Shown here: one piece after another, positions 1-64,000 of the stretch
Layout of the letters: every line of letters begins with the position of its first letter
Position numbering within the stretch: position 1 is the stretch's first letter
NCBI RefSeq assembly: GCF_030034735.1
Contig: NZ_CP125370.1
Coordinates: 2,046,001-2,110,000, forward strand
Direction: 5' to 3'
DNA length: 64,000 nt
Source: Paenibacillus sp. RC334
GTDB taxonomy: Bacteria > Bacillota > Bacilli > Paenibacillales > Paenibacillaceae
The notes under the pieces: model-generated
The model's input: the letters and a program-made list of their open reading frames with translations, nothing else
Told to the model about the DNA's origin: nothing
Database searches by the model: none
Program-made: the position numbers and the translations under genes

Positions 1-427
1 TGAATATTTTCAAGCGTTGGGCTTTGCTGATGCTTTCCGCTAAAAAGGGTACAGCCAGCACCTGAATAAAGGCGGCGAATACACCCGAAACGACGGCGAA
101 AACCAGCATACTGCCACTGGTATCCGTAAAGGTACGGATGAGAAAGGCAACACCGCTGAATAACGCGCCGATGACCAGCATGTGTTTGCGGCTCCTCCGA
201 TCCCCCAAAAAACCGACCGGAATAAATAGCAAGGCTGTAGCCAGTGCTTGCATGCTCACCACTCGGCCATTCATGTCATCCCCAAAGCCAAGCTCCTGGA
301 TATACAGGTTATACAGAACGGAAAACATTCCCGTACCCATCTGATACAGCAGATTGGCGATAAAAAACAATCGGATATTACGCGGCCACTTTCGAGGCTC
401 GTCTAACATTTTGCTAATCCATGGCAC
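1..427 (-). CDS. MFS transporter, N-terminal part (cut by window edge)
   Basis: Reading the minus strand from a GTG at 427 gives 142 codons that run off the window edge with no stop. AGGAGG lies 8 bases upstream of the GTG, which fixes the start. The protein begins with a short soluble stretch, then TM1 (IRLFFIANLLYQMG), TM2, the inter-helix motif GFLGDRRSRK that marks major facilitator proteins, and at least two further hydrophobic helices. It is therefore an inner-membrane secondary transporter. Substrate cannot be told from this half. It is divergent from the aromatic-acid-exporter-like gene at 621. Confidence 0.75.
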   Translation of the reverse strand, partial: MPWISKMLDEPRKWPRNIRLFFIANLLYQMGTGMFSVLYNLYIQELGFGDDMNGRVVSMQALATALLFIPVGFLGDRRSRKHMLVIGALFSGVAFLIRTFTDTSGSMLVFAVVSGVFAAFIQVLAVPFLAESISKAQRLKIF

Positions 428-620
428 GATGCGGTCCTCCTGTGACGTTGATACAGATCAGTAGATTGTATTGATATGTATTCTAGCAGGATCTGTGCAT
501 TTCATAAATATTCCTTGTCTCCGATTGTTTTGGGTAATAATAAAGCATGGACTTTACATTGAAATTTCATTATAGTAATTCGGTATGAATAAATTTGAAG
601 GGTAAGCAGGAGGGATGGCT

Positions 621-1646
621 TTGGCTTTTGGAGCACGGGTGTTAAAAACGGGAATCGCAGTGACGCTCGCCCTTTTTCTGAGCATGCTTTTGAACACCCA
701 TTCGCCTGTGGGGGCAGCGATAGCCGCTATTTTTGCCATGCAACCGTCAATATACAGGTCGTGGCGTTATTTTCTGGATCAACTCCAAACAAGCACACTA
801 GGTGCAATCATGGCTTTGCTGGGCGGAATGGTATTTTCGAATGAGCCTATTGCGGTTGGTTTGGTATGTGTGCTGGTACTTATGATATGTCTGAAATTAA
901 ATATGGCTGATACGGTAGGACTAACACTGGTAACCGTTGTTTCTGTCATGGAAGCCTCGGATGACTGGAAATTTGCGGTGACCCGTTTTGTGCTTACTTT
1001 AATCGGGATTGTTTCTGCTTTTGTTATTAATATTACGGTGTTTCCTCCGAAACCGAAAAGACAGTTTATCAATCAGATTCAAAGTGTATTTAACACTATG
1101 TCCTTGCTGCTGCGCACCGCCATTTCCGATGAGATTAAGGAGTCTGTCTTTAAAGAGGAAAAAGGCAATCTGGAGGGAGCCATAAAATCGCTATCGGATA
1201 AATATCATTTGTTCGAGGAAGAGCAGAAGAAGCTCAAGCGCTCCCGGTTCAGTCAGACGAGACAGATGGTGGTATACAAGCAAATGCTCGGAAGTTTGCA
1301 CAAAGGATATGAGGTACTGGACGCGGTGGAAAGGCACTACTTCCAGTCTGTGCGACCGAAGGGAACGGATGCGTTTTTTGATGGTCATCTGGAACTGCTG
1401 ATTCGGTTCCATGAACATGCGCTGCTGAAGTTTGAAGATAAGCTGAAACCGAACGAGGACGAAAGCGAAATGTTCCAGCAGGCGAACGGTGAGTTTATGA
1501 AGCATGCGATTACCCGTTTTGACCACTGTCAGGAGGGGATGCTGAGACTCTCGATTGTGGCTGCTGCGATGTATGACTATGGTCATCAACTGGAGCGGTT
1601 GAGCAGACTGGCGGAACATATTCATCCTGTGGAAGAGAGCAAGTAG
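621..1646 (+). CDS. Aromatic acid exporter (ArAE/FUSC-like) family membrane protein
   Basis: About 341 residues. The first 140 residues hold four to five hydrophobic segments (for example residues 10-50 and 60-145). The remaining 200 residues are soluble, charged and helical. This two-part build is that of the Firmicute ArAE/DUF939 proteins (B. subtilis YqjA-like), thought to be membrane exporters or scaffolds; the substrate is not established. AGGAGGG at 608-614 abuts an ATG at 615 with no spacer, so the in-frame TTG at 621, six bases away, is the better start. A strong terminator follows at once, so the gene is probably monocistronic. Confidence 0.7.
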   Translation: MAFGARVLKTGIAVTLALFLSMLLNTHSPVGAAIAAIFAMQPSIYRSWRYFLDQLQTSTLGAIMALLGGMVFSNEPIAVGLVCVLVLMICLKLNMADTVGLTLVTVVSVMEASDDWKFAVTRFVLTLIGIVSAFVINITVFPPKPKRQFINQIQSVFNTMSLLLRTAISDEIKESVFKEEKGNLEGAIKSLSDKYHLFEEEQKKLKRSRFSQTRQMVVYKQMLGSLHKGYEVLDAVERHYFQSVRPKGTDAFFDGHLELLIRFHEHALLKFEDKLKPNEDESEMFQQANGEFMKHAITRFDHCQEGMLRLSIVAAAMYDYGHQLERLSRLAEHIHPVEESK

Positions 1647-1661
1647 CGAATGTATGAAAAA

Positions 1662-1708
1662 GTAAAAAGCGGCCGTATTCATCTTATAGATGGACGACCG
1701 CTTTTTAC
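1662..1708 (+). terminator. Rho-independent terminator
   Basis: Perfect 11-bp arms (1662-1672 pairing with 1698-1708) around a 25-base loop, with a run of A before and of T within the closing arm. It follows the ArAE-family gene by 15 bases. Confidence 0.8.
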
Positions 1709-1738
1709 GTATATAAAGGCATAAAAAAAGCCCGCTGG

Positions 1739-1767
1739 TTGCGAACAGGGGTTAAACTTGCTACAAT
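1739..1767 (+). promoter_or_regulatory. Candidate sigma-A promoter for helD
   Basis: TTGCGA (1739-1744), a 17-base spacer, then TACAAT (1762-1767). It lies in the 240-base gap before helD, whose leader would be about 190 bases long. No riboswitch fold was recognised in that leader. Confidence 0.4.
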
Positions 1768-1960
1768 AGAGGATGCTATGTTTATGATAAAACCATAAGT
1801 TTAAAGTCGTTAATCACACTTCTTTTTATATTATAGCATGTTTCAAAGTGTAAGTCAATTTTCCCGGATCAGAGGGATGCCAGGGGTATACCCAGGTCCA
1901 TAATAGAGCATAGTTTAGCCCTGCGGTGGAGCAGGAGGAAACGGAACAGGAGTGATGCCA

Positions 1961-4333
1961 GTGGCTACTGAGCAGCAATGGAACGAGGAACAACGGAGAG
2001 TAGAGGACGTGACTGCTGTCATTAGCGGGCGAATTCGGAAGCTGGAGACGGAGGTTGGCTCTGTACGCGGAGATGTCGTAGATATGCGTAAAGACTTTTG
2101 GGATGAGGTAACGATCAACTTTAGTGAGGCGGATGATGTGGGAGAGACATCCACCAGTTTACGTCAGCAATCTGAAATTCTGTCGGAACGGGAGCGCAGG
2201 CACAAGCATTCTACAGAGGCGCTAGGTCGTTTGAAAAAGCTGCTGGAATCACCGTATTTTGCACGTATTGATTTTGCTGAGGAAGGGCAGCCCGCAGAGC
2301 GTGTTTATCTGGGGATTGCTTCCCTGCTGGATAATCAGGATGAGGAATTTCTGGTCTACGACTGGCGTGCGCCGATTTCCAATCTCTATTACGATAATAT
2401 GCCGGGTCCCGCTTCCTATAAGACTCCAGCAGGGGAAATGGAAGGAGAACTGACGCTCAAGCGCCAATTCTCGATCCGAGATGGACAGATTCGTTTTATG
2501 TTCGATACAGGGGTAACGATTGGAGACGAGCTGCTACAGGCGGTGCTGAGTCGCAGCTCGGATGCTCAGATGAAAAGTATCGTGGCAACCATCCAAAAGG
2601 AGCAGAATCGCATCATTCGTGATGATCGAAGCCGGATGCTTATCGTACAGGGGGCGGCAGGAAGCGGCAAAACATCTGCTGCGCTCCAGAGAGTAGCCTA
2701 TTTGCTGTATAAGTACCGTGACCGCTTGCGCGCGGATCAGGTAGTGCTATTTTCGCCCAATCCGATGTTTAACAGCTATGTTTCGACGGTATTACCTGAA
2801 TTGGGTGAGGAAAACATGCTCCAGGCGACGCTTCAGGAGTATTTGGAGCGTCGGCTGGGCCGGGAGTTTCAATTGGAAGACCCTTTTGAGCAGCTGGAAT
2901 ATGTATTGTCGGCATCTTCACAGCCGGGGTATGAGGCCAGAATGGAAGGCATCCGCTTTAAGTCGTCCAAGACGTTTTTGCAAGCCATTACCGGATACAA
3001 GGCGTATTTGGAGCAGGAGGGTATGCGTTTTAAACCGATCCGGTTTCAAGGGCGCGAGGTGGTTCCATTGGAGGAAATGGTGCATAAGTTTTATGGGTTT
3101 GATGCTTCGGTTCGGCTGGCGAATCGGCTGGAGCTGCTTCGGGATTGGATGCTCAAGGAGCTGGCCCGTTTCGGTAAAGAGGAATGCTCCGCTCCATGGG
3201 TTGATCAGCAGATGGACCTGATGGAACCTGAGGATTACCAGCGTGCTTATAATCGCATGCGGCGTAAATCCAAGAATAAAGGCCATACCTTTGACGATTT
3301 TACACGTGAACGGGAAATATTGGCGCGAATGGTGGTCAGTGACCGCTTGAAGCCTTTGCGTAAATGGATCAAAGCACTTCGCTTTGTGGACACGACCCGC
3401 TTATATGGCGAGTTGTTCCTGAATGAGACGCTACTGAGCCAGCTGGCCAATCACGCCGAGCTGCCCGATAGCTGGAGTGAAATCAGCCGTCAAACGCTGG
3501 ATCGGATGCAGGCCGGGGAACTGGCATATGAGGACGTGACACCATTTTTATATCTGCGTGAGCTGATGTTGGGCTTCCGTTCCAATAGCCATATCCGTCA
3601 TGTGTTTATTGATGAAGCACAGGACTATTCACCCTTCCAATTGGCTTTTTTCAAACGCTTGTTTCCACAGGCTAAAATGACCGCGCTGGGCGATTTTAAT
3701 CAGGCGATCTATGCGCATGCTTCTGTCCTTCAGGATGCGGAGCCTCTCTATGAGCTGTATGGAGCGGAACAAACCGAGATGATTTCCCTGACACGCAGCT
3801 ACCGCTCGACACAGGAAATTGTGGAGTTTACCCGGGGAATGGTGGCTGGAGGCGAGCATATTGTACCGTTTAACCGCAAGGGTGAGAAGCCTCGTGTTAC
3901 GGAGGTACGTTCGCGTGAAACGCTGTATCGTCTGATCGTCGGGAACATCACGGAATTGCTGGCAGAGGGTTATGAATCCGTGGCAGTGATCTGCAAAAAT
4001 GCCGGAGAAAGTGCGACAGCTTATGAAGCGCTCGAAGGAGAGTTGCCCGTGAAGCCAAGGCTGATCAAGAAGACAACCCCGGCTTTTGAAAAGGGAGTCC
4101 ATATCATTCCGGCTTACCTGGCAAAAGGCGTGGAATTTGATGCGGTCCTGATCTATGACGGTTCAGCGGAGCAATATCAGCGTGAAAGTGAGCGCAAGCT
4201 GTTCTACACTGCCTGTACACGGGCTATGCATTTGCTACACATCTATACGATAGGCGAAATTACACCGTTCGTGAGTTCGCAGGTATCGGATACGTATACC
4301 CGTAAAGTGGAAGAAAGTGATCCTGTTCTGTAA
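1961..4333 (+). CDS. helD: HelD, UvrD-like helicase/RNA polymerase recycling ATPase
   Basis: About 790 residues, matching the family length (B. subtilis HelD is 774). The N-terminal 60-90 residues are a charged coiled coil, the arm that enters the RNA polymerase secondary channel in known HelD. Walker A GAAGSGKT is near residues 231-238, followed by the large family-specific insert. The Walker B-type box IDEAQDYS and motif QAIYAHAS follow, then the C-terminal motifs AKGVEFDAV and YTACTRA. HelD binds stalled RNA polymerase and releases it from DNA using ATP. Possible starts are GTG 1952, ATG 1955 and GTG 1961; AGGAG at 1948-1952 is eight bases from GTG 1961, so that one is preferred. The leader carries a candidate promoter. 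Confidence 0.9.
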   Translation: MATEQQWNEEQRRVEDVTAVISGRIRKLETEVGSVRGDVVDMRKDFWDEVTINFSEADDVGETSTSLRQQSEILSERERRHKHSTEALGRLKKLLESPYFARIDFAEEGQPAERVYLGIASLLDNQDEEFLVYDWRAPISNLYYDNMPGPASYKTPAGEMEGELTLKRQFSIRDGQIRFMFDTGVTIGDELLQAVLSRSSDAQMKSIVATIQKEQNRIIRDDRSRMLIVQGAAGSGKTSAALQRVAYLLYKYRDRLRADQVVLFSPNPMFNSYVSTVLPELGEENMLQATLQEYLERRLGREFQLEDPFEQLEYVLSASSQPGYEARMEGIRFKSSKTFLQAITGYKAYLEQEGMRFKPIRFQGREVVPLEEMVHKFYGFDASVRLANRLELLRDWMLKELARFGKEECSAPWVDQQMDLMEPEDYQRAYNRMRRKSKNKGHTFDDFTREREILARMVVSDRLKPLRKWIKALRFVDTTRLYGELFLNETLLSQLANHAELPDSWSEISRQTLDRMQAGELAYEDVTPFLYLRELMLGFRSNSHIRHVFIDEAQDYSPFQLAFFKRLFPQAKMTALGDFNQAIYAHASVLQDAEPLYELYGAEQTEMISLTRSYRSTQEIVEFTRGMVAGGEHIVPFNRKGEKPRVTEVRSRETLYRLIVGNITELLAEGYESVAVICKNAGESATAYEALEGELPVKPRLIKKTTPAFEKGVHIIPAYLAKGVEFDAVLIYDGSAEQYQRESERKLFYTACTRAMHLLHIYTIGEITPFVSSQVSDTYTRKVEESDPVL

Positions 4334-4416
4334 GACTGGCATAATTGTACGTATTCCAGTAACATAAGCAAATAAGAAAAACAGGTAAGAAGCATAAACG
4401 GAGGTTACAAAACGTA

Positions 4417-6258
4417 ATGGACATGAAGAGTGTATTTCAACGCGCGCCGCTGGCGGACTGTGTACCCGAGCTGGTAGCTACAGCCAGAGGGGAGCGCAAG
4501 GCATCGCTGGTTATCCGCGGAGGAACGCTGGTCAATGTGGTATCGGGCGAATTATTACCGGGAATGTCTATTGCTGTGCAGGGCTCCCGTATCGCATACG
4601 TCGGTCGGGACGTTAGCCATACCATTGGAGAAGACACCGTGATCATTGAAGCGGAAGGCCGCTATATGGCACCGGGATTACTGGATGGACATTGTCACAT
4701 CGAAAGCACGCAGCTTACGGTAACCGAGTTTGCAAAAGCGGTGCTGCCGCTGGGCGTGACGGGTGGATTTTTTGACCCGCATGAAATTTCCAATGTTCTC
4801 GGTCTGAAAGGGCTTCGCCTGATGCTTGATGAAGCACGTACGACACCGCTGGCTGCTTACATGCAGGTGGCTTCTTGTGTTCCGTCCACAGGGCCGGAAC
4901 TGGAAACGACAGGGGCCTCCTTCGGCCCGGCGGAAGTCGAGGAAGCCTTAAGCTGGGGCCCGGATATGATCGGGCTGGGCGAAGTTATGAATTTCCCGGG
5001 CGTTGTCTATGGAGACGATGTGATGATCGGGGAAATTCAGGCCACGCTGCGCGCGGGCAAGGTGGCGGACGGCCATTTTACATGGGCTTCCGACGATTGG
5101 CGGCTGCCAGTATATGCAGCCGCAGGGATTACAGGCGACCACGAATGTGTCACGCCCGAGGATGTAGCCGAGCGTATCCGGCTCGGCATGTATGCCAAAA
5201 TGCGGCAGGGCTCCGCATGGCATGATGTGGCCGAGACCATCCGCGCCAGCACGGAAATGGGCCTCGACACCCGTCGCATGATGCTGGTGACGGATGACCG
5301 CAGCGCGGAATCCTTGCTCCATGAGGGTCAGATGGACTTCGTCGTGCGTCATGCCATTGCGCAGGGCGTCAAGCCCGTGACCGCGTTTCAGATGGCTACG
5401 CTGAATACGGCAGAGCGCTTCGGCGTAGCACGGGATATCGGCTCGATTATTCCGGGGGCGATTGCCGATATTATTTTGCTCGATGGCCGTCTGGCCGAAG
5501 TGAACGTGACCGCTACGATTGCGGCGGGTCAACTGGTGGCCGAGCACGGCCAAATGGTCGCCGATTGGGAGGGCTTCGTTTATCCTGCGGAAGTGATGGA
5601 CACGGTCCGTCTGGGACGCGACCTGAGCGCTGCGGATTTCCGCATTGCGGCTCCAGTACAGGAGGGGAACGTACCTGTACGAGTCATTCGTGTCACGGAA
5701 AATCACGTGGACACGAAGGAAGTGCGGATGACCGTTCCGGTCCGCAATGGTGAGGTCACGGCAGATCCCGCGCAGGATCTGTGCAAAATAGCCGTCTTCG
5801 AGCGGCATCATGCCAGTGGCAGCCATGCGGTGGCACTCGTGACGGGCGTCGGTTTCACCGAGCCTGCTGCCATTGCCATGACTGTGGCGCATGACAGCCA
5901 CAACCTGCTCGTCATTGGCAACGATGACGAGTTGATGACCCAGGCGGCGAAGCAGGCCGTGGCTATGCGCGGCGGTGTAGTGGTCGTGTCCGCCTCGGGC
6001 GAAACGCGCTTCCCGCTGCCTATCGCCGGGCTGATGTCTCCTGCGCCGTTTGTAGAGGTGGCTGCGCAGTCCGAGAGCATCAGCCGGGCACTTCAGCAAT
6101 CCGGCTGTGTGCTGAACAACGCACTGATGACACTGTCGCTGCTGGCGCTGGTCGTCATCCCCGAAATCCGCCTGTCGGATCAGGGGCTTGTTGTGATCGG
6201 AGCAGACGGTATCCGCAAGGTTTCGATCTTCGTCGAAGAGGATATTGCGGAAGCCTGA
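4417..6258 (+). CDS. ade: Adenine deaminase
   Basis: 613 residues, the amidohydrolase-type adenine deaminase that turns adenine into hypoxanthine and ammonia in purine salvage. An N-terminal urease-like beta domain precedes the metal site HCHIES (His92 and His94). GEVMNFPGV, the distal GDHE and VTDDRS boxes follow, and then the C-terminal adenine-deaminase extension with VSASGE and NALMTLSLL. It is slightly longer than B. subtilis AdeC (577), with a longer N-terminus. GGAGG lies 12 bases before the ATG. The gap from helD is only 83 bases and no purine riboswitch is visible in it. Base composition rises towards high GC through the middle of the gene. Confidence 0.93.
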   Translation: MDMKSVFQRAPLADCVPELVATARGERKASLVIRGGTLVNVVSGELLPGMSIAVQGSRIAYVGRDVSHTIGEDTVIIEAEGRYMAPGLLDGHCHIESTQLTVTEFAKAVLPLGVTGGFFDPHEISNVLGLKGLRLMLDEARTTPLAAYMQVASCVPSTGPELETTGASFGPAEVEEALSWGPDMIGLGEVMNFPGVVYGDDVMIGEIQATLRAGKVADGHFTWASDDWRLPVYAAAGITGDHECVTPEDVAERIRLGMYAKMRQGSAWHDVAETIRASTEMGLDTRRMMLVTDDRSAESLLHEGQMDFVVRHAIAQGVKPVTAFQMATLNTAERFGVARDIGSIIPGAIADIILLDGRLAEVNVTATIAAGQLVAEHGQMVADWEGFVYPAEVMDTVRLGRDLSAADFRIAAPVQEGNVPVRVIRVTENHVDTKEVRMTVPVRNGEVTADPAQDLCKIAVFERHHASGSHAVALVTGVGFTEPAAIAMTVAHDSHNLLVIGNDDELMTQAAKQAVAMRGGVVVVSASGETRFPLPIAGLMSPAPFVEVAAQSESISRALQQSGCVLNNALMTLSLLALVVIPEIRLSDQGLVVIGADGIRKVSIFVEEDIAEA

Positions 6259-6420
6259 CAGGCTACTTTGCCCATACGCGTGTATTTATGATATGTGCGC
6301 TTTTTTGAAAGGGGGTTGTCCCATAAGGTCTGTAAAGACTGGAGAGATAGCTCCTGTTTTCTGTATTTAAAAATCAAAAAGGTTTCCTTCTATTTAAGAA
6401 TTCCGGGGAGCAATGAGCAT

Positions 6421-6741
6421 ATGTATCAGTATTATCTTTCATTAGAGCAGATGGTTTATCAGGCCTCGATTGTAGAGCAGGATTGGAACAGATTTGTAGA
6501 ACGAACCCGTGTAAAACATGTACAGCAGGGAACGTATCTGATCGAAACGGGTGAACCCGTGAATCATGCCTATTTTTGCTCAGAGGGATTATTCCGTTTA
6601 TTCTACACTTTAGCAGATGGCAGGGAGTATAATGTTGGCTTTTCGCCAGCAGATGATTACGAAGGAGCTTATGGATACAAGCCATATGTGGGAAGAAATT
6701 CGCGACTCGGAGCCATATACCAAGAGGTAAATGAAGATTAA
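6421..6741 (+). pseudogene. Truncated Crp/Fnr-type cyclic-nucleotide-binding-like regulator
   Basis: From ATG 6421 (GGGGAG ten bases upstream) the first 80 codons read as the beta-roll of a Crp/Fnr regulator: a helical start, then TYLIETGEPVNHAYFCSEG, RLFYTLADGREYNVGF and DDYEGAY. The family then needs about 110 more residues with a helix-turn-helix. Here similarity stops after EGAY and about 22 unrelated residues lead to a stop. There is no DNA-binding domain. I read it as a 3'-truncated remnant rather than a working regulator. The upstream 160 bases contain a short GGGTTGTCCCA piece like some IS termini, which could mark the event that cut it. Confidence 0.6.
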
Positions 6742-6752
6742 AGATGTCGTAT

Positions 6753-6799
6753 AAGGCGAATTCTTGAGCTGTTCATATTCAGCTTGGAGTTCGCCTTTT
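6753..6799 (+). terminator. Rho-independent terminator
   Basis: AAGGCGAA pairs with TTCGCCTT, and the inner arms (CTTGAGCTG with CAGCTTGGAG) extend the hairpin. A T-rich tail follows. It separates the Crp remnant from the convergent AraC gene. Confidence 0.7.
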
Positions 6800-6814
6800 A
6801 CTTTTTGCCATCCT

Positions 6815-7744
6815 TCAACTTATATCTGTGACAAAGGGCGTTGCTCCAACCATCTGCTCGGCTTCGTGCTGCTTGCGATATTGTGAAGGAGGCATGCCGT
6901 TCCATTTTTTAAAGGTTGCGATAAAATAGCTCAGATTATCAAAGCCAACCTCCAGCGCAATATCGACCACCTTGCGGTCACTTTGCTCCAGCAGTCTGCA
7001 AGCCTTCTGAACCCGGTGGTAATTGATGTATTCGACCGGGCTTTTTTGCACCATCTGCTTGAAGAAACGGCAAAAGTGTCCCTCGCTCATACGAATCTCA
7101 TCCGCGATATCCCGCAAACGAATGGGCTCATGAGCATGACTGTTGATGTACGCCAGCGCTTTTTTGATTCGTTCGACTTTGCTGCGCTGACCTGCCATAA
7201 TCACGTCTTCTCCGTTAGCCGGGGTCATATGAGGATACATGCTGGCGATGATGCCATAGAGCTGTGCCTTGGTCGCCAGCTCACGGGCAGGCGCATTCTG
7301 CTCATGGCTGGTGATGATGCGGCGCAGCGCGGTCAGTACCTCCTGTTCCCAAGGCAGGACCCCGCGAATGTGAGGGGGAACGACGAGCTTTTTGCTGATA
7401 AAAGGGTCGATAAACTGCTCCTGCACCGTATCCTGTGTCCGGCTGTGCAGCAGATCGGGATGAAATACCACAGCAGAGAATACGCAGCTTGGCGCTTTTT
7501 TTAAATATCCGGCGTGTAGCTCTCCGCTGTTGACAAAAAGAGCCTCACCTTCGCTGACCTCGGTGTATTCCATATCCGTCTGAAAGACGGCGCTACCCTG
7601 CTCCACGACGATAAACTCCATTTCCTCATGCCAATGAGACTCCAGCACGCTGTTTCCGTTCAACTGCTCTACGCTCGGATACACGCTGACCGGATACATG
7701 GGATTACCATGAATACGATTTTCCCGCAACATTTCCCGATTCAT
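6815..7744 (-). CDS. AraC family transcriptional regulator
   Basis: 309 residues. The N-terminal cupin-like sensing half carries the HWHEEMEF metal/sugar-pocket type motif at about residues 40-47. The C-terminal 100 residues hold two helix-turn-helices, the second in the standard form (DIALEVGFDNLSYFIATFKKWNGMPPS). Such proteins sense a sugar and activate the neighbouring operon. It is divergent from the GH31 alpha-xylosidase, 187 bases away, so it most likely controls that gene. ATG 7744 has GGAAGGGAG eight bases upstream; a GTG at 7753 is less well placed. Confidence 0.88.
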   Translation of the reverse strand: MNREMLRENRIHGNPMYPVSVYPSVEQLNGNSVLESHWHEEMEFIVVEQGSAVFQTDMEYTEVSEGEALFVNSGELHAGYLKKAPSCVFSAVVFHPDLLHSRTQDTVQEQFIDPFISKKLVVPPHIRGVLPWEQEVLTALRRIITSHEQNAPARELATKAQLYGIIASMYPHMTPANGEDVIMAGQRSKVERIKKALAYINSHAHEPIRLRDIADEIRMSEGHFCRFFKQMVQKSPVEYINYHRVQKACRLLEQSDRKVVDIALEVGFDNLSYFIATFKKWNGMPPSQYRKQHEAEQMVGATPFVTDIS

Positions 7745-7784
7745 TTCACCCACTCCCTTCCTGATTTTTGTTTTGTATAGAAAA

Positions 7785-7800
7785 TATCAAAATATTGATA
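7785..7800. promoter_or_regulatory. Inverted repeat, candidate AraC-regulator site
   Basis: TATCAA-N4-TTGATA, perfect six-base arms, in the 187-base divergent spacer between the AraC gene and the alpha-xylosidase. A partial ATCAATA copy lies about 45 bases on. The role is inferred from position only. Confidence 0.35.
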
Positions 7801-7931
7801 CAATACGTCAAAATAAAAGAAGTAAACCCTTACATAAATCAATATTATTATAGTAAGGATTTCGAAAAAATCCAACAAGCGATTTTATTTGGGTTCAACA
7901 ATATATAGATCGAAACGGAGGAAATAAACAG

Positions 7932-10256
7932 ATGAAATTTACAGATGGCTATTGGATGGTCCGCAAAGGCTATGAGATCCAAAATCCTGCGGAAATCCGT
8001 GATATTGTGACGGACGATGTTTCCATGACGGTATACGCGTCGACCCACCGGATCGAGCATAAAGGAGACACCCTGAACGGGGCGTTGCTGAAAGCGACCT
8101 ATAGCTCGCCGATGCCGAATGTCATTCGGGTACGCTTTAACCACCACAAGGGGCGGGTGCATCATGGACCGGATTTTGAAATTCATACCTTGCCAACAGA
8201 GGTGGAGATTACGGCAGGTGAGGACGCAGCGGTGCTGAAAAGCGGTAATCTGAGTGTGCGTGTCGGTCGTGGAAAGAGCTGGGACGTAGGTTTTTATGTG
8301 GAGGATCGTAAAATCACGGGTAGCGGACATCGTGGGCCTGGATACATTACAGACCCACAGGATCAGCCTTTTTTCCGGGAGCAGCTGGAGTTGGGAATCG
8401 GGGAGTACGTATACGGCCTCGGGGAACGCTTCACTCCATTTGTGAAAAATGGGCAGGTGGTCGATATCTGGAATGAGGACGGCGGCACGAGCAGTGAGCA
8501 GGCGTACAAAAACATTCCATTTTACCTGTCTAATAAAGGGTATGGTGTGTTTGTCAATCATCCGGAAAAGGTATCGTATGAAATTGCATCGGAAAATGTC
8601 TCGAAGGTGCAGTTTAGCGTCTCTGGCGAATCGTTAGAGTATTTTATTATTGGCGGAGCCAACCCTAAAGAGGTGCTGGACAATTACACCAAGCTGACGG
8701 GCAAGCCCGCGTTACCACCTGCCTGGACCTTTGGTTTGTGGCTGACCACCTCGTTCACGACCGATTATGATGAAGCGACGGTGAATCATTTTGTGGACGG
8801 GATGGCTGAGCGTGATTTGCCGCTCTCGGTATTCCATTTTGACTGCTTCTGGATGAAGGAATACCAATGGTGCGATTTCCAATGGGATCAAGATATGTTC
8901 CCGGACCCGGAAGGTATGCTACAGCGTTTGAAAGCGAAGGGACTCAAAATTTGTGCTTGGATTAACCCGTATATTGCGGAAAAATCCATTTTATTCGATG
9001 AAGGCATGGAGAACGGGTATCTGGTCAAAACCGCCGATGGCGGCGTATGGCAATGGGACATGTGGCAGGCGGGTATGGGGCTGGTTGACTTTACGAATCC
9101 GGCTGCGGTGGCTTGGTATCAGGATAAGCTGAAGGTGCTGGTGGATCAGGGTGTGGATTGCTTTAAAACTGATTTTGGCGAGCGGATTCCTACGAATGTG
9201 GTGTATCATGACGGCTCTGATCCGGTGAAAATGCACAATTATTACACGCATTTGTACAACAAGGCTGTATTTGACGTGCTGGAGGAAAAGCTGGGTAAAA
9301 ATGAAGCGGCGTTGTTCGCACGTTCCGCTACGGCCGGGGGACAGCAGTTCCCGGTTCACTGGGGCGGTGACTGCTCGTCGACATATGAGTCGATGGCGGA
9401 ATCGCTGCGGGGCGGCTTATCGCTTGGTTTGAGCGGCTTTGGCTTCTGGAGCCATGATATTAGCGGCTTTGAATTAACGGCTGCGCCGGACGTGTATAAA
9501 CGGTGGGTACAATTTGGGCTTTTGTCTTCCCACAGTCGTCTGCACGGAAATGAATCGTACCGCGTGCCTTGGCTGTTCGATGAAGAATCGGTGGATGTGG
9601 TTCGCAGCTTTACGAAGCTCAAATGTTCATTAATGCCGTATCTGTATCCGTCCGCTGTGGAATCCTCGGTGAAGGGTCTGCCGATGATGCGGGCAATGGT
9701 GCTGGAATTCCCGCTGGACCCGAGCTGTGCAACGCTGGATCTGCAATACATGCTGGGCGATTCCATTTTGGTGGCCCCGATCTTTAATAAGGAAGGCAAC
9801 GTACAGTATTACGTTCCGGAGGGCCAGTGGACGAATCTGTTGACGAATGAAACCGTGTCGGGTGGTCGCTGGGTTAACGAGCATCACGATTTTACAACCC
9901 TGCCCGTGCTGGTGAAGCCGAACACGCTGCTGGCGATCGGTCATGAGGACAGCCGTCCGGATTATGATTATGCAGAACAAGTGTCTTTCCACTTGTTCGA
10001 GCTGGGTGAAGGGCAGCAGGCTCGGACGGTTATCGTGAACACTTCTGGTGAAGAAGAGCTGACCGTCACTGCCAGTCGCAAGGATGCTGTGATTACGGTG
10101 AAAGCTGAGGGTACGGTTAAACCATGGTCACTGGTACTGCGGTGCATTCACGAAGCTATTCAGGTCGAGGGTGGCAGCAGTCAAGCGGGAGAGCAGGGTG
10201 TGATCATTACACCAGCCTCAAGCGGACAGCAGGAGCTTACCATTCACTTGGGATAG
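7932..10256 (+). CDS. yicI: GH31 alpha-xylosidase (YicI type)
   Basis: 774 residues, no signal peptide, so cytoplasmic. It releases alpha-linked xylose from the non-reducing end of isoprimeverose or xyloglucan oligosaccharides. Seen in order: an N-terminal beta-sandwich, then the GH31 barrel with FHFDCFWMKE. The nucleophile is Asp414 in KTDFGE and the acid/base is Asp480 in HWGGD; E. coli YicI uses 416 and 482. C-terminal beta domains complete it. GGAGG lies ten bases before ATG. It stands alone behind a divergent AraC regulator and is closed by a terminator; no transporter is next to it, so uptake must be encoded elsewhere. Alpha-glucosidase activity is the alternative, less likely given the YicI-like length and motifs. 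Confidence 0.92.
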   Translation: MKFTDGYWMVRKGYEIQNPAEIRDIVTDDVSMTVYASTHRIEHKGDTLNGALLKATYSSPMPNVIRVRFNHHKGRVHHGPDFEIHTLPTEVEITAGEDAAVLKSGNLSVRVGRGKSWDVGFYVEDRKITGSGHRGPGYITDPQDQPFFREQLELGIGEYVYGLGERFTPFVKNGQVVDIWNEDGGTSSEQAYKNIPFYLSNKGYGVFVNHPEKVSYEIASENVSKVQFSVSGESLEYFIIGGANPKEVLDNYTKLTGKPALPPAWTFGLWLTTSFTTDYDEATVNHFVDGMAERDLPLSVFHFDCFWMKEYQWCDFQWDQDMFPDPEGMLQRLKAKGLKICAWINPYIAEKSILFDEGMENGYLVKTADGGVWQWDMWQAGMGLVDFTNPAAVAWYQDKLKVLVDQGVDCFKTDFGERIPTNVVYHDGSDPVKMHNYYTHLYNKAVFDVLEEKLGKNEAALFARSATAGGQQFPVHWGGDCSSTYESMAESLRGGLSLGLSGFGFWSHDISGFELTAAPDVYKRWVQFGLLSSHSRLHGNESYRVPWLFDEESVDVVRSFTKLKCSLMPYLYPSAVESSVKGLPMMRAMVLEFPLDPSCATLDLQYMLGDSILVAPIFNKEGNVQYYVPEGQWTNLLTNETVSGGRWVNEHHDFTTLPVLVKPNTLLAIGHEDSRPDYDYAEQVSFHLFELGEGQQARTVIVNTSGEEELTVTASRKDAVITVKAEGTVKPWSLVLRCIHEAIQVEGGSSQAGEQGVIITPASSGQQELTIHLG

Positions 10257-10317
10257 GTCATGTACACTTTCGCTCACAAGTAAAATTCGCCATTCTATAG
10301 TGTAGCAATGTATTGCA

Positions 10318-10356
10318 AAAAGGGGCTTGCCTGATCAACCGGGCAGACCCTTTTTT
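10318..10356 (+). terminator. Rho-independent terminator
   Basis: AAAGGGG-CTTGCC pairs imperfectly with GGCAGA-CCCTTT and is followed by six T. It lies 60 bases after the alpha-xylosidase stop. Confidence 0.7.
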
Positions 10357-10403
10357 GCTTTGGAGTCGTAATGGCAATTTTCAACTTAGGTTTCGATTTT
10401 TAT

Positions 10404-11354
10404 TTACCCTTGCTGAACAAGCATCGGTACGATGTACTGCCTGAATATATCCACAGGAGTCCGCTTCTTTTTGAACTTGTCAGCAGTAACAACAACCACC
10501 ATGTCATAAGACGGGACGACAACAATGTATTGACCGCCAAAGCCGAGCGCGTAATAATAATCCGTTTCAGCGCTTTTCTCCGTTTCGTCTGAAAAGGAAG
10601 AAGCCCACCAGTGCCAGCCGTAAAAGGCTTTTTGGGGTTTGGCCGTCGGAAGGAGCGCACGGGTGGAGTGCCGGACGGCCTCAGCTTGTATGAGCTGATG
10701 GCCTTCACAGCTTCCTTCGTTCAGGTAGAGCAGTCCAAATTGAAGCATATCCATGGGTTTGAGACGCAGTCCAAAGCCTCCTGTATGAGTGCCTTGCGGA
10801 TCGGTTTCCCAATGGTAGTTTTCGATACCCAGCGGTTGGAATAACTGCTGCTCGGCAAATTCAGCTACCGCTTGTCCAGAAGCATGACGCAGAATGGTAG
10901 CCAAAAGCTGAGAACAGCCGGAGTTGTACTCCATTCGCGTACCTGGTACATCAGCGAGCGGCTGTGACAGCACAAATTGCACCCAGTCTGATGTTTTGCT
11001 CATCGTCGGAAATGAATTTTGCCCGCCAAATTCAGTCCAGTTAAAGCCCGCGGACATCGTTAACAGATGTTCAATCGTAATATCACGCTTTCGCGTATCG
11101 CTGTCCTTGGCAATCTGGGGAAAAAATTCGAGGATAGGTGTACCCGGCTGTGGTACGATTTGCTGATCCATGGCGATGCTGACTAATGCGGCAAGCACGC
11201 TTTTGTTGCACGAATTTATTTTATAGAGTTCATTTGCAAATTGAGGTTCACGGTAGTATTCCAGCGCCATGCTCCCATGCTGGAAGATCAGGCAGCTACG
11301 GATCTCCAGCTCGGTTAGTCCGCAAACAAGCGGTGTAAGTTCCAGACTACTCAA
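10404..11354 (-). CDS. Serine hydrolase, beta-lactamase/class C family
   Basis: 316 residues. The serine motif is S48-C-N-K51 (SxxK), the second motif is YNSG, and a GFGGQ box stands in for the KTG triad near the C-terminus. These are the marks of penicillin-binding-like esterases and D-aminopeptidases such as EstB. There is no signal peptide or membrane helix, so it is probably cytosolic and not a resistance enzyme. TTG 11354 is chosen because AGGAGGG lies six bases before it; an ATG further up at 11402 has no ribosome site. Its substrate is unknown. Confidence 0.82.
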   Translation of the reverse strand: MSSLELTPLVCGLTELEIRSCLIFQHGSMALEYYREPQFANELYKINSCNKSVLAALVSIAMDQQIVPQPGTPILEFFPQIAKDSDTRKRDITIEHLLTMSAGFNWTEFGGQNSFPTMSKTSDWVQFVLSQPLADVPGTRMEYNSGCSQLLATILRHASGQAVAEFAEQQLFQPLGIENYHWETDPQGTHTGGFGLRLKPMDMLQFGLLYLNEGSCEGHQLIQAEAVRHSTRALLPTAKPQKAFYGWHWWASSFSDETEKSAETDYYYALGFGGQYIVVVPSYDMVVVVTADKFKKKRTPVDIFRQYIVPMLVQQG

Positions 11355-11633
11355 GTAAGTCCCTCCTTGACATTTATAGTACATAAATAAATAGTATATC
11401 ATTTTTAAAGATCACAAATCCGATAAATCTCATGATCATCTAATAAGAGATGAATATAAGGATGGCGTTACTTTTTTTGTTTTTATTTCAGAAAAGAACA
11501 TATTAATTCACCATATTGTCACAATTACATTGAAAAAACTATACACTTTTCTTGTTTCGTTCAACAACTTCAGCGAATTAAACGATATATAGTAAGTTGA
11601 CATTATATTCAGACATAACTGGGGGACCGATTC

Positions 11634-13349
11634 ATGAATTTAACGATTAAGGCTAAAATGATTCTTAGTGCGCTGCTTATTCCGGGTGTAATTGCAGCTA
11701 TGCTGCTGACAAACTACATTCTGAGCGTACAAAATGAGAATAAATACAAGGATATTGTGAATCGTGAAGAGACCATTGTATATAATTCAAAGTCTCTTCA
11801 GTTTTTGTTAAACGGGATATCTAATGACGAGCGAGGATACTTGCTAACTCGGGATGAACAATATGGAAAAGGGATTGAAAGCAAGCAGAGCGAAATTGTG
11901 AAGCTGCTTCAGCAAACGGAAGCTTTGCTCGATCTGAATGCAGGAGATACGAAGAAAACGATGGATGATTTGAAAATGGGAATAAATTCCTATTTCAACC
12001 GCGTCCATGGATTATTGAATACAGCGGGTTACCGGAGTACGATCGATACGTTTCCCCCGTTTTCGGATTTACTCGATATATATGAAAATGAACGGGTTTT
12101 ACGGAAACAGCTTGATGTGAAAATGATGGCGTTCGTTAAATCTCAGGAGGACATGGTAGCGGCGAAAGTACAAGAAGCCCACCAAACCATGACCAACACG
12201 ATCTGGATTACGAGCATTCTGGGCTGTCTTATTATCATTTACAGTATTGCACAATCGATCATTTTGATTCGTTCCATCCGGCCGTTGTACCATATGAATG
12301 AACAGTTGCTGGAGATGTCAGCGGGCGGCGGAGATTTGCGTAGTCAACTCGATATTACGACCAAGGACGAGATTGGCATGATTGCCAGCTCGTACAACAA
12401 GCTGATCGCGGGCTTTCGCAATATTATTGTGGATGCTCAGGATACAGCCCGTACGTTATCTGTGACCGCCGAGCGGGTAAGCCTGAGCACTGAAGAAATG
12501 AATCAGGCCAATCGTCATACTTCCGGTGTGATGGAAGAGCTAGCGACTGGCATGGAGCATCAGGTCGATGACATCACACAGACCACAGATGCAGTAAAAG
12601 AGCTTGCTCATGGACTGGAGCATATTGCGGTGACGAGCCAGCAGGTGTACAAGCTGTCGGATATGGCTGCCAAGGACGCAGAAGCAGGAGAGCAATCCAT
12701 CGGTCAGGCGATGAGGCAGATGGAAAAGGTAAGCGAAAGTGTAGATAGCTCTGCTCGTGCTGTACGTCTGCTTAGTAAACAGGCTGAACAGATCGGAATG
12801 ATCGGTTCTGTCATTACCGGCATTGCCAAGCAGACAGGGATGCTGGCGCTTAACGCGTCGATTGAAGCCGCCAGAGCAGGAGAACAGGGCAAAGGATTTG
12901 CTGTCGTAGCATCTGAGGTAAGAAGGCTGTCTGACCAGGTATCCGTTTCAGCAGCGGAAATTACACAATTTGTGTATCATATCCAGGACCATGTGGGTAA
13001 TGTCGCATCAACCATGCAAGCCGGAACAGTTGAAGTGCAGTCAGGTGTGAAGATCATGGAATCGGCCGAAACGGCATTTCGCCAGATTGGCAGCTCCATT
13101 CAGCAGGTCAGCGAACAGATTCACAGTGTGAATCTGTCTGTGGAACAGATGTCCACCGGATCGGGGCAAATGGTGGGAGCCGTGGAGCGTATCCGCGAAG
13201 TAGCGGAACAGTCCGCAGGCGGAACCCAGAGCGTCAGCGCAGCGGCTGAGGAGCAGCTGGCTTCCATGGAGGATATCGCGTCATCCATTCATACGCTGGC
13301 AGAAATGTCGAAATTGCTGAATGCAAGGGTTGGAGGATTTAAGGTGTAG
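11634..13349 (+). CDS. Methyl-accepting chemotaxis protein with CHASE3-like sensor
   Basis: 571 residues. TM1 is at residues 8-28. An all-helical extracellular region of about 160 residues contains NDERGYLLT, the signature of CHASE3-type four-helix sensors. TM2 is near 187-208, then a HAMP domain, then a methyl-accepting coiled coil with the hairpin tip ([20 protein letters not shown]). It should signal to CheA/CheW in the membrane chemoreceptor array. GGGGG lies eight bases before ATG. It stands alone, with no chemotaxis genes nearby. The ligand is unknown. A CGATAT element 45 bases upstream resembles a sigma-D -10 box but lacks a matching -35. Confidence 0.9.
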
Positions 13350-13439
13350 CTGTATAAATCCACACTAATGTAAACACAATAACACTTGTTGAACCATTTT
13401 GGACAGCTGTGTTATTACTTTTGCAAAGGTGGTAACGGG

Positions 13440-14751
13440 ATGCAACAAAATAAAGGGAATCTGCTTGCATTAGGTTCCATCCCGCTGATGATGACGCTGG
13501 GCAATTCCATGCTGATTCCTGTTTTGCCGGAAATCGGACGTAAGCTACATGTCAGCTCCTTTCGCATTAGCATGTTAATTACGGTATATGCGGTAGTTGC
13601 CATTTTGCTGATTCCAATCGCGGGATATCTCTCCGACCGATTTGGTCGCAAGGCGGTGATTGTGCCCTGCTTGATCCTGACGGTGATTGGCGGGGGGATT
13701 TCTGCGGTGGGGGCATGGCTGCTTCATGATCAGGCAGCGTACTGGACCATTATTGGGGGGCGGTTGCTTCAGGGGGTCGGAGCGGCGGGAGCTTTTCCCA
13801 TTGTCATTCCGCTCGTGGGGGATTTGTATGAGAACGAGGAAGAAGCCAGCAAAAACCTGGGTGTAGTCGAGACCTATAATACATTCGGTAAAGTGCTAAG
13901 CCCAATTCTGGGTGCGGCACTCGGCGCAGTCCTTTGGTTTTTGCCATTGGCAGTGATTCCTGGCCTCTGTCTGATTTCGCTCATTTTGGTGCTTTGGCTG
14001 ATTCATGCGCCCAAGCGTAAGAACCAACCGATAATGTTTCGGGAGTTTCTGGGAAATGTGAAGCAGGTGCTTGACGAAAAAGGACGCTGGCTATATGCAA
14101 TTTTCGCCGTGGGCGGCATTTGTATGTTTGTCATTTTTGGCGTCCTGTTCTACTTATCCGACATACTGGAAAGTCGTTACAACCTTCGTGGGGTCTGGAA
14201 AGGGTTCGTGCTGGCGATTCCGTTGGTTTCTCTCTGTCTGTGCTCTTATATCGGAGGAAAAATCATCGGCAAGCACAAAAAACGGATGAAATGGATCGGT
14301 TTTTCCGGTTTGGCAGTGTTGACGATCAGCTTTGGCATTCTCGGATTTTTTTCAACATATTTATGCGGTGATCGGACTGTTTACATTGGGGGGAGCCGGA
14401 ATTGGACTGGCACTGCCTTGTTTGGATGCCCTGATTACGAAAGGGATTGAAAAAGAGGAGCGCGGAACGATTACCAGCTTGTACAGCAGTATGCGCTTTG
14501 TCGGGGTGTCACTAGGTCCTCCGGTTGTATCCTTGCTGATCGGAAGCAGTGGACATAGTTTGCTTTTTGGCGTGATGGCCGGAGTGGGCGGAATTGCGGC
14601 TCTGCTCATGCTGTTTGCGGTCAAACCGAAGCAAGATGAACCCTCAGACGAAAAATCCGGTGAACATATGAACGCCACTGGGGGGCTGACAGACGTATCC
14701 CGGAAAAAGCCGCTTTCTTCCAAGCTGAGACGCAAAACCCCGGCCAAATAA
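13440..14751 (+). pseudogene. MFS drug-type transporter, frameshifted at a T7 run
   Basis: AAAGGTGG lies seven bases before ATG 13440. The frame encodes helices 1-9 of a 12-helix facilitator with GYLSDRFGRK and RLLQGVGAAGAFP, then breaks near 14345-14351. The next frame carries the rest (YAVIGLFTLGGAGIG to PAK). Dropping one T from the seven-T run joins them cleanly as ILGFFQHIYAVIGLF. The whole reads as a DHA1-type multidrug or siderophore exporter of about 436 residues, resembling B. subtilis YmfD. Either the run carries a sequencing error or the strain has a real one-base insertion that would abolish the last helices. Convergent with the next MFS gene. Confidence 0.8.
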
Positions 14752-14766
14752 GAGCGATATAAAACC

Positions 14767-14814
14767 AAAGAGCACCCGATTCCATGAAGCCATGGTGTTG
14801 GGTGCTCTTTTTGA
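14767..14814. terminator. Bidirectional Rho-independent terminator
   Basis: Perfect 11-bp stem (14767-14777 with 14800-14810), AAAGAGCACCC type, with T after and A before. It serves the two convergent MFS genes. Confidence 0.85.
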
Positions 14815-14822
14815 AATATGCT

Positions 14823-16022
14823 TTACCCCTCGACAGGGACACGCGTTTTGGGCTTGCGACCTACAGCAAGCTGAATAATATAGATGAGCAGGAATAATAC
14901 GATAAACAGCGAGGAAAGGCGATACATCCACGCATAATCGCTGGCTTTGGCGATAATACCAAGAATAAGCGCTCCGGCAGCGATTCCGAAATCAAGGGAG
15001 TTTAGAAACATACCGTTTGCCATGCCCCGTTGTTTGGGCGACACGACCTGAATCATCCACGTTTGCAAAGTCGGCTGCATGACGCCAAAACCGATGCCAT
15101 AGCAAAGGGCAGACAGATACATGAAGGCATCACTGTGCGCATAGGAAAGCAGGATGAGACCGCCGAACAGGAACAGGGAACCGGGGATGAGCAGCGCTTT
15201 TGCTCCTTTTTTATCATAGATACGGCCTGAGAAGGGACGTACGATCAGAACGGACAGCGCATTAAACAGGAAAAAATAGGCCGGGTGCGACAAATTGGCT
15301 TCATCTCCGTAAAGCGCCATAAAGCCGATCAATCCGCCGTACGTAATAGACATGAGCATGTTCAGCAAGGCGGGAATCCAGAGCTTGCGGTTAAATGCCG
15401 GTTTTCGTCCTTCTTCCACAGGAACCATCGGCGGCTCAACATGTCCTTTCGGCAGGGTGCGAATCAGCCAGTAGGCCAACGGGAAAATGAGGACAATGAC
15501 AGCTGAGGTCGTATATACAAGCAGATTAAAACTGCCATATTGCAGCATCGAAATACCGATGGTCGGTCCAATCGACATCGCCAGGCTGGTGGACAAGCTG
15601 AAATACCCCATTCCTTCACCGAGACGCTTGGCAGGAATGATATTTGAGGCCATGGTTGGAAAGGCGGTACTACTCAAACCGAAGCCGATGCCAAACAGCA
15701 TACGCATGAGTAGCAACACCGTGATCGTCGGTGAAACGCTGTATCCGAGCGTACTCGCTAATCCGAACAGCAGACCGATGAAAATCAGGGTATTGCGATG
15801 CCCTTTTTCCAGCATACGGGCTGAAAAAAGCCTTGCCACAATCGCGCTCAATGCGAATAGCGTAGTGACGAGGCTGACCTGAACGGAGCTGGCGTGGAAT
15901 GTATTTTTAACATACGCAGGAATGGAAGATACGATCATCTGTAATTCCAGAAATAAAAAAAGATTAGATACGGTTAAAACGATAAATTCCTTGGTCCAAA
16001 GAGGCTGCTTGCCTTTTTGCAT
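14823..16022 (-). CDS. MFS transporter
   Basis: 399 residues with 12 predicted membrane helices; RMLFGIGFGLSSTAFPTMAS and the mid-loop RPFSGRIYDKKGAK are the recognisable facilitator motifs. It begins one base after the stop of the MarR gene, so the two are translationally linked. A MarR-MFS pair of this kind usually means a repressor released by a small toxic compound and the pump that exports it. The substrate is not predictable. Confidence 0.88.
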   Translation of the reverse strand: MQKGKQPLWTKEFIVLTVSNLFLFLELQMIVSSIPAYVKNTFHASSVQVSLVTTLFALSAIVARLFSARMLEKGHRNTLIFIGLLFGLASTLGYSVSPTITVLLLMRMLFGIGFGLSSTAFPTMASNIIPAKRLGEGMGYFSLSTSLAMSIGPTIGISMLQYGSFNLLVYTTSAVIVLIFPLAYWLIRTLPKGHVEPPMVPVEEGRKPAFNRKLWIPALLNMLMSITYGGLIGFMALYGDEANLSHPAYFFLFNALSVLIVRPFSGRIYDKKGAKALLIPGSLFLFGGLILLSYAHSDAFMYLSALCYGIGFGVMQPTLQTWMIQVVSPKQRGMANGMFLNSLDFGIAAGALILGIIAKASDYAWMYRLSSLFIVLFLLIYIIQLAVGRKPKTRVPVEG

Positions 16023-16023
16023 G

Positions 16024-16479
16024 TTAGTCGTTCTCTCCTTGTTTTTCCGATTGAGTCAGGTTAGCGTGGACTTGTAAAAGAGTTTGACGGAACTGCTCCA
16101 GATCAGCAGGGGAAATTCCATTCACAAAATCGTGGTTGGCGCCGCGCTCGACCGGAAGAGTTTCCTCCACGAGCAGTCGTCCGGCTTCAGTCAAATGAAG
16201 CAAATACGCTCGACGGTCCTGTGGGCTATTCACACGTTGCACCCAACCCTTTTTGTCCAACAAATCAATAATTCGGGTCGTAGTTGGCTGGTCCTTAACC
16301 GCCTTAGCTGCAATTTCCTTCTGATTCAGACCTTCTGCCTGGTAGATTTGATACAGAACCGACCATTGCTCAGGGGAAATATCATAAGATTTAAGGCGAT
16401 GCATAAGCTGCTGGCTCATCTTGCGGTGGGTAATGCCGAGCAGCATGCCGATGGAGCAATCCGGGGGCAGGTTATTCAT
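16024..16479 (-). CDS. MarR family transcriptional regulator
   Basis: 151 residues: winged helix with LNQKEIAAKAVKDQPTTTRIIDLLDKKGWVQR and the wing RRAYLLHLTEAGR. Promoter of a two-gene MarR-MFS operon. Upstream lie two palindromes (16528-16565), so autorepression is likely. AAAGGAG lies eight bases ahead of the ATG. The ligand is unknown. Confidence 0.9.
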   Translation of the reverse strand: MNNLPPDCSIGMLLGITHRKMSQQLMHRLKSYDISPEQWSVLYQIYQAEGLNQKEIAAKAVKDQPTTTRIIDLLDKKGWVQRVNSPQDRRAYLLHLTEAGRLLVEETLPVERGANHDFVNGISPADLEQFRQTLLQVHANLTQSEKQGEND

Positions 16480-16527
16480 GAGTAGCTCCTTTCTGTTTTC
16501 CGTACATAAATTAATTCAAAAGTAAAT

Positions 16528-16565
16528 TAATTGTTAAAACAATTATATGTAAAACAAGTTGTTTT
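16528..16565. promoter_or_regulatory. Paired palindromes, candidate MarR operator
   Basis: AATTGTT-N2-AACAATT (16529-16544) and AAAACAA-G-TTGTTTT (16551-16565) lie side by side, 49 bases upstream of the MarR start. Both share the half-site AACAA. Binding by the MarR protein is inferred from position and symmetry. Confidence 0.5.
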
Positions 16566-16634
16566 GTCAAAAAAAGTTGTACTTTATTCACCGTTTACTT
16601 TGAACTGGATTTCATTGGAGAGGGGAGAGAACTC

Positions 16635-17330
16635 ATGGATAATGCGATTGTAACTGCCATCACCAAAGCCAAAAACAGGAAATCCTTATTTCATTTTACA
16701 CGAGTATGTAATGTATCAATGATTGCTTATTTCGACGCTATATTGTCCAGTTACCAAATCAATCACCACATTGCAGGGGAACGCCGCGTAAAGGCGGTAC
16801 AAGTAGATTATGAGGGGTATGATATCACTATAAATGCCCATCTGCGGATTCCTGACCAGATGATAGATGCTGCAATCACACAGGAGCAATTTAGGGAGGC
16901 GCTGGATCGGCATGTATTTTTTTGGCCCACGTTAAAGGATTGTCAGAAAATGATGAATACCTATTCACGAAGAGAACCGGAGGAAAGGTTTGCCGTTCTG
17001 GAATTGGACGCGTATTCCTTGATATCCGGGCATGCTTCCGCAGTGAAGCTCACCAAATATGATTCAGGAAGCTCGCCACGTTTTCCGGCCCATTGTTCCT
17101 ACAAGAAAAGTCTGGACATGTTTTTACCTCTAGACCGCTTCCAGGTGGTACGGAATAATTTCGTGCCTGTTAAGCCATCCGACATACGAGAGGTCTTGGT
17201 AGAGGATCGGGTTAACCATATGTCTAGCTATCTGAAATCGGTTTACGTGGATCATGGTGAGGATGTGCCTGAACGCTGGAGAAACTTGACGCGGCCTTTG
17301 GCAGACTTGCGAAATATGGAGAGAAAATAA
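16635..17330 (+). CDS. Uncharacterised protein with HFT...N start, DarT/DUF7002-like
   Basis: 231 residues, soluble, no signal peptide. The N-terminus reads LFHFTRVCNVSMI, then DAILSS. This is the pattern H-F-T-x4-N-x2-I-x-6-S seen at the NAD-binding edge of DarT/DUF4433 and DUF7002 proteins, some of which ADP-ribosylate DNA or protein. The rest (RFAVLELDAYSL, SPRFPAHCSYKKSLDMF, EVLVEDRV) fits a small alpha/beta protein. I do not recognise a named family with confidence, and no antitoxin partner is adjacent. GGGGAG lies seven bases before ATG. The gene stands alone, with a hairpin behind it. Confidence 0.6.
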   Translation: MDNAIVTAITKAKNRKSLFHFTRVCNVSMIAYFDAILSSYQINHHIAGERRVKAVQVDYEGYDITINAHLRIPDQMIDAAITQEQFREALDRHVFFWPTLKDCQKMMNTYSRREPEERFAVLELDAYSLISGHASAVKLTKYDSGSSPRFPAHCSYKKSLDMFLPLDRFQVVRNNFVPVKPSDIREVLVEDRVNHMSSYLKSVYVDHGEDVPERWRNLTRPLADLRNMERK

Positions 17331-17336
17331 TACGGA

Positions 17337-17367
17337 CGAAAAAACAGCCCGCAATATGCGGGCTGTT
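17337..17367 (-). terminator. Rho-independent terminator
   Basis: AACAGCCCGC pairs with GCGGGCTGTT around a short loop. The run of six T follows the stem when read on the minus strand, so it mainly ends the transaldolase transcript. It may also slow the convergent gene. Confidence 0.8.
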
Positions 17368-17405
17368 CGGGTTTAAAGCAATATAGTTTTGCCGTTTCGG
17401 GCGAA

Positions 17406-18053
17406 TTAGGCTTTAGGTACAGTTTCCCAGTCCTTCAGGAAGCGTTCAATACCGCTGTCAGTCAGCGGGTGTTTCCACAGGGAAGGGAGCAGGGAGCCAG
17501 GAATGGTGGCAATATGCGCACCAGACAGAGCAGCATCTTCCACATGCTTGATGTTACGGATGGAGGCTGCAATGATTTCGGCTTTCAGACCATGAATGTC
17601 CAAAATCTGTCTCAGTTCACGAATCAGCTTCATACCGTCAACAGCGATATCATCCAGACGTCCTACGAACGGGCTGATAAAAGTAGCGCCAGCTTTGGCA
17701 GCCATCAAACCTTGAGCCGCGGAGAAAATCAGCGTTACATTCGTTTTAATCCCGTTTTTGGTCAGTTCGTTACAAGCATACAAACCGTCTTCAGTCATAG
17801 GCAGCTTAATAACAACGTTCGGTGCCCATTTGGCAATCTCATAAGCTTCCTTGAGCATATCCTCGGCTTTCAAGCCAATGACCTCAGCACTCACGGGACC
17901 TTCCACGATACCGCAAATCTCCTGAATGACTTCCTTGAACACCCGACCTTCCTTAGCGATCAGCGAAGGGTTCGTTGTTACACCATCAACCAGACCCAAA
18001 CGTTCAATACGTTTGATTTCTTCAATGTTACCAGTATCCAAGAAAAATTTCAT
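17406..18053 (-). CDS. tal: Transaldolase-like/fructose-6-phosphate aldolase family enzyme
   Basis: 215 residues, the compact TalC/FSA subfamily. It forms a Schiff base through Lys83 (VVIKLPMT) and moves or releases dihydroxyacetone units in the pentose phosphate pathway. DTGNIEEIK at the N-terminus, GVTTNPSLI and the late SIRN and TIP(G) boxes are all present. B. subtilis YwjH of the same size is a true transaldolase, so that activity is favoured. AGGAGG is seven bases before ATG. It is divergent from a CcpN-like regulator of central carbon flow, which suits its role. Confidence 0.92.
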
Positions 18054-18268
18054 TTGATTTCCTCCTCAGGTTTTTTAAAATTCATAATACATATCACACA
18101 CCATGTACATCAGCCAAATAAAAGATAGCATATTGCACACGTTAAACTTATAATTAGTATGTATTACATACTCAATTGTGACACATTTTAAAATTGAAAA
18201 CAAGCTGTCTTTGATTAAAATTTGATGAATTGTCGGAAAATGCGGAAATTTACCGATCTATGCTCATC

Positions 18269-18300
18269 TATAATGTATACTACCCCATTCTATAAGGAGG
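18269..18300 (+). promoter_or_regulatory. -10 box and strong ribosome-binding site deciding the ccpN-like start
   Basis: TATAAT at 18269-18274 with no good -35, followed by AAGGAGG at 18294-18300. If transcription starts 6-8 bases past the -10 box, every in-frame ATG lies upstream of the transcript. This points to an ATT start at 18306 or 18309. Confidence 0.45.
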
Positions 18301-18308
18301 TAATCATT

Positions 18309-18956
18309 ATTCAACTGTCTGAAAGACAGCGGGAAATTGTTGATATTGTCCAGCGCCTGGCGCCTGTTACGGGGGATAAAATTGCTGAGGAGTTGGGGTT
18401 GACGCGACCGACCCTCCGTTCCGATCTTGCGCTGCTCGTCATGCTCGGTCTGATAGACGCCAAGCCGAAGGTAGGATATCTGCCAGGCCGTTACCCTAAA
18501 TACGACAGTCATGTTGGCACCATGCTCAAAAAGCTGACTGTGGCTGATGTGCTCAGTGATCCGATTTTAATTTCTGGTGACGCTACGGCTTACGATGCGG
18601 TACTGATGTTATTTCAGCAAAATACCGGTACGCTGATGGTCACAGGAGAGGATCAGGAGCTGATCGGAATTGTTACTCGCAAGGATCTGCTGAAGGTGAC
18701 GCTGGGGCATACCGATCTTCACGCTGTTCCGGTAACGATGGCAATGACGCGACGCGCCCAAATGACGACACTCACTCCGGGCGATTCTCTGCTGGAGGCG
18801 ATATCCAGGCTCGTTCGTCATCAGGTCAATTGCCTTCCGGTCATGGATGAGCAGTGTATGGAGACCTCCTTCATTCAAACCAATGGATTGGTGGGCCGGG
18901 TTACCAAAACGGATATCATGAACGCTATTTTGAGCTTGACGGAAGAGAAGACGTAA
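18309..18956 (+). CDS. ccpN: CcpN-like HTH-CBS repressor, probable ATT start
   Basis: About 215 residues. The N-terminal winged helix is LSERQREIVDIV...IAEELGLTRPTLRSDLALL. Two CBS domains follow (from about residue 75), ending GRVTKTDIMNAIL. This is the layout of B. subtilis CcpN, which represses gluconeogenic genes and binds adenine nucleotides through its CBS pair. Here AAGGAGG is followed by TAATCATTATTCAACTG; no ATG, GTG or TTG is placed correctly, and the alignment with CcpN starts exactly here. ATT 18309 (eight-base spacing) or ATT 18306 is the best start, as in infC. The longer ATG-started version would be untranscribed in part. Followed at 22 bases by traX. Confidence 0.82.
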   Translation: MQLSERQREIVDIVQRLAPVTGDKIAEELGLTRPTLRSDLALLVMLGLIDAKPKVGYLPGRYPKYDSHVGTMLKKLTVADVLSDPILISGDATAYDAVLMLFQQNTGTLMVTGEDQELIGIVTRKDLLKVTLGHTDLHAVPVTMAMTRRAQMTTLTPGDSLLEAISRLVRHQVNCLPVMDEQCMETSFIQTNGLVGRVTKTDIMNAILSLTEEKT

Positions 18957-18978
18957 AAGAAGAAAAAGGGGGCCTTAT

Positions 18979-19599
18979 ATGTACTGGTTGGCCATGCTGA
19001 CCATGCTGATTGATCATGTTGGACTTGTATTTTTTCCGACTGATCCGGCCTGGAGAATTGCCGGCAGGCTTGCTTTTCCAATCTATGCATATGCGCTGTA
19101 TATGGGGTATGCCCGCACTCGTAATATGCGAGGTTATATGCTCCGCTTGCTCGGAATCGCCCTGATTTCTCAGGTGCCCTATATGCTGGCGTTTGATGTG
19201 TATAGACCAAACGTGGTCTGGACGCTGTTGATCTCGTTGCTGGCGCTGGCTGCTGCGTCGCGATTGAAGAATTGGGTGGCTATAACAGGATTATATGTGC
19301 TCACAGCTCTGGTCATGGAGCTTAGCCTGATGGATTACGGAGCCTATGGACTGCTGCTCGTCCTCATTTACCGCTATACCCGCTCCTATATGATGGTTGC
19401 GGCGCATTTTGCGCTGAACGTCTTATATGATATGGTGCATCACGCGAATCTCCAGCATTTTAGCCTGCTGTCCACCATTCTTATCGCATGCTTTGCATCC
19501 GGGGAGAGCAGATTTTATAGCCGGGTACCGCGCTGGTTGTGGCGCAGCTTTTATCCGGTGCATCTGGCTGCTATTGCGGCCATTCGTCTCTGGCTCTAA
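18979..19599 (+). CDS. TraX family membrane protein
   Basis: 206 residues with six to seven hydrophobic helices. Family marks: the opening MLIDHVGLVFFP, RLAFPIYAYALYMGY and the late AHFALNVLYD. TraX of F plasmids acetylates pilin; the chromosomal Firmicute relatives have no proven role and are thought to be acyltransferase-like. Twenty-two bases behind the CcpN-like gene, so likely co-transcribed. GGGGG lies upstream of the ATG. Confidence 0.82.
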   Translation: MYWLAMLTMLIDHVGLVFFPTDPAWRIAGRLAFPIYAYALYMGYARTRNMRGYMLRLLGIALISQVPYMLAFDVYRPNVVWTLLISLLALAAASRLKNWVAITGLYVLTALVMELSLMDYGAYGLLLVLIYRYTRSYMMVAAHFALNVLYDMVHHANLQHFSLLSTILIACFASGESRFYSRVPRWLWRSFYPVHLAAIAAIRLWL

Positions 19600-19629
19600 T
19601 CATAAGCTCATCATCTTCAAAATCAGCAA

Positions 19630-19675
19630 AAGAACCTTCAAAACCACGCTATAGATGGTTTTGAAGGTTCTTACT
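19630..19675. terminator. Bidirectional Rho-independent terminator
   Basis: Perfect 17-bp stem (19630-19646 with 19656-19672) around a nine-base loop, between the convergent traX-like and deacetylase genes. Confidence 0.85.
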
Positions 19676-19686
19676 TATTCCAAAGT

Positions 19687-20684
19687 TTAGGACGCTTTGT
19701 TAGGACCTTGGGCAAACGGCAACGGTCGTTCCGGAGCGCCTTCCTTCATGTATTGCACCAATACTTCCGGAATATTGTGTATCCCACCTGCATTAACGCG
19801 ATAGCCATTCGTTTGTCCAGGTGAGTTAATGCCACGCTTCACCGTGAAGGTAACGTCAATGCCCAAGGCGCGGCAAATTTCCAGCGTTTCCTTGGTATAT
19901 CCTCCATACGGAAAGGCAAGGACGTTGCGATCATTGTGAAGATACTTGAACAGCTTCTTGTCGGCGGTGTCCAAATCGTTGTAAACCCGTTGCTTGAATT
20001 CGTCCTCGGTTTCCATACGCCCCAGCTTTTTCGAATATACCGGGTCCATGAGAAGCGGTTTTTCCTTGGAGCGTGCTACATTTGTGTATCCATACGCGTG
20101 CTGATCATTGGTGTGATTGTAGAAATCAACACCTTCGGCATGCATGTGCTGGATTTGCTCCCACGTCAGCTTCTTAATACCGATGTGCTTGGGATTACTG
20201 ATCGTGGATGTGATGAGAAAATTGGTTGCAGGTACACGGTACTTTTTCAACACGGGAAAGGTGTCTGTATAAAAAGATTCATAGCCGTCGTCGAAGGTCA
20301 TAAGTACAGCATTATCGGGCACCTTGGCTTTATGTAGAATAAAGTCCGTATATTCTTTCATCGTAATCCAGTGGAAGCCGTTGGCTTTCATTTCATCCAG
20401 CTGCTTCGTAAAATTGCTGAGCTTGAGAGCGCCGGGATCCGGTGGAGTTTTGGTTACTTCATGATACATCAGGACAATAACTTTGTTCTGGTAATATACT
20501 TTATCCGGCGTTGGTGTCAGAGAGAATAAGTGTCGTACCAGTCGATCTGCATTTGCTGTGCGTGTACGGTGAGTCCCTTTAACAAGGGGGGATGGTAGAT
20601 GGTGCGTGCTTCGTACACCAAAATCCCTAAAATAGCTAACATGCTCATAATAAGCATTGTTCTTTTGAATATGACGTGTTTCAT
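19687..20684 (-). pseudogene. Polysaccharide deacetylase, frameshifted at a CT repeat
   Basis: The start is ATG 20684. Its frame encodes KHVIFKRTMLIMSMLAILGILVY, a signal-anchor helix, then QIDWYDTYSL and a stop. The catalytic domain sits in another frame. It has VIVLMYHEV, TFDDGYES (general base and metal Asp), HTNDQHAYG (metal His) and FPYGGY, the NodB deacetylase set. Removing one CT from the TCTCTCT tract (minus-strand; plus-strand AGAGAGA at 20519-20525) fuses them as DTYSLTPTPDKVYY. The intact product of about 331 residues would be membrane-anchored and face outward, probably de-N-acetylating a wall or biofilm glycan. The lesion is either an error or a two-base expansion. Confidence 0.8.
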
Positions 20685-20801
20685 ATGAATGACATCCCCC
20701 GCATGCAGAAATTCTAAAAGTATGGATATGTAAACCCGATATCAACTAGCAAAATCTAGTCTATCATACCTAATACACGCGGGGAAAATATCACAACTTT
20801 G

Positions 20802-23800
20802 TTACCTCTGTGTTGCTTTTGTGGATACCGATGACGCGATAGGGAAATAACCGATCTCTACCGCATGCTGGATCATATTTCGAATAAACTCCAGATCGGT
20901 TGTCGGGCACTTAACGCCAGCCTGATCCAGTAGCGCGGCGGTCACAGGGCAGCCATATCGGTAAGCGGAATCCTTGGCTCCATCACCTTCCAACTGCCCC
21001 ATAGCAAGGTGCAGCGCGTCCTCCTGAATACCGGAAGAGGGGTTCAGCAGCCAAGCGCTATAATCGTCAAAAGGCATCGTGTCTACTGCATATCCGAGCT
21101 GGTTGACCATAGCGATCAGCTCATCATATGGCAGCGGATTCGGATTGCAGATATGGAAAATGCGGTTCGCGCTTTTTTGATGCACAGACAGCTCTACAAT
21201 GGCGCGGCTCGCATAGTCAATCGGCGTAAAGTCCGTATGCCAATCAGCCTGTGGCGCTTTGCCCAGCAACAGCATGGCCTTCATCATCCGATAGTAAGCG
21301 TTGCTGTCGATATTGCGCTGGAAGCGTCCGTTAGCCGAGTGGGCCGTCAAATTACCTGCACGGTAGATAGAGACAGGCGTGCCTGACTGAGCCGCTTGGA
21401 ACAACAGCTTTTCCGCTGCGAGCTTACTGTTCGTGTACAGGTTGTCCACCTGTAGCTCGTCCGGGAAGGAGGACAGTTCCAATACGGATTCCCATTGTCC
21501 TTCATTCGCCAGATCCTCCGGTATGCCCATAGTTGAGACATGATGGAAGGATACACCTGGCTTGGCCTGAGCAATTTTCAGCAGTTCCAGTGTTCCGGTT
21601 ACATTCGTACGGTCAAAGGCAGCCGAATCACCAAAATGGCGAACGTCAGCGGCGCTGTGAATAATGCCGTCAATTTGATGCTCCAGCATATGGCGGTCAA
21701 CGGTAGAGAGGCCAAGGTCTGCCTGCTCCAGATCACCGTACACGGCTTTGACCCGTCCTTCGATCAAGGCGGAGACATCTTGTCCAAAATATCCTGTCAG
21801 TACGGCCTCAATACGCTCGATGCCGGATGGCCCGTCCTGTGATGGGCGTACCATCGCGTACACTTTGACTTCTGTCCGTTGAAGCAGGTCATACAGAATG
21901 TGCGAACCGAGATAACCCGTAGCCCCGGTCAATAAAACAACATTCATGTCGCGTAATTCGGCTACACTCGCAGTGCCCGACAGCTCGATAGGATGTTCAT
22001 TCAGGTCAGTTTTTTCTTGTGAAACCGCTAGTGCTTTGCGTTGCGGCGTTTGTTCCGTACCCAGTTGCTCCACGTATTCAGCAAGCTCGCGAACGGTTTT
22101 GTAACGGAAAAAGTCTCCAATGCGTAACGCGCCATAACGCGGTTTTAAAATAGCTAGCACATGAATGACACGAAGGGAGTCACCACCGATCAGGAAGAAG
22201 TCATCCGTTGCGCCGATGTTGGTTTTGCCAAGTACCTGTGTCCATGCTTCAGCAATGAGCGTTTCTGTTCCTTTACGAAGAGGTTCCCCGCCGTAGGCGC
22301 TGTCGGACACCTCGGGAAGCGGAAGCAGGGCCAGCTTCTTGCGGTCAATCTTGCCAGTCGGTGAAATCGGCATAGCTTCCAGATGAACGACATGGCTCGG
22401 TACAAAATAGGAAGGCAGCTTGCCCGCAATATAAGACTGAATCACGTCTTTCGGAATAGACTGTCCATCCGAAGTGGTGTAATAGCCGACCAGCATATTT
22501 TGATCCGTGTGATCCTTGACGGCTACGACAGACACGTCCTGAACGCCCGGATGCTTGGAGAAATGATCTTCAATCTCTCCGATTTCGATCCGGTTGCCCC
22601 TGATTTTGAGCTGTGAATCCTTCCGGCTTACGTATTCAATCGTACCGTCTGGCAGCAGCTTGGCGATATCGCCTGAGCGGTACATTTTTTCACCCGGAGC
22701 AAATGGGTTGTCCACAAACGATTGTGCTGTCCGTTCCGGCTGATGGAGGTAGCCATGAGCCAGTGCTGGCGTAGCAATACATACTTCTCCCGGAATGTTA
22801 ATCGGGCATAGCTTGTTATCATCGTTGACGATATAGACTTTGTAGTTGTAGATCGGCTTACCGATCGGGATGTTGACGACGTGCTCAGGCACAGCACCAC
22901 GAACCCGGTGGGTCGTGGTCGCTACGGTGCACTCGGTCGGTCCATACACGTTAACGATGTCTGTATCTGTACCGAATTTGCTTTGGAACGCCCGAACCTG
23001 TGAGCCGTACAGCGCCTCGCCTGCCACGGTGACAATTCGTACCTTAGCCAATTTGCGGTAGCCCTCGTCCGACAAATACGTGGACAGCTGATTAAAGAAT
23101 ACGGTTGGCAAGATGGTAATGATCGTCGTGCCTGTGCGTGCGATGGCTTCTGCGAATTCTTCAACAGACACGCGTTCTTCGGAGGACAGCAGATACAGCT
23201 TGGCACCGTAGAACAAGGCTCCAATCGTATCCCAAACGGATGCATCAAAGCTATAGGTGGCGAATTGAGTCAATACATCCTGAGGTGTAATGTCGCAATC
23301 GCGCTGTACGACAGCCCCCAGGTTAACGACGCCACGGTGAGCAATCAGGGCCCCTTTCGGCTTGCCTGTCGAGCCGGACGTATAGATCACATAAGCGAGA
23401 TCATCTGGTCCTACGTTAACGTTTGGATTGCTTGCAGCATAGCCTGCCAGAGGCCCGTTAATGGCCAAAATTTCTTTTACCGTCTCAATGGATCCGCATA
23501 GTTCAGCGGCTTGCCCGGCGAGCGCGGAAGTGGTAAGGACGAAGGGAGAACGCGTGTCCTCGACGATGTAGCTACTCCGATCGGCTGGATGGGCTGGATC
23601 GACAGGTACATATACGCCCCCGGCTTTCAGAATACCAAGCAGGGAAATGACGGTTTCCAGGCTTCGCTCCATGAAGATGGTCACGAATTCGCCCTTGGCA
23701 AGACCTTTGGACAACAGCACACGTGCGACTTGATTGGCACGTTTATTAAGCTCACGGTACGTATATTCCCCGGCGTGGGAAGCGATGGCCGGACGATCAG

Positions 23801-24497
23801 GATACTGCGAAGCGGCTTCCTCGAACATTCCATGAATGGTCTGATGCTCAGGATACTTCACAACTGTATTATTTAAGGCTTCATGAGCTGCCCGATCTGC
23901 TTCGGATAAGATGTCAATCGAATTGACAAGGGCATGGCTGTTGATGAGTGCGCCACGCAGTAGTAATTCGAAGTATTCTGCATACCGGACAACCGTTGTT
24001 TCCAGAAGAAGTGAATCATCATACCGAATCTGGATTTGGTAAGTGCCGTTGCTCTCGATGACAGCCCAATCCATGATACGAGGCTCTGCGCCTTCATCTG
24101 CCAGCAGATTTGCCGAGAACGAGGTATCAGCCTGCGGGTCTGCCAGATAGGCATGTGGTTTATGGAGCATGTCCTGAAACAAGCCTGCCAGCTCATGGAA
24201 AGTAGTATTCTTTTCCATCGTCAGCGAAGCCGTAAGTATACCAGATTGAGGCACCAAAGTAGAGAAGGAGACTTCTTCTTCTGCGGACAGACGATACAGC
24301 CATGCTGCATATACAGACAGAAGCAAAGCATGTTGTTCTTCCGCCGACGTTTGCTGATGCAACAGCTTCGAAATGAATGGTTCTAACTCTACCTGATAAG
24401 CAGAGTATGTATACTTGCGTTGCAGACGTGCAAAATTCAAAGGAACCAGGAATGGGGATGGCGCTGTTTGTATACTGTTTTGTAGCAATGAAGTCAT
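20802..24497 (-). CDS. One-module NRPS: condensation fragment, adenylation, carrier, reductase
   Basis: 1231 residues from ATG 24497 (AGGAGG eight bases upstream). Residues 1-205 resemble the C-terminal half of a condensation domain and lack HHxxxDG. Adenylation: about 215-725, with YTSGSTGKPKG at 372-382, YGPTE at 518-522, Lys716. Carrier: GGDSL with phosphopantetheine Ser774. Reductase: about 850-1225, TGATGYLGSH at 857 onward and Tyr1021-x3-Lys1025. So it activates one amino acid and releases it by NAD(P)H reduction as an amino aldehyde. Pocket residues read D-A-W-T-T-A-V-V-A-K, closest to aromatic or bulky hydrophobic codes, a weak call. No partner synthetase or phosphopantetheinyl transferase is adjacent. 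Amino aldehydes can dimerise to pyrazines; that product is an inference. Confidence 0.9.
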   Translation of the reverse strand: MTSLLQNSIQTAPSPFLVPLNFARLQRKYTYSAYQVELEPFISKLLHQQTSAEEQHALLLSVYAAWLYRLSAEEEVSFSTLVPQSGILTASLTMEKNTTFHELAGLFQDMLHKPHAYLADPQADTSFSANLLADEGAEPRIMDWAVIESNGTYQIQIRYDDSLLLETTVVRYAEYFELLLRGALINSHALVNSIDILSEADRAAHEALNNTVVKYPEHQTIHGMFEEAASQYPDRPAIASHAGEYTYRELNKRANQVARVLLSKGLAKGEFVTIFMERSLETVISLLGILKAGGVYVPVDPAHPADRSSYIVEDTRSPFVLTTSALAGQAAELCGSIETVKEILAINGPLAGYAASNPNVNVGPDDLAYVIYTSGSTGKPKGALIAHRGVVNLGAVVQRDCDITPQDVLTQFATYSFDASVWDTIGALFYGAKLYLLSSEERVSVEEFAEAIARTGTTIITILPTVFFNQLSTYLSDEGYRKLAKVRIVTVAGEALYGSQVRAFQSKFGTDTDIVNVYGPTECTVATTTHRVRGAVPEHVVNIPIGKPIYNYKVYIVNDDNKLCPINIPGEVCIATPALAHGYLHQPERTAQSFVDNPFAPGEKMYRSGDIAKLLPDGTIEYVSRKDSQLKIRGNRIEIGEIEDHFSKHPGVQDVSVVAVKDHTDQNMLVGYYTTSDGQSIPKDVIQSYIAGKLPSYFVPSHVVHLEAMPISPTGKIDRKKLALLPLPEVSDSAYGGEPLRKGTETLIAEAWTQVLGKTNIGATDDFFLIGGDSLRVIHVLAILKPRYGALRIGDFFRYKTVRELAEYVEQLGTEQTPQRKALAVSQEKTDLNEHPIELSGTASVAELRDMNVVLLTGATGYLGSHILYDLLQRTEVKVYAMVRPSQDGPSGIERIEAVLTGYFGQDVSALIEGRVKAVYGDLEQADLGLSTVDRHMLEHQIDGIIHSAADVRHFGDSAAFDRTNVTGTLELLKIAQAKPGVSFHHVSTMGIPEDLANEGQWESVLELSSFPDELQVDNLYTNSKLAAEKLLFQAAQSGTPVSIYRAGNLTAHSANGRFQRNIDSNAYYRMMKAMLLLGKAPQADWHTDFTPIDYASRAIVELSVHQKSANRIFHICNPNPLPYDELIAMVNQLGYAVDTMPFDDYSAWLLNPSSGIQEDALHLAMGQLEGDGAKDSAYRYGCPVTAALLDQAGVKCPTTDLEFIRNMIQHAVEIGYFPIASSVSTKATQR

Positions 24498-24616
24498 TAC
24501 GCTAACCTCCTGAACGTATGATGTCGTAATATGAATGCTAAAGTCAGTAAATGCCTCCGATCCCTTCAAATGCATGAATAGGAGGGAGGCACTACCGAAC
24601 GACTTACTTATGAAAA

Positions 24617-26386
24617 TTATGATTTGGTGCGGTTAGGGTCTGCAATTTTGAAGTAAGAAGTAATCTCCTGAAGCTCTTCCGACATGGAAGACAGCTTATG
24701 GGACGATTCAATGATGGAATCCAGAGAAGCTTTTTGTTCCTCAACCGTTTGCACAATGTGAACACTGTTGTTGGCTGTTTTGCTTACGGTGGAAGAAAGT
24801 TCATCCGCTGTCGCCGTCATTTCCTGCGTACCGGCGGATATTTCCTCGGTAGCGCTGGATACTTCTTGAATTTGCCATGCCACCGTTTTGGTTGCTTGAA
24901 GAATGTTATTGAACAGCTCGCCTGCTTGTCCGGCTACGACGATTCCGCTCTGTGCCTCAACGTTACCTTGTTCCATCGACTTCACAGCTTGACCGATTTC
25001 ACTTTGAATCTCTTCAATCAGCGGCGTGATTTGTTTCGTTGCATCCGCTGTTTGTTCTGCCAGCTTGCGTACTTCGCTGGCAACCACGGCAAAGCCTTTA
25101 CCTTCCTCACCGACACGCGCTGCTTCAATAGAAGCATTCAGGGCAAGCAGGTTCGTTTGGCTGGAAATGCCTGAAATCGTACCGATGATATTACCAATTT
25201 CCTGTGAACGGTCGTTCAGTAACTTGATAATACGGGATGTATTCGTAACTGTATCGGTAATCAAATGCATTTGTGAAGAAACTTTGCCCATGATTTCGTT
25301 GCCTTCATTAGAACGCTTCTCTACCGAATTGGCTTCCTCTGCAACGGTGGCGGAACTGGCGGCAATATTTTGGATAACCGAGGCCATTTCAGCCATGGCG
25401 CGTGCGCTATCGCCCGTTGCCTTTTCCTGTGAACGGATATTTCCCGTAATTTCATTGATGTTCTGATTGATGATGTTCGAATTGATTCCGTTTTGTTCGC
25501 AGATTGCGAGTAATTCCTTCGCCGATTCATTCACTTCATCAGTTGTCAGCTTCACTTTGGTCATAATGCTGTTAATATGGCTTACCATATCGTTGAAGTT
25601 TCTATTCACAACGCCCAGATCGTCTTGCCCTGCTTGAATCTGAACGTCCAGATTTCCACGGCTTACTTCACTGATACCGAACATCAGTTGTTTAATAGGG
25701 GACAACGTACGCTTCACGACCCAATATTGGAGCGCCAAGCAGATGAGCAGGAAGATAGCCAGAATGGTAGCACCGCTGATCAGCAGCTTGGTCAACCCGG
25801 CAGGTACAGCGCCTGCATCTGCATCGACAGCAAAATATGCAAAGATTTTGCCACTTGAATCTTTAAGCGGATACGTCAAGGTTGTCCACGTACCGAAGCT
25901 GTCATCATAGAAACTGGTAAACGTCGGTTTTCCGGTATCCAGCATATGGCTTACACCTTCTGTGACTACAGAGGGTTGTTTGTACATACCGCCGACACCC
26001 AGTTTATCTTTTTCGAATGCTTCTCTCAGAGTGGTAGGCATCGCTACAACAGATGTTTTGTCACCGTCTTCCAGCTCGGTTCCGAAGATATAAGCTTGAG
26101 AGATATTCGGATTCGTCGCTGTGATGTTATCCAGATAAGCGCGGAGTTTTGCCTGAACGGGACCATCATAACTTTTTTCCTGAACAGCTTGGGTTACTTC
26201 ATTTACATTAATTCCCTCAGCCCACTTTAATGTGATTTTTTCCACTTGCCCATGCAATTGGTCTATCAAAATTGTACGCTGGATCAAATAGCTGGACACA
26301 ATGAGGACTAGCCCGATCAATACGATGTTGAAGAAGGATAATAATAAGTTCTTGGTGAAGAAAGATAAGCTACTCCACTTTTTCAA
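24617..26386 (-). CDS. Methyl-accepting chemotaxis protein with dCache-like sensor
   Basis: About 589 residues from TTG 26386 (GGGAG nine bases upstream; an ATG at 26470 has no ribosome site). TM1 is near 12-33. An extracellular domain of about 160 residues ends in [19 protein letters not shown] and [13 protein letters not shown], typical of PAS-like Cache sensors. TM2, HAMP and a long signalling coiled coil with the tip [20 protein letters not shown] follow. It lies 120 bases upstream of the NRPS on the same strand with a hairpin but no clear terminator between, so read-through is possible. The ligand is unknown. Confidence 0.9.
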
Positions 26387-26858
26387 AATGTTCCACTCCC
26401 TGGTTGTAATTTTTGTATATGGTGTTGAACCGCTTATCGAATGAGATAATTTAGTCCCCCTTACAAACATAGTAATTAAGGAAATAGACCCCTTGAATTT
26501 TTGTTAGTAGGTCTTTAGTCCTTTTTTTAGATAAGTATGTATCCCTATATATATGTCGTACGATAAGCCCTTGAAATGAATACCTTGCCCAATAAAAATT
26601 TAATTTTTACCGGGTAATTCCTGTGTATATTTCAGTATATTCCATTTTATACTTCAACTTGAAATTGGAATTCATTTCAGGCTTCAAGTAGGTATCCAAT
26701 AGAAACCATCATACTTTATAATAGAGTCAAATGCACTTGCCAATTTGGGACATTTTTCATATTTGGCGTTACAGATGCTTGATTTGCCGCGGTTTTTGCG
26801 TATTCCTTGCAAAATGAGCCAATATAGCAAACACGACATAGGGAGAGGGATGAAGAGA
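26387..26858. other. Long AT-rich divergent spacer
   Basis: 472 bases between the chemoreceptor and the GNAT gene, with no gene supported. TATAAT at about 26717 could serve the GNAT gene. Towards the chemoreceptor there are AT-rich stretches but no convincing sigma-A or sigma-D pair. No structured RNA was recognised. Confidence 0.5.
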
Positions 26859-27329
26859 ATGTCCAAGCTTACAATTGTAAAGGTTAAAAGCGATCATGCA
26901 GTTCTGCATGAATTGATTCAAAGGCTGGATGAGGATTTGCTGGAAAGGTATCCTGCTGATGAAATTTACTTGGTTGATTTTTCCAATCCAAAAGTTAAAG
27001 AGATGATTTTCGCTGTTGTGTATTTGGATGAAAAACCGGTCGCTTGCGGTGGGCTTAGGCCTATAGATGCGGAAGAGATGGAGCTTAAACGATTTTATGT
27101 CGATTCTTCTTATCGCAGGCAAGGTATTGCCGTCAGTCTGTTAGCTTTCCTGGAAGGTGAGGCCCGGAAACGAGGCACTGTAAGAATCAAGCTGGAGACA
27201 GGGGCTGCTCAACCTGAAGCCATTGCGCTTTATACGAAGCAGGGATATGAGCCTATTGAACGATTTGGAGAATATAAAGAGGATGAAAATAGTCTTTGTT
27301 ACGGTAAGAAGCTGACAGTGTCTTTATAA
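26859..27329 (+). CDS. GNAT family N-acetyltransferase
   Basis: 156 residues. The acetyl-CoA site is SSYRRQGIAVSLL (Q/RxxGxG/A motif A), followed by KLETGAAQPEAIALYTKQGYEPI (motif B). The C-terminal tail CYGKKL matches small Firmicute GNATs. ATG 26859 is used because GGGAGAGGG lies about ten bases upstream; an ATG at 26850 is too close. The acetylated substrate is unknown. rpiA follows at 60 bases and may be co-transcribed. Confidence 0.85.
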   Translation: MSKLTIVKVKSDHAVLHELIQRLDEDLLERYPADEIYLVDFSNPKVKEMIFAVVYLDEKPVACGGLRPIDAEEMELKRFYVDSSYRRQGIAVSLLAFLEGEARKRGTVRIKLETGAAQPEAIALYTKQGYEPIERFGEYKEDENSLCYGKKLTVSL

Positions 27330-27389
27330 AACGTTTTCATATAAAATGAATGATGAACCATACTAGCCTATATAGCGGGAGAGATGATA

Positions 27390-28058
27390 ATGAATTTGAA
27401 GCAAAAAGCAGCTGAAAAAGCAGTAGAAGCCATTCAGGACGGCATGAAAGTAGGACTCGGCACAGGCTCCACAGCTTATTGGGCCATTCAAAAAATAGGT
27501 GAGCGTGTGGCGCAAGGCTTACATATACAGGCTGTAGCTACTTCCCAAGCCTCGGAGGATCAGGCCAGAGAACTGGGAATTCCCATCGTTCCATTTGATC
27601 AGATTGGACGACTCGATGTAACCATTGACGGAGCGGACGAGGTGAATGAGCAGCTTGTTCTGGTGAAGGGCGGAGGCGGAGCTTTACTGAGAGAGAAAAT
27701 CGTGGAAAGCAACAGCAACCGGCTAATCATTATTGTGGACGAGTCCAAGGATGTGAAGGTGCTGGGTGCATTTCCATTACCGGTCGAAGTCGTACCTTTT
27801 GCCAGTGTATGGACGTTGGAGGCAATACAGCAGACAGGCTGCCAGGCTGAATGGCGCATGAAGGACGGTGAGCGTTTCCTTACGGATAACGGCAATTATA
27901 TTGTCGATTGTCATTACGGAACCATTGAGAACCCGCAGGAGCTGGAAATCCGATTGAATCAAATTCCGGGTGTGGTTGATAACGGACTGTTCATTAACAT
28001 GGCGGACCAGGTTATCATCGCACGGGCCAATGGACAGATTGATGTTCGAAACAAGTGA
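27390..28058 (+). CDS. rpiA: Ribose-5-phosphate isomerase A
   Basis: 222 residues, family length. GLGTGSTAYWAI (phosphate loop), TIDGADEV (catalytic Asp and Glu) and KGGGGALLREKIV are intact. It interconverts ribose 5-phosphate and ribulose 5-phosphate in the cytosol. ATG 27390 has GGGAGAG about six bases before it and is preferred over ATG 27384. The stop overlaps the next start (TGATG), so rpiA and the VanZ-like gene are coupled. Most Bacillales use RpiB; an RpiA here is normal for Paenibacillus. Confidence 0.95.
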   Translation: MNLKQKAAEKAVEAIQDGMKVGLGTGSTAYWAIQKIGERVAQGLHIQAVATSQASEDQARELGIPIVPFDQIGRLDVTIDGADEVNEQLVLVKGGGGALLREKIVESNSNRLIIIVDESKDVKVLGAFPLPVEVVPFASVWTLEAIQQTGCQAEWRMKDGERFLTDNGNYIVDCHYGTIENPQELEIRLNQIPGVVDNGLFINMADQVIIARANGQIDVRNK

Positions 28059-28504
28059 TGCCTAGCGTCCGTCTGCTTCGTACTGTAGCCTTCGTGGCAT
28101 TCATTTTATATACGGGACTGTTATTATACTGGATGTTTCTTGGTTTTGGACGTACATTACGACCGGGTCCTCCATATTCGTATAATATAGTTCCGTTGGA
28201 TACGATCGGGCGATATCTGAGGGCGGCGCAGTCGCTTCCTTTCCGGGTGTGGGGTGTCAATTTGCTCGGTAATATTGGTATATTTGTCCCGTTTGGCATC
28301 CTTCTGCCTATCATTTGGGTATCCTTACGCAGATTAGGTAGCTTGCTGCTGACAGTGGTGGTCGCGCTGGTCATTCTTGAAGTGTCCCAAATGCTGCTCG
28401 GCGCAGGCACGATGGACGTGGATGATGTGATCCTGAATGTACTGGGCATGCTTATCGGCCGAGTTGTTTACGAGCTTCTACGAAAGAGGTTAGGGATTGA
28501 ATGA
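28058..28504 (+). CDS. VanZ-like family membrane protein
   Basis: 148 residues with four hydrophobic helices. Family marks are NIVPLDTIGRYL, NLLGNIGIFVPFGILLPI and DVDDVILNVLGMLIG. VanZ gives low-level teicoplanin resistance in enterococci, but most chromosomal relatives have no known role. The ATG shares its A with the rpiA stop. A terminator-like hairpin follows three bases after the stop. Confidence 0.85.
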   Translation: MPSVRLLRTVAFVAFILYTGLLLYWMFLGFGRTLRPGPPYSYNIVPLDTIGRYLRAAQSLPFRVWGVNLLGNIGIFVPFGILLPIIWVSLRRLGSLLLTVVVALVILEVSQMLLGAGTMDVDDVILNVLGMLIGRVVYELLRKRLGIE

Positions 28505-28506
28505 TG

Positions 28507-28559
28507 AAAGCCCTGCTCTCACGAACGGTGCTTCTGGTACCGGTTGGAGACGGGCTTTT
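28507..28559 (+). terminator. Probable Rho-independent terminator
   Basis: AAAGCCC pairs with GGGCTTT at the ends of a 38-base loop that can fold again (AACGGT with ACCGGTT). Ends the rpiA-VanZ unit. Confidence 0.5.
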
Positions 28560-28623
28560 GTACATAATAGACTGTAATTTTCTCATAATAGGCCTTATTA
28601 ACAAAGGAATAAAACGGTTGAGC

Positions 28624-28665
28624 TTGACAAAAGTTTGCAATTAAGATATCTTTGAATAAAGATAT
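28624..28665 (+). promoter_or_regulatory. Sigma-A promoter with overlapping MarR-type operator
   Basis: TTGACA (28624-28629), 17-base spacer, TATCTT (28647-28652). A perfect inverted repeat ATATCTTT-GAAT-AAAGATAT (28646-28665) covers the -10 box, the position expected for autorepression by the MarR gene that starts 20 bases later. Confidence 0.65.
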
Positions 28666-28685
28666 GAGTAACGGAGGCTGTTAAT

Positions 28686-29143
28686 ATGTCTGTAAAACCA
28701 GATGATCAGGACTTGGCGCTTAACTTGTTTGTTGTGCTGGCTCGAGCCTATAATTCGGTCACATCCCGCACGAATCGGGATATTCATAGTCACGGATTGA
28801 ACACGACGGAATTTGGTGTGCTCGATCTGTTGTATTATCGCGGCCCGCAGCCCTTGCAGAAAATTGGTGAAAAGGTGCTGATCTCCAGCGGAAATATTAC
28901 GTACGTCGTAGATAAACTTCAGAAAAAAAGCTGCTTACCCGGCGTGCATCACAGGATGATCGGCGTGTGATTTATGCTGAACTGACTGACGAGGGACGTC
29001 ATTTCTTTGAGCAAATATTTCCACAGCATCATCGTGTCATTATGGAGACAGTGGACGGATTATCTGTGGAAGAGAAAGAACAGGTCATTCATCTGCTAAA
29101 AAAGCTGGGGCTAACGGCTGAGGGACAGAAAAGTAACGACTAA
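28686..29143 (+). pseudogene. MarR family regulator, frameshifted at an A7 run
   Basis: ATG 28686 has GGAGG eight bases upstream. The first frame gives the dimer helices and helix-turn-helix (LNTTEFGVLDLLYYRGPQPLQKIGEKVLISSGN...DKLQKK) and then stops early. The wing and C-terminal helices (LLTRRASQDDRRVIYAELTDEGRHFF to QKSND) lie in another frame. Adding one A to the run at 28923-28929 restores KLQKKKLLTRR and a 153-residue MarR. The operator over its promoter and a terminator behind it are intact, so the lesion is recent or an error. Confidence 0.8.
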
Positions 29144-29180
29144 TAAGCTGCGAATATCCGCGCTAAATATGCTTTTAGAT

Positions 29181-29215
29181 AAAATACCGGTTTCCCGGTA
29201 TTTTATTTTTTTTGT
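29181..29215 (+). terminator. Rho-independent terminator
   Basis: AAAATACCGG-TTTC-CCGGTATTTT, perfect ten-base stem, then ATTTTTTTT. Behind the MarR gene. Confidence 0.9.
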
Positions 29216-29346
29216 CGCAATTTTGGGCAACGGGGTTAATGTAGAAGCGGAAATCAGGTATAATTGACGAATAGTCACGTTCGGATGCATTCCCCCCGTT
29301 ACCGTCTATGGATATAAATATGGCTTTGTCGGGGAAGGAGCTGTAT

Positions 29347-30411
29347 ATGAGTATACAGCAATATACCGCAGGTGAATCGCTATTGCTGCAAGCAGGGAAT
29401 TTGGCGGAATTAGTCACAAATAAGCAATACGAATTACAGCCGGATCTTTTGCAGCGTTTTGGGGATAACGGTAAAGAAAAAACAAAGCAAGATTCAATAT
29501 ATAGTTTGAACTATTTAGCAGAAAGCGTAATTGTGAATAGCCCTATTCTATTTACTCAATATGTTTCCTGGTTACAAAAGCTCCTGCAAGGTTTTGGTAT
29601 AACACAAGAGGATTTGACAACCAATTTCAGATTGATACAGGAGACGTTGAAAGAGCATTTTCATCACCCGGATAAAAGCATGGTGCTGGAGAATCTGGAT
29701 TTAGGGATACAGCAAATTGGGAAGAGAGAGGAATATACATCTTTTATTACGAATGATAATCCTTTAGCGGCTGATGTGGGTCAATATTTAGAGTACTTGC
29801 TCGCAGGCAGCCGCAGACAGGCTATGGACTGTATCGTCCGTTTGATGGATGAAGGCACGTCCATTCGGCATATTTATAAATATATATTTCAAATTTCACA
29901 ATATGAAATAGGACGTCTGTGGCATGAAGGTAAAATCACGATAGGGCAAGAGCATTTCTGCACAGCGGCTACTCAATTTATTATCTCTACTTTGTATCCC
30001 AGATGGCTCGTAAGCGGACATCCGGGACGCAGTCTCGTGGCGGCTTGTGTGGGTAGCGAGCAGCATGAAATTGGCTTGCGTATGCTGGCTGATTTATTCG
30101 AGATGGAGGGTTGGGATACGTACTATTTGGGAGCTAATGTGCCTAACCGGAGCTTGCTTCAGGAAATTGTGAATTACAAGGCGGACGTGGTGGCTATCTC
30201 GGCTACCATGGCTTACCATGTCCATTTGGTAAAGGATCTGATTACTTTAATACGTCAAAATAGCGCTACAAGCCATGTGAGAATTATGGTCGGTGGTTTG
30301 CCCTTTAATCTTGATCCACGCTTGTGGCAGGAAGTAGGGGCGGACGGTTGTGCGCCTGGTGCAGAGGAAGCGCTGGAGGTTGCAGAACACCTGCTGTCGT
30401 CCAGGGTGTGA
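29347..30411 (+). CDS. Cobalamin-binding protein, predicted AdoCbl photoreceptor
   Basis: 354 residues. Residues 1-115 are a helical domain I cannot name (YLAESVIVNSPILFTQYVSWL). A methionine-synthase-type cap spans about 135-220, followed by a B12-binding Rossmann domain, about 225-350. The cap carries W192-H193-x8-E202-H203. This is the W-x9-EH signature of CarH/LitR light sensors, whose Trp and Glu cap the adenosyl group and whose His after Trp binds cobalt after photolysis. The lower axial ligand is His240 in E-x-H-x2-G; here Glu replaces the usual Asp, as in CarH. There is no MerR DNA-binding domain, so output must be by protein contact. GGAAGGAG lies six bases before ATG 29347. The next gene, 63 bases on, is a hybrid kinase without a sensor domain. 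Confidence 0.88.
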   Translation: MSIQQYTAGESLLLQAGNLAELVTNKQYELQPDLLQRFGDNGKEKTKQDSIYSLNYLAESVIVNSPILFTQYVSWLQKLLQGFGITQEDLTTNFRLIQETLKEHFHHPDKSMVLENLDLGIQQIGKREEYTSFITNDNPLAADVGQYLEYLLAGSRRQAMDCIVRLMDEGTSIRHIYKYIFQISQYEIGRLWHEGKITIGQEHFCTAATQFIISTLYPRWLVSGHPGRSLVAACVGSEQHEIGLRMLADLFEMEGWDTYYLGANVPNRSLLQEIVNYKADVVAISATMAYHVHLVKDLITLIRQNSATSHVRIMVGGLPFNLDPRLWQEVGADGCAPGAEEALEVAEHLLSSRV

Positions 30412-30474
30412 AGCTGTATTAAATAAGATGTTGTATCGAAACCAGGAGTCATTCGGTAAAGGGGGGCCTTTTAT

Positions 30475-32187
30475 ATGAAGGAACCGGCAGCAGAAATGGC
30501 TGTCCTGCGGAAAACGATCGAACAATTAACAGATGAGATTGTGAAAAGCAAGGCTGAAGAAGAAAACATGCTGAATGAATTTTCGGCGATGAATAATGAG
30601 CTTGTCAATTTGCAGCGTCAGCTTGCCAAAAGCAATGCGGCTTTAAAGCGGACAAAGGAAGAAGCGGTACGGGCGAATGACTTGAAAAGCACCTTTCTCG
30701 CTGTGGTCAGTCATGAATTCAGGACTCCGATGAACGGAATACTCGGGATGATCGAAATGCTGGGTTCATCCAAACTCTCCCCGGATCAACGGCAGGCGAT
30801 CAGTGTCATACGTGAATCGGCCTCTCTGCTGCTGAACATGATTAATAACCTGCTGGATATATCCAAGGTGGAGGCGGGGCAGATGGAGCTGGAGATCGGA
30901 AACGTCAGGGTCCAGGCGATTATGAGCCATGTTGCCCAGTTATTGGAGCCACAAATCTATCAGAAGGGGAACCGTCTGAGTATAGAGACCGATTCCGGGG
31001 TAGCAGATCATTTGGAAGGAGATTCGGCACGGATCATGCAGATTCTGCTCAATCTGCTGAACAATGCCAATAAATTTACGAGTGACGGATTGCTAGTTGT
31101 TCGGACGATGTTGGTAGAAGAAACAGAGGGTTCCCAGCGTGTTCGGTTTGAGGTGCAGGATTCGGGCATCGGAATTTCACCGGAGGATCAGGTCAAGTTA
31201 TTTCAGCCCTATGTGCAGGCAGGGGAAGGCAGTGCCTCACAATATGGAGGAACCGGACTGGGACTATGGATATGCAGTTCATTCGTTGAACTGATGAAGG
31301 GACAAATTGGAGTCGTCAGTGAGGAAGGTCAAGGCTCCTCGTTTTGGTTTGAGATTCCTCTCGTCAAGGGGACGGAGCAGGTAGACGAAGTAAAGGAGCG
31401 TGAAACTGTCGAGCAGACAGAGCTTGGTGAGTGTCTGCGTGAGCATAGTCATTCCCACGCTATTCTGGTAGCTGAGGATAATCGGGTCAATCGTCAGGTG
31501 GTAGAGTTACAGCTTCGTCATTTGGGATTCCAGCATATTGATTTTGCGGAAGATGGAGAAGCGGCCGTAAGAGCGACTTTCCAACGATCTTATGCTTGTA
31601 TTTTGATGGATCATCATATGCCCATCATGAATGGTATTGATGCTGCGAAGGCTATTCGCCAGCGTGAAGCGGTGGAAAAGCTGCCACCAGTACCGATCAT
31701 TTCTTTGACAGGTAATGTGTCAGAGGAGGACAGAGTGAAGGGCCTGGAGGTAGGAGTGAACGATTATCTATCGAAGCCGGTTATGATCGAACGGCTGTCT
31801 GAAAAGCTTATCCAATGGCTTCCCAAGGCCGATGCCGAGCCTATCCTTGATGAAGAAGTTATTCATGAAATTATGATGCTGGACGAGGATGGCAGCATGG
31901 GGCTGCTGGCTTCACTCGTAGAGATGTACACCAGTGATACACCTGCAAAAATAAGCACATTAATTGAACTGGCTGCCGCGAACGAGCCAGCAAAAGTAGT
32001 GGAGGTTGCTCACGAGCTGAAATCAGGTAGCGTGAGTCTGGGAATTGGGCGTTTGTCCACGTTATTTTCCGATATTGAGCAGCTTGCACGGGAGAACCGA
32101 CTTGAAGCTGCGCAAGAGATGCTGGCTGCACTTCAGTCTGCTTATCAGGCAACGTGTAGGGAATTGGAACGGTATATCCGTCAGTAA
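30475..32187 (+). CDS. Hybrid histidine kinase with receiver and Hpt domains
   Basis: 570 residues, no membrane helix, so cytosolic. Residues 1-65 are coiled coil. HisKA has His80 in VSHEFRTPMNG. The HATPase has N-box NLLNNANK, G1 DSGIG and G2 GGTGLGLW. A receiver domain follows with Asp379 (LMDHHMPIMNG) and Lys in YLSKP. A C-terminal Hpt has His513 in AHELKSG. All three phosphorelay residues are intact. There is no sensor domain, so its input probably comes from the cobalamin protein 63 bases upstream, with which it should be co-transcribed. The final response regulator is not nearby. GGGGGG precedes ATG. Confidence 0.92.
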   Translation: MKEPAAEMAVLRKTIEQLTDEIVKSKAEEENMLNEFSAMNNELVNLQRQLAKSNAALKRTKEEAVRANDLKSTFLAVVSHEFRTPMNGILGMIEMLGSSKLSPDQRQAISVIRESASLLLNMINNLLDISKVEAGQMELEIGNVRVQAIMSHVAQLLEPQIYQKGNRLSIETDSGVADHLEGDSARIMQILLNLLNNANKFTSDGLLVVRTMLVEETEGSQRVRFEVQDSGIGISPEDQVKLFQPYVQAGEGSASQYGGTGLGLWICSSFVELMKGQIGVVSEEGQGSSFWFEIPLVKGTEQVDEVKERETVEQTELGECLREHSHSHAILVAEDNRVNRQVVELQLRHLGFQHIDFAEDGEAAVRATFQRSYACILMDHHMPIMNGIDAAKAIRQREAVEKLPPVPIISLTGNVSEEDRVKGLEVGVNDYLSKPVMIERLSEKLIQWLPKADAEPILDEEVIHEIMMLDEDGSMGLLASLVEMYTSDTPAKISTLIELAAANEPAKVVEVAHELKSGSVSLGIGRLSTLFSDIEQLARENRLEAAQEMLAALQSAYQATCRELERYIRQ

Positions 32188-32209
32188 TCGTTGGAATTAT
32201 CCCTGTTAG

Positions 32210-32249
32210 ACTTGCACACAGATGGAAGAGCTGTGTGCAAGTTTTTTTC
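32210..32249 (+). terminator. Rho-independent terminator
   Basis: Perfect 12-bp stem ACTTGCACACAG with its complement (32210-32221, 32231-32242) and seven more T. Closes the cobalamin-protein and kinase unit. Confidence 0.9.
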
Positions 32250-32286
32250 TGGAGACAGGGCAGAGAAGGAGACATAGATAACAGAT

Positions 32287-33540
32287 ATGAAAGAACAGTT
32301 GCGTTCGATTCACCCACTGGCCTGGACGATTATTGCGGGTACTATATTTGGTCGGATGGCGACATCCATGAGTATCCCGTTTTTGTCCATTTATTTGACC
32401 ACCCGGTTGGGGGTATCCCCTTTCCATACAGGGATGATCGTATCAGTCAGTTCATTAGTTGGCATTTTTGCCAGCTTTTATGGCGGCTATATTTCCGATC
32501 GGATCGGACGGCGTAAAGTGATGCTGGTGTCCATCGCCAGTTGGGCGCTTGTATTCGTGGCTTTTGCGCTGGCTGAAGCGGCTTGGGCCTTTTTTGTCAT
32601 CAATGCTCTGAATGGTCTGTGCAGATCCTTGTTCGAGCCAACCTCGCGGGCGCTGTTATCAGATGTAACCCCCAAGGAAAAAAGACTGCTCATCTACAAT
32701 ATGAGATATGCGGCGATTAATGTAGGTGTAGTGGCAGGGCCGTTGCTTGGTTTGATGTTAGGATCGGCATCCTCGGGTACACCGTTTATGGTGGCGGCTG
32801 GTGTGTATGCGCTGTACGGGGTGTTGCTGTTGATCCAATTTGCTCGGTATGCATCGGATCTGAGTACAGGGACAACGGCGGGAGAGGCTCCACTACGGAT
32901 GGGTGAGGCGTTCCGTACAGCCAGCCGTGATCCGGTGTTTATGCCGATTTTGCTGGGGACGGTATTTTGCGTCATGGGTTATGCTCATTCCAATTCTACG
33001 ATGCCTCAATTCTTGTCCTTATCCTTCGAGGAAGGAACCCGATGGTTTACATATATGCTTACAGCCAACGCGGTGTGTGTATTGGCTTTTCAATATCCGC
33101 TTGTACGGCTGGCAAGCCGTTTTTCCCCGGTGAATTCCTTGATTGCAGGAAATATATGTATTGCAGTCAGCCTGTTACTGTGCGGTATGTTAAATTCGGG
33201 CTGGTTGTTTATACTGGATATGGTGCTGTTTACAGTGGGCGAAGTGCTGTTGTTCACGATGCTGGACGTATTGATTGACCAAATTGCAGATGCTCAATAT
33301 AAAGGGACCTATTTCGGTACGATTGGCTTTAATAATCTGGGTAGCGTGCTTGCTCCTTTGTTTGGTGGCTGGCTGCTGGATACCTATGGTCAAACAGCGC
33401 CGCTTGCCATTTTTGTTCCGGTTGCGCTGTCGGTCGTGATTGGCATTCCATTCCTGCTGGTCGCACGCCGCCGTCTGGCGCAGCGTACAGCCCGGATCGC
33501 AGCTCAAGGAGGAGAGTCCGTGCAGCAACTGTCATCATAA
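32287..33540 (+). CDS. MFS transporter
   Basis: 417 residues with 12 predicted helices; motif A is GGYISDRIGRRK and an N-terminal AGTIFGRMATSMSIPFLSIY is typical of the MdtH/YttB-like drug-proton antiporter group. The C-terminus is a short basic tail. AAGGAG is about 15 bases before the ATG, farther than normal; no better start was found because an in-frame TAG lies at 32275. It is followed at 20 bases by the nucleotidyltransferase gene. Confidence 0.85.
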   Translation: MKEQLRSIHPLAWTIIAGTIFGRMATSMSIPFLSIYLTTRLGVSPFHTGMIVSVSSLVGIFASFYGGYISDRIGRRKVMLVSIASWALVFVAFALAEAAWAFFVINALNGLCRSLFEPTSRALLSDVTPKEKRLLIYNMRYAAINVGVVAGPLLGLMLGSASSGTPFMVAAGVYALYGVLLLIQFARYASDLSTGTTAGEAPLRMGEAFRTASRDPVFMPILLGTVFCVMGYAHSNSTMPQFLSLSFEEGTRWFTYMLTANAVCVLAFQYPLVRLASRFSPVNSLIAGNICIAVSLLLCGMLNSGWLFILDMVLFTVGEVLLFTMLDVLIDQIADAQYKGTYFGTIGFNNLGSVLAPLFGGWLLDTYGQTAPLAIFVPVALSVVIGIPFLLVARRRLAQRTARIAAQGGESVQQLSS

Positions 33541-33560
33541 AAAAGGGAGCTGAGTGCAGG

Positions 33561-34115
33561 ATGAAGTCGGAAGAAGATGTGCTACGAATCATACAATATA
33601 TGAATGATCCACAGGTACTGGAAGACTTGCGCTATGTGCGAGAGCTGAGGCTGCCGCAGGGCTGTATTGCCGCAGGCTATGTACGTAATCGGGTGTGGGA
33701 CAAGCTGCATGGTTATACAACTCCTACGCCTTTGAATGATATAGATGTTATTTATTTTGATCCGAAAAATACGCTGGAGGAACGGGACGAGCACCTTGAG
33801 CTGTCCTTGAACCGCAAGCAGGCGGGACGCAACTGGTCTGTCAAAAATCAGGCGCGGATGCATCTTCGCAACGGGACAGCTCCTTATGCTTCGGTAGAGG
33901 ATGCGATGAGCCGCTGGCCGGAGACGGCTACGGCAGTAGCGATTAGATTGAATGACGAGGATCAAATGGAGGTCGTTTGTCCGCATGGATTAAATGATCT
34001 GCTGGATATGCGGGTACGCCAAAGTCCATTGTTCCGCCACACCACGGCCTTTCGTCAGCGTGTATTTGAGAAGCAGTGGCTGGATAACTGGCCGTTGCTT
34101 ATTTTGGAGAACTAG
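33561..34115 (+). CDS. Nucleotidyltransferase family protein (DUF925 type)
   Basis: 184 residues. CIAAGYVRNRVWDKLHG, then PLNDIDVIYFD with the paired acidic residues, is the nucleotidyltransferase-fold active site; TAVAIRLND and PHGLNDLLDMRVR complete the DUF925 pattern. These proteins are common in bacteria and lack a proven substrate. GGGAG lies 11 bases before the ATG. Part of a same-strand run with the MFS and the GNAT gene 42 bases on. Confidence 0.85.
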   Translation: MKSEEDVLRIIQYMNDPQVLEDLRYVRELRLPQGCIAAGYVRNRVWDKLHGYTTPTPLNDIDVIYFDPKNTLEERDEHLELSLNRKQAGRNWSVKNQARMHLRNGTAPYASVEDAMSRWPETATAVAIRLNDEDQMEVVCPHGLNDLLDMRVRQSPLFRHTTAFRQRVFEKQWLDNWPLLILEN

Positions 34116-34157
34116 AGCGTAATCCCCATTTCAGGATATAAGGAGAGACGACGAACG

Positions 34158-34580
34158 ATGTTTAAAAATATAAAAACAGATTCAGATCGTGAGGAGGTGC
34201 TGGAGCTGCTAACCTACGCCGTGCTGGATCACCCTGAACGCGGAGAAGCAGCTTTACGTACCTATCAAACCTCGGATGACTGGAAGCTGTTCGGTGTAGA
34301 AGATGAAGGACTTGTTGTAGGTATTGTCGGATTTGAGGAGCAGGAGGATGAAACCATCGTAATCCGGCATCTGGCCGTGTTGCCTGAAAACCGTCATAGA
34401 GGATATGCCAGAGGTATGCTGCTTACGCTCATACAGGAGCGTAATCCGAAACGGCTTACTGTGGACACCGATGCGGAAGGGGCAGATTTTTTTCGCAACG
34501 TGGGCTTTGCTGTATACGGATCGGAGGACTTGTCCGAGGATGGGCAATTTCATTGTGTGTATGAAATGGACGAAGAATAA
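34158..34580 (+). CDS. GNAT family N-acetyltransferase
   Basis: 140 residues. VIRHLAVLPENRHRGYARGML carries the acetyl-CoA loop (R-x2-G-x-A/G), and ADFFRNVGFAVYGSE is the C-terminal motif. Small cytosolic acyltransferase of unknown substrate. AAGGAG lies about 12 bases before the ATG. Confidence 0.85.
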   Translation: MFKNIKTDSDREEVLELLTYAVLDHPERGEAALRTYQTSDDWKLFGVEDEGLVVGIVGFEEQEDETIVIRHLAVLPENRHRGYARGMLLTLIQERNPKRLTVDTDAEGADFFRNVGFAVYGSEDLSEDGQFHCVYEMDEE

Positions 34581-34706
34581 GCGAATCTCCGGGTCCTGCG
34601 TCTCTTTTTTTACATAAGATATGATATGTCGGGAATTGACATCATTCTCATGTAAAAGTTGATGTGCCTTTGGTTGCAAAGGCATTAGCGGGGGAGTTGG
34701 GTTCCA

Positions 34707-35345
34707 ATGGGTTACCACTACACGGCTATAGGAGATTCATTAACGACAGGTGCCGGGACGCTGCTGACTGGCGGATTTGTGCCTATCTATCGACGAATGG
34801 CGGAAGCACGTCTTCGTACTCCAGTCAGTTACGAGAATTTGGGAATCAACGGACTGACATCGCAGGAACTGCTGTCTTTGATCCGCAACAATCCGCTCTT
34901 TCGGTCGGCGTTGAGCGCGGCTGAACTCATAACGGTGACGATTGGCGGGAATGATCTGCGCCCATACGTCAGCGCCCTTGCTGGAGGCTCCGGTTCGTCT
35001 GCATCGTCCATTCCGCAAGCGGTGAGCCGCACGAAAGAACATGTACGCCAAATCGTACATGCCCTGTATCAGATAAAGTCCGGCCAGCGTGAGCCATTTA
35101 TCATTCGAATGGTGGGGTTGTATAATCCTTTGCCGGGCGTGCGGGAGGCGGGGATATATGTGCGCCAATATAACTCATTTCTCGCTACGCTGGGCGGTCC
35201 GAATTACCGGGTGGCGAACATTTACCCTGCGTTTGAGGGCAACGAAAGGGAACTGCTCTCGCTGGATCGGGTGCATCCGAACAGTCGCGGCTATCGCGTC
35301 ATTGCGGAGGAGCTGAATCGGCTTGGATATTCGCCATTACGGTGA
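34707..35345 (+). CDS. SGNH/GDSL family esterase or lipase
   Basis: 212 residues. The four SGNH blocks are present: GDSLTTG (Ser10 region), GING, TIGGND, and LDRVHPN with the catalytic Asp and His. No signal peptide, so the protein as it stands is cytosolic, unlike B. subtilis YpmR. It acts on an ester that cannot be named. GGGGGAG is ten bases before ATG. Confidence 0.88.
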   Translation: MGYHYTAIGDSLTTGAGTLLTGGFVPIYRRMAEARLRTPVSYENLGINGLTSQELLSLIRNNPLFRSALSAAELITVTIGGNDLRPYVSALAGGSGSSASSIPQAVSRTKEHVRQIVHALYQIKSGQREPFIIRMVGLYNPLPGVREAGIYVRQYNSFLATLGGPNYRVANIYPAFEGNERELLSLDRVHPNSRGYRVIAEELNRLGYSPLR

Positions 35346-35370
35346 GCGTAGAAGGAATTTGCAACAGAAG

Positions 35371-35416
35371 AAAGAGGTCCATCATGGCTGTGTATCTGAC
35401 CATAGTGGACCTCTTT
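35371..35416. terminator. Bidirectional Rho-independent terminator
   Basis: AAAGAGGTCCA (35371-35381) pairs perfectly with TGGACCTCTTT (35406-35416) between the convergent GDSL and TetR genes. Confidence 0.8.
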
Positions 35417-35438
35417 ATCTTTAGCTAAATTGAACCTT

Positions 35439-36320
35439 TTAAACTTCCAAAATAGCTTTCAGCTTGGTACAGTCTTCCTGTAACTCGGGTAGCTGCTCCA
35501 AAAAAAGGAGGAGTGCTTTAACGTGGGCAGTTTCCACGTTTTGTTCCGAAAGCTCCCCCTGTAGCCTGCTTAGTATTTGCATATGTTCATTCTGGATTGC
35601 TTCATCTAATTCGAATTGTTTCAAGACTGCGTCCATGTGTTGAAGCACATGGGCGATTTGTCTTCCTTTGGTCCAGATTTGATCAGAATCTTCATGGAAT
35701 CCGGAATCGCGGCCCCACATGATTTGATGTTGAACATCAGGGCTCAGCATACTTTGTGCCAGCATATCCGTAATGCTGACGATAAATTCAGCCAGTGTTT
35801 GATGTTCCGTCCAGGACAGCTCTGAATCGCTCATTCGGAAGGAATTGATAATAATGCTTTTGACGACAAACCCAATATCGTACGCATAGTCATTTATGGA
35901 CTCTCCATAAGCATCAATTAAGAAATCAACCATCACGTTAGATAAATGATGTTCAACACGGTCAATAGCTTGTGCGATTTTTTCTTCCTTGGAACCGATT
36001 AAAGGGACGGAGTATACCAGCAAATGAACTTTATTCTTATAAATCCGGCCCAGCGCAATCAAATTCAGTTGTCTCAACTTTTCACGGGAAGGTAGCTGGT
36101 GCTTCAAATAAAGTTCTTTAATATCTGCATCAAGAAGTTTTTCAATCAGGACGATTGTCCCCAGCAGCAACTCTTCTTTACTTTGAAAGTATTTATAAAA
36201 GGAAGCCTTCACCATCCCGCTTTCGCGGGCAATCTCATCGACCGAGGTGGCATCGTAGCCCTTTTCTGAAAACAGGGAAAGGGCGGCATATATAATATCA
36301 TCGCTCGTTATTTTTTTCAT
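35439..36320 (-). CDS. TetR family regulator with long C-terminal domain
   Basis: 293 residues, about 90 more than a usual TetR. Helix-turn-helix: ITSDDIIYAALSLFSEKGYDATSVDEIARESGMVKASFYKYF. The extra C-terminal stretch (about 205-293) is charged and helical and may be a dimer or sensor extension. Its ATG overlaps the stop of the RND pump gene (ATGA), so it is the last gene of an adaptor-pump-regulator operon and probably represses that operon. Confidence 0.9.
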   Translation of the reverse strand: MKKITSDDIIYAALSLFSEKGYDATSVDEIARESGMVKASFYKYFQSKEELLLGTIVLIEKLLDADIKELYLKHQLPSREKLRQLNLIALGRIYKNKVHLLVYSVPLIGSKEEKIAQAIDRVEHHLSNVMVDFLIDAYGESINDYAYDIGFVVKSIIINSFRMSDSELSWTEHQTLAEFIVSITDMLAQSMLSPDVQHQIMWGRDSGFHEDSDQIWTKGRQIAHVLQHMDAVLKQFELDEAIQNEHMQILSRLQGELSEQNVETAHVKALLLFLEQLPELQEDCTKLKAILEV

Positions 36321-39300
36321 TGTACCCCCAATTTTTTGCTCTGTCTTTTTAATTTCCAGCGGGCAATAACCATATACAGGGACGGAACCACAAACATTGT
36401 AAGAATGGTCGAGTACATCAATCCAAACATAATGGTATACGCCAGAGGTCTAAACATAAGTTCCCCAATAAGAGCAATCGGAATCAGACCGACAATGGCT
36501 GTCAGCGAAGTAAGCAGTATGGGGCGGAAGCGCGCTTTGGTCGCTGCAATAACCGCCTCTTTCAGTTCCATCCCTTCGCGTCTTGCATCCTCTATAAACT
36601 CGATCAGCACAATACCGTTCCGTACGACAATACCAGCCAAGGTCATCAATCCGAGCACCCCCATAAAAGTGACCGGTGTGTTCAGAATGAACAAGCCGAG
36701 GAATCCACCCGCAGCCGCCATATACACGGTAGTCAAGATGATAAGTGGGGTTGAGAACGAATAAAATTGCAAAAAGATCAGCATGAAGATTAATAGTATG
36801 ACGACAACATATAACCATCCTATTTCTGATAAAATGTCATCTTGTCCTGAAATCTCGCCGCCAATTTCCCAAGTGTAGCCTGGAGGAAATTTAATGTCCT
36901 GCAATTTAAGCTTGACATCCTTCATGACTTCGGAAGCTGTACGCCCGTGAACTTCAGCTTCAACAGTAATCGAACGCTTTAAATTATAATGGTTAATTTT
37001 TTGTGTTGCAAAGGATGGCTTCAACTCAGCCAATTGAGATAAAGGGATTTGAACACCATTGGCATTGGTCACATTCAATTGCTGAAACAAAATTTCAGGA
37101 TTTTGATCGGTTTGGCTTAGCTTCAGCTTAATATTTATCAAATCTTTCCCCGTATCAAATCGGCTAAAGCTCACGCCATTACCCATTAACAAGAGTGTAC
37201 GTGTCAGATCATTATTGCTAATCTGATATTGATCCATCGCTTGTTTATTGATTTGGAAATCCAGCGTATAGCCTTCATTTTCCATATTGTCTTGTATGTC
37301 CTGTGTTCCTCTGGTAGCCATAATGCCTTCTTTTAACTGCTGTGACAACGAACGCAACTGATCTACATCATTGCCTAAAATCCGAATGGAGATCGGCTTA
37401 CCGAGAGGCACCCCCACTTTGGCTATTTTCAAGGAAATGGATTGACCCGGATAACGATCCTTTAAGATGGAGGGCCATTTGTCTGCCATTTCATCGGGAT
37501 CAAATGCACCTTCTTCCCCAACAATAGCAATCTGCCCCACGGTTGTGCCTGTTTTGGCGTCAGCGGTCATATCTTGAAACAACGGGGGGGCGTCGCCGCC
37601 AGCCGCATAACTGATCGTTTCCACATGAGGCTGCTGCTTCACCCATTTGGCAATATCCTCGGTGACCCGCTTGGTTTCTTCTATAGAAGTACCTATAGGC
37701 ATACGCACATTAATGCTTAATTCCGGATCGTTGGTTCTGGGGAACAGGTCGATCGGAATCAGAGCAAGTACACCGTACAGCGTGGTACTAATCAATAATC
37801 CTAATGAAGCATACAATGCAGGTCGATTGATGACTTTGGGAATCAGCTCACTGACATATACGTTACGAAGAGCATCAATTTGTTTGCCCAGCAGTCCCGG
37901 CGGCTTCATGGTGGAGTTGGGCGTTTTTTGACTTCGTTGTCCATACCATTCTCTAAAGATTGGGATGACGGTAAAGGACATGAGCATGGAAGCCAATAAC
38001 GTAAAGATAACAGCAAACGGTAATGGTTTTATAAGGGAGCCTGCATCGCCTGATAAAAAGAACAGCGGGGCAAAGGAGGCTACAGTTGCCAGAGTTGCGG
38101 TCAAAATGGAAATGGAAACTTCTTTTGTTCCATTTAATGCAGCTATCTTGGGACTCTCACCCAAGGTCATCATCCTGCGCTCAATATTATCATTAACCAC
38201 CACAGCATCATCGACTAGAATCCCCATTACAATAATTAAGCCAATGACCGTAACCTGATTCAATGTTATTCCGAGCATAGGGAGAATAATGAGACCTATG
38301 GCGATTGAAATAGGAATAGCCAGTGCCACAAAAGAGGATGTAATCAGATTCAAGCCCAATGTACATACGATCACAACCGCCGCAATGGCAAACAGCAATT
38401 CACGGGTCAAGCCATGAAAAATATGATCAATCCGCTCGGTCTGTGAAAATAACGTATTCAGTTGAAACGTATTAGGCAGATCTGGTTTTAACAACTGCAT
38501 CTCTTTATTTACTTTGCTATAAATCGTGTCTACGTCAGAGCCGGTATTACCGTTAATCGTCAGTGTAATAGCTGGTTTACCGTTAAAAAAGGCCATATAG
38601 CTGCTGGTGTTATGTGTAAGCAATATGGTGCCCACATCACTGAGATACACAGGAGCGCCGCTGTCCGTTCTGGAAATAATGACTTTACTCAAATCCTGAG
38701 CATTCTTGGACTGCGTTACATTCATTCGGTACGTACGTTCATTGTAATCCAGATTGCCTATCGGATATTGCTCATTTTCCTTCTGCACTGCACTCATGAG
38801 CTGTTCCCAACTGATATGGTACTGCTGTAGCTTTTGAGCATCAATCTGAATTTGAACCTCTTGATCGGGTAATCCCTTAATTGTTACTTCCGATACACCG
38901 GGAATGGTTTTTAATTGATCCTTCCACGATTTCACCATATCATTTAGTTGATACAATTGCTCTATAGAGTCCCCCGTGATGGCGTAGGAATGGATAAATA
39001 CCTTATTCAAATCATCGTTAACGACAGGCTTTTGAGCATCTGTGGGCAGAGAAGACTGGGCATCGTTTATTTTTTTGCGTAATGTATCCCAGGCTTCCTT
39101 AGCATTGGCATTGCCTTTGGTCTCAATGATAATCGTCGAAAGTCCATTTTCAGATGTAGAAGAAATCTTTTTAATATGATTGATTTCTTTCATTTTTTGT
39201 TCCAAAGGCTTCGTGACCGTTTGTTCTACCTTTTGGGGTGTAGCTCCAGGGTAGAGGGTCGTGACCACAGCGGTTTTCTTGATAATATCCGGCGTTTCCT

Positions 39301-39397
39301 GCCGGGGAAGTTGAGAGACACTATACAGCCCGGCAACAATCACCATGATAAAAATAAAGAGGGTCAGTTTTTTCTTTCGGATAAAATATGCAATCAT
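36317..39397 (-). CDS. RND efflux pump (AcrB/SwrC-like)
   Basis: 1026 residues with the full duplicated RND build: TM1 near 10-30, a large outer loop, TM2-6, then TM7 near 530, a second loop and TM8-12. The proton-relay motif GILVDDAVVVNDNIERR in TM4 is intact. In Gram-positives the SwrC/YerP relatives export surfactin-type lipopeptides and hydrophobic drugs across the single membrane. Its start overlaps the adaptor gene's stop by four bases, and its stop overlaps tetR. A role against cationic or lipid-like antibiotics is inference. Confidence 0.94.
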   Translation of the reverse strand: MIAYFIRKKKLTLFIFIMVIVAGLYSVSQLPRQETPDIIKKTAVVTTLYPGATPQKVEQTVTKPLEQKMKEINHIKKISSTSENGLSTIIIETKGNANAKEAWDTLRKKINDAQSSLPTDAQKPVVNDDLNKVFIHSYAITGDSIEQLYQLNDMVKSWKDQLKTIPGVSEVTIKGLPDQEVQIQIDAQKLQQYHISWEQLMSAVQKENEQYPIGNLDYNERTYRMNVTQSKNAQDLSKVIISRTDSGAPVYLSDVGTILLTHNTSSYMAFFNGKPAITLTINGNTGSDVDTIYSKVNKEMQLLKPDLPNTFQLNTLFSQTERIDHIFHGLTRELLFAIAAVVIVCTLGLNLITSSFVALAIPISIAIGLIILPMLGITLNQVTVIGLIIVMGILVDDAVVVNDNIERRMMTLGESPKIAALNGTKEVSISILTATLATVASFAPLFFLSGDAGSLIKPLPFAVIFTLLASMLMSFTVIPIFREWYGQRSQKTPNSTMKPPGLLGKQIDALRNVYVSELIPKVINRPALYASLGLLISTTLYGVLALIPIDLFPRTNDPELSINVRMPIGTSIEETKRVTEDIAKWVKQQPHVETISYAAGGDAPPLFQDMTADAKTGTTVGQIAIVGEEGAFDPDEMADKWPSILKDRYPGQSISLKIAKVGVPLGKPISIRILGNDVDQLRSLSQQLKEGIMATRGTQDIQDNMENEGYTLDFQINKQAMDQYQISNNDLTRTLLLMGNGVSFSRFDTGKDLINIKLKLSQTDQNPEILFQQLNVTNANGVQIPLSQLAELKPSFATQKINHYNLKRSITVEAEVHGRTASEVMKDVKLKLQDIKFPPGYTWEIGGEISGQDDILSEIGWLYVVVILLIFMLIFLQFYSFSTPLIILTTVYMAAAGGFLGLFILNTPVTFMGVLGLMTLAGIVVRNGIVLIEFIEDARREGMELKEAVIAATKARFRPILLTSLTAIVGLIPIALIGELMFRPLAYTIMFGLMYSTILTMFVVPSLYMVIARWKLKRQSKKLGVQ

Positions 39398-40797
39398 TTG
39401 CTGGTTCCCTCCGTGACCTGAAGAGGAAGTCCATTATAGATCAGGTTTACTCCGGTCGTAACCACACGATCCCCGACATTCAGCCCCTTGGTAATTTCGA
39501 GCTTGTTGTTGGACATTTGACCGACATTCACGACCGTCTTGACCGCCCTGTTGTTCACCACTTTATAAACAAAGGTATCTGTACCGTTATTAATGACAGC
39601 CTTGGCCGGGAGCAAAATTTGCTCACTTTGGGTCAATTGGCGGCCTGCCTTTACGACTTGTCCGGGGGCCCAATCATGCTGGATGTTGGGAACCATCACT
39701 TCCACGTTGATACTGCCCGTATTGGTGTTGGTGGCCGGATAAATTTTGCTGACCGTTCCTTCTCTGTTCTCATCGTACAGTTGAAGCTGGACTATCTGAC
39801 CTTGCTTCCAGTTCGTGATTTCATGATCGGGAACAGGGAGCAACACCTTGAGCCTGTCGATTTGTCCGATACGATATACCGGCTGTCCAGCGCTCGCCAA
39901 TTGTCCGACGGTTGCTTTTTTCTCCAGAATAACGCCGGAAATCGGTGCTTTTAAAGCTGTCTTGGAGAGGGCAAGCTCGGCCTGCTTTTTGGCAATGACC
40001 GCTTGCTGGTATGCCGCAGCAGAGTTATCTTTGGAGGCTACGGCCTGTTCCTTCGCGGCGATGGCAGATTCTTTCCCGGCTTGGGCTTGCTGTAAACTGG
40101 ATGCTGCCGATTGCCGATCTTCTAATGTCGCTCCCTCCTGTATTAAGGAGAGGGCTTCTTGTGCATCCTCCAGGTCCTTGGTGGCATTGGTCAAAGCGAG
40201 CTGCGCATTTTCATAATCGTTTTTGGTTGCAGCTCCCTGGTCATATAAGAGCTTGGTGCGTTCAGCGGTAGCCTGTGCTTTAGTCAAAGCGGACTGTGCT
40301 CTTTGCACTTTGGTGCGCACCTGCGCTTTTTCTTGTTCACGGGCGCCCTTGTTCACTTTATTCACTCCGGCCTGAGCGGCCATCTTTTTCGCGTCGGCGG
40401 ATTGAATGGAGGCATCTGCGCTTGAAATGGCGGCTGTAGCATTTTTGATACCTGCTTGTGCTTCAAAAATAGTCGCATTCGCTTGCTCCAGTTGTAGCTG
40501 ATAGCTGGATGGATCAAGCTTCGTTAATATCTGCCCTTGGGATACGGAGTCTCCCACATTGACAACTGTGTCGCGTATCAGTCCGGATAACTCAAAAGAT
40601 ACAGAGGTATCCTCATAGGGCTGTAGTGTGCCTGAAAGGTCAAAAGAAGCAGACAGCGGCTCTTTTTTAACAACTATCGCTTCCACCTTTTGGTTTTGTT
40701 GTTCTGCTGCTTCATGATCACTCGATCCTGTAGATGAGCAAGCTGAGGTGAACAGAAGAATGAATATAGCAGATATGTAGAGACTGTGTTTCAACAA
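39394..40797 (-). CDS. RND periplasmic-adaptor (HlyD/MFP) lipoprotein
   Basis: About 467 residues. N-terminal signal with FTSAC lipobox, so anchored outside by the lipid. Biotinyl-lipoyl halves flank a long alpha hairpin (about 105-280) rich in Ala and Gln coiled coil. Beta-barrel and membrane-proximal domains follow, with APISGVILEKKATVGQLASAG. It joins the RND pump coded next. AGGAAGG abuts an ATG at 40806 with no spacer; TTG 40797 is nine bases off and preferred. It is transcribed from a consensus promoter at 40861-40889. Confidence 0.9.
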   Translation of the reverse strand: MLKHSLYISAIFILLFTSACSSTGSSDHEAAEQQNQKVEAIVVKKEPLSASFDLSGTLQPYEDTSVSFELSGLIRDTVVNVGDSVSQGQILTKLDPSSYQLQLEQANATIFEAQAGIKNATAAISSADASIQSADAKKMAAQAGVNKVNKGAREQEKAQVRTKVQRAQSALTKAQATAERTKLLYDQGAATKNDYENAQLALTNATKDLEDAQEALSLIQEGATLEDRQSAASSLQQAQAGKESAIAAKEQAVASKDNSAAAYQQAVIAKKQAELALSKTALKAPISGVILEKKATVGQLASAGQPVYRIGQIDRLKVLLPVPDHEITNWKQGQIVQLQLYDENREGTVSKIYPATNTNTGSINVEVMVPNIQHDWAPGQVVKAGRQLTQSEQILLPAKAVINNGTDTFVYKVVNNRAVKTVVNVGQMSNNKLEITKGLNVGDRVVTTGVNLIYNGLPLQVTEGTSK

Positions 40798-40839
40798 GAT
40801 GATCATCCTTCCTGATTTGGACTTTATGGTTTATATTTA

Positions 40840-40889
40840 AACTCATTAGTTCATAAACGGATTATAGGGTCTGATCTGTGGCATGTCAA
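40840..40889 (-). promoter_or_regulatory. Consensus sigma-A promoter with candidate TetR operator
   Basis: On the minus strand TTGACA (40884-40889), exactly 17 bases, TATAAT (40861-40866): both hexamers perfect. Just downstream lies AACT-N4-AGTT (40840-40851), nested between the outer arms GTTTAT and ATAAAC. A repressor there would block the adaptor-pump-tetR operon at its start site. Confidence 0.75.
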
Positions 40890-40971
40890 TAACTGTTATG
40901 AAAAAACATTCCAAATTCAGGTATCAAAAAAAGCCGATTCAGGCGAGTGGAGGTGCAGGGTGGACAAGCAT

Positions 40972-41007
40972 AAAAACGACCTTTCTCAAAGGATGAGAAA
41001 GGTCGTT
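40972..41007 (-). terminator. Rho-independent terminator
   Basis: AACGACCTTTCTC pairs with GAGAAAGGTCGTT around seven bases. A five-T run follows on the minus strand, 21 bases after the TPR gene's stop. Confidence 0.85.
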
Positions 41008-41027
41008 AAGAAAAAAATATAAGCTCG

Positions 41028-41705
41028 TCAGCCGATTAATTTACGGAATAAGCTGCGTACAGCCCACTTGCGCTCACTTCGTTTGCGGTATTTGGGCAGA
41101 GAACGATAGACGGCAATCGACTGGTTAAAGGCTGCCGTGGCCTCATCCTTGCGTTCCAGCATCCGGTACATCAAGCCTGTCAGATAATAGCCTTCGCTGG
41201 AAGAGGACTGAATTTCCTGAAATTGCTGAAGATAGTGAAGCGACTTATTTACATCACGTTCCTTGAAAGCTGCGGCTAAATGCAAATAGGGTTCGCCGTA
41301 TTGTACCCGCGGGTTAATGTCCAGTGCTTTCAGCAAATGCGGTTCTCCATCTTCGATGTGCCCCGTATGTACCTCAGCCGTTCCCCGTGCGTTCCAATAA
41401 TCTGCGGAATCCTCATAGCGGGACTGGATGTCCAGCAGCAGCTCCAAAGCCTGATGGTATTTCTTGCTCTCGATCCAAATACGAGCCAAATCGAACTTGG
41501 CAGCCACATCGTTGGCATTTAAAGCGATCTGTTGACGCAGCCGGGCAGCATTGCGCCTTCTTTTCCATGGCTTGCTGATGCTGGGCAATACACCGACAAA
41601 GCTGCGATCCAATATATAGATCACAATCAGCAGTACGAGCAACGCCAGAAACGGGTTGCCGAGCAAGCTCCATAATAGAGAGAAAATTAAAAATTTCCCG
41701 ATCAT
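41028..41705 (-). CDS. Membrane-anchored TPR protein
   Basis: 225 residues. Residues 5-33 form a strong hydrophobic anchor (one or two helices), followed by a basic stretch (KPWKRRRNAARLRQQ). Three to four tetratricopeptide repeats run from about 60 to 200 (for example AKFDLARIWIESKKYHQALELLLDI). TPR modules hold protein partners; the partner here is unknown. AGGAGG and GGGAG precede the ATG. Monocistronic. Confidence 0.8.
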   Translation of the reverse strand: MIGKFLIFSLLWSLLGNPFLALLVLLIVIYILDRSFVGVLPSISKPWKRRRNAARLRQQIALNANDVAAKFDLARIWIESKKYHQALELLLDIQSRYEDSADYWNARGTAEVHTGHIEDGEPHLLKALDINPRVQYGEPYLHLAAAFKERDVNKSLHYLQQFQEIQSSSSEGYYLTGLMYRMLERKDEATAAFNQSIAVYRSLPKYRKRSERKWAVRSLFRKLIG

Positions 41706-41832
41706 TCTGCTCCCATCCTCCTGTACATGTAACTATCCATACTTTCCACATTATAGCATATGGTTATCTCAAGGGTCATTAGCATGGCGAGGTTGTGAAG
41801 GAGTGTAAAACAGGCAGTGTGAAGTAGTGTGT

Positions 41833-42030
41833 TCATTTATGATGTTCGATGTACATTCTTACCAGAAAGGCAACTTTGGAACGGTGGTAGCTCTCTAACT
41901 TGGTAGGGTACTTGTACGTGCTTTTGAGATAACAGTGGGCACAAATGAATGCACCTTTGGACATAATGATAGATTCTGTCGAATGGCAGAGTACACAACG
42001 TTCAGGCTTATGCTTGTAAAAATGTCGCAT
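41833..42030 (-). CDS. Small zinc-ribbon-like protein
   Basis: 65 residues. C-x2-C near residue 13 (ERCVLCHS) and C-x2-C near 31 (FICAHCYL) make a likely four-cysteine metal knuckle; the C-terminus is basic. ATG 42030 has GGGGAG ten bases before it. No named family recognised. It is on the same strand as, and 34 bases behind, a small HTH protein. Confidence 0.55.
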   Translation of the reverse strand: MRHFYKHKPERCVLCHSTESIIMSKGAFICAHCYLKSTYKYPTKLESYHRSKVAFLVRMYIEHHK

Positions 42031-42064
42031 GTTCAAAGTCTCCCCTCATATGTACGATAGGTTT

Positions 42065-42274
42065 CTATGACTCGTCCTGAATGCCAAGTAATTGGGATAC
42101 TATTTTCCTGTGTCGTTTGGCTTTTCTTGTACCGTGAATGAGATTCGACAGACGAGAAGGCGGAATTTGGTACGTCTCACAAAACGTTTTCTGATCCAGT
42201 TGCCTTTCCACAAGCTTCTGCTTGATCGTCCATCCGAAGGGCGTTACAGGGTGTTTTTTATTATTGTCCAACAT
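42065..42274 (-). CDS. Small helix-turn-helix (XRE-like) protein
   Basis: 69 residues. FGWTIKQKLVERQLDQKTFCETYQIPPSRLSNLIHGTRKAKRHRKIV has the layout of a Cro/C1-type helix-turn-helix, as in phage and mobile-element regulators. AGAAGGTG is five bases before ATG. First gene of a two-gene minus-strand unit with the zinc-ribbon protein, at the left edge of an AT-rich region. Confidence 0.65.
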   Translation of the reverse strand: MLDNNKKHPVTPFGWTIKQKLVERQLDQKTFCETYQIPPSRLSNLIHGTRKAKRHRKIVSQLLGIQDES

Positions 42275-42554
42275 GATTCACCTTCTCTATATTAAGGATT
42301 GAAAAATTAGTAAGTGTATAAAATGAGCTATCTGCTATGATGTTGAATTTACTAATTTATTTACATTTTAAGCGTACAATAAAATACCATAATTTCTTCT
42401 TCACACTAAAAATGTAAAAAGAAATTTGATTTGTATATTATTTATATCCATTCTGAAGCAGTTGTATAATCAGGATATTATATGAAAAAAGTAGTGATCT
42501 AGTATATGAGGGTGAGTAGCAGTATGACAAGTTCTGATGATTGGAGGAAGGTTT

Positions 42555-43871
42555 ATGGAATATGCAGTTGAAATCCGTACAGAGATACGGAAGTGTATGC
42601 AAAAGAAGGGATATAACTTATCAAATTTTGCGAAAGCATCAACTATTACATCCAGTCATCTCAGTTCGTTGCTTAGTGAAAGACCTAGTCGACCATTATC
42701 GGTTCATCAACTGGATCGAATTAACTTTACTCTAAATAATCCGGAAGGTTGTTTTTATGAGTTGTATGTAGATGAATGTTTTTTGTCAGGAAAACCACAT
42801 CGTAGTCGTGTGAAGCCTTTTTTGTTACGTTGCGCGGAGTTGGACAAAAAGAATTGTATTGAGCAAGTATTATCTCGTATGATGGAGGATTTAAATTATA
42901 TTTCTTTGGTGTTTGAAGTTGCAGAGGAATTGCACACCAAAGGAAACATTCATAAGTCGCTTGTGTTTTTTGAATGTGTAGCAGAACATGAGAGATATCA
43001 GCACTCCGAGCGTTTGGCAATCAGCCAATATCGGCTGTTTTGAGCACCATTGGGAAAGGATTTGGCAAAGAACAGAGATGCGGTAACCCGATTTTCACCT
43101 TTTCGTAATCGTTTACCTGTGAATTATCAGTTGGATGGACTAATACAATTGGGCAATGCATATTTTACATTGCATGACTGGATGCGATTGGGAGAAAGCG
43201 CAGATAATCTAATCATATTAGCTAAGGTTGCTTATCAAGAACAGCAACAAAGAAAAACAGGTAGAGGTAAAAAGCCCCTTTTAAAAACAGAACGAAATCT
43301 AGTTGTTTATTATGGCCAAGGTTATCTGATGAAGGCAACTGCTTGTGAGAAGCAAGGTTTGTATGAAGAAGGAAAGAATGATGTAGAGAATTTCAAAATG
43401 TTTGCTGTCGCTAACTCCTACACTCTTGATATGCTTATGGGACATGCAGACATGTTAGAGGAATATACACAGTATCTATTCGACCATCCAGAAGAAATTC
43501 TAACTGGTTTGGCAGTCATTACAGAAGCCGCTAATAAGTATGGATTTGCGATTGAAGATACACTTACTAAATTATCTAACAAAATGGTAAAACTAGAACA
43601 ACGAGACGAGAATATCTATAATCACTGGCGCTTGAATTTTCACTATCAACTTGCTATTTATCTGTTACGCAAAGGACGGATTGAAGATGTAGCAGTTAAT
43701 ATTTTGAAAATGTTGGAAACATCCGTCCTGCTTAACAATAGCAGTCTGTTTATTCAGGGAATCTCTCTTTTCGAATCTTGTAAAGATCAAGTTGGTGATT
43801 TCCAACGAAACGATTGTTGCTTGGACTTGATAAAACAAAATCACACTTTTCGGAGATCATATAGAGTATAA
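42555..43871 (+). pseudogene. XRE-TPR transcriptional regulator interrupted by an in-frame TGA
   Basis: Start ATG 42555, GGAGG seven bases before it. Residues 10-60 are an XRE helix-turn-helix (MQKKGYNLSNFAKASTITSSHLSSLLS). The rest is helical repeat of the sort found in peptide-responsive RNPP-like regulators. At 43041 a TGA breaks the frame between QYRLF and APLGKDLAKNRDAVTRF. The reading continues in the same frame for 275 codons (FEPFRNRLP-type, NLVVYYGQGYLMKA, TLDMLMGHADML). CGA to TGA, one transition, would explain it. The second half has a possible TTG start at 43050 but no ribosome site. It could still be two polypeptides. Confidence 0.65.
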
Positions 43872-43902
43872 CTCACATAAACTACATAATTACATCTGAA
43901 CC

Positions 43903-43933
43903 TTGCCACTTGCGGCAGGGGCTTTCTGCTTTC
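43903..43933 (+). terminator. Possible weak terminator
   Basis: CCTTGCC pairs with GGCAGGG (one mismatch) around six bases, with a T-rich but interrupted tail. Follows the XRE-TPR gene. Confidence 0.35.
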
Positions 43934-43981
43934 GTATTATTTAATCGTAGCAACATTGTTCATTCAGTGATTTTCTGTTAA

Positions 43982-44203
43982 ATGATACAAACTGGTGCTT
44001 TCGACAAGGGGAAAAAGGTTTATTCAAGCAATCACATTGAGCGATATAAAAGAGATATCAGGATAAAATATGGATATACGTCATTTCAACCTTCTGATAA
44101 CATGGTGTACATCCTACTTTATAGTAAGCGTGGACCTATGGAGCGAGTATTAGTTCCACCTGACAAACTGTTACAGATACCTGAGGTTAACAGAATTTTT
44201 TAA
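43982..44203 (+). CDS. Small hypothetical protein
   Basis: 73 residues, basic (RYKRDIRIKYGYT), ending LVPPDKLLQIPEVNRIF. No signal, membrane helix or known motif. No clear ribosome site precedes the ATG, so the start or the gene itself is doubtful. The base composition matches the AT-rich region around it. It could be a remnant. Confidence 0.35.
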   Translation: MIQTGAFDKGKKVYSSNHIERYKRDIRIKYGYTSFQPSDNMVYILLYSKRGPMERVLVPPDKLLQIPEVNRIF

Positions 44204-44286
44204 TTGAAGTAATTTCCGTTTAGCCTTGTCAAATTTATTGAATGACACATACGGTATACAGTATCTTAAAAAAAGGAGGAGTTCAT

Positions 44287-44433
44287 GTGAGTGGATGTGT
44301 TGGAGGAGCTGAGCGTAGGGAAGAGCGTAGGGAAGAGCGTAGGGAAAACTGTTTTGGTGCTTTCACATCGCCAGCAGCAATTTTGGTGCTCTTTATTCTG
44401 TTGGTTATCATCACTAAAGCCTGTTGGGTTTAA
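44287..44433 (+). CDS. YjcZ-type small membrane/spore peptide
   Basis: 48 residues from GTG 44287, with AAAGGAGG eight bases before it. The C-terminal half FTSPAAILVLFILLVIITKA is one membrane helix of the YjcZ/YhzC-like small-protein family, several of which are made during sporulation. The N-terminal half carries three copies of E-R-R-E coded by a perfect 12-base repeat. A terminator follows. Confidence 0.75.
   Translation: MSGCVGGAERREERREERRENCFGAFTSPAAILVLFILLVIITKACWV
44311..44346 (+). repeat. Three perfect 12-bp tandem repeats inside the YjcZ-type gene
   Basis: GAGCGTAGGGAA repeated three times without error at 44311-44322, 44323-44334 and 44335-44346. The unit is a multiple of three, so copy-number change keeps the frame and adds or removes ERRE. 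Confidence 0.9.
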
Positions 44434-44479
44434 TTTTTAAAGCAATGTCACGGTAATGCCCAATCATTGTTTCGGTATA

Positions 44480-44514
44480 AAAGGCTCTATCGGTATGTAA
44501 CCGGTAGAGCCTTT
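44480..44514. terminator. Rho-independent terminator
   Basis: AAAGGCTCTA pairs with TAGAGCCTTT and CGGT with ACCG. It lies between the YjcZ-type peptide and the convergent csaA. Confidence 0.75.
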
Positions 44515-44528
44515 GTAATGTTTACCTG

Positions 44529-44862
44529 TCACCCAATAGGTGTTCCATCAGGTAGTTTAATATCTGGTTTCAATAGAACCACATCCCCCTTTTCGGGTAT
44601 TCCTCCAAGGACTAATACCTCTGAATTAAAGCCTGCTATCCGTCGGGGAGGAAAGTTGACTACACCTATTATTTGTCCCCCCTATAATATCTTCAGCGAC
44701 ATATCTTTTTGTAATTTGTGCACTAGATGTTTTTATTCCAATATCTTGTCCAAAATCAATCTCAAGTTTAATAGCAGGTATTTTTGCTTCTGCGAAAAAC
44801 TCAGCTTTAATAATTGTTCCAACACGAATATCCAGTTTCAAAAAATCGTCAATCGTTGTCAT
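44529..44862 (-). pseudogene. csaA: CsaA tRNA-binding chaperone-like protein, frameshifted at a G6 run
   Basis: From ATG 44862 the frame reads [22 protein letters not shown] to AEDIIGG, the start of CsaA. CsaA is a dimeric OB-fold tRNA-binding protein with SecA-linked chaperone activity. The rest ([21 protein letters not shown]...LPDGTPIG, stop at 44529) is in the next frame. Dropping one G (C on the plus strand, 44677-44682) restores a 110-residue protein of exact family length. Otherwise the product is a 78-residue truncation. Confidence 0.85.
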
Positions 44863-44919
44863 TTAAACATTCTCCTCATCTACTGTTATTTTTGAATTAC
44901 ACACTAATTAATTACAATT

Positions 44920-45822
44920 TTAATATTTAGCAACTGTATAGTTTAAGGATTTTGCCCAAAAATACACCCCCATACCGAATAAAGTCATCATTCCACCTAT
45001 GAATTGAGATACAGAGATTGTTTCTCCCAAGAAAAAGTAGGCGAGAATTATGGCGAGAACAGGTTCTCCAATAATACCTACAGAAACAGTAGTTGCACCC
45101 ATTGATTTCAATAACAGATTAAAAATATATTGTCCGAAAATAGTTGGAATTACTGCAAGTAAAAAGAAATACATCCAATCCGACGAGTCATATTCGATCA
45201 AGGAATAATTATTCAACAAATTGTAGACTAGCATGACGCTGCCACCCAGAAAAAAAACAATAACACTATATAAATTTGCATCTATTTTGTGACTTACTTT
45301 CTGTCCTGCCAACATATATGCTGAAACCAAGATTGTACCTAATAAAGATAATCCATCTCCGATTAATGCCCCTTTCGAAATCCCAATGTCTCCCCAAGCT
45401 ATAATGATTGAACCGAAAAGAGCAGCGATCAAACAAAGTATTGTTATTATGTTTGCTCGTTCTCTGAAGATAAAGTATGAACCCATCATTACAAATAAAG
45501 GCTGTAATGATAAGATGACCATCGAGCTCGCAACTGAGGTATATACTAAAGATTCCATCCAGAATAAGAAATGTAACCCGAGAAAAAGACCAGCTAAGAA
45601 AACGGTACTCCAATCTTTTTTGTTCATCTCTAAGGATCGGGTCATTTTCCAGGGTACAAAAGGAAGCATTATTATAACTGATATATACAGTCTGTACATC
45701 CCAGCGACAGAGGTTGGAGTGTCTGAGGATTTTATCATGATGGAAGAGATAGAAACAGACAATATGCTGATGAAAAGCAAAACATACGGACGAAACAGCA
45801 GAAACGGTTTATTTATTTTCAT
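44920..45822 (-). CDS. EamA/DMT family transporter
   Basis: 300 residues with ten membrane helices in two five-helix EamA repeats (SISSIMIKSSDTPTSVAGMYRL; then GATTVSVGIIGEPVLAIILAYFFLGE). The repeat ends with the family's E-P-x-x-A-x3-A-Y pattern. Exports small metabolites or amino acids; substrate unknown. GGAGG is seven bases before ATG 45822. Divergent from a frameshifted AraC gene, its probable regulator. Confidence 0.88.
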   Translation of the reverse strand: MKINKPFLLFRPYVLLFISILSVSISSIMIKSSDTPTSVAGMYRLYISVIIMLPFVPWKMTRSLEMNKKDWSTVFLAGLFLGLHFLFWMESLVYTSVASSMVILSLQPLFVMMGSYFIFRERANIITILCLIAALFGSIIIAWGDIGISKGALIGDGLSLLGTILVSAYMLAGQKVSHKIDANLYSVIVFFLGGSVMLVYNLLNNYSLIEYDSSDWMYFFLLAVIPTIFGQYIFNLLLKSMGATTVSVGIIGEPVLAIILAYFFLGETISVSQFIGGMMTLFGMGVYFWAKSLNYTVAKY

Positions 45823-45968
45823 AATGACGCCTCCAAGATGTTTTCTGTGCACAGAATTGTAATGATAAAGCGAAGTTGTATATAATAATATCACCACTAT
45901 TATTTAATTTGTGTAATAATATCTTTAATTTATATAGAAATATCGTCATCAGAAAGGACCTCGCAAAA

Positions 45969-46863
45969 ATGGAAAAACAATTGCACGAGACCATTTTATA
46001 TCCCGATGTTTCATTTCCATACATCATGTACACCCATACTATTCATAGAAGTATCCCTGAAGGTAGAGGATTTAATGATTTACATTGGCACGAAGAACTA
46101 CAAATCACTTTGGTTACTAAAGGAAAACTAGTTATACAAGTTAATGGGATTAATCATGAATTAGAAACCGGTCAGGCCATTTTAATTAATAAGGGCGCCC
46201 TTCATGTTACTACGCACCTGACACATAACGGTCAATATGTTAGTTTTAATTTCCCTGAAAAGCTGCTTGCCTTTTATGCAGATAGTGCCATGGAAAAAAA
46301 TTATGTACTACCTTATACAAACTCTTCCTTAGTGTCATTAGCAATAAAGGGAGAAGTTGAATGGCAAAGTCAAGTACTAGAAATGCTTTGGGATATGCAA
46401 AAGAAATTTGATATGAAAAAAAAACTGGGGGTGGGAATATGAGGTTTCCATCAAAACTGTTCAATTATGGTTAATTTTAATATCTAATATTTCGATTTCT
46501 GCCGAGGAAGCACCTAAATACATGAAACTGCAACAGGAAAGACTTCAATTGCTGCTTAGCTTTATCCATCAAAACTACTCAAACAATATAACATTGCAAG
46601 AAATTGCTGATGTAGCACATTTAAGTGTTTCAGAGTGCAATCGTAGTTTTAAGAGAACCATTCATATGACACCTTACGATTACTTGATTAAATACCGCAT
46701 CAAGAAAAGCAGTGAATTATTAATCTCAACACATTATACAATAACTGAAATAGCCCACAGAGTGGGCTTCAATAATGCAAATCACTTCATTCAGTCTTTT
46801 AAAAAACATTATAAAAGAACACCTAAAGAATTCCGGAAATTTAGAAATGAAGCCATTGATTAA
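45969..46863 (+). pseudogene. AraC family regulator, frameshifted at an A9 run
   Basis: Start ATG 45969 (AGAAAGGA upstream). First frame: cupin sensor half with DLHWHEELQITLV and GQAILINKGALH, breaking after KKFDMKKK. Second frame: VSIKTVQLWLIL, then the two helix-turn-helices (ITLQEIADVAHLSVSECNRSFKRT; ITEIAHRVGFNNANHFIQSFKKHY). Removing one A from the nine-A run at 46416-46424 joins them as DMKKNWGWEYEV, giving about 297 residues. The DNA-binding half alone has a possible start at 46522. Divergent from the EamA transporter; the 146-base spacer is AT-rich. Confidence 0.82.
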
Positions 46864-47072
46864 GAAGTGAAGTAGCCGATCGATGCTATATGCATATTTA
46901 AGAGTACGAAAATTTTCAAAAGGACGGGGTGGAGAAGATGAAGGCTTCTGCATGTTCCCAGACTCCATTACAATGTTGAGCAAACCAATTTTGTGTCCAT
47001 GTCATAGTATCCATTGAAGTATAATACCTCAACATAATAGCCTTCGACAATATAAAATAGGGCCGCTTCATT

Positions 47073-48107
47073 CTAAAACAGCCTGCGGGCTGTTACGAAA
47101 CGTTGCTGCCATTTATCGTCAAGCGTGTCAAAATGAACGCCGCGTTCTTTGGAGAACGTATGCAGCAATTTGTTGTTCCCCGCATAGATAGCCACATGGC
47201 CGATCTCCAGCCCGCGTGCGCTGAAGAACAGCAGGTCGCCTTTGCGTAGCTCGTTTAGCCCGACCTTCCGGCCTTCTTTAGCTTGATCGTAAGAGACACG
47301 GGGGAGCTCGATGGAGAGCGTATGCCGGAACACTTCCGCTACAAAAGAAGAACAATCAAAGGTCGATGTCTGGCTGGTTGCTGCGCCGAATTCATAAGGG
47401 GTACCGAGGAATTTCTCCCCGTAGGCGATCAGTTCATCCCCTTGCCGTTCCGCCAGGGATGGGCTGGTATAATCGCTGTATTTTGGTTTTGCCGATATGT
47501 ATCCAGTCAGATTGTCTTTGGTGCGCACTTCCAGCCAGAGGGCATTGACCTCGCGGATGACATGAACCTTTTCGCCGCCTGAAATAAGCCTCAGGGAAGG
47601 GGAAGCACCCGATGAATCTGGCTCGCTGCGCAGGTTGACCCCGGAAAGAACCGTTGTGAAAAAATCGTTTCTGGAAACAATCCGGATCGTCCGAGTCAGT
47701 GCATCCCACTTCACTGTGCTCCCAAGCGCTTCGCTTACAAAACGCAGCGGAATCATCGTATTACCCTGAACAATCTGTCCGGGAACATTCAGGGACAGCT
47801 CATTGCCGTTTAGGGTGGAGGTGAGTTCCCCGATACGGTAGGTCAGCACCGTGTCGTCTTTGGTTGCCGTTACGGTTTTGCTGGATCCGTTCCAGGAGAG
47901 CCTGGCTCCTTGCGCCTCAAACAACTGGCGCATGGGGACGAGCGTTGTCCCGTCTAGCAGCAGCGGCTGGGCGGCAAGCTGGAGCGGGCGGTCATCCAGA
48001 TAGACGGTCGTCACTGGAGTCAGCGGCACCGACTTCGCATAAGACGGGTTCGCTTGGAACTGCAATACCGCCAGTAGAGCCAGCAATACTCCCTTTTTGA
48101 TTGTCAT
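47073..48107 (-). CDS. Secreted NlpC/P60 endopeptidase with copper-amine-oxidase stalk and SH3 domain
   Basis: 344 residues. Signal peptide 1-24 (LLALLAVLQFQANPSYA). A copper-amine-oxidase N1-type stalk spans about 35-145, a bacterial SH3 domain about 150-210 (VNLRSEPD, GYISA), and the NlpC/P60 hydrolase about 222-344. Catalytic Cys252 (FDCSSF), His304 (IGHVAIY) and a late His316 (LLHTF) are seen. It should cut gamma-D-Glu-diamino-acid bonds in wall peptides outside the cell. It lies 85 bases behind murQ on the same strand, which places it at the end of the kinase-murQ unit and in the sugar-scavenging island. Confidence 0.92.
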   Translation of the reverse strand: MTIKKGVLLALLAVLQFQANPSYAKSVPLTPVTTVYLDDRPLQLAAQPLLLDGTTLVPMRQLFEAQGARLSWNGSSKTVTATKDDTVLTYRIGELTSTLNGNELSLNVPGQIVQGNTMIPLRFVSEALGSTVKWDALTRTIRIVSRNDFFTTVLSGVNLRSEPDSSGASPSLRLISGGEKVHVIREVNALWLEVRTKDNLTGYISAKPKYSDYTSPSLAERQGDELIAYGEKFLGTPYEFGAATSQTSTFDCSSFVAEVFRHTLSIELPRVSYDQAKEGRKVGLNELRKGDLLFFSARGLEIGHVAIYAGNNKLLHTFSKERGVHFDTLDDKWQQRFVTARRLF

Positions 48108-48192
48108 GCTGTCATCACCTCGTTGTTGATATGTTCATCTAAGTTGTACGAGGCTGCCCTTGATTAGTTGTGTACCAAATATTGGAGCGATT

Positions 48193-49095
48193 CTAGCTTT
48201 CCTTCAAGGCGCCGTGCACGAATCCATAAGCAGCTGTCAACCGGCGACGTGCTTCAGCGGCGTCAACTCTGGCCAGCAGCATAACAATCGCCGTCTTCAC
48301 GTGGCCTTCCGATTCATGGAAGGCTTGTTCAATTTGCTCCCTGGAAGCATCTGTAGCCAGTTCGATAATGCGCTTGGCCCTGTAGACCAGCTTCTCGTTA
48401 GAGGGGTTCAAATCGACCATCAGATTACGGTACACTTTGCCGATACGGATCATTGCTGTTGTGGTCAGCATGTTCAGGATCATTTTTTGCGCCGTTCCCG
48501 ATTTCATCCGCGTTGAGCCCATGACAACCTCGGGGCCGACGACGGCTTCAATCGTCAGCTTGCCGAGCCTGGTCATCGGCGTTCCGTAGTTGTTGCAGAG
48601 GCCGATAACCACCGCTCCCCGTTCTCCGGCGCGTTTCATCGCGCCCAGCACATAAGGCGTGCGTCCGCTGGCGGCAATGCCGATCACGACATCGCTCACG
48701 CTGATTCCGGCATCGTCGATATCGGAGGCGCCCAACTCCTCGCTGTCTTCTGCGCCTTCGACCGGGTCCTTGACGGCCCGGAAGCCGCCGGCGATTAAGC
48801 CCTGCACCATCTCGGGGTTGGTCCCGTAGGTCGGCGGACACTCCGAGGCGTCAAGAATGCCGATTCTCCCGCTCGTTCCGGCACCAACGTAGAACAGCCT
48901 GCCGCCATTGCGGAACGCCTCCACGATAAAGTCGGCTACTTCGGCAATCTGCGGAATCAGACCGTGGATTACCTCGGCGACCTGGCGGTCTTCATTGTTA
49001 ATTAGATGCATAATACCGGCGGAATCGAGATGGTCGATTGCATTTGTTTTGTCATTGGGCTGCTCTGTGACTAAACTACCTAAAATATGGTTCAT
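48193..49095 (-). CDS. murQ: N-acetylmuramic acid 6-phosphate etherase
   Basis: 300 residues, family length. The SIS fold carries VGAGTSGRIGILDASECPPT with catalytic Glu85, and EGAEDSEE with Glu116; E. coli MurQ uses 83 and 114. It removes D-lactate from MurNAc 6-phosphate to give GlcNAc 6-phosphate in the cytosol. GGGAGG is nine bases before ATG. It follows the kinase gene by 112 bases, so the pair makes and consumes MurNAc 6-phosphate. Confidence 0.96.
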   Translation of the reverse strand: MNHILGSLVTEQPNDKTNAIDHLDSAGIMHLINNEDRQVAEVIHGLIPQIAEVADFIVEAFRNGGRLFYVGAGTSGRIGILDASECPPTYGTNPEMVQGLIAGGFRAVKDPVEGAEDSEELGASDIDDAGISVSDVVIGIAASGRTPYVLGAMKRAGERGAVVIGLCNNYGTPMTRLGKLTIEAVVGPEVVMGSTRMKSGTAQKMILNMLTTTAMIRIGKVYRNLMVDLNPSNEKLVYRAKRIIELATDASREQIEQAFHESEGHVKTAIVMLLARVDAAEARRRLTAAYGFVHGALKES

Positions 49096-49207
49096 GAGGT
49101 TTTTCCTCCCACCAGTCTAGTATACTGAGTATTTTGCATAATTTCCTAAGCAATATTTCAGCGGTATTTCAATCGAATATGCAAAATCCTGTTTCTCTGT
49201 ATTGAAG

Positions 49208-50176
49208 CTACAACAAGGTGGATGGGGGTTCATCCTGCCGCCCGTTCGCCAGTTCGCGGGCCAGCCGCGCTGCTCCAACCGAAGGCGGCGCTCCCCGGCT
49301 CCCATCAACAAAAACCAGTCCACCGAATGACTCCTGTAGCCTGTCGCACAGTATTTCGCGGAAGAGCGGCGCGTATCTGAACATTGAGCCGCTGAGCACG
49401 GCCTGCCCCTGCCGGAGTACGGGCGATCTGCGCAGCAGCGCTGCCGCCGTATCCGCGAGCGCTTCGGCTTCGCTTGCAAGAATGCCAGTGGCGGCAACAT
49501 CTCCTTGCGCTGCGGCCTGAATGCAGATTTTGGCGAATGCGGCGATCTGCGCTTTGCTGTAGGCCGGGTTATAGATGTAACCCTTCAAGTCGGTAATCCG
49601 CTGAAATCCATACTCCTGCATAATCATATCGGTCATTATGGTCGGGGGATGAACGGCGTCGAAGCTGCGCATGACCGCTTTCAGCGTGCGCAGGCCGACC
49701 TGGTAACCGCTGCCTTCATCGCCCAGATAATGTCCCCAGCCGCCGGTGCGCAGGCGGGAACCGTCCGGGAGATAACCGTAGCATATGGAGCCTGTGCCTG
49801 AAATGATGAGCACTCCGGAACGGCTGCTGAGCGCGGCCATCAGGGCAATCTCTCCTTCGGAGCGCACAAACACTGGAAGGACAAGCCCACGTTCTGACAG
49901 ATGCTGCTGAACAGAGCTTTTAAGCAGATCACATTCTTTCTTGGTATAAAAACCTGACATACCAAGACAGATGGAAGCGCAATCTTCAATTTTCGTCTGT
50001 AATTGTTCCAATACTACGTCAATAACTGACATGACTTCTGTAAGCGCTACCTCGAATCCGACGCTATGCGGATTCGAAGGCCCTCCGGTACAGCGGGTCA
50101 GCATGACTCCCTGTTCGTCCAAAGCGGCTGCATCGGTCTTTGTGCCGCCTCCATCAAGGCCTACATACACTTTCAT
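49208..50176 (-). CDS. murK: BadF/BcrA-type N-acetylmuramate/N-acetylglucosamine kinase
   Basis: 322 residues of the ASKHA fold: phosphate-1 loop VGLDGGGTKTDAA, GPSNPHSVG, phosphate-2 ISGTGSICYG, then GGWGHYLGDEGSGYQVG and an adenosine loop (AVLSGSMF). The family includes MurK of Clostridium, which phosphorylates both MurNAc and GlcNAc at O6, and GlcNAc kinases. Placement directly before murQ favours MurNAc as a substrate. Its promoter, in the divergent spacer, has its -35 inside a palindrome shared in type with the murR side. Confidence 0.9.
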   Translation of the reverse strand: MKVYVGLDGGGTKTDAAALDEQGVMLTRCTGGPSNPHSVGFEVALTEVMSVIDVVLEQLQTKIEDCASICLGMSGFYTKKECDLLKSSVQQHLSERGLVLPVFVRSEGEIALMAALSSRSGVLIISGTGSICYGYLPDGSRLRTGGWGHYLGDEGSGYQVGLRTLKAVMRSFDAVHPPTIMTDMIMQEYGFQRITDLKGYIYNPAYSKAQIAAFAKICIQAAAQGDVAATGILASEAEALADTAAALLRRSPVLRQGQAVLSGSMFRYAPLFREILCDRLQESFGGLVFVDGSRGAPPSVGAARLARELANGRQDEPPSTLL

Positions 50177-50205
50177 CGATCAATCACCACTTTGATTTTT
50201 TTCTA

Positions 50206-50289
50206 ATTATATGGGAAACCTCGTTTAAAGTAAAATAAAATTTCACATGAGAAATATGAGTTGAAATTTTATTTCACTACTCATATAAT
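50206..50289. promoter_or_regulatory. Divergent promoters with twin TGAAAT-N3-ATTTCA operators
   Basis: Plus strand: TTGAAA (50261-50266), 17 bases, TATAAT (50284-50289), for murR and the ABC operon. Minus strand: TTTACT (50229-50234), 17 bases, TATAAT (50206-50211), for the kinase and murQ. A perfect 15-base palindrome (50262-50276) covers the plus -35 and a one-mismatch copy (50231-50245) covers the minus -35; centres are 31 bases apart. The RpiR/MurR protein coded next is the natural binder. Confidence 0.75.
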
Positions 50290-50416
50290 GAATTCAATCC
50301 AATGTTTTGGAAGGATAACAAACCGTTCATGTTATCTAATCTAACATTTAAGATTGAAGGTATTTTTCGAGCATCATTTGCAAAATACCACTTTATCAGG
50401 GAGGTGCTTGCTTTCA

Positions 50417-51259
50417 ATGAATGGCGGCTTAATTCGTCTGCGGGAATTGCATGAATCGCTCAGTCCATCTGAGCACAAGATTGCCGCGTATATTTTGCAG
50501 AATCCGGATGAGATGATCCATCTGTCCATTGCCGAGCTGGCTGCAAAAAGCGGCTCAAGCCAGGCAGCCATTGTCCGACTGTGCAAGACGATCGGATTCA
50601 AGGGGTATCAGGAGCTTAAAATCAAAGTTGCTGGCGATTTACAGGGAAGAGATCCAGGAATCGTTGGCTATCAGGAAATTCGTCCGAACGATACCATTGC
50701 CGCGATTATGCAGAATGTATCGAACAATAACATCCAATCGATCCGCGATACGCTGAAAATTCTGGATGAAGAGATGGTGGAGCGGGCAGTGGAGGCGATT
50801 GACCGGGCGAAGCGGATTTACTTTTTTGGAGTGGGGGCTTCAAACCTCATTGCGATGGATGCCCAGCAGAAGTTTTTGCGGATCAACAAAACGAGCTTTT
50901 CGTTCGCCGACCCGCATGTGCAGCTGACCAGTGCCATAACGGCAACCGCCGAAGATACGGCTGTGTGCATTTCGTATTCCGGCGAGACGAAAGAAGTAAT
51001 TCGCGCCGCGTCCATCGTCAAAGAGAACGGCGGCACCGTGATCAGCATCGCCAAATACGGCAATTCCACATTAAGCCGGAACGCAGACATATCGCTGTGT
51101 ACCTCCGCCACCGAAAATGAAATCCGCAGCGGAGCGATGGCGTCAAGAATTACCCAGCTCAATCTGATTGACATTCTGTATCTCGCCGTAGCCAGCCGGA
51201 ATTACGAGCAGTCCGTCACTTATCTGGAGAGAAGCAGGCAGCAAATCAAACGGCTGTAG
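50417..51259 (+). CDS. murR: RpiR/MurR family transcriptional regulator
   Basis: 280 residues. N-terminal HTH_6 domain (LSPSEHKIAAYILQNPDEMIHLSIAELAAKSGSSQAAIVRLCKTIGFKGYQELK) and C-terminal SIS sugar-phosphate domain (IYFFGVGASNLIAMDAQQKFL; VCISYSGETKEVI). Such proteins sense a phosphosugar; MurNAc 6-phosphate is the expected effector beside murQ. ATG 50417 has GGGAGG 12 bases upstream; a nearer TTG at 50408 is possible. First gene of the long plus-strand operon. Confidence 0.9.
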   Translation: MNGGLIRLRELHESLSPSEHKIAAYILQNPDEMIHLSIAELAAKSGSSQAAIVRLCKTIGFKGYQELKIKVAGDLQGRDPGIVGYQEIRPNDTIAAIMQNVSNNNIQSIRDTLKILDEEMVERAVEAIDRAKRIYFFGVGASNLIAMDAQQKFLRINKTSFSFADPHVQLTSAITATAEDTAVCISYSGETKEVIRAASIVKENGGTVISIAKYGNSTLSRNADISLCTSATENEIRSGAMASRITQLNLIDILYLAVASRNYEQSVTYLERSRQQIKRL

Positions 51260-51324
51260 CGCCTTGGGCAGGGTGCAGCATTGCCGCCAAATAACAAGAA
51301 CATATGCAAAAGGGAGAGGAAACG

Positions 51325-52677
51325 ATGAAAAAAAGTCTGTTGCTCTGTATGGTTGTTGTGCTGATGCTGATGAGCGCCTGCGGCAAATCGGGCGGAAACA
51401 AGGAAGCCGCAAGCCCGGATGACAAGGATACCGTTGTAGTCTGGACCTATCCGGTACACGGCACATATGAAGATGATCTGAAAGAAATGGTGGCCAATTT
51501 TCAAAAAGAGCATCCCAACATTACAGTGAAGACGGAAGTGCTGTCCTGGGCCGAGGGGCCGAAGAAATTTGACGTTGCCCTGAACGCCGGCAGCCCGCCG
51601 GACCTGTATTTTCACAGCGTGGACGGCACGTATGTTAATACCGGTCTTGCCCTTAATCTTGATCCCTACATGACCGACGACATCAAAACTGATTACCTGC
51701 CTGGAACGCTGGAGCTTGCACAGATTGGCGGCAAACAGTACGGGCTTCCGCTGTACCAGTTCCAGTGGGCTTGGGGAGGCAACAAGCGCATTCTGGAGGA
51801 AGCGGGTATTGATTGGGCCAAAATCCAGCAAGAAGGCTGGACCTGGTCACAGTTCAACGAGGCGGCGGCCAAGCTGACCAAAACCTTGAGCGACGGCTCA
51901 AAGCAATATCCGCTGGTTACGGACGGTACCTCGCTTGATTTTATCGAAATGCTCTCCCGCAACAACAATATGCCTGATGTTCTGGATGAGTCCGGGGCGT
52001 TCCAATGGGGTGACGAGCGAATCGTCGAGACGCTGGATTTCATCAAAGGGCTGCTGGATAAAGGATATATGCCTAAGGAAACTGCGGCGATTGCCCCGGC
52101 CAAACGATCCGATATGTTCTATGCCGGACAGGCTGCGATTATTTCCAAAGCAATTCCGTATTATGACGTCATGATCCAGAACCGCAACAAGGACATTAAT
52201 TCCGGCAAGGTAAAAGGTGAAAAAATCGATTTTGTGCTGCTGCCGGTTCCGCATAACGACAATGCTCCGGCCAAGACAACGATGGGGGCGGAAGGCTACA
52301 TCGCCTTCAAACAGAAAAACGACAAAGGCGAGCAGCATGCCAAAAATACATTCCAAGTGCTTGAATACTTGAGCAATGCAAAAGCTGGAAATTCCTCTAA
52401 TGAGCTGGTGCTGCCATTTGTGCGCAAATCCCAGGCGGACCTGTTCGCCGGCAAGGCGCTTGGCTCGGAAGAGACGATCAAGGCATCGGCGGCCATGGCC
52501 AAATATATCGTAAATCCGGTCACGTTGAAGCTCGATACGGCGACGGCCGCCAAAATGAAGCAGTTCAAGGAGCAGGTGGTGACACCAAACCTTCAGGCGC
52601 TCTATTCCGCAGAGAAAACGCCGGAGGCAATCGCCGAGGAGTTCAAGAGCAAAGGAACGCAAATGCTCGGCAAATAG
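51325..52677 (+). CDS. Sugar ABC transporter substrate-binding lipoprotein
   Basis: 450 residues. Signal and lipobox LMSAC, so the mature lipoprotein sits outside the membrane. The body is the family-1 extracellular solute-binding fold (VVVWTYPVHGTYEDDLKEMVANFQKEHPNI; PPDLYFHSVDG; an aromatic-rich QFQWAWGG segment near the cleft). GGGAGAGG precedes ATG 51325. Co-transcribed with murR, two permeases and an ATPase. The context suggests a wall-derived aminosugar or disaccharide as ligand; sequence alone only says oligosaccharide. Confidence 0.92.
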   Translation: MKKSLLLCMVVVLMLMSACGKSGGNKEAASPDDKDTVVVWTYPVHGTYEDDLKEMVANFQKEHPNITVKTEVLSWAEGPKKFDVALNAGSPPDLYFHSVDGTYVNTGLALNLDPYMTDDIKTDYLPGTLELAQIGGKQYGLPLYQFQWAWGGNKRILEEAGIDWAKIQQEGWTWSQFNEAAAKLTKTLSDGSKQYPLVTDGTSLDFIEMLSRNNNMPDVLDESGAFQWGDERIVETLDFIKGLLDKGYMPKETAAIAPAKRSDMFYAGQAAIISKAIPYYDVMIQNRNKDINSGKVKGEKIDFVLLPVPHNDNAPAKTTMGAEGYIAFKQKNDKGEQHAKNTFQVLEYLSNAKAGNSSNELVLPFVRKSQADLFAGKALGSEETIKASAAMAKYIVNPVTLKLDTATAAKMKQFKEQVVTPNLQALYSAEKTPEAIAEEFKSKGTQMLGK

Positions 52678-52695
52678 ACAGGAGGAGAGGAAGAG

Positions 52696-53607
52696 ATGAC
52701 GACAATCGCGCCAAAGCGGGTGCGCAGTTCCGCCGGGCGGTTATGGCGTGAATACGGATGGGCCTACTTGTTCATTTTGGCGCCCGTCCTGCTGTTTCTC
52801 GTGTTTACACTGTATCCGGTCGTCTCCGCCCTGATCATGAGCTTTCAACAGTACAACATTATGGATTCGACTTGGGTCGGACTGGACAATTACGAGCGGC
52901 TCGTGCAGGATGCGACCTTCTGGAAATCAATGCGCAATACGGTCATCTTTACGGTGTGCACGGTGCCGATGAACATTATCATCACCTTTGTGCTTGCATA
53001 TCTGATCTACCAGATGAGGACAAAATGGCAGACTTTTTTCAAAGCAACGCTGTATCTGCCTGCGGTAGCTTCCGGTGTGACGATCTCCATCGTTTGGCTG
53101 GCCATTTTTGACCCGACCGATGTGGGTCTGCTCAACCGGTTCCTCGGCTGGTTCGGCTTCGATCCTGTCATTTGGCTGGGCCAGTCCAAAACCGCGCTGT
53201 TCTCCCTGATTCTGATGAACTGGCTGGGCTCGCACGGCGCAGGAATCATCCTGTATCTGGCCTCTATGGGCGGGGTGCCCAAATCGCTGTATGAGGCTGC
53301 CGACATTGACCATGCCAGCGGCTGGACCAAGTTCACACGCATTACCTGGCCTCTGCTGAAGCCGACGACGCTGTATTTGCTCGTTACGGGAGTAATTACT
53401 TCCTTCCAGGTATTTATTTCGGTGTATATGATGACCCAGGGCGGCCCCAACTTTGCGACCACGACAATTGCCTATTTAATCTACCAGACGGCGTTCGAAT
53501 TTTATGAATTCGGCCTGGCTTCGGCCCAATCGTTCGTACTGGCATTCCTGATTATCCTGGTCTCTGTCATCCAGTTTAAATACTTCTCGAGCGATGTCGA
53601 GTATTAG
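52696..53607 (+). CDS. Sugar ABC transporter permease (MalF/UgpA type)
   Basis: 303 residues, six membrane helices, cytosolic EAA loop EAADIDHASGWTKFTRITWP that docks on the ATPase. AGGAGAGG lies nine bases before ATG. Nineteen bases after the binding-protein gene. Confidence 0.93.
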   Translation: MTTIAPKRVRSSAGRLWREYGWAYLFILAPVLLFLVFTLYPVVSALIMSFQQYNIMDSTWVGLDNYERLVQDATFWKSMRNTVIFTVCTVPMNIIITFVLAYLIYQMRTKWQTFFKATLYLPAVASGVTISIVWLAIFDPTDVGLLNRFLGWFGFDPVIWLGQSKTALFSLILMNWLGSHGAGIILYLASMGGVPKSLYEAADIDHASGWTKFTRITWPLLKPTTLYLLVTGVITSFQVFISVYMMTQGGPNFATTTIAYLIYQTAFEFYEFGLASAQSFVLAFLIILVSVIQFKYFSSDVEY

Positions 53608-53627
53608 GGCGAAGGGGTGAGCATTAC

Positions 53628-54461
53628 ATGAAAACCAGATCAAAAACCGTTTTTCTGGCCGTGGCGACCCTCATCCTTGTGGTGTGGGCGATCGTAACGA
53701 TCATTCCGCTGTACTGGATGCTGATCGGCTCCGTGCAGGACTCGATGGCGACGGCCAGCTTCCGGCCCCGGATGATTCCCGAGGCGCTGTCGTTTGCGCC
53801 GTATGACCGTTTTTTTGCCAAAACGGCGGCCTGGCGCTGGCTGTTCAACTCCCTGCTGATTTCTACCGTGTTGACCGTAACCAACGTGTTTTTCGCTTCG
53901 CTGGCCGGGTATACCTTCTCCAAGTTGAAGTTCCCTGGCAGCAATGCGATATTCTGGGTGCTGCTTAGCACGATGATGATTCCGGCGCAGGTGACGCTGA
54001 TCCCGCTATATATCTTGATCGTCAATGTGTTTAATCTTGGCGACAGCTACACCGCGATTATTCTGCCTACCGCAGTAACGGTCGGTAATATTTTTCTGAT
54101 GAAGCAATACATGTCTTCGCTTCCGACCTCGCTGATTCATGCGGCCCGGATTGACGCCTGTAGCGAGTTCGGCATCTTCTGGAAGGTGATTCTGCCCATG
54201 GCCAAGCCGGGGCTGGCCGTGCTGGCGATCTTCACCTTTGTGGCCTCCTGGAACGAGTTTTTCTGGCCGTTCCTGATAACGAATTCGACGGAGATGCGGA
54301 CGATCCAGGTGGGTCTGGCTTCCTTCGTTTTTGCCGAATCGACAGACTTTGGAGCGATTATGGCCGGGGCGACGGTTGGCGCGCTGCCGATGCTTATCTT
54401 GTTTTTCTCGCTGCAGCGGTATTTCCTGCAGGGAATTACCATCGGAGCGGTCAAAGGCTGA
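53628..54461 (+). CDS. Sugar ABC transporter permease (MalG/UgpE type)
   Basis: 277 residues, six membrane helices; EAA-type loop HAARIDACSEFGIFWKVILP and the late ASWNEFFWPFLIT typical of MalG-like subunits. Forms the heteromeric channel with the preceding permease, 20 bases upstream. Confidence 0.93.
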   Translation: MKTRSKTVFLAVATLILVVWAIVTIIPLYWMLIGSVQDSMATASFRPRMIPEALSFAPYDRFFAKTAAWRWLFNSLLISTVLTVTNVFFASLAGYTFSKLKFPGSNAIFWVLLSTMMIPAQVTLIPLYILIVNVFNLGDSYTAIILPTAVTVGNIFLMKQYMSSLPTSLIHAARIDACSEFGIFWKVILPMAKPGLAVLAIFTFVASWNEFFWPFLITNSTEMRTIQVGLASFVFAESTDFGAIMAGATVGALPMLILFFSLQRYFLQGITIGAVKG

Positions 54462-54587
54462 AGCGGCGGTCAGGCTTTGCTTGTATGGGAGAACGGCATA
54501 GTGATAAAACGGCATGGATGCCGCTCCCGGGATTTTGACAATGTCCATGTGTAAGTTTTTGTGGGGGAACTTAAAGGGGGAAAGGCT

Positions 54588-55694
54588 ATGGCACGTGTTG
54601 AATTTCGCAATGTGCGCAAACAATTTAACGATCAGAACAAGCAGGCTTTTACAGCGGTGGCGGGCTCCGATTTTGTTATTCAAGATAAAGAATTTGTTGT
54701 GTTTGTTGGTCCGTCGGGCTGCGGCAAAACGACCTCGTTGCGGATGATAGCGGGCCTTGAGCAGCAGACGAGCGGTGATATCATCATCGGTGACCGCATC
54801 GTCAACAATCTCCACCCCAAGGACCGCGACATTGCCATGGTGTTCCAGGATTATGCGCTGTACCCGCACATGACGATCCGCGAGAACCTGTCCTTTGGCC
54901 TGCGTAATCTGAAGAAACCGAAGGATTATATCGAGCAAAAGGTCCGGGAAGCGGCAACGATCCTTGGGTTGGAGGATATGCTGGAGCGCAAACCGCGCGA
55001 GCTGTCCGGCGGGCAGCGTCAGCGGGTCGCCGTAGGCCGTGCGATTGTGCGCGATCCGCAGGTGTTCCTGTTCGATGAACCTCTCTCCAACCTGGATGCC
55101 AAGCTGCGTATTCAGATGCGGGTCGAGCTGGGCGAGCTTCATAAGCGGCTTGGCGCAACCATCGTTTATGTCACCCATGATCAGGTGGAGGCAATGACCC
55201 TGGGCGAGCGGATCGTCGTCATGAACAAAGGCGTCATTCAGCAGATTGCCTCACCGACAGAGCTGTATGCCAACCCGAAAAATATGTTCGTGGCCGGTTT
55301 TATCGGCTCCCCGGCGATGAACTTCATCAATGCCCGCGTGGAGCGGGGCCGCTTGCTCATATCCGGCGGAGAATTCGAGCTGCCGCAGGATGCCGCCACG
55401 GGACTTCAAGGATATGAAAGTGGCGAGGTCATTCTCGGCATCCGCCCGGAGCATATTTACGGCGAGGACTTTGCGCCGGGCGTTTCCGCTGAGCATCGGC
55501 TGAATGCACATATCAAGGTTGTGGAGCATCTTGGCTCCGAGAACCTGGTCTATTTTCACGTAGGTGAGAGATTGGTTACAGCCAAGGTGCATCCGGAGAC
55601 CAAGGCGTACAACGGGCTGGATAAGCCGTTTATTCTCGACCTGGCCAAAGCGCGTTACTTCGATCCGGTGACGGAGGACAGAATCCTCTGGTAG
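54588..55694 (+). CDS. ugpC: Sugar ABC transporter ATPase (UgpC/MsmK type)
   Basis: 368 residues. Walker A GPSGCGKT (41-48), Q-loop VFQDYALYPH, signature LSGGQ (139-143), Walker B FLFDEP (160-165), H-loop VTHDQ. A C-terminal TOBE regulatory region (about 235-368) with GIRPEHI completes it. ATG 54588 is used, with GGGGGAAAGG upstream. Bacillales usually share one MsmX ATPase among many sugar importers, so a dedicated ATPase inside the operon is notable. It lies 126 bases after the permease. Confidence 0.93.
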   Translation: MARVEFRNVRKQFNDQNKQAFTAVAGSDFVIQDKEFVVFVGPSGCGKTTSLRMIAGLEQQTSGDIIIGDRIVNNLHPKDRDIAMVFQDYALYPHMTIRENLSFGLRNLKKPKDYIEQKVREAATILGLEDMLERKPRELSGGQRQRVAVGRAIVRDPQVFLFDEPLSNLDAKLRIQMRVELGELHKRLGATIVYVTHDQVEAMTLGERIVVMNKGVIQQIASPTELYANPKNMFVAGFIGSPAMNFINARVERGRLLISGGEFELPQDAATGLQGYESGEVILGIRPEHIYGEDFAPGVSAEHRLNAHIKVVEHLGSENLVYFHVGERLVTAKVHPETKAYNGLDKPFILDLAKARYFDPVTEDRILW

Positions 55695-55756
55695 TCGGAC
55701 AACTCGGCAGCCGTTAAAAGCAAGCTGGACTGCTATGATAAAAGGGGGAGACAATC

Positions 55757-56459
55757 ATGCGCAAGCTGAATGACGTTTTGGTTCGCACAGGATCAGAGGC
55801 GTTCAGGGAGATTATACCGATTACACTGCTCAGCCTCGCTGGCTCGGCCGTGCTGGTGCCAGTCGTCCTGTTCGCGCCGCTTGCCTTTGCGTTTATCCTG
55901 ATTCCGCTCATTTATATGCCTTTGGTGTTCGGCGCGTTTTATGCCTATCACCGGAGAACGGAGGGGGAACAAGTTCGCAATGCGGGAGATGTTCCGGGGG
56001 GCGCGGCGCGGCTTTGCACCTGCGGCGGTTTTCGGGCTGCTCTGTTCGCTGCTGGTGCTCATTCTGTGGTCCACCTGGTGGTATTACGGGGGACGCGAAG
56101 GGATACTGAGTCGGATGCTCGCGATCATCCAGACGTATTTTGTCGCTATGGTATTGGTCTCTCAGTTCTATACGCTCCAGCTTGTCATTCAGCAGAAGCT
56201 GGGCATTTTCAAGGCGATGGGAGAGAGCGTAAAGCTGTTCCTTCGCCATCCGGCCTATACGATAGGTGCTTTTTTTCAAGCACTGTGCGTCGGCGTGATG
56301 CTGGCCGTCACGGTTGTAGGTTTTTCCGCTTTGTACAACGGCGTTCTTGCCGTTTACCTCCATAAAGCGGCTTATAATGTGCTGCACCCGGATGAGGACA
56401 ACGAAGCCGGGGAAGCGGCGGAGACTGGCGCTGGAATGGCGGGCGGGAGCCTGCGATGA
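55757..56459 (+). pseudogene. YesL-like (DUF624) membrane protein, frameshifted at a G5 run
   Basis: The first frame starts at ATG 55757 behind GGGGGAG and codes a DUF624 start with two helices (ITLLSLAGSAVLVPVVLFAPLAFAFILIPLIYMPLVFGAFYAYHRR). It then shifts; the second frame supplies NKFAMREMFRGARRGF, further helices and the tail GGSLR. Dropping one G at 55963-55967 joins them as HRRTEGNKFAMREMF, about 233 residues. YesL-like proteins often sit in sugar ABC operons, with no known function. Its stop overlaps the namZ start (ATGA). Confidence 0.8.
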
Positions 56460-57628
56460 GTGCCCGCGTGTGCAGTGGGGTGGACCGACTGGCCGCGGGG
56501 CTGTCACACCCGCTGCTGGAGGGGCGGCGGATCGGGCTGGTGACCAATCCGACTGGGATTACGGCGGATTTCCGTTCCACCGCCGAGGTCTGCCGCGGAC
56601 TGGCATCGTCCCGGCTGATGGCTCTTTTTGCCTGCGAGCATGGCATACACGGGCAGTATCAGGCAGGCGTGAAGTTCGAAGATGAACGGGATGCTGTACT
56701 GGGGCTTCCGGTATACAGCCTGTATGGCAGACATAAAAAGCCTACCCCCGACATGCTGGTCGGCCTGGATACGCTGGTTTTTGATGTGCAGGACCTCGGG
56801 ATGCGCTTCTATACGTATGTTTCCACCATGCTGTATATAATGGAAGCCTGCGCCGAGAATGGTAAAAGTCTGCTTATCCTTGACCGTCCCAATCCGCTGG
56901 GCGGGACCGTCTGCGAAGGCGGACTGCTGCAGGAAGGTTATGAATCCATGGTTGGCGCATGGTCAATGCCGATCCGCACCGGAAGGACTCCTGGAGAACT
57001 GGCGCGAATGGTCAACGATTTGAAAGGGCTGGGCTGCGATCTCGACGTGATTCCACTTGAGGGCTGGAGCCGCAGCATGCAATATACGGACACGGGGCTG
57101 CCCTGGATGCTGCCCTCGCCGAATATGCCGACCCTTGAGACAGTCAGAGCTTATGGCGGAACCTGTTTTTTTGAAGGGACCAATCTATCCGAGGGACGTG
57201 GCACCACCCGCCCTTTCGAGTGGATCGGCGCGCCTTGGCTGGATGGCGCTCGTCTGTCCGAATCCATGAATAAGCACCGACTGCCGGGGGTGCATGTGCA
57301 CCCTGTATACGCTACCCCGGCCTTTTCCAAATATCGGGGGGAATTGTGCGGCGGCGTGCGGTTATTCATTACCGATCCGCAGCGTTACGAATCCGTAAAT
57401 ACAGGGCTGTTGCTGCTGCACGAGGTCAACGCCCTGTACCCGCAGGCATTCCGCTGGCTGGCCCCGCCGCAGGAAGGCTCCAGATATTTCATCGACCTGC
57501 TTACTGGAGGCGAAGAGGTGCGCCGCTCCATCGCGTCGGCAGCGGGTCTGCGCGATATTCAAGCATCCTGGCGGCAGGACAGCGCAGCTTGGAAGGAGCT
57601 GGCTCGCCCGTATCTGCTCTATACCTGA
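56456..57628 (+). CDS. namZ: Exo-beta-N-acetylmuramidase NamZ (GH171, DUF1343)
   Basis: 390 residues. Family blocks are RIGLVTNPTGI, FACEHGIHG, PVYSLYGRHKKPT, DVQDLGMRFYTY, ILDRPNPLGG, WMLPSPNMPT and FFEGTNLSEGRGTTRPFEWIGAPW. B. subtilis NamZ (YbbC) cuts MurNAc from the non-reducing end of MurNAc-GlcNAc and is secreted. Here there is no signal peptide or lipobox, so the enzyme should be cytosolic and act on imported disaccharide. Four-base overlap with the YesL gene; nagZ follows after 181 bases. Confidence 0.93.
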   Translation: MSARVCSGVDRLAAGLSHPLLEGRRIGLVTNPTGITADFRSTAEVCRGLASSRLMALFACEHGIHGQYQAGVKFEDERDAVLGLPVYSLYGRHKKPTPDMLVGLDTLVFDVQDLGMRFYTYVSTMLYIMEACAENGKSLLILDRPNPLGGTVCEGGLLQEGYESMVGAWSMPIRTGRTPGELARMVNDLKGLGCDLDVIPLEGWSRSMQYTDTGLPWMLPSPNMPTLETVRAYGGTCFFEGTNLSEGRGTTRPFEWIGAPWLDGARLSESMNKHRLPGVHVHPVYATPAFSKYRGELCGGVRLFITDPQRYESVNTGLLLLHEVNALYPQAFRWLAPPQEGSRYFIDLLTGGEEVRRSIASAAGLRDIQASWRQDSAAWKELARPYLLYT

Positions 57629-57728
57629 GCGAATGGCGAATACGGCGGCTGAAGCGGCAGGCGTGGTAACGCGGGGAAACATACATTGAAGCACATCGGG
57701 AAGATACAGAGCCGGATGGGCGAGAGGA

Positions 57729-57803
57729 CCGACGATATTGAGGCGAAAGACTGAACGATATTAAGACGCGAGGCTGGACGATATTATTGAAGCGAAGGGA
57801 GGA
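57729..57803 (+). repeat. Three imperfect tandem repeats in the namZ-nagZ spacer
   Basis: ACGATATT recurs three times at about 23-25 base spacing, each followed by a purine-rich GGCGA/GCGAG/AGCGAAG stretch, within the 181-base spacer. The last copy runs into the nagZ ribosome site. No coding function is seen. Confidence 0.55.
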
Positions 57804-57809
57804 GCGGCT

Positions 57810-59486
57810 GTGAATATGGATTTGCGCAACACTGCGGGGCCGGGGGATGATCTCGATGCGATCCTCGCTGGCATGAGCCTTGCGGACAAGATCGGCCAAA
57901 TGTTAATGTGCGGCTTTGAAGGAACTGCCCTGACGGATAAAGTTCGGGAGCTTGTCGCAACCGGCAAAATCGGGGGAATTATCTATTTCGCCCGCAATGT
58001 GGAGTCGCCGGAGCAGGTGGCACGGCTGACAGCGTCGTTGCAGCGTGCGGCTCTGGAGGGCGGGACGCCACCGCTTTTTATATCCATTGATCAGGAAGGC
58101 GGCATGGTGGCGCGGGTTACCAAGGACGTTGCCCTGATGCCTGGCGGAATGGCAATTGCCGCGGCGGGGTCGGAAGCCGATGCTTATGAGGCGGCTTTTG
58201 TCAGCGGGAACGAGCTGGCGGCAATGGGCATCAATCTGAACTATGCTCCGGTGATGGATGTCAACAATAATGCGGACAATCCGGTAATCGGAGTCCGCTC
58301 CTTCGGGGAGTTGCCGCAGCGCGTGGCCGATTTCGGAGTGGCAACGTTGCGCGGGTTCCAGGATGCCGGTGTTGCCGCTACGGCGAAGCATTTTCCCGGC
58401 CATGGCGATACCGCCGTCGATTCCCATCTGGATCTGCCGACGGTGCCGCATGATCGGACTCGGATGGAGCAGGTGGAATTGGTGCCGTTCAGACAGGCAA
58501 TTGCTGAAGGGGTGGATGCCATGATGTCGGCGCATATTTATTTTCCGGCGCTGGAACCGGAGAAGCTGCCCGTTACTCTGTCGAAGACGGTATTGACCGG
58601 ACTGCTGCGCGAGGAGCTTGGTTTTGAAGGCATCATTATGACCGATTGCATGGAAATGAATGCGATCGCTGAACATTACGGAACAGTGGAAGCATCCGTA
58701 ATGGCGATTGAAGCGGGCGCGGACATGATCCTGATCAGCCACCGCGCCGATCGCCAGCTTGCCGCCATTGCGGCGATCGGCCGGGCGGTAGCGGAGGGAC
58801 GGCTGAGCGAGGCGCGCCTCGATGTGTCAGTGCGCCGACTGCTGGCCCTGAAGGCGAAGCGCGGTCTGCTTGGGGGCGGCGGTGCAGTAGGCCAGGCGTT
58901 ATCCGGCCTGGCACGCTGCGGAACCGCAGCACACCTGGAGGTGGCGAGGCGGATCAGCGAAGCCAGCGTGACGCTGGTTCGCAACGATACGCCGGTGCTG
59001 CCACTGCGGCGGTTGCGCACGTTGGTGATTACGGCTGCTCCGATGGTCGCCACGCAGGTCGATGAATCCTTCGCGCCTGCTCCTGGCCTTGGTACGGCGC
59101 TGAGCAAGCATGGCCTGGAATGCGAAGACCGCGTCATTCCGTCCGATCAATTCGCACAGTACAGCGCAGAGCTGCTGGCGGTAGCCGCTGCGGAGGAAAT
59201 CGGTCAGATTGTGCTTGGCACCTACAACGCCAGGTTTAATCCCGCGCAGGCCAAGCTGGCCGAAGCATTGCAGACGCTTGGCAAGCCAATGGCCGTCGTC
59301 GCGCTGCGCAATCCGTATGACCTGCTCGTCATGCCGGGCGTGCAGGTCTATGCCGCCGTTTACGAGAGTCGTCCGCTCGCGCTGGAGAGTGCGGCCAAAG
59401 CGCTACTCGGGGAAATTCCTTTCCGCGGGCGGCTACCAGTCTCACTGGGCTCCGCCTATCCGGCGGGGTGGGGAATGAGCCTATGA
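57810..59486 (+). CDS. nagZ: Beta-N-acetylglucosaminidase NagZ (GH3)
   Basis: 558 residues. GH3 barrel (about 15-345) with IDQEGGMVARV, KHFPGHGDT (Lys193, His194 and the Asp-His region that serves as acid/base in NagZ) and nucleophile Asp279 in IMTDCMEM. A second alpha/beta domain (about 380-558) is present, as in B. subtilis NagZ. It releases GlcNAc from GlcNAc-MurNAc and muropeptides. No signal peptide, so intracellular, unlike the Bacillus enzyme. GTG 57810 has GGGAGG seven bases upstream. The stop overlaps anmK. Confidence 0.94.
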   Translation: MNMDLRNTAGPGDDLDAILAGMSLADKIGQMLMCGFEGTALTDKVRELVATGKIGGIIYFARNVESPEQVARLTASLQRAALEGGTPPLFISIDQEGGMVARVTKDVALMPGGMAIAAAGSEADAYEAAFVSGNELAAMGINLNYAPVMDVNNNADNPVIGVRSFGELPQRVADFGVATLRGFQDAGVAATAKHFPGHGDTAVDSHLDLPTVPHDRTRMEQVELVPFRQAIAEGVDAMMSAHIYFPALEPEKLPVTLSKTVLTGLLREELGFEGIIMTDCMEMNAIAEHYGTVEASVMAIEAGADMILISHRADRQLAAIAAIGRAVAEGRLSEARLDVSVRRLLALKAKRGLLGGGGAVGQALSGLARCGTAAHLEVARRISEASVTLVRNDTPVLPLRRLRTLVITAAPMVATQVDESFAPAPGLGTALSKHGLECEDRVIPSDQFAQYSAELLAVAAAEEIGQIVLGTYNARFNPAQAKLAEALQTLGKPMAVVALRNPYDLLVMPGVQVYAAVYESRPLALESAAKALLGEIPFRGRLPVSLGSAYPAGWGMSL

Positions 59487-60670
59487 TCGGCACACTCTGG
59501 AACAAAACTAACGCCACTGTAGTCGGCCTGATGTCCGGTACCTCGCTGGACGGCATTGATGCCGCAGTGGTGTCTATTGAAGGCTGCGGAATGGATGCGC
59601 GGGTGAAGCTGCTGCATTATTACAGCGTGCCTTATGAAGCTGCGCTCCGCGAGCGGCTCAAGTCGCTGTGCACCGTGGAGCATTCATCGGTAGAACTGGT
59701 ATGCGGCATGAATGTCTATTTGGCCGAACGGTTTGCCGAGGCGGCAGTTGAGGCGGTGCGCGGCGCCGGAATGGAGATGGAAGAGATCGACTTGATCAGC
59801 TCCCATGGACAGACCGTCTGGCATATCCCGGAAAAAGCCAGCCATGATCCCCATCTGCTCCGTTCCACCTTGCAGCTTGGAGATTTGTCCGTGCTGGCCA
59901 AACGAACGGGCCGTTACGTTGTCGGGGACTTCCGCCCGGCTGACATGGCCGTCGGCGGTCAGGGAGCGCCGCTGGTTCCGTACGGCGACCTGATCCTCTT
60001 CCGGCATCCTGAAAAAGGACGGTTGCTCCAGAATATCGGTGGTATCGGCAACTGCACCATATTGCCGCCTTCGTGCACTCCTCAACAGGTCTTCGCGTTC
60101 GATACTGGTCCAGGCAACATGGTTATTGATCAGGTGGTGCATCTGCTGACGGATGGCCGCTTGTCCTACGACGAGGACGGAGCCTGGGCATCGCAGGGCC
60201 AGTCCGACGGGACGCTGGTATCAGAAATGCTGGAGCATCCCTATTTCGCCCGGAAGCCGCCGAAGTCGACCGGCCGGGAAATATTCGGCAAAGACTATGC
60301 CCGGCAGTTCGTAGCTTCGGCCCGGCAGCGCGGGCTTGACGGTGCGGATATGGTGGCAACAGCCACCGCCTTTACCGCCCGGACGATCGCCGACGGCTAC
60401 CGCCGCCATGTGTTTCCGGTGTGCCGGATGGATGAAGTGATCGTCAGCGGCGGAGGCGCGCATAACCGCACGCTGCTGGCAATGCTGGAACGTCTGCTGC
60501 CGGAGCTGAAGGTGCTGACTTCAGGAGCGCTCGGAGTGAGCGACGATGCCAAAGAAGCCGTTATTTTTGCGCTGCTTGGCAACGATTTTATGCATGGTCT
60601 CTGCAATAATCTGCCTTCCGCCACCGGAGCGGAACGCCCTACCGTAATGGGGAAGCTGGCCTTCCCCTAA
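59483..60670 (+). CDS. anmK: Anhydro-N-acetylmuramic acid kinase
   Basis: 395 residues. VGLMSGTSLDGIDAA (ATP loop), SSHGQTVWHIP, GDFRPADMAVGGQGAPLVPY with the catalytic Asp region, and NIGGIGN, FDTGPGNM are all intact. AnmK opens the 1,6-anhydro ring of anhydro-MurNAc while phosphorylating it to MurNAc 6-phosphate, which MurQ then uses. Four-base overlap (ATGA) with nagZ; a GTG at 59468 is less likely. Last gene of the operon. Confidence 0.95.
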   Translation: MIGTLWNKTNATVVGLMSGTSLDGIDAAVVSIEGCGMDARVKLLHYYSVPYEAALRERLKSLCTVEHSSVELVCGMNVYLAERFAEAAVEAVRGAGMEMEEIDLISSHGQTVWHIPEKASHDPHLLRSTLQLGDLSVLAKRTGRYVVGDFRPADMAVGGQGAPLVPYGDLILFRHPEKGRLLQNIGGIGNCTILPPSCTPQQVFAFDTGPGNMVIDQVVHLLTDGRLSYDEDGAWASQGQSDGTLVSEMLEHPYFARKPPKSTGREIFGKDYARQFVASARQRGLDGADMVATATAFTARTIADGYRRHVFPVCRMDEVIVSGGGAHNRTLLAMLERLLPELKVLTSGALGVSDDAKEAVIFALLGNDFMHGLCNNLPSATGAERPTVMGKLAFP

Positions 60671-60755
60671 TGGAACATAACAACGTCGTCCTGTCAGGGC
60701 GGCGTCTGTTTATTTTGCGAGCTCAATATCCGCAGGATACTCGTCAAAAAGAATA

Positions 60756-60793
60756 AAGGTTACCGAATCGCCCGGGTAAGCCTAGCCTTTTTT
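60756..60793 (+). terminator. Probable Rho-independent terminator
   Basis: GGTTACC pairs with GGTAAGCC (imperfect) across ten bases, then TAGCC and six T. It lies about 90 bases after anmK; a second weaker hairpin is at about 60682-60705. Confidence 0.45.
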
Positions 60794-60844
60794 GCGAAAC
60801 CAAAGTAAACAAAAATAAAACAAAATAAAATCTGTGTTTAATTG

Positions 60845-60894
60845 TTGACAGCAAAACAAAATAAAGATAAAATTACATATGTGAAATATTTCAC
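60845..60894 (+). promoter_or_regulatory. Sigma-A promoter with Rex-type operator
   Basis: TTGACA (60845-60850), 17 bases, TAAAAT (60868-60873). TGTGAAATATTTCAC at 60880-60894 matches the core of the Firmicute Rex site (TTGTGAAATATTTCACAA) and lies at the expected transcription start. Rex lets go when NADH is high, which suits an alcohol dehydrogenase. Confidence 0.75.
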
Positions 60895-60958
60895 TTTAAA
60901 GAATGGTTCCGTATTTAGCGAGGCATCAAGAAGTGAATCCTTTAGGAGGCCGATGTTT

Positions 60959-62110
60959 ATGAGCGCACATGTATTTTTTGTACCGTCTATCAATCTAATG
61001 GGAAAAGGCTGTTTGCATGAAGTTGGACCCTATATAAAAGAACTGAATTTAAACAAAGCACTTGTTGTGACGGATAAGTTTTTGATGAAAAGCGGTATTG
61101 CAGGCAAGGTCACATCCGTGTTGGATGAGATTGGCTTGGACTATATGGTATATGATGAGGTCAAACCCAATCCGACCTGTAAAAATGTACATGATGGCGT
61201 TCAATTTCTGCAAGAAAACGGATGTGACTTTTTAATTTCCATTGGTGGAGGATCTCCACAGGATACGGCTAAGGGAATCGGCATTATTGCTACCAATGGG
61301 GGACATATAACCGAGTATGAGGGCGTTCATAAAGCCAAGCATAAATCGCTGCCTATTGTCGCTATTAATACCACGGCAGGAACATCGGCTGAAATCACGA
61401 TCAATTATGTCATTACGGACGAAGAGCGCAAGGTCAAAATGGTTATGGTTGACAAGAATAGTGTAGCTACTATTTCGGTCAACGACCCTGAACTGATGGT
61501 TGACAAACCCGCCGCGTTAACGGCAGCTACAGGATTAGATGCTTTGACCCATGCCATTGAAGCTTTGGTTACTCCAGGTTCCTATCCTGTTACGGATGCG
61601 ACCGCTTTGGCAGCAGTAGAGATTATTTTTAATCATTTGGCCCGTACGGTGAGAAACGGCCATGATATAGAAGCTCGTGAGCAAATGGTTTTCGCCATCT
61701 TCTTGGGAGGACTTGCGTTTAATAATGCTGGATTGGGTTACGTTCATGCCATGGCGCATCAGCTTGGCGGCGTATACGATTTGCCTCATGGTGTTTGCAA
61801 TGCCATGCTACTGCCGATTGTGGAGGAGGAGAACGCGAAGCATGTACCAGAGAAGTTTCGTGCCATCGCTAAGGTTATCGGTTTTGAAGACAAGGGGAAA
61901 ACAGATAAGGAATGCGCAGATTATGTCATCCAAAGAATTAAAGACCTGTCGAAGGAAGTAGGGATTCCCTCCAAACTTTCTGAACTGGGTGTAAATGAAG
62001 TGGATTTGGATCTGCTTGCCGAAAACTCCATGAAGGATGCTTGCGCTCCGGGCAATCCGTTCATACCTACCAAAGAACAAGTCATCAAGATGTTTAAGAA
62101 AATTCTTTAA
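60959..62110 (+). CDS. Iron-containing alcohol dehydrogenase
   Basis: 383 residues. Nucleotide site ISIGGGSPQDTAKGIG and metal region GLDALTHAIEAL...GYVHAMAHQLGGVYDLPHGVCN with the Asp and three His of group III enzymes. It oxidises alcohol or reduces aldehyde with NAD(H), closest in pattern to AdhB/1,3-propanediol dehydrogenase types. ATG 60959 lies nine bases after AGGAGG; an in-frame ATG at 60953 is too near. A Rex-type box over its start site implies induction when oxygen or other electron acceptors run short. A terminator follows. Confidence 0.93.
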   Translation: MSAHVFFVPSINLMGKGCLHEVGPYIKELNLNKALVVTDKFLMKSGIAGKVTSVLDEIGLDYMVYDEVKPNPTCKNVHDGVQFLQENGCDFLISIGGGSPQDTAKGIGIIATNGGHITEYEGVHKAKHKSLPIVAINTTAGTSAEITINYVITDEERKVKMVMVDKNSVATISVNDPELMVDKPAALTAATGLDALTHAIEALVTPGSYPVTDATALAAVEIIFNHLARTVRNGHDIEAREQMVFAIFLGGLAFNNAGLGYVHAMAHQLGGVYDLPHGVCNAMLLPIVEEENAKHVPEKFRAIAKVIGFEDKGKTDKECADYVIQRIKDLSKEVGIPSKLSELGVNEVDLDLLAENSMKDACAPGNPFIPTKEQVIKMFKKIL

Positions 62111-62142
62111 ATAAAAGCTGATATTATTTTGTTATATACTAT

Positions 62143-62189
62143 AAGGGCTGTCCCAGGAAATCATCGATGAACACTGGGAACGGCCCTTT
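62143..62189 (+). terminator. Rho-independent terminator
   Basis: AAGGGC-GTCCCAG pairs with CTGGGAAC-GCCCTT with one or two bulges, then TTTC. Follows the alcohol dehydrogenase. Confidence 0.65.
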
Positions 62190-62265
62190 CGCATTTTCTG
62201 CTAAGAGATTTGTGAGACTAGAGATAAGACAACCCCATTAAATATTAATGGCACGACTCTCTCGG

Positions 62266-62796
62266 CTAAGGCCGCAGGGGATTCTTTTTTTCCTCCACAT
62301 TCCAGCGAAAGGTTACACCATAAATGGACCAGCTTAAAATGGTTGCAGCAAGTTCTAACGTTCTTTGATCTGTGTTGTTTGTTTCTCTTGTTATGATCTG
62401 AAGTATGAATTGCTCTAATTGATTCTTGATATGTTCTTCCAGGATCGGTGCCACTGAATTATATTTATGGACGCATTGGTTACTTGTGTCATGATAGTCA
62501 CATAATGAAAGAATAAGCTTCTGAATGGTCTCCTCGGTCAAATGTGCCTCAGCATCAATTCTATTGATTACATACTTCGAAAATCCATCTGACAAAAGGG
62601 TTTCAAGCAGTGCATATTTATCTTGAAAATGTGCATAGAACGTAGCACGGTTAATGGTGGCTTTTTGGGTAATGTCATTGATCGTAATAGTGTAGAAGTC
62701 TTTCTTATTTAATTGGTCAACGAATGCGTCGAGAATTAATCTACGTGTTCGAATGACGCGCGGATCGTTTGGGTTAGGTGAAGTTACACCAGGCAT
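62266..62796 (-). CDS. TetR/AcrR family regulator
   Basis: 176 residues. Helix-turn-helix FYTITINDITQKATINRATFYAHFQDKYALLE, with the TetR C-terminal (TetR_C_7-like) helical domain. ATG 62796 has AAAGGAG ten bases before it. It is divergent from the Old Yellow Enzyme gene, 247 bases away, and probably represses it until an electrophile or quinone is sensed. Confidence 0.88.
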   Translation of the reverse strand: MPGVTSPNPNDPRVIRTRRLILDAFVDQLNKKDFYTITINDITQKATINRATFYAHFQDKYALLETLLSDGFSKYVINRIDAEAHLTEETIQKLILSLCDYHDTSNQCVHKYNSVAPILEEHIKNQLEQFILQIITRETNNTDQRTLELAATILSWSIYGVTFRWNVEEKKNPLRP

Positions 62797-62850
62797 CCTC
62801 AAGACACTCCTTTCAGGTAAATCGAATGATTCCCCCATTATAAACATGTG

Positions 62851-62865
62851 TTGTTTTGTCAACAA
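62851..62865. promoter_or_regulatory. Inverted repeat, candidate TetR operator
   Basis: TTGTT-N5-AACAA in the spacer, next to a minus-strand TATAAT at 62838-62843. The same ACAACA/TTGTT half recurs near 62881 and 62928. Assigned by position only. Confidence 0.35.
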
Positions 62866-63043
62866 GTGAATTTAGTTATACAACAATTTCATAACCCTTT
62901 TGGTTAAGCAACAGAATGAACATTTTGTTGGTTGAATGATAAATTAAACATTGCTAACATTTCAATTGCACACCGCTTGATGGTGTACCAAATTTTTATA
63001 TAAATGCTAAACACGATAAAAGAAAATGGAGGAGATACTATTC

Positions 63044-64000
63044 ATGAGTAATCAACAGCAAAATGTCCATTCAACAGAAGCTTTATTTCAACCTTATACC
63101 ATTCATAATCTGACCTTACAGACTCGTATTGTAATGCCCGCCATGGGCCGCGCCTTTTCGCCAAATGGTGTACCAGGACCGGATGTAGCCGCTTATTATC
63201 GCCGTCGCGCAGAGAATGGTGTAGGTCTTATTATTACTGAAGGTGCAGTGATTGACCATCCGGCTGGAACAAGTGAGCCGAGGGTGCCAAATTTTTATGG
63301 GGAAGCGGCTTTAAACGGTTGGGCTGAAGTGGTCAGACAGGTTCATGAAGCCGGTAGCAAAATTTTTCCACAAATTTGGCATATGGGGATGGCTCGTCCG
63401 TTGGGATCTCAGCCGAACCCGGAAGCGCTGTCGATTGGTCCATCGGGGCTGGACTTGGAAGGAAATAAAGTGACCGAGCCGATGACAGAAGAAGAAATCA
63501 TCAAGGTCATTGGGGCCTATGCCGATGCAGCTGCGAATGCAAAACGACTGGGCTTTGACGGCGTTGAAATTCATGGAGCGCACGGCTATCTGGTTGATCA
63601 ATTCTTTTGGGAGAGAACGAACCAACGTACGGATCGCTATGGTGGCGATATCATAAAGCGTGCTCAATTCGCCATTGAGCTTGTGGAAGCTATTCGTGCT
63701 GAGGTTGGCCCTGACTACCCTATTGTCATGCGCCTATCCCAATGGAAAATGAATGATTACAACGCAAAGCCGTTCGATACACCGGATAAACTGGAGCAAT
63801 TCCTGAATGTATTAGTACAAGCGGGCGTGGACATCTTCCATTGCTCGACACGTCGCTTTTGGGTACCTGAATTTGAAGGCTCCGATCTGAGTTTTGCCGG
63901 ATGGGTGAAGAAGCTGACTGGAAAAACCACGATTACGGTTGGCTCTGTAGGCCTGGATGAGGATTTTGTAAGTCTCTATACGGAAGGGAAAGAGGCAGGA
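63044..64000 (+). CDS. NADH:flavin oxidoreductase, Old Yellow Enzyme family (cut by window edge)
   Basis: 319 codons without a stop; roughly 40-60 residues are missing. LFQPYTIHNLTLQTRIVMPAMGRAFS is the FMN-binding start. GFDGVEIHGAHGYLVDQFF has the substrate-binding His-x2-His pair, and TNQRTDRYGGDI is a family mark. It reduces activated C=C bonds or nitro compounds with NAD(P)H. GGAGGAG lies nine bases before ATG. Divergent from a TetR gene. Confidence 0.92.
   Translation, partial: MSNQQQNVHSTEALFQPYTIHNLTLQTRIVMPAMGRAFSPNGVPGPDVAAYYRRRAENGVGLIITEGAVIDHPAGTSEPRVPNFYGEAALNGWAEVVRQVHEAGSKIFPQIWHMGMARPLGSQPNPEALSIGPSGLDLEGNKVTEPMTEEEIIKVIGAYADAAANAKRLGFDGVEIHGAHGYLVDQFFWERTNQRTDRYGGDIIKRAQFAIELVEAIRAEVGPDYPIVMRLSQWKMNDYNAKPFDTPDKLEQFLNVLVQAGVDIFHCSTRRFWVPEFEGSDLSFAGWVKKLTGKTTITVGSVGLDEDFVSLYTEGKEAG

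Follow-up and report, generated by a model that had tools for sequence, protein, structure and literature searches.

The pairing of photocobilin and kinase genes described here is real and is conserved to an unusual degree. In the window (the whole stretch of 64,000 nucleotides analysed, from Paenibacillus sp. RC334), the gene for a predicted photocobilin is followed after a gap of 63 bases, both genes being on the + strand, by the gene for a hybrid histidine kinase. We consider it likely that the photocobilin, a globin-first form, has this kinase as its dedicated effector and that a light signal would pass through the N-terminal coil of the kinase; ligand binding, the light response, the contact between the proteins, the direction of the kinase change and the final target are what we infer.

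Domains and ligand residues of the two proteins

The features of the locus were as follows.

29177..29208, + strand: hairpin and T run 5' of the photocobilin gene, where the marR unit probably ends
29347..30411, + strand: putative photocobilin gene (354 aa), bilin-type globin then AdoCbl module (ORF, Pfam, structure match)
29347..29754, + strand: phycobiliprotein-like globin (photoglobin), residues 1-136
29491..29493, + strand: D49, equivalent of SasPcob Asp270, a biliverdin contact (alignment, numbering +5)
29569..29571, + strand: W75, equivalent of SasPcob Trp296 (alignment with SasPcob)
29782..29994, + strand: B12-binding_2 cap helices, residues 146-216 (Pfam)
29920..29955, + strand: W192-H193 to E202-H203, adenosyl pocket signature (sequence, alignment)
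30031..30378, + strand: B12-binding Rossmann domain, residues 229-344, with H240 as lower ligand (Pfam, alignment)
30475..32187, + strand: cytosolic hybrid histidine kinase gene (570 aa; ORF, Pfam)
30475..30690, + strand: N-terminal coil, kinase residues 1-72, through which the photocobilin signal is proposed to enter; its core motif, residues 40-52, is NNELVNLQRQLAK
30712..30714, + strand: H80, HisKA phospho-acceptor, 32 residues past R48 of the coil
31609..31611, + strand: D379 of the receiver domain (sequence, Pfam)
32011..32013, + strand: H513 of the Hpt domain (sequence, Pfam)
32208..32248, + strand: 14-bp hairpin and T run 3' of the kinase gene, likely terminator (-20.3 kcal/mol, z -4.5)

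The two B12 domains were above the Pfam cut-offs with E values of 7.7e-26 and 2.1e-11, far beyond chance. The best structural match for residues 1-136 was the biliverdin domain of photocobilins and, by sequence and fold, the closest solved relatives of the 354 aa protein were the photocobilins SasPcob and AbPcob. The AdoCbl signature W-x9-EH and E/D-x-H, published as that of light-responsive B12 domains, is present in the B12 module, and the same chain carries the bilin-type globin with both the Asp and the Trp that contact biliverdin. Judged on these features the protein is a globin-first photocobilin, which would bind its ligands and respond to light. A first reading of the sequence alone had called it a stand-alone B12 photoreceptor. 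The AdoCbl-type module of that description was found, but the protein is not a CarH module with nothing else and, as a separate bilin-type globin occupies residues 1-136, the description is incomplete. The ligand and phosphorylation residues that this reading had listed, and the gap that it had given between the genes, are all present in the sequence.

Like SasPcob and AbDPcob, as described in PMC10979010, the window protein combines a CarH-type AdoCbl module with a five-helix bilin globin, and it has equivalents of SasPcob Asp270/Trp296 and Trp61/Glu71/His72/His108, the last four of which anchored the SasPcob numbering at an offset of 5. Its domain order is the reverse of theirs, with the globin first; the same paper states that predicted photocobilins of both orders exist. 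It also differs from both in being paired with a separate kinase. In an alignment of 101 sequences D49, W75, W192, E202, H203 and H240 were invariant (101/101), while position 193 was Gln in 92, His in 8 and Leu in one. The window protein, with His, is therefore an exception in its family. The statement that it has the same Trp, His, Glu and His residues as CarH holds for the window, where H193 corresponds to the bis-His residue of TtCarH, but the family usually has Gln after the Trp, as does SasPcob. Position 46, where the Cys of the photoglobin CxQD motif named in PMC10151467 falls, was Cys in 32 and Thr in 54 of the 101 sequences. As the window protein has Thr, a bilin, if bound, would be held non-covalently, as in SasPcob. 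In AbPcob, according to its published description, the Asp270 equivalent is His and biliverdin is bound weakly.

The AdoCbl-pocket Trp, the Glu-His pair and the lower His are shared with CarH/LitR. Unlike those proteins the window protein has an extra globin, of the same kind as the photoglobin family, and a kinase partner; the earlier claim that it has no DNA-binding domain was borne out, as no DNA-binding Pfam family, MerR-type included, matched it at cut-off. The CarH model scored 44.1 bits against a cut-off of 400.

For the kinase, the Pfam domains HisKA (71-135), HATPase_c (182-296), Response_reg (330-445) and Hpt (481-560) were above cut-off behind the coil, in the order originally read, so that all the domains of a hybrid kinase and their phospho residues were found. 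The kinase had also been called sensorless. No sensor family in Pfam matched the 570 aa protein at cut-off, but the lack of a sensor appears to be a derived state in which an N-terminal sensor domain has been lost. Partner kinases elsewhere have an N-terminal domain, and it is retained in those of the Paenibacillus relative L032 (7075-9168) and of L158. The stretch ahead of the phospho-His is 188-229 residues long in 9/67 host-family kinases and about 80 in the window kinase, which suggests that most of the family, the window included, lost this domain.

Given the hairpins with T runs on either side (29177-29208 and 32208-32248), the two genes are probably their own two-gene unit. The surrounding genes encode, by Pfam, a chemotaxis receptor, acetyltransferase, ribose-5-phosphate isomerase, VanZ-like and MarR proteins, and further an MFS transporter, nucleotidyltransferase, acetyltransferase, lipase and TetR protein. 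A promoter scan of 28900-32400 gave nine sites, every one on the - strand, and an Rfam search over 28400-33000 gave no match at E up to 0.1. The marR-like gene upstream (28686-28970) is shortened by a frameshift within a run of A; the relative L160 has an intact 152 aa frame at this position (1554-2012). The window frameshift is either a real mutation or a sequencing error.

Linkage of the photocobilin to its partner across genomes

The photocobilin and the N-terminal coil, the latter with the 72 residues of the window kinase as query, were sought in a host-family sample of 295 Paenibacillaceae genomes. A near-full-length photocobilin was found in 68/295 (counted from match rows; the G286 copy has stops) and the coil gave one match each in 77 of the 295. 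All 68 genomes with a near-full-length photocobilin had the coil just downstream. Adding seven genomes with photocobilin fragments brought the figure to 73/75, and in all 73 pairs the two matches shared contig and strand and were 26-396 nt apart. The coil was present in 4/220 genomes lacking any photocobilin piece. No such piece was found within the stretches retrieved for these four (L155-L158), where the kinase frame was unbroken in L155, L157 and L158 and split in L156. Among the 68 retrieved loci with a photocobilin frame, 67 had the kinase frame next; the exception, L086 (also L159; G286), has a broken photocobilin and still has the coil. The photocobilin is decayed next to an open kinase frame in L160 (G200) and gone with the kinase kept in L155 (G229).

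The second sample was 298 genomes from the class of G320, the genome of locus L061 (Anaerolineae bacterium). Seven had a near-full-length photocobilin and three the B12 part only. A query of the partner's N-terminal domain plus coil matched eight genomes. In seven of them the gene immediately upstream, in the same orientation, was a photocobilin; the remaining match was weak and had no photocobilin. Thus 7/7 photocobilins had an adjoining coil partner, five of these pairs being new since G320 and G312 were already in the first locus set. Conservation of the gene pair, which had been proposed from the sequence as a check across Paenibacillus, was seen in both samples.

The coil as a proposed receiver for the photocobilin

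At the 80 initial loci the coil was scored by a strict and by a looser pattern. The next gene held the coil at 72 of them by the strict pattern and at 78 by the looser one, and a kinase core was likewise present at 72. The two loci left were L070, where the next gene is unrelated, and L081, where a variant coil was recognised by eye. Most partners outside the Paenibacillaceae are kinases of ~400 residues with ~110 residues ahead of the coil. This N-terminal domain (L032 and most partner kinases of L039-L083) is uncharacterised and is tied to photocobilins; no Pfam family was above cut-off in the 10 scanned, and it is PAS-like by eye only. The partner in the Bacteroidota loci L050 (7014-7508), L055 (7034-7555), L057 and L073 is the N-terminal domain and coil without a kinase. 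As the kinase and the N-terminal domain are each missing in some partners, the coil is the element common to nearly all.

A search with the 59-residue coil region of the L042 partner matched 232 proteins; among the matches listed (120 of 232) most were kinases and some were GGDEF or PAS proteins. Ten were inspected and had the N-terminal domain and coil or, in P0220, the coil. A search for GGDEF partners from P0217 matched almost only ordinary GGDEF domains. In P0169 the N-terminal domain and coil are followed by a short Cys-rich tail in place of a kinase.

Fusions were sought among long proteins only, scored on the photocobilin part, and 22 matches were obtained. In 16 of these a photocobilin (only its B12 part in P0257 and P0260) is followed by the coil in one chain, and in 15 a kinase or GGDEF part lies behind it: kinase, kinase and receiver, PAS-kinase or GGDEF domain, with nothing in P0250. 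The N-terminal domain was visible in P0249 and P0250 and not in the other 14. The window pair looks like such a fused form cut at the linker. P0261 and P0262 were weak other matches, and P0245, P0251, P0256 and P0259 had no coil or output domain; these last four have tandem photoglobin-like stretches and one B12 module. The earlier proposal that the output is a kinase controlled by protein contact, and not DNA binding, finds support in these one-chain fusions and in the conservation of the pair.

In the window kinase the phospho-His lies 32 residues after the Arg of the coil (R48). The same spacing was found in 36/36 named Paenibacillaceae loci and 66/67 host-family kinases (one not scored), while in the 44 other loci, 37 of them scored, it was 25 in 28, 32 in two and another value in seven (55 three times, 62, 64, 156 and 725); these sequences are closely related and their kinship limits the weight of the counts. 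Ten scored fusions gave 25 in six, 32 in three and 43 in one, and the coil-search matches listed (120 of 232) gave 25 in 91 and 179 in two, with 27 not scored. In GGDEF proteins the distance from the coil Arg was 24 in 15/15. The main kinase spacings of 25 and 32 differ by exactly seven, as expected if the coiled coil runs in register into HisKA. In photosensor kinases such as bacteriophytochromes the photosensor is coupled via a coil to HisKA, as proposed for the window pair, but sensor and kinase there are normally one chain whereas here they are separate proteins with different pigments.

These observations suggest the following mechanism. The Co-C bond of AdoCbl in the photocobilin would be cleaved by green light, or by red light should a bilin be present, and this cleavage would rearrange the protein in the way reported for SasPcob and AbDPcob. 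The kinase, with no N-terminal sensor domain, would take the signal through its N-terminal coil by contact with the photocobilin. The dark and light forms would set the coil differently and alter phosphorylation at H80, from which phosphate would pass to D379, to H513 and on to a response regulator elsewhere. According to PMC10979010, SasPcob is a dimer in the dark and a monomer in the light, AbDPcob remains a dimer but expands in the light with its cyclase turnover up more than tenfold, and light-adapted photocobilins alter a cyclase both in cis and, as isolated proteins, in trans. The same paper gives a reversed sign for the in-trans effect of SasPcob without biliverdin, so the direction of the kinase change is not predictable. 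Together with the gene linkage, the one-chain fusions and the coil-to-His spacing, this published behaviour makes light control of the kinase via the coil the most likely mechanism. Against it, kinases persist without an intact photocobilin in the relatives L155, L157, L158 and L160, and the extra N-terminal domain of most partners outside the Paenibacillaceae might be the real docking part there.

More tentatively, and with the odds slightly against it, the ~30-residue coil (NNELxxxQRELxKK) may be a portable photocobilin receiver. Bacteria of several phyla would use it ahead of kinases, kinase-receivers, PAS-kinases or GGDEF domains, either in the same chain as the photocobilin or in trans, and a single type of light sensor could thereby serve many outputs. 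The Paenibacillaceae would mostly have stripped the partner to coil and kinase, and some Bacteroidota to N-terminal domain and coil.

Schneider et al. 2022 reportedly associate photoglobin with domains for B12 binding and signal transduction, and kinase neighbours may already be described there; among the titles and abstracts listed in the literature searches, none describes a photocobilin-kinase pair. The combination of photoglobin and B12 domain is itself already known. The word 'kinase' is absent from the main texts of PMC10979010 and PMC11796333, and the former says of stand-alone photocobilins that their function 'is less clear'. Here a stand-alone photocobilin has a dedicated and almost inseparable partner, for which the output is a histidine kinase and the likely contact a defined coil. 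The pair would supply a biological role for a class of photoreceptor that was discovered only recently. If the proposal is right, B12 and perhaps bilin provide a light input to two-component signalling in the Paenibacillaceae and other groups, and a light receptor acts on a coil in trans.

Pigment supply and other explanations

The genome of the strain contains a PduO-type ATP:cob(I)alamin adenosyltransferase; no CobA-type adenosyltransferase, PF01126 heme oxygenase or PHY domain was found in it. The lack of a PF01126 match makes bilin use in this strain doubtful; green-light sensing by AdoCbl needs no bilin. Eleven host-family genomes have a phytochrome (PHY) without PF01126 (G084, G126, G134, G157, G172, G191, G207, G222, G236, G283 and G291), hence the absence of PF01126 is no proof of lacking biliverdin, for which another source is possible in these genomes.

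A rather improbable alternative is that the protein reports AdoCbl supply or redox state, the AdoCbl-bound and apo forms holding the kinase differently and photolysis being incidental. According to PMC10979010, AbDPcob was less active with AdoCbl alone than as the apo form, which favours this, as do the missing PF01126 match and the lack of any riboswitch-like RNA over 28400-33000 that would link the unit to B12 in another way. The signature of light-responsive B12 domains points the other way, and supply sensing would not need the two biliverdin-contact residues, both of which are invariant.

That invariance (D49 and W75, 101/101) would suit a protein that is mainly a sensor of bilin or another tetrapyrrole through its globin, with the B12 part structural. 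We regard this as very unlikely, the AdoCbl residues all being equally invariant. Heme oxygenase and photocobilin do co-occur in the host family: with kinship ignored, 49 genomes have both, 19 the photocobilin only, 24 the heme oxygenase only and 203 neither. Split by phytochrome, again with kinship ignored, the same cells become 42/0/13/11 with it and 7/19/11/192 without it, and some heme oxygenase genes are no more than 3 kb away from a phytochrome gene (e.g. G025, G205). Much of the family association thus follows phytochrome, and heme oxygenase was rejected as proof of bilin use. The strain itself has no PF01126 match and, in the cross-phylum set, PF01126 was found in 6/46 searched genomes, many of the set being incomplete metagenome bins. 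In four of the six (L046, L051, L054 and L058) the photocobilin is preceded at ~0.2-0.3 kb by the PF01126 heme oxygenase gene, which hints at a supply of bilin in those bacteria. These four are among the 10 of 80 initial loci that have H193. In the host family H193 occurs in 5/68 photocobilins, all five genomes being without PF01126 and without phytochrome. The idea that H193 stands in for a bilin was rejected as a rule, given the adjoining heme oxygenase gene in 4/10 H193 loci.

The reading as a corrinoid protein of methyl metabolism with a kinase beside it by coincidence, prompted by NCBIfam MtbC/MtgC matches with E down to 7.2e-15 and by the name 'methanogenic corrinoid protein MtbC1' given to relatives in some sources, is already contradicted by bit scores of 45-55 where the models require 215-370 (55 against 350 and 54 against 370 for the corrinoid methyltransferase models), by the globin domain and by the linkage to the kinase coil in 68/68 genomes.

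In a few host-family genomes the B12 module and the globin were seen as separate frames, at L153:3402-4067 (G033) and L154:3327-3983 (G160) and also in G224 and G251. Near the B12 gene of L153 and L154 lie, by eye, a small PAS-like gene and a CheB/CheR-like gene.
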